Below the pieces are notes generated by a model, which saw nothing but the letters and a program-made list of their open reading frames with translations, did not search any database and was not told the DNA's origin. A stretch of DNA of 40,752 nucleotides, taken from contig CAJBBX010000117.1 of the NCBI GenBank assembly GCA_903951425.1, positions 1-40,752 of the forward strand, in the 5' to 3' direction. A program made the translations under genes and the position numbers. Source of the DNA: an uncultured Chthonomonas sp. (GTDB lineage: Bacteria; Armatimonadota; Chthonomonadetes; Chthonomonadales; CAJBBX01). Each line of letters opens with the position of its first letter. Within the stretch, counting starts at the first letter, position 1. Shown piece after piece: positions 1-40,752 of this stretch.

Positions 1-40
1 GCCAATCTGCTCATTCCGTTCACCCCCGTCACCCGTTCAC

Positions 41-80
41 CTCCTCACCTCCTCACCTCCTCACCTCCTCACCTCCTCAC
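41..80. repeat. Tandem 8-bp repeat, five CTCCTCAC units
   Basis: Five perfect head-to-tail copies of CTCCTCAC lie just upstream of the first gene. They follow degenerate relatives such as CCGTTCAC at 33-40. The same unit recurs four times inside the following gene at 3957-3988. The opposite-strand forms (GTGAGGAG, GTGAACGG) resemble the heptamers near 12214. No promoter was recognised in 1-145. Confidence 0.9.
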
Positions 81-145
81 CCCTGCGGGTAGACTCAGCC
101 ATCCGGGCGAGGCCGCCTGATGACCCGTCCGCTGGGAGGCTGATC

Positions 146-3100
146 GTGGCACGACCCTACCTCTTCTCTATTGCCGCGGCGCTGGCGGCTGTGGTCGGCG
201 CTGCCGGCGCGGGCGCCGCCCCACGGAGCGTGAAGGTCGCCGATGCCTTCGCGGGTCCGGCCGGCCCGGGCCGCTGGACGGTGGGCGCCCGGCAGGTGCA
301 GCTGACCCTCGAGTGCCGTCAGGGCCGCTTCCGCATCGTTCGGCTCTCCAACCGGACCACCGTCCCGCCCCGCGAGCATGTCGGTGAGAAGGGCGCCGTC
401 GATGCGCTGGCCTTCACCGCGCCCGGCCCGCCCGAGCGCTTCACCGTCCAGACGGCATGGGAGAAGACCTTCCCCACCGGCGGCCCACTGGCGCTGGACG
501 GCGAGAAGCTCTCGTTCAAGGTGGCCAAGGGCGATCGGCTCGGTTTCGCGGCGGGTGCGCACGGCGACTACACCAGCGACCAGATCGACTGGCCCATCGT
601 GCTGACCTACGCCGACGGCTCCGTCATCCGGTCTGCCGATGAGACCCAGCCCGACCCCAACGCCCAGTGGGAGTACTGCGTCCAGGCGCCCGGCACCGGC
701 TTCGTGGCGGCCATGGACAGCGTGGAGCTGAGCACGAACACGGGCCAGAAGATCCGCATCCCCAGCGAGCAGAGCGGGTACCGGTCGCCGGGGATCACCC
801 CGCACATCGGTCCCAGCGTCATGCACCCCTGCAATGAGTACGACGCCCTCCGGATCTGGACCGCGCCGAAGGAGGGCGTGGTGACGCTGACCGGCACGGT
901 GAGCCATGTGGGCCAGGGGCAGGTCGACCTGCGCGTGCTTCGGCTCTCCGATCGCGCGGCCGGCGCCCAGCCCGCGCAGGCGTCCGGCGAGGCTTGGAGC
1001 GTTGAGGGGCAGTCCGCGCGGCAGGTGAACGCCGGCGGGCGTCCCGCGGCCCAGCTCGACCTGACGCTGCGCCGGGGCGCGCTCCGGGTCCGCTACCATG
1101 TGCTGGCCTTCCCCGGCACTCCCATCCTACGCCAGTGGGCCGATGTCGAGAACCCCACCGCCACTGAGGCGCCGTTGCGGCCCTTCGCCGGCGCCTTCGG
1201 CCTCGGCATCGCCGCCGACGGACCCGTGCCCTACCGAGCCACCACGCTGGTGGGCGGCAACAGCCAGCGCGACCAGGGCAAGGTCCTCGAGGAGACCATC
1301 GGCGCCGCGCACCGCCTGCAGCTGGGCAGCACGGCCTCCATCAGCCGGGTCCCGTGGATCGCCCTGAGCCGGGCAGGCAAGGGCGGCGATGGCCTCTTCG
1401 TGGCGCCCGACACGCTGGGCGCGTGGAAGATCGCCGTGGACCGCGAGGCCGGCGGACCCATGCGCCTCTCCGTGGCGCTCTCGGACCTGGCGAGCCGTAA
1501 GCTGGCTCCGGGCAAGGGTGTCAGCCTGTCTCCGGTCACCCTCGGCGTCTTCAACGGCGACCTGGACGACATGGCCCGCCGCATCTATGATTGGCAGTAC
1601 ACCTACCTCTGGGACCTGACGCACGACGATTGGTACGGCCTCATGCAGTTCACCACCGCCTGGTGGGCCGACAGCAAGAACCTGCAGGAGCAGTTCGCAG
1701 GCCGCCTCGCCTATCTCGACATGGACTGGACCGAGTACATGCGCGAGGCCGGGCTGGACGTGCTGTGGGACGACGCAGGCTGGGCCGCGCATCCCAACAT
1801 CTGGGTGGGGAACCGCGAGGGGCCGGACTTCGCCGAGACGAACCGCTACGTGGCCAAGACCGGGATGAAGTGGGCGCTCTGGTTCCCCGGCGACCCGTCG
1901 CTGGGCATCATGGAGACCAAGCACGGCGCCTGGGGCGACTTCCAGTGGCGCACCGACGGCCTGCCGCTGGGCTACGACCTGGACCAGCCCTTCCGCGCCG
2001 AGGTCGAGGCCTGGCTCCTCAAGCATCCCCGCTCGTCGTGGCAGACCTGCAGCGGAGGCAGCACCTATTCGCACACCTTCGGCATCCAACGGCTGGGCGA
2101 TGCGCACTACGACTCCGACGGACCCGGCAGCGACATCACGAACTACGGCTTCTCCTACCTTGAGACGCCCGACCGCGCCTTCGACAATCTGGCCACCTGG
2201 TCGGGCAGCGGCGTCCGCTACGATCCCTGGACCGGCCGGCGCATGCTCACCATGTCGCCCAAGTGGGGCCTCTACATCGAGCCGAAGGACATCGTCAACC
2301 TCCGCTGGATCGCCGACCTCTACCGCTACCTCGTCAGCGTGGGCGTGGCCGGCCGCTGGTCCTACATGCTCCATCCCGTCGTGCAGGGCGACGAGCCGCA
2401 CTACTACCACCAGCGCATCAGCCGAGACGGCCTCCGCTCACTGATCGTCGTCAAGCACAAGCCCGCCGCCGACACGCTCGTCTTCCCCAAGGGGTTGCGG
2501 GCCGACCAGCCGTACGTCGTGCAGTTCGCCACGGGCGCCAAGGAGTACACAAAGTCGGGCGGCGACCTCATGGCTCGCGGCATCCGCATCCGGGGAGAGG
2601 AGCCGGGCGAGCTGGTCTTCCTGAACCTTCCCCGCAGGCCGGGCAGCCGCTCCGACGGAACCGCCCCCGCGCCGCCCGGCCGCGTCCGCTCGCGCCGCGA
2701 GGTCAACGTGGGCTTCAACGGCGTGGCCCTCTACTGGTCGCCGGGCGCCGACGACAACTGGGTGAGCGGCTACGAGGTGCGGCGCGGCTCCAACGTGCTG
2801 GGGCGGTGCCACACAGGCACGTTCTACTTCGACCGGAGCGACGGCTACGACCCGGCGGCCGACTACTGGGTGCGCACCCTCGACGGCGACGGCAACGCCT
2901 CGGCATGGGCCCGGGCGGAGACCCTGCCCGACGAGCCCCTGGCCTACGAGGCCCTGGGCGCCCACCGCACCGAGGGCACGCGCAACGGCTGGAAGGCCGA
3001 AGAGAGCGCCGACGGCATCGCCTACGCCGCCGCCAAGTGGGTGGCGCCGGCCAAGCTCCCCTCGGCCGACCTGGGCGGCACGCCGAACCAGGTGGGCGGC

Positions 3101-4501
3101 GCGGAGGGGTACTGGGAGACGCCGGGCGGCGCCCGCATCGGCCGCGGCTGGCAGCTGGCCTCGGCCAAGGTGCAGTGCGTCCGTGCCTGGACGGCGCCGA
3201 CGGCGGGCACGGTCCGCGTCACCGGCCGCGCGATGAAGGAGTACTTTCACAACGGCCAGGGCGGCCCGCTCAACGTGCGCATCCAGCACGAAGGCGCACG
3301 AATCTGGCCCGACTGGCGCGGCGAGGCGCGGTGGCATACCGTGAACCCCGGCGACCTCACCGGCGCGCCCCACGACCTGACCCTGAAGGTGAAGCAGGGC
3401 GACGGGATTCGCTTCGTGCTGGACAAGGCCGCCGGCTCAGAGCACGACCTGCTGGCCTGGATGCCCCGCATTGCCTATGTCGAGGAGCAGCCCGAAGCGC
3501 CGAAGCCCGATCCGAAGCGCGTCGTGCGCATCCTCTGCGGCGCGGGCAAGCCCTACCGGGACAGCTCCGGCAACGCCTGGTCCGCGGACCGGCACTACCA
3601 GGGCGGCCGGCCCTTCACAACCCGCGCGGCCATCGCCGGCGCCACGCCCGGCCTGGCCGACGAGACGCTCTACCGCCATGGCCGTGCGGGCTCCGACTTC
3701 AGCTACGCCATCCCGGCGCCGGAGGGGCTCTACTCGGTGCGCCTGAAGCTGGCGGAGCCGGTGTACGACTGGGCCTTCCAGCGGCCCATGAACGTCTCAA
3801 TCAATGGCCGGCAGGTGATGACGAACGTCGACGTCTGCCAGGCCGCCCGCGGACCGCGAACGGCCTACGAGCGCGTCTTTCGCTACATCGTGCCCGACGA
3901 GAGCGGCCGCATCCGCCTCCGCTTCGTTGCCGGCTCCGACCCCGCCGGCCTCGCGCCTCCTCACCTCCTCACCTCCTCACCTCCTCACGCCGGGAGAGAG
4001 GCGCTGGTCCAGGCCATCGAAGTCCTGCCGGAGGAGAAGCCGGCCGTCCGCATCGACTGCGGCGCCTCGGCGGCCTTCATCGACTGGGCGGGCCGCGCCT
4101 GGGACGCCGACGCCGGGACCCAGCCGGGCACGACGCTGCTCACCTCCGATAAGCCGGTGGACCAGGCCGCGCCGACCCTCTACGACCAGGGCCTCTACCG
4201 CACCGCCCGCGCCGGCAAGACGATCACGGTAGCCACACCTATGCCGCCGGGCCGGTATGTGGTGCACCTGAAGTTCGCCGAGATGTGGCTGGCCGAGGCG
4301 GGGAAGCGGCCCATGCACATCGACATCAACGGACGGCGCTACTGGACCTCGTGGGATCCCGCGGCGGCCGCGGGACGCGTGGGTATGGCCATGGACATCC
4401 GGGCCGACGACATCACGCCGGACGCCTCAGGCAAGATCACCGTGGTGGTCGTAGCCGCCGGCGCCCAGGACGCCATCCTGCAGGGGCTGGAGATCGAGTG
4501 A
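146..4501 (+). CDS. Secreted clan GH-D (alpha-galactosidase-like) glycosidase with two malectin-like domains
   Basis: This 1451-residue protein probably hydrolyses alpha-linked sugars outside the cytoplasm. It starts at GTG 146, six bases after GGGAGG, and begins with a Sec signal peptide (hydrophobic stretch to about residue 24). The catalytic barrel shows DDAGW near residue 541, WRTD near 600 where GH36/GH27 relatives carry the nucleophile Asp, and CSGGSTYSH near 633 where they carry the acid/base region. A fibronectin-III-like domain follows at about 841-925, then a beta-sandwich with a WTAPTAG motif that also occurs near residue 240. Two malectin-like domains (starting ILCGAG near 1128 and IDCGAS near 1302) end the protein. 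A paralogue lies at 13569-16856. The exact GH family and substrate are inferred. The stop overlaps the next start by one base, suggesting translational coupling. Confidence 0.8.
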   Translation: MARPYLFSIAAALAAVVGAAGAGAAPRSVKVADAFAGPAGPGRWTVGARQVQLTLECRQGRFRIVRLSNRTTVPPREHVGEKGAVDALAFTAPGPPERFTVQTAWEKTFPTGGPLALDGEKLSFKVAKGDRLGFAAGAHGDYTSDQIDWPIVLTYADGSVIRSADETQPDPNAQWEYCVQAPGTGFVAAMDSVELSTNTGQKIRIPSEQSGYRSPGITPHIGPSVMHPCNEYDALRIWTAPKEGVVTLTGTVSHVGQGQVDLRVLRLSDRAAGAQPAQASGEAWSVEGQSARQVNAGGRPAAQLDLTLRRGALRVRYHVLAFPGTPILRQWADVENPTATEAPLRPFAGAFGLGIAADGPVPYRATTLVGGNSQRDQGKVLEETIGAAHRLQLGSTASISRVPWIALSRAGKGGDGLFVAPDTLGAWKIAVDREAGGPMRLSVALSDLASRKLAPGKGVSLSPVTLGVFNGDLDDMARRIYDWQYTYLWDLTHDDWYGLMQFTTAWWADSKNLQEQFAGRLAYLDMDWTEYMREAGLDVLWDDAGWAAHPNIWVGNREGPDFAETNRYVAKTGMKWALWFPGDPSLGIMETKHGAWGDFQWRTDGLPLGYDLDQPFRAEVEAWLLKHPRSSWQTCSGGSTYSHTFGIQRLGDAHYDSDGPGSDITNYGFSYLETPDRAFDNLATWSGSGVRYDPWTGRRMLTMSPKWGLYIEPKDIVNLRWIADLYRYLVSVGVAGRWSYMLHPVVQGDEPHYYHQRISRDGLRSLIVVKHKPAADTLVFPKGLRADQPYVVQFATGAKEYTKSGGDLMARGIRIRGEEPGELVFLNLPRRPGSRSDGTAPAPPGRVRSRREVNVGFNGVALYWSPGADDNWVSGYEVRRGSNVLGRCHTGTFYFDRSDGYDPAADYWVRTLDGDGNASAWARAETLPDEPLAYEALGAHRTEGTRNGWKAEESADGIAYAAAKWVAPAKLPSADLGGTPNQVGGAEGYWETPGGARIGRGWQLASAKVQCVRAWTAPTAGTVRVTGRAMKEYFHNGQGGPLNVRIQHEGARIWPDWRGEARWHTVNPGDLTGAPHDLTLKVKQGDGIRFVLDKAAGSEHDLLAWMPRIAYVEEQPEAPKPDPKRVVRILCGAGKPYRDSSGNAWSADRHYQGGRPFTTRAAIAGATPGLADETLYRHGRAGSDFSYAIPAPEGLYSVRLKLAEPVYDWAFQRPMNVSINGRQVMTNVDVCQAARGPRTAYERVFRYIVPDESGRIRLRFVAGSDPAGLAPPHLLTSSPPHAGREALVQAIEVLPEEKPAVRIDCGASAAFIDWAGRAWDADAGTQPGTTLLTSDKPVDQAAPTLYDQGLYRTARAGKTITVATPMPPGRYVVHLKFAEMWLAEAGKRPMHIDINGRRYWTSWDPAAAAGRVGMAMDIRADDITPDASGKITVVVVAAGAQDAILQGLEIE
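3957..3988 (+). repeat. In-frame tandem 8-bp repeat, four CTCCTCAC units, inside the GH-D gene
   Basis: Four perfect CTCCTCAC units encode a PPHLLTSSPPH loop between the strand ending RLRFVAG and the strand starting EALVQAIEV of the first malectin-like domain. Eight is not a multiple of three, so gain or loss of one unit would shift the frame. Confidence 0.9.
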
Positions 4502-5358
4502 TGGACGCCGCGCCGCGCATCGGGCTGGCTCTGGGCGGCGGCGGCGTGCGGGGGCTGGCGCACGTGCCCATGCTGGAGGCGATGGACGACCTGGGCCTGC
4601 GCCCGGCCGCCATCGCCGGCACCAGTATGGGCGCCATCCTGGGCGCGCTCTATGCGTCGGGCATCCCGGCGGCCGCCATCCGTGAGCGGATCGACAAGCA
4701 CCTGATCCTCAGCAACGACACCTGGCGCGACATCATGGCCAAGCGCAACGAGCTCTTCCGCTGGGTGACCGCCCTGACGCCGCGCTTCCACCGAGGCGGC
4801 CTGGTGAGCGCCAAAGGCATCCTCGAATACCTGGCCGGCGAGATCCAGGTGACAACCTTCGAGGCTCTGCGCATCCCCCTGCTGGTGGTGGCCGCCGACT
4901 ACTGGACCGCCGAAGAGGTCGTGATGGAGACCGGCGACCTGCTGCAAGCGATCCAGGCCACCATGGCCGTGCCCGGCGTCTTCGCGCCCTTGGAAGCCGA
5001 CGGCCGCGTGCTGGTGGACGGCGGCGTCACCAACGTGGTCCCCTACGACCACCTCATCGGCCGCTGCGACCTGGTGGTCGCCATCGACGTGAACCGCACG
5101 CCGGACCCGCAGCGCAAGACGACACCCCTGCCGCTGGACGCCGTGTTGGGCGCCTTCGATATCATGCAGACGGCGGCCCTCGTCGAACGCATGAAGCGCC
5201 GCCCGCCCGACCTCTACTTCAAGCCCCGCGTCACCAACGTGCGCATGCTCGACTTCGCCAAGGCCGAGCAGGTGCTCGACCAGGCCGAGGCCCAAACCGG
5301 CGAGTTCCGGGAGCAGCTTCAGCGGGTGGTGGACGCGTACCTACAGCGCCGGTCCTAA
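4501..5358 (+). CDS. Patatin-like phospholipase
   Basis: This 285-residue protein is probably a cytoplasmic or membrane-associated lipid acyl hydrolase of the bacterial patatin/RssA type. It has the glycine-rich oxyanion-hole motif GGGGVRG at residues 12-18, the nucleophile elbow GTSMG with Ser42, and the catalytic Asp173 in DGG, so the Ser-Asp dyad is complete. No signal peptide is visible. ATG 4501 overlaps the TGA of the preceding gene and has a GGAG eight bases upstream. The open frame extends further upstream, but only inside the preceding gene. The pairing with a glycosidase gene gives no clear pathway clue. Confidence 0.92.
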   Translation: MDAAPRIGLALGGGGVRGLAHVPMLEAMDDLGLRPAAIAGTSMGAILGALYASGIPAAAIRERIDKHLILSNDTWRDIMAKRNELFRWVTALTPRFHRGGLVSAKGILEYLAGEIQVTTFEALRIPLLVVAADYWTAEEVVMETGDLLQAIQATMAVPGVFAPLEADGRVLVDGGVTNVVPYDHLIGRCDLVVAIDVNRTPDPQRKTTPLPLDAVLGAFDIMQTAALVERMKRRPPDLYFKPRVTNVRMLDFAKAEQVLDQAEAQTGEFREQLQRVVDAYLQRRS

Positions 5359-5766
5359 TGGACCGATAACGCCCGGCCCAAGTCCACTTCGCAAGCCTCC
5401 GCACCCCATCCTCCGCCCGCAGCGAGCGTGCTTAATCTCCGCAATGGGCTCGATTCACTCCCAACACGCGGTCGCGCCACGGCTTCCTCACGGCTCGGAG
5501 ACTATTTAGCCATGCTAGGAACGCCATTGGGGAGCGGCTGTCGCGGGACATGCCGTATGGACTAGTGGCGACACCCCTGTCGCTGATCGGCGCCCTGCAC
5601 CATCATCTGGCGCATTTGATGGAACATCTCTAATAGCAGCGATGTCCAAGGTATCACCGGGCCTTACTGGCGTCTCTACACAGTGGGTTCTCGGTCACCT
5701 GTAGGTTTCTGACGTGTTTAGGTGCCATGGGCCCGTCATCTCACTCAAGTCTACGAAGGAACCCCC
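5359..5766. other. Long intergenic region before the hydrogenase operon
   Basis: This 408-base gap is visibly less GC-rich than its flanks and holds no credible reading frame. It contains one small perfect hairpin at 5568-5583 (GCGACA, loop CCCC, TGTCGC) with no T-run after it. No -35/-10 pair with proper spacing was found, although the hydrogenase promoter should lie here. Confidence 0.6.
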
Positions 5767-6681
5767 ATGCAGATCAATCGTCGTGACTTCGTTCGTTACT
5801 GTTCCGCCTCCGCCGCGGCACTGGGGCTGTCCGCCACCGAACTGGGCGCCCTTGAGGAGGCCATGGCCAACCCAGCCGCCCCCACGGTGCTCTGGCTTGA
5901 GGGCGCAGGCTGCTCAGGTTGTTCCGTCTCACTGCTCAACAGGATCTCACCCACCGGTCCTACCACGGCGGGTGACCTCCTCATCAACTCGGTCAACCTT
6001 GCGTACCACCCCACGCTGATGTCGGCCTCGGGCGAGTTGGCCGTCGCGGCCGCCAACCGGGCCTACACGGCCGGCGGGTATGTGCTCGTGGTCGAGGGCG
6101 CCGTCCCCACCAAGTTCGGCGGCGAGACCTGCGTCGCATGGACCTACACCGACAGCTCGGGCGTCGTGCGTGAGGAGACCTTCCAGGCCGCGGTGAAGCG
6201 CCTGGCATCGCGGGCTGCCGCTATTGTCTCCGTCGGCAACTGCGCTTCGTTCGGAGGTATGTCCGCCGCCCCGCCCAACCCAACCGGCGCGGTCAGTGTC
6301 GCCACGGCCACCGGCAAACCGACGATCAACGTGGCCGGCTGCCCTCCTCATCCCGACTGGATGATCTGGACCTTTGTGCAGATCCTGACCGGCAAGTTCG
6401 TGGCCACCGATACCAAGGGGCGGCCCACGGGCGTATTCAGCCGCACCGTGCATAGCCGTTGCCCCCGCCGCGAGAAGGACGAGACCGGCCAGTTCGGTCG
6501 AGACGGCTACTGTCTCGAGGAGCTGGGCTGCCGCGGCCCGGAGACGGTAGCTCCCTGCCCTGTAACGTTCTGGAACAACGGTGTTAGCTGGTGCGTCGGC
6601 GCCAATGCCCCATGCATTGGCTGCACCGAGCCGAGCTTCCCCGTCTCGCCGCTCATGGGCGGCGAAGGCGACGACGACTAA
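5767..6681 (+). CDS. [NiFe] hydrogenase small subunit (group 1 type), Tat-exported
   Basis: The small subunit carries the Fe-S clusters that take electrons from the NiFe site of the large subunit. ATG 5767 has GAAGGA six bases upstream and starts a twin-arginine signal (RRDFVRYC) whose hydrophobic part is short, so export of the folded dimer is expected. Cluster ligands are visible in order: CSGC, GNC and GCPPHPDW (proximal), HSRCPRR and GYCLEELGC (distal), then APCP, WC and PCIGC (medial). It is 304 residues long and ends in an acidic tail (GGEGDDD). The C-terminal membrane helix of respiratory MBH-type small subunits is absent, so the enzyme is probably soluble or anchored by another protein. 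The subgroup cannot be fixed from the sequence alone. Confidence 0.95.
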   Translation: MQINRRDFVRYCSASAAALGLSATELGALEEAMANPAAPTVLWLEGAGCSGCSVSLLNRISPTGPTTAGDLLINSVNLAYHPTLMSASGELAVAAANRAYTAGGYVLVVEGAVPTKFGGETCVAWTYTDSSGVVREETFQAAVKRLASRAAAIVSVGNCASFGGMSAAPPNPTGAVSVATATGKPTINVAGCPPHPDWMIWTFVQILTGKFVATDTKGRPTGVFSRTVHSRCPRREKDETGQFGRDGYCLEELGCRGPETVAPCPVTFWNNGVSWCVGANAPCIGCTEPSFPVSPLMGGEGDDD

Positions 6682-6714
6682 CACACCCCACAGAACGGAC
6701 GACAGGAGACATCG

Positions 6715-8157
6715 ATGCCGACCATCAGGACCATTGACCCTGTGACCCGCCTGGAGGGTCACCTGAAGATAGACGTAACCATCGACACCGTGAACGGCAA
6801 GCAGCAGGTCACGGAGGCCAAGGCCACCGGAACCCTGTTCCGCGGCTTTGAGCAGATCCTCGCCGGCCGCGACCCGTCCGACGCACCGCACATCACGCAG
6901 CGCGTCTGCGGCGTCTGCCCCGTGTCGCACGGCATGGCCGCCGTGATGACGCTGGACGCATGCGCCAAGACCCCGGCTCCCACCAACGCCCGCATCCTCC
7001 GCAACCTGGTGCTGGGCTCCAACTACATCCAGTCGCACATCCTCCACTTCTACCATCTCGCGCTGATGGACTTCGTGGAGGGGCCGGACATGCCGCCGTG
7101 GAAGCCCTCGTGGGGCGCCGACAAGCGGATCACGGGTGCGGCCGCAACCAAGCTGGTCAACAACTATGTCGCCGCCCTGGACATGCGCCGCAAGGCTCAC
7201 GAGATGGGCGCCATCTTCGGCGGCCGCCTGCCCCATCCCCCGACGTTCATCCCCGGTGGCATCACCGCGGTACCGAAGTCGACCAGCATCGCCCTGTTCA
7301 GCAAGTACCTCGTCGAGCTGACCGCGTTCATCAAGAACGTCTACATCCCGGACGTTGAGATCCTGGCCGCCGCCTACCCTGACTACGCGGCCATCGGCCG
7401 CGGCACAGGCAACCTCATCGCCTTCGGAGTGTTCGACCAGAACGCTGCGGGCAGCACGAAGCTCTTCCGCGCCGGCGTGGCCCTGGCCGGCTCGGCGACC
7501 ATCAAGACGCTCAGTGTGCCGGCGATCACCGAGAACGTGACCAGCTCCTGGTACGTCGGTGCAGCCCAGGACCTGCCCCCGGCCCAAGGCGACACCACGC
7601 CCGTCTACCCGAAGCCTGGCGCATACTCCTGGCTCAAGGCGCCGCGCTACTCCGGCGCACCTTACGAGGCCGGCCCGCTGGCCCGTATGTGGATTAACGG
7701 CGACTACCGCAAGGGCATCTCCGTCACCGACCGGCATCGCGCCCGGGCGGCGGAGGCCCTCAAGGTGGCGACTGCCATGAAGACCTGGGTGGCCCAGCTG
7801 AAGGTGGGGCAGCCCGTCTACACCCAGTACCAGATGCCCTCGTCTGCGTCGGGCTACGGGCTCACCGAGGCTCCCCGCGGCGCGCTCGGCCACTGGGCCA
7901 CGCTCTCGGGCGGCAAGATCTCGCGGTACCAGATCATCACCCCAACCTGCTGGAACGCCTCGCCTCGCGATCTGTCCGGCAAGCGCGGCCCCATGGAGCA
8001 GGCGCTAATCGGGACCCCGATCTCCAACATCAACGAGCCTAACGAGGTCCTGCGGGTCATCCACTCCTACGACCCGTGCCTCTCCTGCGCAGTGCACGTG
8101 ATGCGGCCTGACGAGGACAAGAAGCTCTTCGCGGTGGCGCTGCCGCATGCCCTCTGA
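6715..8157 (+). CDS. [NiFe] hydrogenase large (catalytic) subunit, group 1 type
   Basis: This 480-residue subunit holds the NiFe(CN)2CO centre that splits or forms H2. Both Ni-binding CxxC pairs are present: RVCGVCPVSH (Cys65, Cys68) and DPCLSCAVH (Cys455, Cys458). Cleavage after His461 would remove a 19-residue C-terminal extension once nickel is loaded, the usual maturation step. There is no signal peptide, so it should be exported together with the Tat-tagged small subunit. ATG 6715 follows AGGAG by six bases and lies 33 bases after the small-subunit stop. No cytochrome b, cytochrome c, ferredoxin or hypABCDEF gene is in the window, so its electron acceptor and metal-insertion genes must be elsewhere. 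Confidence 0.96.
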   Translation: MPTIRTIDPVTRLEGHLKIDVTIDTVNGKQQVTEAKATGTLFRGFEQILAGRDPSDAPHITQRVCGVCPVSHGMAAVMTLDACAKTPAPTNARILRNLVLGSNYIQSHILHFYHLALMDFVEGPDMPPWKPSWGADKRITGAAATKLVNNYVAALDMRRKAHEMGAIFGGRLPHPPTFIPGGITAVPKSTSIALFSKYLVELTAFIKNVYIPDVEILAAAYPDYAAIGRGTGNLIAFGVFDQNAAGSTKLFRAGVALAGSATIKTLSVPAITENVTSSWYVGAAQDLPPAQGDTTPVYPKPGAYSWLKAPRYSGAPYEAGPLARMWINGDYRKGISVTDRHRARAAEALKVATAMKTWVAQLKVGQPVYTQYQMPSSASGYGLTEAPRGALGHWATLSGGKISRYQIITPTCWNASPRDLSGKRGPMEQALIGTPISNINEPNEVLRVIHSYDPCLSCAVHVMRPDEDKKLFAVALPHAL

Positions 8158-8617
8158 GGGATCCCCTCGGTTCCTGGTGGTGGGCCTCGGCAATCTGCTG
8201 CTCATGGATGACGGCGTCGGCGTCCATGCGGTGCGCAGTCTGGCCGAGGACCCGCCGCCCGGGGCCCTCGTGGTTGAGGTCGGTACGGCCATTCTGGACG
8301 CGCTCCACCTGCTGGAAGGGGCGGAGCGCGTCCTGGCCATCGACGCCGTGCAGGCAGGCGGCGAGCCCGGCACGGTCTACCTGAGCGGGCTGGACGACAT
8401 GGCCCGGCCCGGCGTGGCGCTCTCCTTGCACGAGCTGGACATCCGCACCGCGGTCCGCATGATGGGCAGCGGCAAGGAGCTTCAGGTGGCGGTCGTGGGC
8501 GTGGAGCCCCAGACCATCGACTACGGCATGGACCTCACCGAACCGGTGGCCGCAGCGCTTCCCGCCGTGGAGCGAGAGGTGCGCCGGATCGTGGCCGAAT
8601 GGATGGCGGTGGAGTAG
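8147..8617 (+). CDS. Hydrogenase maturation endopeptidase (HyaD/HybD family)
   Basis: This 156-residue protease probably removes the C-terminal extension of the adjacent large subunit. It has the family signature GLGNLLLMDDGVGV. The three nickel-sensing ligands known from E. coli HybD (Glu16, Asp62, His93) correspond here to Asp22, Asp66 (AIDAVQ) and His95 (SLHELD). The gene overlaps the large-subunit gene by 11 bases, consistent with coupled translation. It closes the operon, and a hairpin covers its stop codon. Confidence 0.94.
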   Translation: MPSEGSPRFLVVGLGNLLLMDDGVGVHAVRSLAEDPPPGALVVEVGTAILDALHLLEGAERVLAIDAVQAGGEPGTVYLSGLDDMARPGVALSLHELDIRTAVRMMGSGKELQVAVVGVEPQTIDYGMDLTEPVAAALPAVEREVRRIVAEWMAVE

Positions 8618-8634
8618 GGGGCCGCCCCTACTCC
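8611..8634 (+). terminator. Terminator-like hairpin at the end of the hydrogenase operon
   Basis: A perfect 10-bp stem (GGAGTAGGGG, loop GCCG, CCCCTACTCC) spans the protease stop codon. There is no U-run behind it, so it may halt transcription weakly or protect the 3' end of the mRNA. Confidence 0.65.
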
Positions 8635-8789
8635 CCTTGCCCGTTGGGCCCCTCGCACGGCCTCAGCCCCCATCCGCGCCGCACGCGCCCCTTGGGCCCA
8701 TCCGGCGCCCGCCCGGCTGACCGCGCGTACCCCCTCCCCATGCAGGAAACCCCTTGCCTCGCGGCGTAATACTCAGGCGATCGCATGGT

Positions 8790-8801
8790 GTTCAGCTGAA
8801 C
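8790..8801. promoter_or_regulatory. Perfect 12-bp palindrome upstream of the STAND gene
   Basis: GTTCAGCTGAAC is a perfect palindrome ending 29 bases before the start codon at 8831. Its place in the leader would suit an operator. No convincing -35/-10 pair was found in 8635-8830, so a regulatory role is only a guess. Confidence 0.3.
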
Positions 8802-8830
8802 GGTTCCTGGATTACGCTGGAGGCACTGGT

Positions 8831-11800
8831 ATGAAGCTCAGCTTGCATGACCCGCTGGCCAGAATGCTGTTCTGTGGGACAGCCTATGCGGTGGCTGTGT
8901 ACTGCGGTGCGGACACACCTCAGGCAGCGGCGGCAGGCGCGGCCGCCGGCGCGGTCGGTGCGAGCTGGCATAAAGAGCTGGCCGACATGGCCAAGGCCGT
9001 TTTCAGCAACCTGCTGAGTAGCGACGCGCACGGTAGTCTCGCCAAGCTTCCCGACGACCCAAAGGCGCTCCTGGCCAACCACGACCTTCGCCGAGCCGCC
9101 GGCGACGCCATCGCGGAAGTCCTCAAGGAGATGGCCCAACAAGGCGGCGAGCGATCGAAAGATCTGAAGGCGCTGGCCAACGCCGTGCCGACCTGGTTCC
9201 CCGGTTATTGCGATAGGCACGGCCCCGTCCTGGCTGGTCCCAAGGCCGCGAACGACAGCGATGATCAGGCCATCCTGAGCTACTTCACAGGGGGTCTCGA
9301 TCCCTTCAAGCCCGGCGATGGACCGAGCGTACCCGACTGGTACACGATGGTGGTGTCGCTGGCACAGGCGGCGAAGGTACCGATCGGGCTTCATGGAACG
9401 CTGGCCGACGATGTGGCGGCCAAACTGCACGAGCGGTTCTTTCACGCTCTCCGCGAGGTCATCAAGCGAGACGCCGCAGAAGGCGGCAAGGCCTACCCGG
9501 CTCTGGTCCTCATGGCGCTGAGCCATATCGCCTCCCTGGCTACTGGAGTCGAGGCGCACCTCAAAGCGCAAGATGTGACGGCGGAAGAGCATCACCGCGA
9601 CCTGACCAGGCGCTTGGAGACCCTCATCACGCGTTGCCTCGCGGCAGGCAAGGTCGTGCAGCGCCGCGTGGACCCAGCGCAGCACCATGAGGTCCTCGAG
9701 AGGTTCAAGGCGGTTGAACGCGATCTCAGGAGCGCCAACACGAAGGTCGACTTGGCGTTGCGCGAACTGGACAAGCGGCTCGACCAGATGCAGACCGAGC
9801 AGCGCGACCAAGCCGACCTCACCGAGCTCTGGTTTGAGCAGATCGACGGGCTGGTGCGCGGCAGCGTTGCGACGCTGGAGCAGGCCACCAAGCAGAGCGC
9901 CGCCGAGACACAGAAGGCCGTTGAACGTGCGGCAGAGCGCGTCATTGCTGCCGTCAGTCACCCGGCCCAACCCGCCTTTCCCGCCATTCCGAAGCCGCGG
10001 GCGGCGCAACTCTACGAGCCGCGGCCCGACGAGGAGAGCGACGCTACCGATGCGCTCGTCTGCTCGGATGGCTCGTTCGGCGTCGTGGCGCTCGTGGGTA
10101 TGGCAGGTATCGGCAAGACCTACCTCGCCGAACGGGTGGCGTGGGTTCAGCGCACCGCCCTCGGTGAGCGGCGCCTTCGGTTGGCGTTGGGGGCGGACGC
10201 GAAGTCAGGGCCTACGGACCTGGCCCGCACCCTCTGCGAACTCCACGGCATCCCGCTCCCTCCCGGCCAAGCCGACGCTACAGGGCTACTGGCGGCTGCC
10301 CTCGGCGTGCAGCCGGCGCTTGTGCTCGTGGAGAATGTCGATCGGCCGGACCTCGTGCCGGCCGTCGCGGATTTAGTCGCGCATCTGCCCGCCGTGCCCA
10401 TGCTCATCACCGGCCGCTGCCATGCGCTCAACGACCCAACGAAGCCCTGGCGGGCGGTGCCGATCGGCCTCCTGCGCCGAGAGCAGGCCGACTCGCTGCT
10501 GGACAAGGAGCTTGGCCCTGAGCACGCCGACCGCGTCATCACGGCAGACCGCGACGCCCTGTACGCCCGGCTTGAGGGCATGCCCCTCGCCATCCGCATG
10601 GCTGCAGGCCACATTGTGCACGGTGGACGGTCCGTGAAGCAGTTCCTTGAGGAACTGAACGAGCGCCACGCCAACGTAGGGCATGTGGCCGGAGACAGGC
10701 CTGCCGACCCGGTTGAGGCGGAGCGCCAGAGGACGCTGGCCGCCTCGGTGCTCCTGAGCTTGCAGGCCCTGGAGGAGGGTGAGCAGGGCCGGGCCCACAG
10801 TCGCGCACTGCTGCGCCTCTCCGTCGGACCGCCCCCGGGCGTGGGTGCGTGGCTGGCTGGGTTCCTCTCCGGCGCCGTCAGTACGCAGGCGCTGCATGAT
10901 GCCTGCGTGGCGGCGCGGAACTTGGGGCTGCTGAACCCCACGCTGGAGCGCAACGCGGGCGAGCCCGAGGTGCTGACCCACATTGCCTTCCACCCGCTGG
11001 TGGCTCAGGTGCTGAACCACCGCGCCGGCCAGGGCGACCCGCCCACCCTTCGTGACGTCGGACTCGACGCCCTTACGGAGTGGTTCATCCAGCGCTTGCG
11101 CGAGACCGGCGACGATGCCCCGGCCCGGCGGTGGCGCGAGATCGGCTGCGAGCTGCCCGCCCTGAAGCACTGGCTCGCACAGATGCCCGATGCCCGCCGC
11201 ATGGAGGCCCTCCATGTCGGAGGCCTGTACGCCGTGCTCAACGGTCCCTACCTCTGGTGGGCCGACTTCTGCAAGCCTCTGACGCGTTCCCGGGACGCCG
11301 AAGTGCGCTCTCGGGCGCAATGGATCCTGGGCAACGCTCAACTGCGGATGGGCGCTCTCGACGCCGCGCTGGCCACCGCACGGTCGATGCAGAAGCTTGA
11401 CCGCGTCGCCGCCAACGCCGCACGCGACGCTGACGCCCGTGACCGCCGGCTAGAGTCCGCCGCCCTCGCCGCCTCATTGGAGGCCTATATCCATCAGCTC
11501 CGTGGGGAGCTGGACGAAGCGCTACGCATCCGGCGGGATGAGTGCCTGCCCGTCTTCGAGCGGCTCGGCTGCGTGCGCCAGTGCGCGGTCACCATGGGCT
11601 TCATCGCGGACATCCTGAAGGACCGTGGCGAACTGGACGAGGCGCTGCGAAAGTGCGAGGCAGCCAAGAACCAGTTCGCCAAGATCGATGATGTGCGGCA
11701 TGTGGCCTCTATGTGGGGCGAAATCGCGAGCATCCGCCAGTCGCGCGGCGAGTCGGACGAGGCGCTGCGAATTTGGCGGGATGAGTGCCTGCCCGTCTAC

Positions 11801-12133
11801 GAGCGGCTCGGTGACGTGCGCGAGCGCGCGGTGACCATGGGCTCCATCGCTGATATCCTGCAGGGCCGTGGCGATCTGGACGAAGCGCTGCGCATCGAGC
11901 GCGGAGAGTGCCTGCCCGTCTTCGAGCGGCTCGACGACGTGCGCGAGCGCGCGGCGAGTATGACGCGAATTGCGGACATCCTCTACCGACGCGGCGCGCC
12001 GGAGGACGGCGCCGAGATCGAGCGGCTGATGCGTATGGCGCTGGCCAATGCCCGGCGCCTGCGCATACCGGAAGCGGGGCAGATCGAGAGGCGGATGGTC
12101 GCGATAGGGCTGGATCCCGGGCGGATCCCGTAG
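8831..12133 (+). CDS. NB-ARC/STAND ATPase with C-terminal TPR repeats
   Basis: This 1100-residue protein is a signal-transducing ATPase of the STAND class, which typically oligomerises on sensing a ligand. ATG 8831 follows GGAGG by seven bases. Residues 1-260 match no family I recognise; they include a hydrophobic Ala/Gly-rich stretch at about 13-46 that could be membrane-active. A coiled coil (about 275-385) leads to the ATPase, with Walker A GMAGIGKT near 423, a Walker B-like LVLVENVD near 500, ITGR near 525 and the NB-ARC signature EGMPLAI near 580. From about 890 there are three to four TPR-like repeats of about 40 residues (RGELDEALRI...ADIL). Such proteins serve in phage defence or regulation. 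No defence gene flanks it, so its role is open. Confidence 0.85.
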   Translation: MKLSLHDPLARMLFCGTAYAVAVYCGADTPQAAAAGAAAGAVGASWHKELADMAKAVFSNLLSSDAHGSLAKLPDDPKALLANHDLRRAAGDAIAEVLKEMAQQGGERSKDLKALANAVPTWFPGYCDRHGPVLAGPKAANDSDDQAILSYFTGGLDPFKPGDGPSVPDWYTMVVSLAQAAKVPIGLHGTLADDVAAKLHERFFHALREVIKRDAAEGGKAYPALVLMALSHIASLATGVEAHLKAQDVTAEEHHRDLTRRLETLITRCLAAGKVVQRRVDPAQHHEVLERFKAVERDLRSANTKVDLALRELDKRLDQMQTEQRDQADLTELWFEQIDGLVRGSVATLEQATKQSAAETQKAVERAAERVIAAVSHPAQPAFPAIPKPRAAQLYEPRPDEESDATDALVCSDGSFGVVALVGMAGIGKTYLAERVAWVQRTALGERRLRLALGADAKSGPTDLARTLCELHGIPLPPGQADATGLLAAALGVQPALVLVENVDRPDLVPAVADLVAHLPAVPMLITGRCHALNDPTKPWRAVPIGLLRREQADSLLDKELGPEHADRVITADRDALYARLEGMPLAIRMAAGHIVHGGRSVKQFLEELNERHANVGHVAGDRPADPVEAERQRTLAASVLLSLQALEEGEQGRAHSRALLRLSVGPPPGVGAWLAGFLSGAVSTQALHDACVAARNLGLLNPTLERNAGEPEVLTHIAFHPLVAQVLNHRAGQGDPPTLRDVGLDALTEWFIQRLRETGDDAPARRWREIGCELPALKHWLAQMPDARRMEALHVGGLYAVLNGPYLWWADFCKPLTRSRDAEVRSRAQWILGNAQLRMGALDAALATARSMQKLDRVAANAARDADARDRRLESAALAASLEAYIHQLRGELDEALRIRRDECLPVFERLGCVRQCAVTMGFIADILKDRGELDEALRKCEAAKNQFAKIDDVRHVASMWGEIASIRQSRGESDEALRIWRDECLPVYERLGDVRERAVTMGSIADILQGRGDLDEALRIERGECLPVFERLDDVRERAASMTRIADILYRRGAPEDGAEIERLMRMALANARRLRIPEAGQIERRMVAIGLDPGRIP

Positions 12134-12172
12134 AGGGAAGGCGCACGGCGCAGGGGCTTGCCGCTTGACTAT

Positions 12173-12345
12173 GGGGGGTCCTTCCGCTTCGCGTCAGGAT
12201 GACGGCAACGGCGGCGAATGGCGAATGGCGAATGGTGAACGGTGAACGGCAACGGCGGTGAGCGGTGAACGGTAATGGCGGCGAGTTGGCGGGGGGCGGG
12301 CCCTGACCGTCATCCTGAAGACCCGCAGGGGCTGAAGGACCCCCC
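12173..12345. repeat. REP-like inverted-repeat element
   Basis: Left arm 12173-12205 and right arm 12307-12345 are imperfect inverted copies. Both outer ends match (GGGGGGTCCTTC against its complement) and both inner ends match (TCAGGATGACGG against its complement); the middles differ. About 100 bases between them hold a heptamer array. The ends resemble the GTCATCCTGA...AAGGA family of dispersed repeats known from many bacterial genomes. The element fills the gap between two convergent genes and could also act as a terminator. Confidence 0.7.
12214..12248. repeat. Heptamer tandem array GYGAAYG
   Basis: Five head-to-tail heptamers (GCGAATG three times, GTGAACG twice) lie inside the REP-like element and decay into degenerate copies up to about 12277. 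This resembles short tandemly repeated sequences and has no coding capacity. Confidence 0.85.
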
Positions 12346-12368
12346 GTGGTCCGCCCGATGGTGACCGC

Positions 12369-13451
12369 CTACTCCCCTTGCCAGACCACCTTGCCGGTCT
12401 GGTTGATGTAGGCCTGCTTGCCGCCCAGGACCACCAGCGCCAGTTCGCCCTGGAAGGGGTGCGCGTCCTCGAACCGTGGCGGGATGGCGAACTTGCCTGT
12501 ACGGTCGATGTAGCCGATCTTCTTGCCGTCGCCCGCCCACGCCAGGCCCTCGGAGAAGGGCCCGATACCGCGAACGCCCGGCGCCGGTGGGTCGGAGAAC
12601 TGCAGCGGGATCGCCTCGCGGCCTGTGGGATCGATGTAGCCCCACTTGCCGCCCTTGCCGCCCGGCGTCCAGATGCCGGAACCCACCGCGGCGAGCCCCT
12701 CGTGGAAGTCGTCGGCCTGGTCGTACGTCGCCGCGATGATCACCTTGCCCGTGCGGTCCGCGTAGCCGAGGTTGCGCCGACCTTTGGTCCAGACGGCATC
12801 GGGCCAGACGGGCATGAGGCCGCTGCCGAACTGCTCGCCGCATGCGCCGCGCACATCGGCCAGCTTACTGGCCTTGGCATCGATGCTCCAGGATGCGTTG
12901 CCGTGGTAGACGCAGGCGACGCCGTCGCGCATCGGCGTCACACGGTCGGCCTCCACCGAGGCGAGCGTCCCGCCGGCGCGGTCGATGATCCTCAGCGCTC
13001 CTGCCTTGCCGGGCAGGACCGTGGCCACGCCCTCGGAGAAGGGCCACGCGGTGTTGAACTGCGGCTCGACGGCGAACTGGCCGCGCTGGTCGATGTAGCC
13101 GAACTTGCCGTACTGCAGCGCGGCGTGCGCCACTCCCTCGGAGAAGTCGCCGGCCATGACGAACCGGGGGGCGATGACCTCCTTGCCCCGGATGTCCACG
13201 TAGCCGATGCGGTCGCCCTTGCCGGGTACGGTGGCCGTCACGCGGCCCATGCCGTCGGCGAAAGGCTCGGCTCGGTCGTACTTCGGCTGCACAACCACCT
13301 GGCCCGAGGCGTCGATGTATCCCCACTTAGCGCCGACCCGCACCGGGTAGAGGCGGCCGGCCTCGCCGGATGCGGGCTTCAGCGTGACGGCCAGGACCGC
13401 CAGCAGTCCAGCCAGGGCGACCGCCCCGGCCAGGGCCGCGGGCTTGCTCAT
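12369..13451 (-). CDS. Exported WG-repeat protein
   Basis: The 360-residue product has an N-terminal signal peptide or anchor (about residues 3-24) and about eight WG-type beta-hairpin repeats. Examples are KWGYIDASG, RIGYVDIRG, KFGYIDQRG, NLGYADRTG and KIGYIDRTG, most followed by a PxFxxAxPFxEG segment. WG repeats are widespread in bacteria and are thought to bind ligands or partners; no catalytic role is known. ATG 13451 was chosen because GGAGG sits six bases upstream and a hydrophobic signal follows directly; the open frame extends 25 codons further but without these features. It lies downstream of the GH-D gene on the same strand, separated by a large hairpin. Confidence 0.85.
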   Translation of the reverse strand: MSKPAALAGAVALAGLLAVLAVTLKPASGEAGRLYPVRVGAKWGYIDASGQVVVQPKYDRAEPFADGMGRVTATVPGKGDRIGYVDIRGKEVIAPRFVMAGDFSEGVAHAALQYGKFGYIDQRGQFAVEPQFNTAWPFSEGVATVLPGKAGALRIIDRAGGTLASVEADRVTPMRDGVACVYHGNASWSIDAKASKLADVRGACGEQFGSGLMPVWPDAVWTKGRRNLGYADRTGKVIIAATYDQADDFHEGLAAVGSGIWTPGGKGGKWGYIDPTGREAIPLQFSDPPAPGVRGIGPFSEGLAWAGDGKKIGYIDRTGKFAIPPRFEDAHPFQGELALVVLGGKQAYINQTGKVVWQGE

Positions 13452-13474
13452 GTTCGTCCTCCGGTCAACGTGCG

Positions 13475-13519
13475 GCCGCCGCCCCGGACACTGCCGCGAA
13501 GGCGGCTCGGGGCGGCGGC
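13475..13519 (-). terminator. Large nested stem-loop after the GH-D gene
   Basis: A perfect 12-bp inverted repeat (GCCGCCGCCCCG at 13475-13486, CGGGGCGGCGGC at 13508-13519) encloses a second 5-bp stem (GCCGC, loop GAAG, GCGGC). It lies 50 bases past the stop of the 13569-16856 gene and just ahead of the WG gene. It lacks a U-run and is better described as a strong transcript-end or mRNA-stability structure. Confidence 0.55.
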
Positions 13520-13568
13520 GCTCCACTGTTCATACGTCGAACGTGGCCTGTCTGCTGCGGGCTCCTGC

Positions 13569-16500
13569 CTACTGGCCGGAGTAGCGCAGGCCGTCGATAT
13601 GCACCGTGGCGCCGCCGGAGCGCGGACCGCGCTCGCCCAACACGGTGACCGTCAGCGTGTGCCGCCCGGCGGCGAGCGACTTACGGTAGACGCAGACGCC
13701 CCAGATGTCGTCGGCGGAGTAGGTATCCACAACCTCCTCCGGGCCGTCGTCCACGCGAATGGATGCCTTGCCGCAGGTGGGTCCCAGCTTGCCGTAGAGC
13801 CGCACCTCGTTGCCCGTGAAGCCCACTTCCAGCCTGGCTCCCTTGGCGTCGGTCGAGGAGAGGGTGCCCATGTGCGCCGGCGGCAGCCCCTTCTGTCGCT
13901 CCCACGCGCCGGTATAGGTGGTGGCCACGCTGGGGGCGTCGTCGATGACGCCGGACCGGTCGCTGGTCCTGCCGGACGCCGGGACGCGGGCCGAGACGTT
14001 GCCCGCCCCGTCCACCGTGTGTACCTCATAGAGCGCACCGGGATCGGCCCCGGCCGAGTGGTCGAAGCAGTAGGTCCCATGGGCCACCTTCTCCAGCGGC
14101 TCGCCGTTGCGGTAGACCTGGTAGTAGGAGACCCAGTTGTCGTCGATGCCGGCCTTCCAGCGGATCTCCACTCCGGGGTAGCCCATGTTCTCGGCGGCCG
14201 CCTGCGCCACGCGGGACGGGGCCGAGGGGCGGGTGCGGTCGAGCTTGCTGCCGGGGTGGAGCGGCAGGTTCAGATAGATGATCTCGCCGGCCGGCATCGT
14301 CTCGACCGTGATGCCCTTGGCCATCAGCGAGGCGCCCGTCCGCGTCTCCGTGGCCTCGGACTCCTGGAAGCTCACGCTGTAGCGCCCGCGGTCCACTAGC
14401 CCCTTGGGGAAGATCGTTACCGCGCCCGGCGCGGTGTGCTTCGGGATGATGACGCCCCGCTTGCGGTCGGCGCTGAGCCGCTGGAAGTACATGGTCGCAT
14501 CGTCGCCGGTGACCGCCGGGCGATGCACCCGGACGCCGCGGCCGACTACGCCGTGTGCGTGCAGGTAGTGATAGATGTCGATCAGCAGCCGTAGCCCCTC
14601 GACCTTGGCCGGGTCCCAGGTGTCGCCGGTCATGTCGAAGTTGATGCAGAGGAGGCCCCGCCAGACGGCCTTGTCGTACTGGTCCGGGTTCCAGATGTCC
14701 GGGATGTCGCTGGTCTTATCCGGCGGCAGGATGAGCGACGCCCAGTAGTTGCGGATGATGCCCACGGCGCCGTCGCTGAAGGAGACGGACGACGAGAGGC
14801 GCGCCATGTCGTAGCCGGCATTGTTGCCGCCGCCGTTCACGGCCTGGAACGCGCAATCGGGATGCTTGGCCAGGAACCGGGTGATCACTTCGCGCAGGCC
14901 CGCGTCCTGCCCGTTCAGCGGCGTGTCGTCGCCGTTGTCGGGGCAGGTCGGCGTGCTGTCGTTGCGCCACTCGAAGGGCCCCCACTTCTCTCGGAAGGCG
15001 TCCAGCTGGCCCACCATGAAGTCAACCACTTCGGGCTTCGACATGTCCAGCGTGGAGCCGCCCAGCACCCAGTCGGGATGCTCCCTGGCGACCTTCGACT
15101 CCGGGTCGACGGTGTAGAGGAACGCATAGATCAGCTGGCCCATGTCGTGCTTGGCGAGGTACTTGATGGTGGTCGCGAAGTCGGGCCCGTTCCAGTCGCC
15201 GGCGCGGTCCCACCAGCCCCAGTCGCGGTGGTAGACATCGGCGCCCACGGAGCGCATCAGATCGGCCACGCGGAAGACCTTGCGGAAGGCGCTGTCCCAG
15301 TCCGGCTTGCCTCCGGTCCATCCGACGCCCGGCTGGCCCCATCCCGTCCCGCGCATCCAGTATCCCAGCATGCGGATGGCGGGGAACCAGGGCTCCCGGG
15401 TGAAGTCCCACATGTACTCGTACTGCCAGTTGAGGCAGGCGTTGCCGGCGTTGTCCAGGTCATCGCGGTAGAGGCCCGTGAAGGCTTTGGGCGTCGCCAT
15501 GGCCTGGCCCGGCGCCAGCGTCTGCGTGTGGCCCGCCAGGCGGAGTTCCAGGTTCATGGAGCCGTCGGCCTGCCGCTCATAGGAGGATGCCCAGTGGCCG
15601 ATGGTGTCCCAGCCCACGAAGATCCCGGACTGCGCGGCCCGGTCGTAGATTGCGGCCCAGGGCGCGTAGGTGCTGGAACCCATGCGGAAGCCCGGCGCTC
15701 CCACGCCGCCGGGGTTGCCGGTGTTGCAGACGGACCCGGTGACGCGGATGCGGCCTGCCTTCGGCGCGGTCCAGACCCGAGCTGCGTCCTGCCCCACGTC
15801 GGGGTGCTGGTCGCCGGCGCCGACGAAGGGCGTGCCCGTGGCGTTGTCCTTGGCCTTGCGCCACTGCCGCGGCGTCTCGTAGTAGACCAGGTCCACCAAG
15901 CGGCCGGCCTCCATGTACTGGTAGCGCCAGCCGCCCTTGCCCTGCTCGCCGCTGAACTCCTTGGAGGCGACATGCGTCTCGCCGTCCGCGTAGGCGATGG
16001 TCGGGTCGAGGGCGGTGGTGTCCCAGCCCAGGCCGCCGTTCATGTTCACCAGGAATAGCACGCGGTCGCCGGCCTGCACATCGACGCCCACGTCGAATGG
16101 CGTGCGCACGTTGGCGTTGGCCACGTACTCCCAACCCGCGGCGGGCCAGACCTGGCGGTCGTTGACAAGGATGCGCACATTCACGCCGTCGCCGGCGTAG
16201 AGCGGCTTGGTGGGGTCCACGGTGAAGGCGTCGTAGGAGTCGAACGTGCGGGGCTTGCCCGGCGTCGGCTTCTCGGTCTTCAGCACCCAGGAGCCGGGCT
16301 GGTTCTCGCCGCCGGTCATCCAGTGGAAGTCGATCTCGTCGGGGCCGCCGCCCGTGCGGACCGAGGCCGTCAGGAAGGAGGGATCGATCACCTTCACCGG
16401 CGCCTCGCCGGCGTTGCGGAAGGCGACCCACTCGCGGACGATGCTGGAACCGGGGTAGATGACCCAGCTCTTGGTCGCCTCGAGGCCATCCCGACGCAGC

Positions 16501-16856
16501 GTGACATCGAGCTGGAGCTCGCCCTGCGCCAGCTTGGTCTGCTTGGAACCCGCCAGCTCCCAGCGCCCGTCGGCGGAGCTGATGCGCCCCTTGCCCGCAG
16601 GGCCGCCCAGCGTGAAGACGGGCCGCTCGCCGCCCATCGCGTCCAGACGGCTGGAGCCGGGCTTGCCGCGCAGCGAGGCCGTGACCAGCCCGCCGTCGCG
16701 GAAAGCGATCACGCGCTCCATCTGCGAGGTGCTCAACGTCCAGCGTGACTTCTCCGCCCGGATGGCGGCGTTCCGACTGCGCATGGTCTGGCCTCCTGCC
16801 GACGCACCGGCGACGATCAAGGCGGCAGCGCACACTGCCCAAGCTCGACACCCCAT
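13569..16856 (-). CDS. Secreted clan GH-D (alpha-galactosidase-like) glycosidase, paralogue of the first gene
   Basis: This 1095-residue protein has a Sec signal peptide (about residues 1-22) and an N-terminal beta-sandwich. Its barrel carries DWGWWD near 547, WRND near 629 in the nucleophile position of clan GH-D, and NGGGNNAGYD near 672. A shared hinge (LHPGSKLDRTRPSAPSRV) leads to a fibronectin-III-like domain containing DDNWVSYYQV. The C-terminal beta-sandwich (VRLYGKLGPTCGKASI) looks like a carbohydrate-binding module and replaces the malectin domains of the first gene. A WTAPKAG sandwich motif is also shared. ATG 16856 was taken because the signal peptide starts there; a GGAG lies four bases upstream. 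The substrate is unknown. It is divergent from the GH42-like gene. Confidence 0.78.
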   Translation of the reverse strand: MGCRAWAVCAAALIVAGASAGGQTMRSRNAAIRAEKSRWTLSTSQMERVIAFRDGGLVTASLRGKPGSSRLDAMGGERPVFTLGGPAGKGRISSADGRWELAGSKQTKLAQGELQLDVTLRRDGLEATKSWVIYPGSSIVREWVAFRNAGEAPVKVIDPSFLTASVRTGGGPDEIDFHWMTGGENQPGSWVLKTEKPTPGKPRTFDSYDAFTVDPTKPLYAGDGVNVRILVNDRQVWPAAGWEYVANANVRTPFDVGVDVQAGDRVLFLVNMNGGLGWDTTALDPTIAYADGETHVASKEFSGEQGKGGWRYQYMEAGRLVDLVYYETPRQWRKAKDNATGTPFVGAGDQHPDVGQDAARVWTAPKAGRIRVTGSVCNTGNPGGVGAPGFRMGSSTYAPWAAIYDRAAQSGIFVGWDTIGHWASSYERQADGSMNLELRLAGHTQTLAPGQAMATPKAFTGLYRDDLDNAGNACLNWQYEYMWDFTREPWFPAIRMLGYWMRGTGWGQPGVGWTGGKPDWDSAFRKVFRVADLMRSVGADVYHRDWGWWDRAGDWNGPDFATTIKYLAKHDMGQLIYAFLYTVDPESKVAREHPDWVLGGSTLDMSKPEVVDFMVGQLDAFREKWGPFEWRNDSTPTCPDNGDDTPLNGQDAGLREVITRFLAKHPDCAFQAVNGGGNNAGYDMARLSSSVSFSDGAVGIIRNYWASLILPPDKTSDIPDIWNPDQYDKAVWRGLLCINFDMTGDTWDPAKVEGLRLLIDIYHYLHAHGVVGRGVRVHRPAVTGDDATMYFQRLSADRKRGVIIPKHTAPGAVTIFPKGLVDRGRYSVSFQESEATETRTGASLMAKGITVETMPAGEIIYLNLPLHPGSKLDRTRPSAPSRVAQAAAENMGYPGVEIRWKAGIDDNWVSYYQVYRNGEPLEKVAHGTYCFDHSAGADPGALYEVHTVDGAGNVSARVPASGRTSDRSGVIDDAPSVATTYTGAWERQKGLPPAHMGTLSSTDAKGARLEVGFTGNEVRLYGKLGPTCGKASIRVDDGPEEVVDTYSADDIWGVCVYRKSLAAGRHTLTVTVLGERGPRSGGATVHIDGLRYSGQ

Positions 16857-16995
16857 GTGGCTCCGCTCCCCCTTGCCCTCTTGGGCACCCACTACGGTTC
16901 GGCGCGGCGTGGCGGCTCTCCTGCGCCCGCGAGGCCGATCGGTGAGGATCGCGAACCGCGCAGGACTTCGGCGACGCCGCGGCCAACCTACGGGC

Positions 16996-19900
16996 ATGAT
17001 CCCACTCCACCTCATCGCCCTTGCTCTGGCGGCTCCGGCCCCCGGCGCCCTGCCTGTCGCCGACTTCGAGGCCGGCCTCTGTGGCTGGCGCACCAACGAC
17101 GGCGGCTATGCCTCCAAGGCCTCGCCGGCGCCGACGCTGGTCGGCATCCGCACCGTGCCCGCCAGTCCCGGACGCTGCCTGGAGGTCCGCTTCAAGGCGG
17201 GCCAGGGCTGGGCCAACACCTACCTTGAGGCAGGCGACCTGGGCTACGGCTGGGCCCAGCGCAAGGCGGGCGGCCTCCGCTTCCGGCTCCGAGGGAACGC
17301 GCTGACGGCGAGGGTGCAGGTCGGAGTGCAGGCCTGGGCGGGCAGCTTCACGGATCCGGCCTTCTTCGCCCTGCCCCTGCCGGCCGCGACCGACCGGTGG
17401 CAGGCCGTCACCGTGTCGTTCGACGACCTGCAGCGGGCAAACACCGCACGGAAGCTGCGGCTCCCGGAGTTGATCAGCGTGCAGTTCCACGTTTCGGGCG
17501 ACCTGCCGGAGGTGACCTTCGAAGTGGATGACATCGAGGTGGTGACCGGCATCGGCGGCTCGCCGGGCCTCTGGGAGAACCCCTGGGAGACCGGTGCGCC
17601 CAGGCCGCCTGCCTTCGGCCTTCCGCGCATCGGCAACTGGAACTACCCCGGACGCGACGCTCACGCCATGGCCGAGTGCAAGCGGCTGGGAATCGGCTTT
17701 AGCTCCAACGACGACCGCGCCGTGGTGCAGCAGAGCGTCTTCGCGCAGGGCATCGTCACGAACTTCTCCGTGGGCCGGCCCACGCCCGCGGAGCTGCTGG
17801 ACGGCCTCAACCTCGCTCCCGAGGACATGGATCAGGACATGGCGGGCGGCCGCACCGGCGAGGGGATCGAGAGCTCCGTCTTCCACCCCGAGGTCATCGA
17901 CCGCTTCTGCCGCTTCGTCTCGGACCGCGTCCGGGCTCGCGCCCCCATGCCCTGGGTGGGCGCCTGCACGCTCTCGTCGCCGATCAGCATGTACGGCGAG
18001 GTCCACTACGCGCCCTCGGCGGCAGGGCGCTTCGCCGTCTTCAGCCGGCCCGCGCAGGAGAACTACCGCAACTGGCTGAAGCGCGCCTACGGAAGCGATC
18101 CGGCGCGCCTCGCCAAGGCGTGGGGCCGTCCCGTGGCCTCGTGGGAGGCAGTGCGGCCGCCCGAGGGACCGACCGCCCCTGCCGGGTCCATCGACAGCCG
18201 CACCGAGTGGTCCGACTTCATGCACTGGTACAGCGGCTGGCTGGACGAGGTGACATGGCGCTCGCTGCAGGCGGCCCGCAAGGAGACCGACAAGCCGCTG
18301 GCGGCCATGATCGGCGGGCCCAAGATCGGCCTGTCGCAGGGCATCGCACAGGGCAACATCGGCCCCGTGGTGCGGATGCTCGGCCGCGTGAAGCCCTCCT
18401 TCTTCAACGACACCGACTCGCAGACCCTCTTCTCGGGCCGCTACACCCGGGCGGCCTGCTCCCAGTACGGTGTGAAGCTGATGCTGGAGCACGTGGGCCC
18501 GCCCTTCCTGGAGCCCTACCATCAGATCGACATGGTCACCAACGTGTTGGCTTGCGGCGCCGACCTGGCCCACTTCGCGCACTGGGGCGAGCTGTTCGAC
18601 GACAAGCACTGGTTCGCCCGCATGTGGCGGGGCCTCATGCCCGAGATCGCCTCGCGCCGCACCGGCCATGTACGGTCCGATGCGGCCATGTTCCACTCGT
18701 TCGTCACCTCCTGGTACCGACCCGAGCGGGGTAACGGCGACTGCGTTGCGCTCTACGACAGCACCAACACCCTCTGGCATGCCGAAAAGGGCTACCCCTC
18801 CTGGGGACGCGCACTGGGCTCTCCCGACGTGGTCGACGACACCATGGTGGAGGACGGCGCGCTTGCCGGACGCAAGCTGCTGGTGATCCCCAACACGGGC
18901 GTGACGGTCACCACGCGCAAGGCCGCCGACGCCATCGCCCGCTGGGTGCGGAGCGGCGGGACGCTGGTGGGATACGGCCCGGGCTGCCTCGCGCAGGTGG
19001 TGCAGGCCGATCGCTCCCTGCGCGCCAACGCAGGGACGCTGGGCCTGATCCCGGCCTCCAAGCTGGGCAAGGCGTGGCGCGCGGGCCGGTCAGCCGCCGA
19101 GGCCCGGGTGGGCAAGGGGCGGGTCCTGCTCTATCCCTACCCGGCCGACCCTGAGCGCCCCGGCGCCGGGGGCCTCACCTGCGCCCAGGAGGCGATGCCC
19201 GAACTGCGCCGCCTGGTCCGCGAGACGGGAGTGCGCATCTGGTGCCGCACCGACGCCGACCCCAACATCCAAGTGATGTATACCGGCCAGGACGCCGCTT
19301 CCGGGCGGCGGCTCTTCGTGGCGGACTTCGTGCGCGCCGTGAAGAACGGCCTGCCGGCTCCCATCTACCTGCGAGACCGTACCGTCAAGGTCGCCTTCCA
19401 CCCGTCGCTGCGGGGCAAGGCGGAGCTCTTCGGGATCACCGATGCGTTCGTCTCCTGCACGGGAGGCATGGCGACCTACAAGCCGGAGACCGGCGCGCTT
19501 TCGGTGAAGTTCGACCTGCCGCGCACCCTCACGCTCCGCTTCGGCCCCGCCCGCAACGGCCTGGAGGCCGCACGCCACCCCATGCTGCTCTGGCAGAACG
19601 GCGACCTGACACTGCGCGGCCCCGACGGCTACGGCGTGCCGCAGACGCAGGAGCCCATCACCGTGGGCGCCGACGGCTCGCTGACCCCGGCCGCTGCGAA
19701 GGTGCTCTACCTCATCCACGGCGAGCTTCACCGCTCCAAGTTCGGGCGAGGCCCCACGTTCCGGGTGACGCTGGCCAAGCCCGGCGAGTTCGTGGTGCGG
19801 GTGAACTCTGTGACGCCGGCCGGGGCGCGGCTGACCATCGACCTCGACGGCAAGGAGGTCCTGCGCCGCCAACTGCCGGACCGCGACGGCCAGCCCCACC

Positions 19901-20028
19901 CCAGCGCCGGCGAGTACGCCGAGGACGTCGCCGTACCGCTACCGCCCGGCGAGCACACGATCCGCGTAGACAACCTTGGCGGCGACTGGATGAGTGTGGA
20001 CCGGTACGTCTTCCGAGGGTTGCGGTAG
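16996..20028 (+). CDS. GH42-like beta-galactosidase-type glycosidase, secreted
   Basis: About 1010 residues. After a hydrophobic leader comes a jelly-roll-like module (about 25-185, ending EVTFEVDDIEVV), then a barrel with MYGEVHY near 334 as the likely acid/base Glu and LMLEHVG near 498 as a candidate nucleophile. The stretch NYRNWLKRAYGSDPARLAKAWG is typical of GH42-like enzymes. A GATase-like domain (LLVIPNTG...WVRSGGTLVGYG, about 630-660) matches the GH42 trimerisation domain, and C-terminal beta domains follow. The start is uncertain: ATG 16996 gives a short leader but has a weak ribosome site, while in-frame GTG 16942 has GAGG seven bases upstream and adds an arginine-rich n-region. Exact family and substrate are inferred. 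Confidence 0.75.
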   Translation: MIPLHLIALALAAPAPGALPVADFEAGLCGWRTNDGGYASKASPAPTLVGIRTVPASPGRCLEVRFKAGQGWANTYLEAGDLGYGWAQRKAGGLRFRLRGNALTARVQVGVQAWAGSFTDPAFFALPLPAATDRWQAVTVSFDDLQRANTARKLRLPELISVQFHVSGDLPEVTFEVDDIEVVTGIGGSPGLWENPWETGAPRPPAFGLPRIGNWNYPGRDAHAMAECKRLGIGFSSNDDRAVVQQSVFAQGIVTNFSVGRPTPAELLDGLNLAPEDMDQDMAGGRTGEGIESSVFHPEVIDRFCRFVSDRVRARAPMPWVGACTLSSPISMYGEVHYAPSAAGRFAVFSRPAQENYRNWLKRAYGSDPARLAKAWGRPVASWEAVRPPEGPTAPAGSIDSRTEWSDFMHWYSGWLDEVTWRSLQAARKETDKPLAAMIGGPKIGLSQGIAQGNIGPVVRMLGRVKPSFFNDTDSQTLFSGRYTRAACSQYGVKLMLEHVGPPFLEPYHQIDMVTNVLACGADLAHFAHWGELFDDKHWFARMWRGLMPEIASRRTGHVRSDAAMFHSFVTSWYRPERGNGDCVALYDSTNTLWHAEKGYPSWGRALGSPDVVDDTMVEDGALAGRKLLVIPNTGVTVTTRKAADAIARWVRSGGTLVGYGPGCLAQVVQADRSLRANAGTLGLIPASKLGKAWRAGRSAAEARVGKGRVLLYPYPADPERPGAGGLTCAQEAMPELRRLVRETGVRIWCRTDADPNIQVMYTGQDAASGRRLFVADFVRAVKNGLPAPIYLRDRTVKVAFHPSLRGKAELFGITDAFVSCTGGMATYKPETGALSVKFDLPRTLTLRFGPARNGLEAARHPMLLWQNGDLTLRGPDGYGVPQTQEPITVGADGSLTPAAAKVLYLIHGELHRSKFGRGPTFRVTLAKPGEFVVRVNSVTPAGARLTIDLDGKEVLRRQLPDRDGQPHPSAGEYAEDVAVPLPPGEHTIRVDNLGGDWMSVDRYVFRGLR

Positions 20029-20045
20029 CGGGCTCCATCCGGGGC

Positions 20046-20074
20046 TTGACCCTTGGCGTCCGCGCGGTCATAAT
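20046..20074 (+). promoter_or_regulatory. Sigma-70-type promoter for the DUF5060 glycosidase gene
   Basis: TTGACC (20046-20051), a 17-base spacer and CATAAT (20069-20074) form a near-consensus promoter, one mismatch in each element. Transcription should start near 20081, inside the operator at 20079-20096 and about 90 bases before the start codon. Confidence 0.75.
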
Positions 20075-20078
20075 GGCT

Positions 20079-20096
20079 TCATGTAACCGTTTCAAG
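20079..20096 (+). promoter_or_regulatory. LacI-type operator, copy 1
   Basis: TCATGTAACCGTTTCAAG is identical over 18 bases to the complement of 24878-24895 beside the lacI-type gene. The core TGTAACCGTTTCA is an imperfect palindrome with a central CG, the form usual for LacI-family operators. It begins four bases after the -10 element, so binding should block initiation. Confidence 0.78.
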
Positions 20097-20169
20097 GCGC
20101 GCGGAGGCGGCATCGTTCTGGTTGTCCTCGCGCAGGGAGTGCAATGCTGCAGGGAGGCACGAAACCGCG

Positions 20170-22422
20170 ATGCGATCGTGGCGCCGTCGGGCGCGCCGGC
20201 CACTCGTTCCATGGTCGGCGCTTGCACTTGTCTGCCTGGCTGCCGGCGGAGTGCCGGCCGATGCGTCCGTGATCACCCTCAAGAGCGGGATGCCGGGCAC
20301 GGTGGCCAGGTGCGCCCGAGGGCAGATCACCTTCTCGCTGGATCGCGGCTACGCCAACCCCTACGATCCCGCGGAGGTAGATGCACGAGCCGTCTTCACG
20401 GCGCCGTCCGGTAGGCGGATCGTGGCTCACGCCTACGCATTCCGGCCCTACTCGAAGGCCGACATAGAGGGCGGCGCGGCAACAGCGGTTCCGCTCGGAG
20501 ACATGGCCTGGCAGGTGCGCTTCTCCCCGACCGAGGCGGGGCGCTACCGGGCAGCGCTGGAGGTGGTCGACTCGACCGGCACAGCGGCGCTGGAGCTACC
20601 GGGGTTCGAGTGCGTCCCGTCAGGCGATCCTGGGTTCATTCGAGCTGTGGCCGGTCCCAATGGCCGCGCTGTCTACGAAACAGGCGGTATGTTCCTGCCC
20701 ATCGGCGAGTGCCTCTGGATGCCCCGGTCGCTGGAGCAGTTCCGCCGGGAGTTCGACCTGTACGCCCAAAACGGGATGAACTACTTCCGGTTCTTCACCA
20801 GCCACGACTCGATGTTCTTCTTCGAGTCCGCCCGCCAACCCACCGGCCAGTACGATCAGCTCGCCCTGAGCCGCCTGGACCGGCTGTTCGAGGAGGTGTC
20901 GGCGCGCGGCCTCGCCGTGATGCCCTGTCTGGAGATGTTCGCCGACTTTCGGGTGACACAGCCCTACCCGTACTGGGACGAGAACCCGTACAACCGCCGC
21001 AACGGCGGCCCCTGCGCGAAGGTGAGCGACTTCTTCACCAGCGCCGACGCCAAACGGCTCTACAAGAACAAGCTGCGCTACTTCGCGGCCCGGTACGGCG
21101 CCTACTCGGCGCTCTTCTGCGTCCAGTTGTTCGCGGAGGCCAACTACACCGAAAACTACGACATGGCTGCGGTTCGGCTATGGCACAAGGAGATGGCCGG
21201 GTACCTTCGGTCAGTCGATCCCTACGGCCATCCGATCTCCACGAGCATGGCGGCCTGGGACTCGCAGGACAAAGCGCTCTTCGCGCTGCCTGAACTGGAC
21301 CTGGTCCTCAACGAGGTCTACAACGCCTGCGACTTCGCGGCCGAGTTGTCGCAGGACAACGCCGAGATCCTCAAGCGGTACCGCAAGCCCGTGTTCTTGG
21401 CGGAGACAGGGATCACGTTCGAGTACTTCGTGGCCAACGACCCGGCCGGTATCCACATCCACAACAGCGTCTGGGCCAACCCCATGTCGGGCGGTGTTGG
21501 CGTACCCAGCTTCTGGTGGACCTCCTACATCCGGGAGCGGAACCTCCTGCCCCACTTCGGCGCCTTCGCCCGGTTCATCGCCGGCGAGGATCTCGTGGGA
21601 CTGCATCCGGTGTCACCGCGCGTGTCGGTGAAGCGCGACGACAGCGTTCATCCAGACCTGATCCTAACCTTCCCATACCAGGATCCGCCCGGGGCGAAGG
21701 GCCCGCAGACCATCGAGCTGCGCAACGACCGGCATCTGGCAGCCGAGATACCCGAACTGCCCCGCAACCTGTATGGACGCACAAGCCCAGATGGCCGCCC
21801 GAGCTCGGCCTACAACCCGCTGACGCTCGTGACGGACTTCGCCGCCGATGGCGCCATCAACATCCATCCGCGCTGGGTGGGGGCGCCCGCCTCCGCTGAA
21901 GCTGAGCTTCATGTCACGATTGACGGTGTCCCGGCCAAGGTGATCCGGTACACCGGCTGTGCCATGGACGACTTTTCGGCTTTCCTGGCCAAGTCGAAGG
22001 AAGTCTGCGTGGTAACCAGCGTGCCGGTGAGCAAGGGGCGACACCGCATCGTGCTTGACAACCACGGCAGCCTGTTCGTCAGCGCGGCGCTGGACCTCAC
22101 CAACTACCTTAAGAGCAGCGTGCCGAACCTCAGGGTCCTCGGCATGGGCAACTCGCAGCGCGCTTTCCTCTGGCTACAGAACCGCGACAACACCTGGTGG
22201 CGGAACGCCCAGGGCAAGCGACCCCGCAGGCTGGCAGGCGCCGGGATCAGCCTGCCCGACATGGAGGCCGGAGCATACGAGGTTGAATGGTGGGATACGT
22301 ACAGCGGAGCCCCCATCCGCCGCCAACGCCTCAACTGCACCGGCGGCATCCTGCGGATCCCCGTGGAGCCGCTCGAGACCGACACGGCATGCAAGGTTCG
22401 GCGCGTGGGCGGGGCGCCGTAG
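20170..22422 (+). CDS. Secreted DUF5060-containing glycosidase (GH-A-type barrel)
   Basis: This 750-residue protein has an arginine-rich signal peptide (residues 1 to about 31). A DUF5060-like Ig domain follows (about 35-150), with AVFTAPSGRRI and WQVRFSPTEAGRYRA. The (beta/alpha)8 barrel has QLFAEANY near 324 and VFLAETGITFEY near 410 as likely acid/base and nucleophile glutamates. A C-terminal part (about 560-750) looks like beta-sandwich. ATG 20170 starts the signal peptide, with GGGAGG 12 bases upstream; an in-frame TTG at 20122 is less likely. It is transcribed from the LacI-operator promoter just upstream, which ties it to the permease operon at 25014. The substrate is unknown. Confidence 0.78.
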   Translation: MRSWRRRARRPLVPWSALALVCLAAGGVPADASVITLKSGMPGTVARCARGQITFSLDRGYANPYDPAEVDARAVFTAPSGRRIVAHAYAFRPYSKADIEGGAATAVPLGDMAWQVRFSPTEAGRYRAALEVVDSTGTAALELPGFECVPSGDPGFIRAVAGPNGRAVYETGGMFLPIGECLWMPRSLEQFRREFDLYAQNGMNYFRFFTSHDSMFFFESARQPTGQYDQLALSRLDRLFEEVSARGLAVMPCLEMFADFRVTQPYPYWDENPYNRRNGGPCAKVSDFFTSADAKRLYKNKLRYFAARYGAYSALFCVQLFAEANYTENYDMAAVRLWHKEMAGYLRSVDPYGHPISTSMAAWDSQDKALFALPELDLVLNEVYNACDFAAELSQDNAEILKRYRKPVFLAETGITFEYFVANDPAGIHIHNSVWANPMSGGVGVPSFWWTSYIRERNLLPHFGAFARFIAGEDLVGLHPVSPRVSVKRDDSVHPDLILTFPYQDPPGAKGPQTIELRNDRHLAAEIPELPRNLYGRTSPDGRPSSAYNPLTLVTDFAADGAINIHPRWVGAPASAEAELHVTIDGVPAKVIRYTGCAMDDFSAFLAKSKEVCVVTSVPVSKGRHRIVLDNHGSLFVSAALDLTNYLKSSVPNLRVLGMGNSQRAFLWLQNRDNTWWRNAQGKRPRRLAGAGISLPDMEAGAYEVEWWDTYSGAPIRRQRLNCTGGILRIPVEPLETDTACKVRRVGGAP

Positions 22423-22440
22423 CCACCCGATTGAAACCCC

Positions 22441-22473
22441 GAGGGGTCCGCCACACACCGTGACGGACCCCTC
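22441..22473. terminator. Bidirectional terminator hairpin
   Basis: A perfect 10-bp stem (GAGGGGTCCG at 22441-22450, CGGACCCCTC at 22464-22473) with an inner CAC/GTG pairing lies between two convergent genes that stop at 22422 and 22490. It can serve both. Confidence 0.75.
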
Positions 22474-22489
22474 GGCCATCAGAAGACCC

Positions 22490-22735
22490 CTACCCTCCGG
22501 AGCCGGAGGGGGCCTGTTCGGTCACCTTGTTCTGGAACCCGGCGGGCGGACCCGACGGCCCCCGCATTGCGCCCGAAGGCGGGCCGCCGGGCTGGCCCGG
22601 TCCACGGTACTGCGGTGGCGGGGCCGACTTAGCCCAGTCTTCCTTCTTGTCACCGAGCTGCTCCTTCTGCGTCGAGCAACCGGCCAGCGATATGGCGATG
22701 AGGCAGGCGCCCAAGCCCAACTGGAGTGCCCTCAT
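22490..22735 (-). CDS. Small proline/glycine-rich lipoprotein
   Basis: This 81-residue protein has a clear lipoprotein signal with lipobox LAGC (Cys20), followed by a charged segment and a Pro/Gly-rich tail. ATG 22735 is preceded by GGAGG with six-base spacing, which favours it over an in-frame ATG five codons upstream. No function can be assigned. It lies 27 bases behind the DUF1559 pseudopilin gene on the same strand, so the two are probably co-transcribed and may act together at the cell envelope. Confidence 0.8.
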   Translation of the reverse strand: MRALQLGLGACLIAISLAGCSTQKEQLGDKKEDWAKSAPPPQYRGPGQPGGPPSGAMRGPSGPPAGFQNKVTEQAPSGSGG

Positions 22736-22762
22736 TGCTGTCCTCCTCAATCGGCGCTCCCG

Positions 22763-23605
22763 CTACTGGGTCCGTGTGGCGTCCCACATGTAGAAGAACG
22801 GCCCGATGCAGCCGCAGTTGTTCTGGGCGTTGGCCTTGACGGTCGTGCGCGGCCTCATCGACTTGGCGTGTCCGTCAGCGAACGCGAAGTTGCCCATGCC
22901 CGAGTGTACGACCGCGATGGCGCCGTCCGAGCTGGGATCCGGCTGCGACCATGTGCCGTCGCCGGTCTGAATCTGGCCCGGGAGCGACTGGCCGGCGTCC
23001 GCGCCGTCGCCGCCGATGAGTACGGCGTTCCACGGGCTGAATGCGCCGTGCATGGGCGGGTTCTCGCCGTTCAGCCAGGAACCCGGGGGCATCTTGTGGC
23101 GCTCGGCGAACATGATGGTCTCCGCCGACAGGTTCACGCCCGCCAGCGTCTGCGGGGTCATATCGAACCAGTTGCGGGATGCGTTGATCACCCCGAGGAA
23201 CTTCCACTGCCAGGTCGGCGCTCCGCAGGTGCCACCGATGATGCCGTTGGCCACATAGCTGAACGCGGGGCCAGACCAGGACGCCACCTTGTGGTTGTCG
23301 CTGGGACAGCGGAAAGCCGCGAAGTTCTTCATGTACGGCTGGGTATGCATGAGCCAGGTCAACTGCCAGCCCCAGCCGTTGGCGGCCTGCGGCTCGCCTT
23401 CGGCGCAGAAGGTCTCGTCGTAGTCCTGCGTGTACATGAGGCTGGCGAGAGCCACCTGCTTCATGTTGCTCAGGCAGGAGGTCTGCCGGGCTTTCTCGCG
23501 TGCCTGTGCGAACACAGGGAACAGGATCGCCGCCAGAATGGCGATGATCGCGATAACGACCAGGAGTTCGATCAGCGTGAAGGCTGACCGTTTGGTGCTC
23601 ACCAT
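22763..23605 (-). CDS. DUF1559-family pseudopilin with type IV pilin-like leader
   Basis: This 280-residue protein starts with a short basic leader (MVSTKRSA) followed by [20 protein letters not shown], the class III signal processed by prepilin peptidase, with Glu at position +5. The C-terminal H-X9-DG motif (H, nine residues, then DG within FADGHAKS) marks the DUF1559 group, which is expanded in Planctomycetota, Armatimonadota and relatives. The sequence after the helix ([16 protein letters not shown]) is of the Armatimonadota kind. Such proteins are thought to be extracellular pseudopilins, perhaps binding or secreting polymers; their actual role is not established. ATG 23605 has AGGAGG about nine bases upstream. 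It lies 82 bases after the LacI gene on the same strand. Confidence 0.92.
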
Positions 23606-23687
23606 GGTTCTGCCCCTCCTCTGGGTGTGGTTGGTGTGCTGAGTGACGACGGCTGCATTCGGCGCTGGTGCGGTGCTGTCGGGTGAC

Positions 23688-24821
23688 CTACGGTACCGAT
23701 CCCCCCCTTCTGGCGCCTCGCGGTGCGCTGAGGCCCGGCGGCGGCGCAGTGCTGCGACGCCGAACCAGGACGCCTGGGAAGATAATCGGCTCCTTGCGGA
23801 GCACGGGGCCACCCTCGATCGCCGTGATGAGCAGCTCCGCGGCCTTGACTCCCATCTCGTGGAACGGCTGGCGGATCGTGGTGAGCTGGGGTCGGCACCA
23901 CCGGGCCACGTCGTGGTCGTCGAAGCCCAGGATGGAGACCTCGTCCGGTACCCGTATGTGCAGGCGGTGGAGGGCCTCCAGGGCGCCGACGGCCACGCCG
24001 TCGTTGCCGCAGATGATGGCTGTGGGCCGCGGATCGGCCGTCATCAGTTCGGCGGCGCCTGCTTGGCCGGACGCATAGGTGTAGTCGCCGGCATACCGCA
24101 GGGATGCGATGGCCTCCAATCCCGCAGAAGCCAGCGCCCGGGCGTAGGCGTTCTCGCGGCGGACGGCGCTCCACTGGGTGGGAGGCCCCGTAATGATCCC
24201 GATATGGCGGTGCCCCAGTTCAGTAAGCCACCGAACCGCGTTGAGAATCGCGGCCTCGTCATCCACGTCCACTCTCGGGATGTCGATCCCGTCGGGCAGG
24301 CTACCCACAAGAACGATGGGTAGCGCCGCTGTCTGCGCCCACGCCACCAGTGCGCCGTCGCTGTTGGGCGCAATGAGGGCGGCGGCATCCATGCTCCCGT
24401 TATCGACGCACTGGGCGACCGTCTGGCTGTCGTTGCACTTCAGCGAGACGATCTTGACCTGGTAGTCCGCTTCACCGGCGAAGTCGAGGATGCCGTCCAG
24501 CACCTCTACGCAGAAGGCATTCGCGGTGAAGCGTCCGGTGGTCATCGTCTCCACCACCACGCCCAGCGTCCGCGTCTGTCTCCGCGCCAGGTTCTGCGCG
24601 GTCCGGTTGGGCCTGTAGGAGAGCTCCTCGGCGCTGCGGCGCACGCGTTCCACCGTGGCCGCCGCGTGCAGCGAGGACTTGCCCTGCAGCACGTGCGAGA
24701 CCGTGGCCACCGACACGCCGGCGTGTTTGGCCACATCCCGGATGGTAGGGGAGCCTTGCGGCCTCATGGAGCCCTGTGGACCCGGAGCGTCTGGTTCGGG
24801 GCTCGGCGGCATGGACGCCAT
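23688..24821 (-). CDS. LacI-family transcriptional repressor
   Basis: A 377-residue regulator with a typical LacI helix-turn-helix ([20 protein letters not shown], residues 26-45) and hinge helix ([14 protein letters not shown]). The periplasmic-binding-protein-like sensor domain has [32 protein letters not shown] and [16 protein letters not shown] in their usual order. Its ligand is presumably a sugar but cannot be named. ATG 24821 has AGGA three bases upstream; Met19 (24767) would give a more canonical N-terminus. It is divergent from the permease gene, and an operator of LacI form lies in its own initiation region, so autorepression is expected. The pseudopilin and small lipoprotein genes follow on the same strand. 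Confidence 0.93.
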
Positions 24822-24877
24822 CGGTCCTGCAACGTTGGCCTCCTCAAGCGATCAGGGGGAACCCCTGCATGCGCGGT

Positions 24878-24895
24878 CTTGAAACGGTTACATGA
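24878..24895 (-). promoter_or_regulatory. LacI-type operator, copy 2
   Basis: Read on the minus strand this is TCATGTAACCGTTTCAAG, identical to copy 1 at 20079-20096. It starts four bases downstream of the minus-strand -10 element, the same geometry as copy 1. It also covers the -35 element of the plus-strand permease promoter, so one bound repressor could silence both directions. Confidence 0.82.
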
Positions 24896-24907
24896 TCGAA
24901 GTATACT
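24879..24907 (+). promoter_or_regulatory. Promoter of the permease operon
   Basis: TTGAAA (24879-24884), a 17-base spacer and TATACT (24902-24907). The -35 element lies within the LacI-type operator. The expected start near 24914 gives a leader of about 100 bases before ATG 25014. Confidence 0.72.
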
Positions 24908-24928
24908 GGTCGCGCAGGCATCTGTCAA
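24900..24928 (-). promoter_or_regulatory. Promoter of the LacI-family gene
   Basis: On the minus strand, consensus TTGACA (24928-24923), a 17-base spacer and TATACT (24905-24900). Its -10 overlaps that of the opposite promoter through the palindrome AGTATACT (24900-24907). The predicted start near 24893 falls inside the operator, about 70 bases before the start codon. Confidence 0.75.
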
Positions 24929-25013
24929 CATGCCGCAGAACGCCCGGTCGACGGGTCAGGCAGAGCTGAACGGCAACGGTCAGGGACCCGTTGCGCCAAT
25001 GGGAGACACTCCG

Positions 25014-27029
25014 ATGTCGCTTGGCGACGATCCGACCATCGACCCTCTGGGGCGAACTGCCAGGTTGCGCCTCAACCGTGGCGCGCCGACGGACGGCGCA
25101 ACGCCTCGGCACTCCGGCGGGCCGCTCACGGTTCGCGCCTTCGTCCTCAACGCGTTGTTCGCTCCCCTCTGCGTCTACTGGGCGCGGGATCAGGGGGTCG
25201 ATCGCATCTTCTCGCTCATGATCCCGCCCGTGGTGCTGACGCTGCTGTTGGTCGCCGCCAACGTGCCGCTCCGCCGCTTCTGCCGCCGCTCGGCGTTTAC
25301 ACAAACCGAACTGGTGCTCTTCTATGCCATGCAGGCGATCATCTGCGCCGTGGCATCGGAGTGGGTCGACAACACGGTCGCCTACGCACACAGCTATGCG
25401 CTCTACGGTGCAGGTAACAGCAGCGTAGAGAAGGGCATCCTCCCGTACGCCAGTGAACGCCTCTTCTTCCTGGACAAGGCCGGGCTGGAGACGTACACCG
25501 GAGGCGGCAAACCGCTCACCTATGCCCTGACCCAGCTTCCGATGTGGTGGCCGAAGATCGCCGCCTGGACGCTGCTCATGGGCCTGGTCTGCCTGGCCAT
25601 GCTCTGCATCAACTCGCTCATGCGGGACCAGTGGACCAACCGGGAGCGCCTGTCGTTCCCCACGCTGCAGCTTCCCATCGCCATCACGCAGGCAGGGGGA
25701 GCCGGCCCCGTCTGGCGGAGCCGCTGGATGTGGGGCGCGTTCGCCGGCATGTTCGCCATCGACATACTGAACGGGTTCTCATTTCTTTACCCATCGATCC
25801 CGAGCATCAACGTCCGGTTCATGGGCGACCTCGGCCTCTGGTTTCCCTCGCGCCCATGGAGCGACATCGGATGGACGCCCATCGCCATCTTCCCCTACCT
25901 GTCGGCGATCGGCCTGTTCATGCCGACGGACCTGCTCCTCTCCTGCATCGTCTTCTTCTTTGTGCGGAAGGGCCAGCAGGTGCTGCTCTCCAGCATGGGC
26001 TACGAGCAGGGCTACTTCGGGGGAGGCGGCCTGGTACCCACGCCGCCGTACGCGACGGAGCAGTCCTGGGGGGCGTTTGTTGGACTGGCTGTCATGGCCG
26101 TCTGGGTGGCGCGTGGCTACCTGCGGGAGGTGTGGGGCGAGATACGGAACGGCGGGACGACCGATCGCAGGCTGGTGCCCCACCGCTCTGCGTTCGCCGG
26201 GCTCGTGGCATCGGTCTGCGGCCTGGGCGCCTTCGGGGTTCAGTGCGGATTACCGTTTGTGTTCGTCATCGGCTACAGCGGAGCCTTCCTCGTGTTCAGC
26301 GTCGCGCTCACGAAGCTCCGTGCGCAGCTCGGCCCGCCGCTAAACGAGGTGGCGCTGCTGGGCCCCAACCAGCTCATCGTGGACTTCCGGGGCACCCACG
26401 GCATCCCGGCCCCGATGATCGCCCGGTGGGTCACCATGCTGAACTTCATGAACCGGATCCACCGCACGCATCCCATGCCGCACCAGTTGGAAAGCATCAA
26501 GCTGGCCGAGCAGCATGGGGTCAGCCAGAGGGCCATGTTCACGGCCATCGCCCTGGCTTCGGTTCTGGGCATCGCCATGGGCGGCCTATGCCAGGTGATC
26601 ATCGGCTACAGGCTGGGCGCCACGAACACCGCCTGGGATACGCCGGCCATCATCCAGCAACTCACCGACACGCCGAGGCCGCCCAACCTCGCGGCGATCT
26701 GCGCCATCACGCTGGGTTTCGCCGGAGTGCTGGCCCTGGACAGCGTCCGGTTCCACATGCCCGGCTTCCTGCTGCATCCCGCCGGCTACGCATTGGGCAT
26801 GAACTTCGGCATCGACTACATCTGGTTCGGACTCACCCTAGTCCTGATCCTGAAGGTCTTCGTGCAGCGCTACTACGGCCTCGCCGGGTACGAGAAGCTG
26901 CGCATGGCGGCGCTCGGAATCATCCTCGGCGAGTACGTGGCAGAGGCAATATGGTCCTCCTTAGCCATGCTGACGCATGCGGCGACCTACACGGTGAGCA
27001 TCAACGGACGGCTCATCTGGAACCAATGA
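25014..27029 (+). CDS. DUF6785/DUF6784-type membrane permease (OPT-like)
   Basis: A multi-pass inner-membrane protein of 671 residues with a dozen or more hydrophobic segments, such as IFSLMIPPVVLTLLLVAANV near the N-terminus and GIAMGGLCQVIIGY late in the chain. The conserved-looking motifs (AYAHSYALYG, RDQWTNRERLSFP, FRGTHGIPAPMI) and the length match the DUF6785/DUF6784 proteins common in Armatimonadota and Planctomycetota, which resemble OPT transporters; no substrate is known. ATG 25014 is chosen because GGGAGA lies seven bases upstream; ATG 24930 and 24999 are in frame but have poor sites. It is transcribed from the LacI-controlled promoter and followed by a UroD-superfamily gene. Uptake of a small glycoside or its product is the natural inference. 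Confidence 0.8.
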   Translation: MSLGDDPTIDPLGRTARLRLNRGAPTDGATPRHSGGPLTVRAFVLNALFAPLCVYWARDQGVDRIFSLMIPPVVLTLLLVAANVPLRRFCRRSAFTQTELVLFYAMQAIICAVASEWVDNTVAYAHSYALYGAGNSSVEKGILPYASERLFFLDKAGLETYTGGGKPLTYALTQLPMWWPKIAAWTLLMGLVCLAMLCINSLMRDQWTNRERLSFPTLQLPIAITQAGGAGPVWRSRWMWGAFAGMFAIDILNGFSFLYPSIPSINVRFMGDLGLWFPSRPWSDIGWTPIAIFPYLSAIGLFMPTDLLLSCIVFFFVRKGQQVLLSSMGYEQGYFGGGGLVPTPPYATEQSWGAFVGLAVMAVWVARGYLREVWGEIRNGGTTDRRLVPHRSAFAGLVASVCGLGAFGVQCGLPFVFVIGYSGAFLVFSVALTKLRAQLGPPLNEVALLGPNQLIVDFRGTHGIPAPMIARWVTMLNFMNRIHRTHPMPHQLESIKLAEQHGVSQRAMFTAIALASVLGIAMGGLCQVIIGYRLGATNTAWDTPAIIQQLTDTPRPPNLAAICAITLGFAGVLALDSVRFHMPGFLLHPAGYALGMNFGIDYIWFGLTLVLILKVFVQRYYGLAGYEKLRMAALGIILGEYVAEAIWSSLAMLTHAATYTVSINGRLIWNQ

Positions 27030-27064
27030 CGCGCCGCCCACGGCGCGCCCGCTACGACGGGCGC
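27030..27064 (+). other. Two mutually exclusive hairpins between the permease and UroD-like genes
   Basis: Directly after the permease stop, CGCGCCG/CGGCGCG (27030-27047, loop CCCA) overlaps GCGCCC/GGGCGC (27045-27064, loop of eight). The two stems share bases 27045-27047, so they compete. They may damp read-through or stabilise the upstream message. The UroD-like start lies 32 bases further on. Confidence 0.45.
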
Positions 27065-27095
27065 CCACCTCGGCGTCCACAGGAGACCCATACCC

Positions 27096-28226
27096 ATGAC
27101 ATCCCGTGAGAGGCTGCAGTGCGTGCTGCGAGGCGGCATCCCCGACTGCGTGCCCGTCTGCCCCGACATCTCCAACATGGTTCCGGCGCGACGCACAGGC
27201 AAGCCCTTCTGGGACATCTACCTCTACAACGATCCGCCGCTCATGGACGCGTACATCGATGCCGCCCGCCACTACGGCTTCGACGCCTTCATGGACCTCT
27301 TCCCGCTCACCTTTCCCGAGGAGGCCGCTGGAGCCGAGGGATGGGAGCGCTTCATCGTCCGCCGCACAGAAAGCGCGATCACCACGCAGCTCTGCCGCAA
27401 GGAGGGAGGCAAGCGGACCTGGAGCCCCACCGTGGATGTCTTCCCGGTGGCCGATCCGCCCACCCACGGTGTGGACCCGGCCAAGGTTGGCCTGCCGTCG
27501 GTTCCCGAGCGCTTCGAGCCGGTAGAGGGCGTGCGGCCCTTCGACACGGGGCCTGCGGGCTTTCAGCGGATCAAGCGGCGCATGGGGGATCAGGGCCTGG
27601 TGGGCGTGTACGTCACCTACTCGGCCGTTCTCGGCAACCCGGACATGATCTACCACTACCTCGACAACCCCGACCTGCATGAGCAGTGGGCCGAAGAGCG
27701 CGTGCGGGTCGCCGAGGAGCGCTTCGCCCGTGTGATGGCCATGGAGGAGAAGCCTGACTTCATCTGCGTGGGAGGCTCAGGCACTCTGGTCTTCCAGACG
27801 ATGGAGATCTTCCGCCAACTGGCCTTCCCGGCGGTGAAGCGCGTCATCGACCTGGCCACGGAGGCGGGCCTGCCCACGCACATACATTCCTGCGGCCCGG
27901 AACGTGAACTGGTGCGAGTCATGGCCGAGGAGACCAACCTGACCCTCATTGACCCGCTGGAGACGCCACCCATGGGAGACTGCGACCTGGCCGTACTGAA
28001 GCGGCTCTGGGGCGGCAAGCTGACACTGAAGGGCAACCTGCACACCACGGAGGTGATGCTGATGGGCAGCCCCGAGGACGTGGCCCGCGCCTCGCGCAAG
28101 GCGATCGACTACGCGGCCGAGGGCGGCCGGTTCATCCTCTCCACAGGCGACCAGTGCGGGCGGGATACGCCCGACGCCAACCTGGAGGCGATGATCGAGG
28201 CCGCCCGCACCTACGGCCGCTACTGA
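27096..28226 (+). CDS. UroD-superfamily methyltransferase-like protein (MtaA/CmuA type)
   Basis: A 376-residue cytoplasmic protein of the uroporphyrinogen decarboxylase superfamily. It shows the zinc-site pattern of cobamide-dependent methyltransferases such as MtaA: His264-x-Cys266 in HSCG and a distant Cys354 in GDQCGRDTP. This makes a methyl-transfer role more likely than haem synthesis. The C-terminal DTPDANLEAMIEAARTYG is typical of the superfamily. No corrinoid protein gene is nearby. ATG 27096 has AGGAGA nine bases upstream. It follows the permease by 66 bases and is presumably under the same LacI-type control, which suggests work on the imported compound. Its stop overlaps the convergent gene by seven bases. 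Confidence 0.82.
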   Translation: MTSRERLQCVLRGGIPDCVPVCPDISNMVPARRTGKPFWDIYLYNDPPLMDAYIDAARHYGFDAFMDLFPLTFPEEAAGAEGWERFIVRRTESAITTQLCRKEGGKRTWSPTVDVFPVADPPTHGVDPAKVGLPSVPERFEPVEGVRPFDTGPAGFQRIKRRMGDQGLVGVYVTYSAVLGNPDMIYHYLDNPDLHEQWAEERVRVAEERFARVMAMEEKPDFICVGGSGTLVFQTMEIFRQLAFPAVKRVIDLATEAGLPTHIHSCGPERELVRVMAEETNLTLIDPLETPPMGDCDLAVLKRLWGGKLTLKGNLHTTEVMLMGSPEDVARASRKAIDYAAEGGRFILSTGDQCGRDTPDANLEAMIEAARTYGRY

Positions 28227-31200
28227 GCCCTGCGCCGGAGCGTCACCCGCACCACCTCGCCGAAGGGCGTCCAACCCGCCGCCACCAGGCGCAGCTTCAG
28301 GCGCGTCTCGCTGGCCTCGTTCGCGGGCAGGACGCCCTGGAAGCGACCGTCGGAGAGGAAGGGCGTATCGGCCGCCAGCGGCATGAGGGCCTCGCCTCCG
28401 TCCCAGGTTGCCTCGAGGTAGACGCCGCCGGCCTCCTGTCCCGGGCCTTTCGGGGCCAGCCAGGAGGCCTCGGCGGTGTTGCCCATTTCGGCCTCGAGCG
28501 CCACGTCCTCACCGGCTCGGACCTCGATCACGGCTCCGTCTCCGACATCGCGGCCGCCGATGCGGAGGCGGTTCAACTCGGCGTTCAGGTACTTGGGCGG
28601 GTTGGAGCCGGTGGCGGGCACGTTGCCCACGGCAACCCTCGGCGCGTTGGCCGACGTGGTCCCGGCGCCCTCGGTGCGGACGCCGGGTTGCTTGCCCTGC
28701 AGGAACGCCTCGACCCAGGCAGGCGCGGCCTCGGCGTATAGCCCCGAGAAGCCGGTGGCGTGCTTGTCACGGTCCACGGTGATCAGGACGTCGGGCCTGG
28801 GCGCCGGACCCAGCCTCCGCATGGCGGGCGCCACGACCTGATAGGCCTCGGCCGCCGGGCGCGGCGTGCCGTCGGGCTGAATAATGCCGAAGTCGCTCTT
28901 CTCGTCTACCCGCAATCCTCCGGGCCACCACCAGCCCGCCGCGCCGTCGGCCCCGGTCTCGCGCACCATGGCCAGCGTCTTGCGGAAGTAATCAGCCGAC
29001 TGCTGCAGGTTCTCCGTCAGCCGTGCGTGGGTGTACGCCTCCGGGTTCACGCCGTAGAAGAGCGCCGACCCGAACTCCGCCCAGTAGACCGGCTTGCCGC
29101 CGCTGTAGTAGCGCCCGTAGGCGTTGAGAAAGCCGCCGCTGAGGAAGCCCTTGCGATCGCCGCCGATGTTGTATCCCTCCGGTGACGTGAAGTCCAGGTG
29201 CTTGGCGCCGCTGCGGAGGTCAACGGGCAGGTGGCCCTGGGTCCACAGCGCCCCAAGCCCGCCCCAGCCGCTACGGGCTCCCATGAGGTGCCGCGGGTCG
29301 ACCTCGCGCACGGCGCGCCGAACCGCCTGGTAGCCGCGCGAGAACTTGTCGTCCCAGAAGCGCCGGTACGCCGCGGTGAAGACGCGCCACGGACCGTCGG
29401 TGGTCAGTTGCTCATCCGCCGGACCGGTGAGGAGGCCGCCGTCGGTGCGGGGAGCGGTATAGCCCCATCCCCTCTCGGCGGCGGCCTCGCTACCGTAGCG
29501 GTCGGCCACCCAGCGGCGCCATTCGCCGTCGTGCGGCTTCCGTGCGGCGTAGGGGCCCACATGGACCTCCCACCCCAGGTCGTAGGCGAAGACGGCGGGG
29601 TCGTCATCCAGCCGCGCGGTGCGGATCATCTCCTGCGCGCGGGCGGGTTGATGCGTCACGGGGTCCAGGTGGGGCATGAAGATGTGCGCCTTGATGCCGC
29701 GTTTCTCGCATCGGGCGAGGAAGTCGGCCAGCGGGCGGGCCTGGTCCAGGCGCCCGTACTGGATGCTCACCAGGTTCATGCCCAGCCGCTGCATCTGCGC
29801 CAGGTCGCGCTCCACCACGGCGGGGTCGTACTGGTCGGGAGAGAGCCAGTGGAGCCAGTACTCGCCCGGCTCCTGCCCGGCGGAGTAGAGAGGCCAGTAG
29901 TTGATGCCGAGCGCGAACCAGGGCTTGCCGCCAAGCATGAAGCGGCCGCCGGATGCCGTGATCGTATTGCGTTCGGTGGTCCTGCTCGGCGCCACGACGC
30001 GGAAGGGCATGGCGAGGCGGTCTACGTCTGAACCGTCGGCGCGGAGTGCAACGTCTGCGACGTACTCGCCCGGCTCCGGCGCAGCGATGGCGGCCAGGTC
30101 GACGGCCATCGGTTGCACGGTATGTGCGGCTACGGTGACCTTCTGCTGCATGCGCTGCGGGGCGCCATCGGGCCCTTGCACCGAGGCGACCACTGTCACC
30201 TGGGCGGGCTTCGGGCCGAAGTTGACCAGCCGGGCGCCCGATTTCACGGGCTCGCCGACGAAACCGGCGAAGCTCTCGGCGCCCGCAGATGCCAGGAAGA
30301 GGCCGCGAGCCATGCGCCGTGCCATCTCGGCGGCCACGGTGGGGAAGGGCGAACCGACCGCGGCCAGTGCGCCTTGAGAGACACCCAGGAGGCCCCAGAC
30401 CGAGCCCCGGTACGGGCCATCGATGTTCAGCAGCAGGTGTGCTGCCGCGCCGCGCCGCTGGGATGCCGCCTTGTCCATGGCCCAGAGCACCGGCACGAAC
30501 CGGGCGGTGGGCGGCTTGAGGCCCAGGCCGGGCGACCGAGGTATGGCGCAGATGACGGGCCCGGCCGCCCGAACCCGTCGGCCGCCATCGGCGCGCAGCA
30601 CGGCGTCGGCCGTGGTCGGGTAGGTCTTGTACCCCGGAGATAGCGTCTCCAGAAGGGGCGGGTTCAGGTCCACCGCGCCCACCGGGTCCACAGCGGTCTG
30701 GAGGTCGGCCACCCAGTACTCGTGTCCGATGCCCATCTCCTGATGTGAGAGGCCGTTGGCCAGCCCGAAGGTGAACTGCCGGGCCCTGGCGGGGTTCATT
30801 CGGTCGCCGTTGCCGCCCCGGCCGGGCGCGGCGCCGTCGGGCCAGAAGGTCATCTCCTCGGCGCGTATGGCGTAGCGCGTCCACTTCGGCGCAAGCTTCA
30901 CGGTGGACATCCAGCGCGTTCCGTCGGCCTCTTTCCACTCCACGAGCAGTTCAGGCGTCTTTGGTCCGCCCTTTGCCCAGAAGGTCGTCAGCGTGCGCCC
31001 GCCGCTGAAGGGGGCATCCAGCGCATGGCTGCCCAGCGTATCCCACGTGTCGAGCTTGGCGACTCGAACGTGGACGGCCGTGGCGCCGCCGGGACCGCCC
31101 GGCTGCGCCAGATAGCCGGCCTCGCTGCCGGCAGTGCCCGTCACGCGGGTCCAGCGCTTCAGCTCGGCCGCGTCGAACCGAACCACTGGGGCACCCAGCG

Positions 31201-31624
31201 CCTCGGCCAGCTTGGTCTGCAGGCCCGCCCGTCCGACCCACTGGCCGCCCACCCGTACGCGCATCTCCTGGAAGGGCGGGCCAGAGAGCGCCAGCAGATG
31301 GTTGCCGCGCTTCAGGAACCGCAGCAGGGGCTCGCGGGCCGGCGCCGGGAAGGCCACGGCATAGGGGAGCGCCAGCGTGACGCCGGGACCGCCCTCGGCG
31401 TCCAGGGCGGCGGCCAGGCCCTCTGCCGTCGTGTCGCGGCACTGGAGCCCGGCCGCCGTCAGGGCGCGGCGCAGGGCCGGAACGACGGCCTCGGCGGAGC
31501 CGTCGAAGCGCTCCGTGAGCAGGACCACCCGGCCCAGCGGGGGCTCGACGGCCTCGGCGGGCGCGGAGGCTACCAGCGAGGCCAGACCGGCGATGAGGCC
31601 CGCCATAACGATGCACAAGGTCAT
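28220..31624 (-). CDS. Secreted multi-domain glycosidase (clan GH-A-type barrel)
   Basis: A 1134-residue protein with a Sec signal peptide (residues 1-25). A GATase/ThuA-like domain follows (VVLLTERF to LLALSGPPFQ, about 33-118), then a long beta-rich middle. A (beta/alpha)8 barrel starts at FMLGGKPWFALGINYWP (about 565). Likely catalytic glutamates are in DLGWEVHVG (about 683) and VYWAEFG (about 848). The C-terminal beta domain ends TLRRRAQ. ATG 31624 has GGAGG upstream. It is the last gene of a minus-strand operon, 19 bases behind the PL22 lyase, so action on a pectin-derived glycan is plausible. It resembles GH2/GH42/GH5-like barrels, but I cannot name the family. Confidence 0.76.
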   Translation of the reverse strand: MTLCIVMAGLIAGLASLVASAPAEAVEPPLGRVVLLTERFDGSAEAVVPALRRALTAAGLQCRDTTAEGLAAALDAEGGPGVTLALPYAVAFPAPAREPLLRFLKRGNHLLALSGPPFQEMRVRVGGQWVGRAGLQTKLAEALGAPVVRFDAAELKRWTRVTGTAGSEAGYLAQPGGPGGATAVHVRVAKLDTWDTLGSHALDAPFSGGRTLTTFWAKGGPKTPELLVEWKEADGTRWMSTVKLAPKWTRYAIRAEEMTFWPDGAAPGRGGNGDRMNPARARQFTFGLANGLSHQEMGIGHEYWVADLQTAVDPVGAVDLNPPLLETLSPGYKTYPTTADAVLRADGGRRVRAAGPVICAIPRSPGLGLKPPTARFVPVLWAMDKAASQRRGAAAHLLLNIDGPYRGSVWGLLGVSQGALAAVGSPFPTVAAEMARRMARGLFLASAGAESFAGFVGEPVKSGARLVNFGPKPAQVTVVASVQGPDGAPQRMQQKVTVAAHTVQPMAVDLAAIAAPEPGEYVADVALRADGSDVDRLAMPFRVVAPSRTTERNTITASGGRFMLGGKPWFALGINYWPLYSAGQEPGEYWLHWLSPDQYDPAVVERDLAQMQRLGMNLVSIQYGRLDQARPLADFLARCEKRGIKAHIFMPHLDPVTHQPARAQEMIRTARLDDDPAVFAYDLGWEVHVGPYAARKPHDGEWRRWVADRYGSEAAAERGWGYTAPRTDGGLLTGPADEQLTTDGPWRVFTAAYRRFWDDKFSRGYQAVRRAVREVDPRHLMGARSGWGGLGALWTQGHLPVDLRSGAKHLDFTSPEGYNIGGDRKGFLSGGFLNAYGRYYSGGKPVYWAEFGSALFYGVNPEAYTHARLTENLQQSADYFRKTLAMVRETGADGAAGWWWPGGLRVDEKSDFGIIQPDGTPRPAAEAYQVVAPAMRRLGPAPRPDVLITVDRDKHATGFSGLYAEAAPAWVEAFLQGKQPGVRTEGAGTTSANAPRVAVGNVPATGSNPPKYLNAELNRLRIGGRDVGDGAVIEVRAGEDVALEAEMGNTAEASWLAPKGPGQEAGGVYLEATWDGGEALMPLAADTPFLSDGRFQGVLPANEASETRLKLRLVAAGWTPFGEVVRVTLRRRAQ

Positions 31625-31643
31625 GCTGCTCCTCCGGCCGGGC

Positions 31644-32738
31644 TCATCGCCGGCGGTCCTCCACGGTCAGCCGCCCAGAGGCGGTCAGTGCGCGCATCTC
31701 GTCGCTCACATGGGCCAGGTAGGCCTGCGGCACGCCGGTGCGGTCCGAGTTGAAGATCACCATGCGCCCGTCAGGACTGAACTGCGGGTGCGGGTGCGTC
31801 ATCTGGGCGTGGCCCTGCGAGCTGCGCGGCAGGCAGAGGGTGCGGACGTGGCCCGTGGGAACGTGGATCAACTGCAGCCCGTCGTCGGGCCAGTTGGTGT
31901 CGGCCACGATCCAGTCACCGTCGAGACTCGCAGCCGAGTGCCAGAAGGTGCGGCCGCGGGCCACAACCGACGGCGTTTCATCGCCCACGCCGATGCGGTG
32001 GACCTCCCTGAAGGGCGGCAGGGCGCACCCCTGTAGCTCGGGCTTGCGGCCCAAGAAGGTGCAGTGAGCGAAGTCGTGGCTGGCCGTGAAGCGACCCGCC
32101 TGGCGCAGGTCGGCATCCAGCAGTAGGTAGTGCTTCACGCCCTGGTGCACCGCGATGGCCAGCAAGCCCGACCCGCCCGGCGAGCAGGAGTGGAGCGAGA
32201 CGACCCAGCCCTCGTCGGCCTCGTCGACCCGGGAGATGGAACCGTCGGTCGCCACGCAGAGGATGCCCAGCGGACGTCTCGGATCGACCTTCGCCCCGTT
32301 CCCCGGCGTCTGCCCGGCCGTGTAGTAGGTCGATCCGTCCGGCGAGATAAAGCCATGGCCGCCCGTGCAGTCGGAGCCGTGGCGCAATACCTCGTCCTCC
32401 TTGAGGTCGTCCATGCCGATCCGCCAGAGCGTGCCGGGCCGGCTGAAGTAGACGCAGCTCCCGTCCGGGGCCATAACGAACCCGGAGGCGTCGTCGCACT
32501 CGGTCATCTGCGTCAGGTTGGCGCCGTCGGCGTCCACGCGCCAGAGGTCCCACGGCGACACGCGCCGGGCTTCGCGCTGGCAGACGAGGATGAGCGTGCG
32601 GCTGTCCGGCGTGAAGTTGGTATTGGCGTACCAAAGGCAGGAGCTGGGCGTGGGGTAGCTGGTGAGCTGCGCGACCCGCGCCCCGGTCGCGGCGTCGACG
32701 CTCTCCACGCGCTCGTTCACGCTGAAGCCCTTGGGCAT
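31644..32738 (-). CDS. ogl: Oligogalacturonate lyase, PL22 family
   Basis: A 364-residue seven-bladed beta-propeller lyase expected to cleave short oligogalacturonides to unsaturated monomers in the cytoplasm, since it has no signal peptide. The manganese site known from Yersinia oligogalacturonate lyase (His287, Gln350, His353, His355) is matched by His267 (FWHSAAS), Gln312, His315 and His317 in AQMTHPHPQF. A candidate for the catalytic histidine is His225 in FAHCTF. The blade motif PQFSPDGRMVIFNSDRTG is typical. It lies three bases after the upstream Gfo/Idh/MocA stop and 19 bases before the glycosidase start, a clear operon. ATG 32738 has GGAG about ten bases upstream. It places pectin among the likely substrates of this organism. 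Confidence 0.88.
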   Translation of the reverse strand: MPKGFSVNERVESVDAATGARVAQLTSYPTPSSCLWYANTNFTPDSRTLILVCQREARRVSPWDLWRVDADGANLTQMTECDDASGFVMAPDGSCVYFSRPGTLWRIGMDDLKEDEVLRHGSDCTGGHGFISPDGSTYYTAGQTPGNGAKVDPRRPLGILCVATDGSISRVDEADEGWVVSLHSCSPGGSGLLAIAVHQGVKHYLLLDADLRQAGRFTASHDFAHCTFLGRKPELQGCALPPFREVHRIGVGDETPSVVARGRTFWHSAASLDGDWIVADTNWPDDGLQLIHVPTGHVRTLCLPRSSQGHAQMTHPHPQFSPDGRMVIFNSDRTGVPQAYLAHVSDEMRALTASGRLTVEDRRR

Positions 32739-32741
32739 GGC

Positions 32742-33773
32742 TCAGGGCTCCTTGCGCGTCGCGGGAAGTCCCATGTCCGAGAGGCGGACAGGCTTGCCGC
32801 CCGTCGCGGCGGATCGCAACGCGGCGTAGTAGATCGCCGTCTTCTCCAGCATCACGGCATGGTGGATGGGCTCCTCGCCGGTGCGGAAGAACCGCGCCAT
32901 CTCGTCCAGCAGATGCTCGTAGGTCACGTCGAGGCGCACCTCGTCGGCATCGGCCTTGGCGCCGAACATCTTGACCACGAAGGAGTACCACTCCGCGCCG
33001 GGGCCGATCATCTGCACCACGCCCCGCGCCGGGCCCACGGCCGACTTCGCGGCGTACTGCACGTAGACCACAACCGGAGCGTCGGCGCTGTTGGCGTCTT
33101 GCGGCGAACGATGCAGCGAGAGCGCCTGGACCGACTCCACGCCCGTGCCCAGCACGCTCACCATGGAGGCGACGGCGTGCGGCAGGTAGAACCCGAGGTG
33201 GCTCGACGCCCCCGTGACCGTGAAGAGCCGCAACCCGCCCAGCGTGGCCAGTTTCTCGCGCGCTGGAGCCGCCTGCCGAGTATGGAAGAGGGCCGATGCC
33301 GAGTAGACGCGCGCACCATGCGCCCCGGCCAGACGGATGATCTCCTGGGCGTCGGCCACGCTGCCGGCGAAGGGCCGGTTGAAGAAGAGCCGCTTGCCCG
33401 CACGCAGCATGGGGCGCGCCAGTTCGAGGTAGGCGCCGGGCGCCTCCTCGGCGACGATGACGCCCGCCGTCTCCTGGCCGGTCTCCTCGGGCCGGGCGAC
33501 CACCACGGCGCCGACCTTCTCGGCCAGCCGCTTGGCCGCCGACAGGTCGCGGTCCCAGACGCGCGCGGGCCGCATACCGTAGCGTTTGCCGCCGTCGGAC
33601 GCCAGGATCTCCGACCACGCCTTGCCGTGCGTCAGGTCGCCGCATCCGATGACGCCCACCTGCAGGACCTCGCCCTCCTGTCGCCCTTCCATGGCATCTC
33701 CTTCCAGTGTCGCGGTTCCGGCCACCAGCGCCGCTCCCAGAGCTACCGCCTTTCGCCGTGTGATCTCGCCCAT
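32742..33773 (-). CDS. Tat-exported Gfo/Idh/MocA-family protein with altered EKP motif
   Basis: A 343-residue protein with an N-terminal twin-arginine signal (TRRKAVALGAALVAG) and a Rossmann fold starting VGVIGCGDLTHGKA. It belongs to the Gfo/Idh/MocA sugar oxidoreductases. The usual EKP motif, whose lysine is important for catalysis in this family, reads NRP here (LFFNRPFAGS). The protein may therefore be catalytically altered or act as a binding protein. Export through Tat would allow it to carry a bound nicotinamide cofactor, as glucose-fructose oxidoreductase does. It is first in the operon with the PL22 lyase and a glycosidase. ATG 33773 has AAGGA eight bases upstream. Confidence 0.85.
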   Translation of the reverse strand: MGEITRRKAVALGAALVAGTATLEGDAMEGRQEGEVLQVGVIGCGDLTHGKAWSEILASDGGKRYGMRPARVWDRDLSAAKRLAEKVGAVVVARPEETGQETAGVIVAEEAPGAYLELARPMLRAGKRLFFNRPFAGSVADAQEIIRLAGAHGARVYSASALFHTRQAAPAREKLATLGGLRLFTVTGASSHLGFYLPHAVASMVSVLGTGVESVQALSLHRSPQDANSADAPVVVYVQYAAKSAVGPARGVVQMIGPGAEWYSFVVKMFGAKADADEVRLDVTYEHLLDEMARFFRTGEEPIHHAVMLEKTAIYYAALRSAATGGKPVRLSDMGLPATRKEP

Positions 33774-33886
33774 TGCCCCATCCTTCCGCGTGACACCGGT
33801 ACGATATCATGAAGGTTACGGGAAGCGGCGGCCGAATCCTGCGTAGAATGGGTTGGGATCCACGAGTCAGGGGCCGAGGGGGGCGA

Positions 33887-34885
33887 ATGGAACAGGCGAT
33901 CGGCGTGGCGGTGGTCGGATGCGGCTGGTGGGGCCGCAACCTGGTGCGCAACTGCCGGGAACTGGGTGCGCTCCGTTGCGTGTGCGACAGCACTGAGACC
34001 GGTCGCCGGGACGCACAGCAAGTGGCCCCGGACGTGCCCGTGGTCTCCACCCTATCCGAGGCGCTGGAGTGCGACGTGGATGCGGTGGTGATCGCCACTC
34101 CGGCCGAGACGCACTTCGAGATCGCCCGCGCGGCACTGGCGGCCGGCATGGATATCTTCGTCGAGAAGCCGATCACGCTGGATCTGGAGCAGGGAGCGTG
34201 GCTGGTTCGCGAGGCCCGGACGAAGGGGCGCATCCTCATGGTGGGCCATGTGCTGGAGTACCATCCCGGCGTCGTGGCGCTGGCCGACATGGTGCAGTCC
34301 GGCCGCCTGGGGCGCGTGCAGTACGTCTACTCGCACCGGCTGAGCCTGGGCAAGATCCGCCGCGAGGAGAACGCGCTCTGGAGCTTCGCCCCGCACGATA
34401 TCGCGGTCATCGTCCGCCTTCTGGGTGGCATGCCCATCCAGGTGACAGCCACTGGCGGGAGCTACATCCAGCCGAATATCGCCGACGTCACGCTGACGAG
34501 CCTGCTCTTCGACAACGGCGTTCGCGCCCACATCCACGTCTCATGGCTCCACCCGTTCAAGGAGCAGCGTCTGGTGGTGGTAGGAAGCAAGCGTATGGCC
34601 AGCTTCGACGATGTGGCGAAGAAACTGGTCCTCTACGACCAGCGCGTCGAACTGCATGAGGGCATGCCCGTGCCGATCAGGGGCGAGGGGGAACTCGTCG
34701 CCTATGCCTCCGACGAGCCGTTGCGGCTGGAGATGGCCGCCTTCATGGAGGCCGCCCGCACGCGCCGCCCGCCCATAGCCGATGGCGAGAGCGGCATCCG
34801 CGTCCTCCGTGTCCTCCACGCCGCCCAGCGCTCCCTCATGACCAACGGCCATCCGGTGGCTCTGGCGATGGAGAGCGCTGTGTAG
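33887..34885 (+). CDS. Gfo/Idh/MocA-family sugar dehydrogenase, WlbA/WbpB-like
   Basis: A 332-residue cytoplasmic NAD(P)-dependent oxidoreductase. The Rossmann motif GCGWWGRN starts at residue 11, the EKP motif is intact (residues 93-95, FVEKPITL), and GHVLEYHPGV and LWSFAPHDIAVI match nucleotide-sugar 3-dehydrogenases of the WlbA/WbpB type, which oxidise UDP-linked N-acetylated sugar acids in surface polysaccharide synthesis. That substrate is inferred. ATG 33887 follows GAGGGGGG closely; the open frame extends 26 codons upstream but lacks a better start. It diverges from the Tat-exported family member at 32742-33773, and the two differ clearly. Confidence 0.87.
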   Translation: MEQAIGVAVVGCGWWGRNLVRNCRELGALRCVCDSTETGRRDAQQVAPDVPVVSTLSEALECDVDAVVIATPAETHFEIARAALAAGMDIFVEKPITLDLEQGAWLVREARTKGRILMVGHVLEYHPGVVALADMVQSGRLGRVQYVYSHRLSLGKIRREENALWSFAPHDIAVIVRLLGGMPIQVTATGGSYIQPNIADVTLTSLLFDNGVRAHIHVSWLHPFKEQRLVVVGSKRMASFDDVAKKLVLYDQRVELHEGMPVPIRGEGELVAYASDEPLRLEMAAFMEAARTRRPPIADGESGIRVLRVLHAAQRSLMTNGHPVALAMESAV

Positions 34886-34983
34886 GGTGGCTGTGAGCGG
34901 GGTCGGCGCGTGGCGTACGGCATCCGGCGTCGATTCGTGGCAGACTCTGATGTCTCTATCCACGTATCGGAGAACCACACGCC

Positions 34984-35946
34984 ATGCCGACCACGCTCAG
35001 GTCTCGCCTGACCGCCCTTGCCGCGCTCTTCACCGTCCTCGCCCTGACCACGGGATGCGTCGCCTTCGGCCTGCCGGGTCATCCGCCTCCCGGCGTCAAG
35101 GTGATCCGCGACCTGGCTTACGTCCCCGGCGGTGACGCGGCGCAGGTCTTGGACCTCTACCTGCCCGAGCAGGACTCCAGCAAGCCGCTGCCCCTGTTCG
35201 TCTGGATCCACGGAGGCGGCTGGATGGGCGGAAGCAAGGATGGCCCCTACGGCCTGGACCTTGTGGGCAGGGGCTATGCCGTGGCCAGCGTGGAGTACCG
35301 CTTCAGCCAGAAGGCGATCTTCCCGGCTCAGATTCAGGACTGCCAGGCGGCCATCCGCTGGCTTCGCGCCAACAGCAAGGTGTACAACCTCGACCCGAAG
35401 CATATTGCGGTAGGCGGCGCCTCGGCGGGCGGGCACCTCGTGGCTCTTCTGGGTACTGCGGGCGGCAAGCGCGCCTTTGTGCCGGTGGGAGGCAACGAGA
35501 AGCAGTCCGACCGTGTGCAGGCCGTGCTCGACCTCTTCGGCCCGTCCGACTTCAGCGCCGTCATGAGTCAGGCCGCCGCCGACCCGACCAAGAGCGTCTT
35601 CAACTTCAACCACGGCGACCCCTACTCGCTGCTGATCGGCGTGCCGCTCGGCTCGGACAAGGCCAAGGAGCTTGCGGTCAGCCCGATCCACTATGTGAGC
35701 AAGGACAACCCTCCCTTTCTGGTACTGCACGGCACGGCCGACAGCCTGGTGCCCTTCGAGCAGAGCGTCGAGTTGTGCGACGCACTCCACACGGTGAGGG
35801 TCGAAGCGATCCTGCAGCGCTTCACGGGCGCCGGTCACGGCGGTCCCGCGTTCGACCAGCCGGCGGTGCGCAAGCTGGTGCAGGACTTCCTGGACAAGCA
35901 CCTGCGGGGCGCCGCAGTCAAGGTCGAAGCGATCCCCGGCACGTAG
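34984..35946 (+). CDS. Lipoprotein alpha/beta-hydrolase (BD-FAE-like esterase)
   Basis: A 320-residue esterase anchored by a lipid at Cys25 (signal ending LALTTGC). The oxyanion motif HGGGW, nucleophile elbow GASAGG (Ser147), Asp253 (HGTADSLVP) and His285 (GAGHGG) make a complete catalytic triad of the kind found in bifunctional feruloyl/acetyl xylan esterases and related carbohydrate esterases. It may remove acyl groups from plant polysaccharides; the substrate is inferred. A GGAG lies about 11 bases before ATG 34984. The GH5 gene starts ten bases after its stop, so the two probably form an operon. Confidence 0.87.
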   Translation: MPTTLRSRLTALAALFTVLALTTGCVAFGLPGHPPPGVKVIRDLAYVPGGDAAQVLDLYLPEQDSSKPLPLFVWIHGGGWMGGSKDGPYGLDLVGRGYAVASVEYRFSQKAIFPAQIQDCQAAIRWLRANSKVYNLDPKHIAVGGASAGGHLVALLGTAGGKRAFVPVGGNEKQSDRVQAVLDLFGPSDFSAVMSQAAADPTKSVFNFNHGDPYSLLIGVPLGSDKAKELAVSPIHYVSKDNPPFLVLHGTADSLVPFEQSVELCDALHTVRVEAILQRFTGAGHGGPAFDQPAVRKLVQDFLDKHLRGAAVKVEAIPGT

Positions 35947-35956
35947 AGGGACACCT

Positions 35957-37522
35957 ATGAACTCAGCATTGCTGGCCGCGCTTGTTCTTTGCGCCGCATC
36001 TGCCTCCTCCCTCCAGGGCGCCCAGGCCCCGGCGGCCCGGGGCGAGACCGTGCTAACGGACGGGTTCGAGGCCGCCGGCGCGTTGCAGGCATGGCCCGGC
36101 GGCGGCGCGCTCGATGCGGGCTTCCAGAGCAAGCAGTCGCTCCGTGTGGAGCGGGCGGTGGCAGGCTCGTTCATGGTCCGGCGCACGGTGCCCGTCGAGC
36201 GGCTGCGCGGCTGCGTGATCCGCGTGGCGGGCGTGGTCCGCGCCGAAGGCGTCTCGGACCGGCCGCAGCCGTGGAACGGCGTGAAGCTGATGCTGCCCAT
36301 CACCTCCCCCGGCGGCACGCTCTACCCGCAGGCCAAGATCAGCGTCGGATCGTTCGACTGGAAGCCCGTCAGCTTCATCGTTCGAGTGCCGTCGGATGCG
36401 GCCACGGTGGTCCTCCACCTTGGGCTGGAGGAGGTGTCGGGCAAGGTCTGGTTCGACGACATCCGCATCACCGTGGTCCGGCCGCCCGCCGCGCCGGCTC
36501 CCCGCACCGTACCCGCCAAGCCGTTCCGAGGCCACAACCTGCCGCGCCTCCGCGGGGCCATGGTCAGCCCCGGCATCGACGCCGCCGGCCTCCGCACGTT
36601 CGGCACCGAGTGGAACGCCAACGTCATCCGCTGGCAGCTGATCCGCTCCAACTCGCAGGCGGCCACGCAGACCACCTACGACCAGTGGCTCGAGGGCGCG
36701 CTGGCAGGTCTCGACGCCGCGCTGCCTCAGTGCCGCAAGAGCGGCCTGCTGGTCGTGGTGGACCTCCATTCTCCGCCCGGAGGCGCCGCCAATCAGGGCG
36801 GCTACGCGGCCGCCGACGCGGACCTCTTCTCGGACAAGCGCTGCCAGGACCAGTTCGTGGCCGTCTGGCAGCGGATCGCCCGGCGCTACAAGGGCGTGGC
36901 GGGCATCTGGGGGTTCGACCTGGCCAACGAGCCCATCGAGGAGACCCTGGCCGAGGACGCCGACGACTGGCACGACCTGGCCGAACGGGCGGGCAAGGCC
37001 GTGCGCGCCGTCGATCCGAGCCGGACGCTGATCGTTGAGTGCGCGGCCGGCGGCGGTCCGGGCGGCTTCGACGGCATGGAGCCGCTGGACCTGCCCAACG
37101 TGGTCTACAGCGTCCACATGTACCTGCCGCACGCCTTCACGCATCAGTCGGTTTACAGTCCCAGCCCGGAGATCCGATATCCCGGCACGGTGGAGGGCGT
37201 CAATTGGGACAAGGCGCAGATGGAGATCGCGCTGAAGCCCGTGGTGGAGTTTCAGCGCAAGTACGGGGTCCACGTCTATGCCGGTGAGTTCAGCGCCATC
37301 CGCTGGGCTCCGGACGACAGCGCCTACCGCTATCTCCGCGATCTGATCGACCTGTTCGAGGCCTACGGCTGGGACTGGACCTACCACGCCTTCCGCGAGT
37401 GGGACGGTTGGAGCGTGGAGCACGGCGCCGACCGCAAGGACAGCGCGCCGACCAAGACGCCGACCAGCCGCCAGACCCTCCTGCGGTCCTGGTACGCGAG
37501 GAACAAGAAGCCGGCCCAATAG
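35957..37522 (+). CDS. Secreted GH5-like glycosidase with N-terminal jelly-roll module
   Basis: A 521-residue protein with a Sec signal peptide (residues 1 to about 23). A beta-jelly-roll carbohydrate-binding-like module follows (about 32-172, ending KVWFDDIRITVV), then a cellulase-type (beta/alpha)8 barrel. The acid/base Glu325 is in GFDLANEP and the nucleophile Glu444 in YAGEFSA, both in standard GH5 contexts; the conserved histidine in SVHMYLPHAF is also present. It should cut a beta-linked glycan outside the cytoplasm. ATG 35957 has AGAGGGA just upstream, and the gene follows the esterase by ten bases, suggesting joint action on a substituted polysaccharide. Confidence 0.88.
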   Translation: MNSALLAALVLCAASASSLQGAQAPAARGETVLTDGFEAAGALQAWPGGGALDAGFQSKQSLRVERAVAGSFMVRRTVPVERLRGCVIRVAGVVRAEGVSDRPQPWNGVKLMLPITSPGGTLYPQAKISVGSFDWKPVSFIVRVPSDAATVVLHLGLEEVSGKVWFDDIRITVVRPPAAPAPRTVPAKPFRGHNLPRLRGAMVSPGIDAAGLRTFGTEWNANVIRWQLIRSNSQAATQTTYDQWLEGALAGLDAALPQCRKSGLLVVVDLHSPPGGAANQGGYAAADADLFSDKRCQDQFVAVWQRIARRYKGVAGIWGFDLANEPIEETLAEDADDWHDLAERAGKAVRAVDPSRTLIVECAAGGGPGGFDGMEPLDLPNVVYSVHMYLPHAFTHQSVYSPSPEIRYPGTVEGVNWDKAQMEIALKPVVEFQRKYGVHVYAGEFSAIRWAPDDSAYRYLRDLIDLFEAYGWDWTYHAFREWDGWSVEHGADRKDSAPTKTPTSRQTLLRSWYARNKKPAQ

Positions 37523-37609
37523 GCGGTCAGGACACGCCGCCAACACTCCTATCGTATAGCAGGGCTGTGGGTCGCCGCCTGAGGATGAGCGGCGCCGAGG
37601 AGGTCTGTG

Positions 37610-39934
37610 ATGATGCTCTGGGTGCAGGCGCTCTGCCTGGGCGTTCTCGTGGCGGGTGCGACGGCTGCGGCGGGCTCCGCGGCGCCGGGCAAGGCCGACA
37701 AGCCGCACCGCTGGAAGCCGGTGGCAGACGAGATCTTCCTGCAGGAGACCGTGACGCGCATTCCGACGGCGAAGCCCGCCACCGCAGCCCTCTGCACCGG
37801 GGGCACGGCCTACGCGGTGGTGGACGGCGCCCTAAAGGCCGCCGAAGGCGCCGCCCTGAAGGATGTCGCCGGCGCCCCTGCCGGCATCACGCGCCTCTGC
37901 GCGCTGGATGGCGCCCTGTGGGCCGCCGCGGTCGATGGGGCGTATCGGCTCCAGGGCAAGGCCTGGCAGCGCGTGGGGCAGGGCGCCTTCGTCGACTTCT
38001 GCCTCCACGACGGGGCCGTCCTGGCCGCTACGCGGGATGAGCTCTTCCGCTTCGACGGCGCCAGGCTTGTCAGCGCCACGCCGGCCGGCGGCTACCTCTC
38101 CGACGATATCACACTGGTGATGGACGACTTCAGCCAGGTGATCGCCGACCCAGTGCAGATCGGCCCCATCAGCCGCATCGCCTCCTTCGCGGGCGTCATC
38201 TACCTGTTGCGCAGCGGCTCGCCGGCGCTCATCGAGGGCAAGACGCTCATCCGTAGCGTGGCCGACTGGGGTTCGCTGCCCGCGGACGCCCGCGACATGC
38301 TGGCCACGGGCAGCTCCGTCACCTTCGCCACCGAGAAGGGGCTCGGCATCCTTCGCGGCATGAGCCTGACGCAAGTGCGCGGCGCCGACGGCCTGCCGGT
38401 GGAGGATGCCACCTGCCTGGCCGAGGGCTTCGCCGACGACCTCTGGATCGGCACCACCCGCGGAGCCATCCGCCGCGTGGGCCGCGAGTTCCACTACTTC
38501 GGCGCGGGCAACTGGCTCCCCGCCGAACGTGTGAACGGCATCAGCGCCGATGGCGACCGCGTCCTGATCGCCACTGACGGCGGCGTCGCCGTCATCACTT
38601 ACGAGCCCTACACGCTGGCCAAGAAGGCGGCGCACTACGAGCGCGAGCTGGACGACTGGGGCTTCAAGCGGCTCGGCTTCGTCAATAGCCTGGGATGGGG
38701 CGGCGAGGCCGACGGCTGGATCCGCGGCATCAGCGACAACGACGGCGGCAACGCAGCCACCTACCTGGCCGCCATGTGCTACAAGGTCGCAGTTACGGGC
38801 GACGAGAAGGCGCGGCAGGCGGCGGCCGACACCTTCGACGCGCTGGTCTGGCTGGGCGATATCACTGGCAAGCCCGGCTTCATCGCGCGGTCGGTCTGGT
38901 CGGTGGCGGGCGACAAGGGAGAGCGCTCCAACCGGGGTTCCGGCGGCCTGCCGGCCAAGTGGTATCCCACCGCCGACGGCAAGTTCCTCTGGAAGGGCGA
39001 CACCTCCAGCGACGAAGTGAACGGCCACTACTACGGTGTGAGCCTCTACCATGACCTCGTGGCCAAGGGCAAGGAGAAGGTCCGCGCCGCCGAGCATCTG
39101 GCCCGCATCTCCAAGCACCTCCTCGATCACGGATGGGTGCTGGAGGATATGGACGGCAAGCCCACGCGCTGGGGCCGGTGGGACCCCGACTACCTGCTCA
39201 AGCCCTACGGCTCCGACGCGCGCGGCCTCAACGGCATGGAGGCCCAGACCTACATGACCACCTCGCTGGCGCAGACCGGCCGCCCCGAGTTCGCCGAGGG
39301 CCTGAAGCAGACCGTGAAGTGGCGCTACCACACCTATACCGTGCGCCAGCGCGTCACCTTCCCGCCGGACCTGCCCGCTCCTTGGGACGACGAGCTGGCG
39401 TTCCGCTGCTACGTGCCGCTCCTCACCTACGCCACCGACCCGGAGCTGAAGGCCATCTACCGCCGCAGCCTCGACCGCACGTGGGAGATCCTCCGCGTGC
39501 AGCGCCAGCCCATCTTCAACTTCCACTACGGCGGCCTCACCGGGAACGACTGCGACGAGCAGGAGGCCGCAGCCACCCTGCGCGAGACGCCGCTGGACGT
39601 ACGCAGCTACAGCTACCGCAACTCGCACCGTCTCGACCTGGCGCCTGGCAAGGAGCACACCTCCTTCGGCGGCGCCACCCGGGGCCTCTCGCCGCGCGAG
39701 GGCTCGCCGGAGCTGGGTGCGGGCTCGGCCCTGAGCCTCGACGGCGGCTCCGGCGGCCGCGGCGCCTTCCCGCCCACCGGCTGGCTGGAAGGCTACTGGC
39801 TGGGCCGCTACTACGGCATGCTCCAGGCGCCCACCACCCGCGACAGGGCGGCTACCACCCTCGCGCCCCGCGACCCCTCGCTCCGCGCCGCGGCCCCCTA
39901 CAGCGGCCCCGAGCGCCCCAAGGAGCGCGGATAG
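37610..39934 (+). CDS. Secreted beta-propeller plus alpha/alpha-barrel protein
   Basis: About 774 residues. After a signal peptide, residues 50-335 look like a beta-propeller of the two-component-regulator type, with short repeats such as LWIGTTRGAIRRVG and VLIATDGGVAVI. From about 345 an alpha-helical region suggests an alpha/alpha toroid enzyme, with SDNDGGNAATYLAAM, TGKPGFIARSVWSV, DTSSDEVNGHYYGVSLY and GMEAQTYMTTSLA. The tail is Gly/Pro/Arg-rich and low in complexity. Three starts are stacked (GTG 37607, ATG 37610, ATG 37613) behind GAGGAGG; ATG 37610 has the best spacing. I cannot name the family. Glycan hydrolysis or lysis is plausible given the neighbours, but no catalytic residue is certain. 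Confidence 0.75.
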   Translation: MMLWVQALCLGVLVAGATAAAGSAAPGKADKPHRWKPVADEIFLQETVTRIPTAKPATAALCTGGTAYAVVDGALKAAEGAALKDVAGAPAGITRLCALDGALWAAAVDGAYRLQGKAWQRVGQGAFVDFCLHDGAVLAATRDELFRFDGARLVSATPAGGYLSDDITLVMDDFSQVIADPVQIGPISRIASFAGVIYLLRSGSPALIEGKTLIRSVADWGSLPADARDMLATGSSVTFATEKGLGILRGMSLTQVRGADGLPVEDATCLAEGFADDLWIGTTRGAIRRVGREFHYFGAGNWLPAERVNGISADGDRVLIATDGGVAVITYEPYTLAKKAAHYERELDDWGFKRLGFVNSLGWGGEADGWIRGISDNDGGNAATYLAAMCYKVAVTGDEKARQAAADTFDALVWLGDITGKPGFIARSVWSVAGDKGERSNRGSGGLPAKWYPTADGKFLWKGDTSSDEVNGHYYGVSLYHDLVAKGKEKVRAAEHLARISKHLLDHGWVLEDMDGKPTRWGRWDPDYLLKPYGSDARGLNGMEAQTYMTTSLAQTGRPEFAEGLKQTVKWRYHTYTVRQRVTFPPDLPAPWDDELAFRCYVPLLTYATDPELKAIYRRSLDRTWEILRVQRQPIFNFHYGGLTGNDCDEQEAAATLRETPLDVRSYSYRNSHRLDLAPGKEHTSFGGATRGLSPREGSPELGAGSALSLDGGSGGRGAFPPTGWLEGYWLGRYYGMLQAPTTRDRAATTLAPRDPSLRAAAPYSGPERPKERG

Positions 39935-40034
39935 CACCGTAAGCCCCATGCGACACGCGGCGCCCCGGGCGGTTTTGGGGTTATCCTATGGCATCACGCG
40001 GCAGGTTGCCGCACTGCCGACCGGAGGCGCCGCA

Positions 40035-40752
40035 ATGTCTCGATGGATCGTCTTTCTGCTGGTGGGCCTGGCCGCCTGCTCCGCGCCGGGGGCTGGGGCG
40101 CAGTTGATTGTCCGTAGCCTCCTGCCCGACGCCAACGTGGCCCGCGCACGCCGCACGGTGACGCTGACGGTCCTTGTTGAGAACGCCTCGCCGGCGCCGC
40201 TCAGCGTGCGGGTAGTCCTTACTGCGCCGCACGGCGTGACGGTGGCGCCGGCGGCGGCCCAGGCGGTGCGGATCGCGGCGGCCGACACGGCACGCGTCGC
40301 CTGGCGCGTCAACGCCACGCAGCCCGGCGAGCAGCGCTTCGGCGTCGCCGCGGGAGCCGCCAAGGCCGAGCTGAAGCTCCTCTTCCTGCCCGCACTGGCA
40401 ACGCGCAAGCTACCCACCATCCCGGAGCCCAAGCCAGTCAAGACCACCATGCTGATCGGCGCCCACAACTGCCCGCTCTGGGAGGCCGACCGGCCCGGCA
40501 TGTGGGCCAACATTCTTAAGCACCCTGAGCGCACTCCCGCCCTCGGCTTCTATGCGCAGGAGAACCCCGAGGTGGCCGACTGGGAGACCAAGTGGGCCGT
40601 GGAGCACGGCGTCTCCTTCTTCATCTACTGCTGGTACCGCGACGGCCAGGGCGGCCCGGTGAAGATGAGCTTCGGCTCCGCCATCCACGACTCGCTCTTC
40701 AAGTCCCGCTTCCGCAGCAAGATGAAGTACACGATCATGTGGGAGAACCAGA
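40035..40752 (+). CDS. WbsX/GH99-like domain protein, truncated by the window end
   Basis: The frame stays open for 239 codons to the edge of the window. The signal peptide ends in LAAC, a possible lipobox, so it may be a lipoprotein. A beta-sandwich follows (about residues 25-120, with VTLTVLVENASPAPLSVRV). A barrel then begins with MLIGAHNCPLWEAD, WAVEHGVSFFIYCWYRDG and KMKYTIMWENQ. These motifs resemble the WbsX-like/GH99-like family of glycan-active enzymes. ATG 40035 has GGAGG seven bases upstream. The function beyond that is unknown. Confidence 0.8.
   Translation, partial: MSRWIVFLLVGLAACSAPGAGAQLIVRSLLPDANVARARRTVTLTVLVENASPAPLSVRVVLTAPHGVTVAPAAAQAVRIAAADTARVAWRVNATQPGEQRFGVAAGAAKAELKLLFLPALATRKLPTIPEPKPVKTTMLIGAHNCPLWEADRPGMWANILKHPERTPALGFYAQENPEVADWETKWAVEHGVSFFIYCWYRDGQGGPVKMSFGSAIHDSLFKSRFRSKMKYTIMWENQ

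Follow-up and report, generated by a model that had tools for sequence, protein, structure and literature searches.

An identical 18-bp sequence, TCATGTAACCGTTTCAAG, stands ahead of two genes in the window, the whole 40,752-nucleotide stretch of DNA analysed here, and raises the question of whether a glycoside hydrolase and a LacI-family repressor are under the same control. This stretch is contig C117 of genome G000 (6.08 Mb in 188 contigs), which was scanned by pattern searches. One copy of the sequence, at 20079-20096 on the forward strand, lies over the expected transcription start of a gene for a DUF5060/GH5-like glycoside hydrolase of 750 amino acids (20170-22422, forward strand). The other, at 24878-24895 on the reverse strand and 4.8 kb away, lies over that of a lacI-family gene (23688-24821, reverse strand). 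The initial annotation had assigned the enzyme to the neighbouring regulator on the strength of this match. The 18-mer is very probably the operator of the repressor encoded at 23688-24821, which would govern a local, autoregulated regulon in this uncultivated freshwater bacterium.

The promoter geometry proved to be exactly as first described, with the same orientation, a TTGAC-type -35, a 17-base spacer and a site that begins four bases after the -10 in both places. The enzyme promoter (20046-20074, forward strand) has TTGACC at 20046-20051 and CATAAT at 20069-20074 and scores 10 of 12 in a consensus scan, while the lacI promoter (24900-24928, reverse strand) has TTGACA at 24928-24923 and TATACT at 24905-24900 and scores 11 of 12. 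Together with the site the arrangements are TTGACC-17-CATAAT-GGCT-site (20046-20096) and TTGACA-17-TATACT-TCGA-site (24928-24878), and the two promoters point towards each other. The scan rendered three promoter-like matches in the 6-kb region, compared with 0.4 +/- 0.6 in shuffled sequences. Besides the site and the promoter hexamers, the two promoters have no evident sequence in common. A recent promoter duplication was considered as the origin of the two copies and rejected because the spacers and flanks do not match.

The claim that such a match is unlikely by chance is borne out at several scales. Even when up to 3 mismatches are allowed the window contains no third copy, and shuffled versions of the window contain a mean of 0.01 matches at that threshold, with none of 100 shuffles reaching two. 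A scan of the whole genome with the site, proposed beforehand as a check, found just the two promoter copies at up to 3 mismatches and none scattered inside genes, and about 9e-6 exact copies are expected genome-wide from base composition. A search of approximately 85,000 species genomes turned up seven exact copies of the 18-mer. Four of them stand at these two promoters in two congeners (recorded as an Armatimonadetes bacterium from Lake Pavin and as an uncultured Chthonomonas sp.). The remaining three, in Limosilactobacillus, Neomarinimicrobiota and Desulfobacterium, are in unrelated bacteria, within or at the ends of genes or beside unrelated genes, and look like chance occurrences.

G002 and G003 are two further species of the genus, and each encodes orthologues of both the repressor (95% identical in G002 and 82-87% over two contig fragments in G003) and the enzyme (94% and 87% identical respectively). 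The 18-mer is unchanged at both promoters in all three species (18/18), and 63% of the intergenic columns outside the promoter and site are identical on the enzyme side and 78% on the lacI side. With the columns treated as independent, both 18-mers would be fully conserved with a probability of about 3e-6. At the lacI promoter, 33 of the 34 columns from the -35 to the site are kept in the three species. At the enzyme promoter TTGACC is kept in G002 and G003, and the -10 is CATAAT in G002 and TATAAT, with a 16-bp spacer, in G003.

Most LacI-family operators are even palindromes with a central CG (PMC4052901). The window site is an imperfect palindrome (TGTAACC|GTTTCAA) of a form that fits such an operator, and its register is arguable. 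The nearest LacI protein outside the genus (in G010, 52% identical) has TTGAAACGTTTCAAG in the same place in its promoter, a perfect palindrome with a central CG that is found in the G010 genome only at that lacI promoter. The window site is best read as a hybrid of the half-sites TGTAACC and GTTTCAA around CG because the right half of the G010 palindrome, CGTTTCAAG, is identical to its own right half. A search of the three congeners for the perfect palindrome TTGAAACGTTTCAA, with up to 2 mismatches allowed, found none, and there are therefore no further sites of that form in them. Of the 2-mismatch matches to the 13-/14-bp core that were inspected, several are in genes or in a tRNA; those that follow a good -10 are only the paralogous lacI promoter on contig C39 and a pair of sites on C175 and C143 (see below).

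The position of the 18-mer at the expected start of both transcripts would also suit a conserved initial transcribed sequence, or a 5' leader RNA element common to the two promoters. Such an element is very unlikely, as Rfam gave no match, the 18-mer has the CG-centred form of a LacI-family operator and the homologous G010 gene carries a perfect palindrome in the same place. Moreover, the copy on C175 is inverted, which is easier to reconcile with a DNA site of two-fold symmetry than with an RNA element.

A LacI-family operator is the more plausible reading of the site, and the protein that would bind it is most simply the one encoded beside it. The product of 23688-24821 has both domains of the family, a LacI helix-turn-helix at its N-terminus (PF00356, 54.5 bits with a cut-off of 27) and, after it, the periplasmic-binding-protein-like sugar sensor Peripla_BP_3 (PF13377, 126 bits with a cut-off of 26.5), and its nearest solved relative is CcpA. 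Four other LacI proteins are encoded in the genome, however, on C39, C110, C67 and C56, and this counts against the assignment. One of these proteins might bind the operator, with the neighbouring lacI as merely one of its targets, and the operator-like sequence of the C39 paralogue has the same core, GGTTACA/TGTAACC. Nevertheless this is unlikely. All five lacI genes have a TTGACA-17-(-10) promoter followed at once by an operator-like sequence that is different in each, with clear inverted repeats at C39 (GCAAACGGTTACAGTAACCGCTTG) and C56 (ATGCATACGTATGCAT) and less regular sequences at C110 and C67. The recognition residues of the other four also differ from those of the window protein (V17/H22), being K17/R22 in C39, T17/R22 in C110 and C67 and Q17/R22 in C56. 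Finally, the site and the window lacI have been kept together in all three species. In two remoter homologues recognition position 22 is Asn in place of His, and the corresponding promoter sequences are TTAAACGTTTAA and TTAAGCGTTTAA. In this small number of cases the operator appears to change with the LacI protein, the comparison of recognition residues resting on four proteins. A simple scan recognised neither a promoter nor an operator upstream of many remoter LacI homologues. The C56 palindrome has a second copy with 2 mismatches, ATGCATTCGTATGCAC, between that lacI and its pseudopilin gene (L150:8914-8929).

That the DUF5060 enzyme belongs under the LacI regulator beside it is thereby supported by the uniqueness of the site, its conservation in three species, the operator-like sequences at five lacI promoters and the G010 variant, all of which point to this protein as the probable binder. 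Bound as a dimer over the transcription start, the repressor would shut RNA polymerase out of two promoters, that of its own lacI-pseudopilin-lipoprotein operon and that of the enzyme gene. A glycan breakdown product would free the repressor, and the whole set would be induced together. In the Escherichia coli lac system, operator O1 likewise follows the -10 closely and covers the transcription start. The window differs from the lac system in that the repressor's own promoter carries an operator, and in having no auxiliary operators nearby and no visible tetramerisation heptad. The last of these bears on whether the two sites act as a pair, with a repressor tetramer, or two dimers brought together, looping the intervening 4.8 kb. 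Two identical sites do flank two convergent transcription units, but looping over several kilobases is weak and is not needed for the data, and it was set aside as extremely unlikely because the C-terminus of the repressor shows no leucine heptad of the E. coli LacI kind.

Independent repression at each promoter by a dimer remains the preferred reading, and the set of genes that it would control is wider than the initial annotation had described. The second gene of the lacI operon (22763-23605, reverse strand) encodes a DUF1559-type pseudopilin (PF07596 and PF07963) that shares 47% identity with the one encoded behind the G010 lacI, and the third (22490-22735, reverse strand) a small Pro/Gly-rich putative lipoprotein with a lipobox-like LAGC. 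A possible divergent promoter, TTGAAA-17-TATACT (24879-24907, forward strand), scores 10 of 12 in the consensus scan and equally in both congeners. Its -35 is inside the second operator copy and its -10 overlaps the lacI -10, so the lacI-side site probably also covers this candidate promoter at its -35. Downstream are the genes for a DUF6785/DUF6784 membrane protein (25014-27029, forward strand; Pfam E=1e-101) and, behind it, a URO-D or corrinoid-methyltransferase-like protein (27096-28226, forward strand; Pfam), the latter 49% identical to a URO-D protein encoded in a DUF5060 operon of G010. The membrane protein gene is a probable member of the regulon through the divergent promoter, and the URO-D-like gene would probably belong to it as well.

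A degenerate third site, also new to this analysis, is found on contig C175 as TATACT-GG-TTGAACCGGTTATATGG ahead of a second DUF5060 gene (L114:12900-13130), which is apparently split between contigs C175 and C46. The G003 orthologue of this gene has TATACT-GA-TTGAACCGGTTACATGG (L115:11740-11980, contig C143), whereas no orthologue was found in G002. The pattern TATACTNNTTGAAMCGGTTA is exact only at the C175/C143 pair, and the only two other matches that the three genomes contain differ from it at 3 positions. The -35 ahead of the C175 copy is weak. The copy itself is inverted relative to transcription, and because of this inversion a joint alignment of all promoter types was discarded as meaningless. 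It is probably a third operator, and its place in the regulon is putative. The targets are consequently few and close to the regulator, with two exact sites 4.8 kb apart and one degenerate candidate elsewhere.

The enzyme is probably secreted, in that its N-terminus resembles a signal peptide. Pfam assigns DUF5060 at cut-off, and the structure model (mean pLDDT 78, pTM 0.81) matches ManDH5, a beta-mannanase from Dictyoglomus thermophilum (GH5 with DUF5060; PDB 9gmj and relatives), in fold over the DUF5060 domain and TIM barrel (Foldseek 8e-42), in domain order and in sequence (phmmer 2.8e-60). Both catalytic glutamates are kept, E323 aligning with the acid/base E303 of ManDH5 and E412 with the nucleophile E392, and they are invariant in 11 sequences. 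Compared with ManDH5, the window enzyme has Ala in place of the Asn before the acid/base, Glu in place of the His in HxY, and extra C-terminal regions. All three orthologues have FAE in place of NE. The NE is kept in most paralogues without the operator, and AE recurs in the paralogue group that carries the third site. Because of the Ala before E323 and the Glu in HxY the enzyme was not filed as a GH5 mannanase, and the Ala would predict a changed specificity.

A two-operator LacI regulon is a known and ordinary type of circuit. Local autoregulated sugar regulons of this family have been described (Ravcheev et al. 2014, PMC4052901), and 72% of the LacI regulators studied there are autoregulated. 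The window resembles them in the LacI-family gene, in an operator at the regulator's own promoter that is conserved between species, in a neighbouring glycan-degradation target, and in an operator centred on CG some 60-75 bp ahead of the start codon. It differs in its lineage, in a site that is a hybrid of two unlike half-sites, and in its targets, which include a DUF1559 pseudopilin and a DUF6785 membrane protein and no known sugar transporter. A literature search found nothing relevant on LacI operators in Armatimonadota or Chthonomonas. The operator, repressor and targets proposed here constitute a testable regulon in a phylum that has been little studied.

The same kinds of gene are arranged differently in G010, which belongs to the same family of bacteria. 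There, an operon on C54 (L113:1581-7874) contains a regulator, a small Pro/Gly-rich protein, a DUF1559-like pseudopilin, a DUF5060 enzyme and a URO-D protein. In the regulator a LacI-type sensor is joined to a DNA-binding domain of the GntR type, and the enzyme is closer to the C175/C46 paralogue than to the window enzyme. One operon with a shared promoter needs one operator, whereas the window has separate units tied by operator copies, which would account for the presence of two operators.

Less expected than the circuit itself is the pairing of lacI with pseudopilin genes. Every one of the genome's five LacI genes has a DUF1559-type pseudopilin gene behind it, on the same strand and no more than about 0.3 kb away (L003, L054, L055, L057 and L058). 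The genome has 63 genes with the pseudopilin N-terminal motif, which gives a chance of about 0.0016 per LacI gene under random placement and about 1e-14 that all five would be so placed. G010 shows the pairing at both of its LacI homologues, and phylum-wide a pseudopilin gene is found within 1.5 kb downstream of 11 of 26 LacI homologues. DUF1559 proteins form a large paralogous family of unknown function that has been described mainly from Planctomycetes (PMC10632474, PMC2754498), and no paper was found on their pairing with LacI. One might tentatively suppose, with rather less than even confidence, that LacI-type repressors in Armatimonadota are a standard switch by which each set of glycan-degradation genes is coupled to a DUF1559 pseudopilin of its own. 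Pseudopili for surface or secretion functions, specific to a sugar, would then be induced together with the matching enzymes. On this view the window set would be tied together by a duplicated operator since the enzyme is in a separate, convergent unit.

The value of the locus lies in its lineage, in the targets of unknown function and in this pairing. Shared control would tie a DUF1559 pseudopilin, a DUF6785 membrane protein and a URO-D-like protein to one glycoside hydrolase, and the five-of-five pairing offers a handle on DUF1559, a family of no known role that is found dozens of times in a genome. On C39 the lacI-pseudopilin pair is followed by three sulfatase-like genes (L147:9853-16087), whose translations suggest a set for a sulfated glycan.

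Elsewhere in the window, three adjacent genes at 5722-8617 resemble, judging by their translations, those for a hydrogenase small subunit, large subunit and maturation protease. The translation of 8831-12133, a protein of 1100 amino acids, resembles a STAND-type NTPase with C-terminal repeats.
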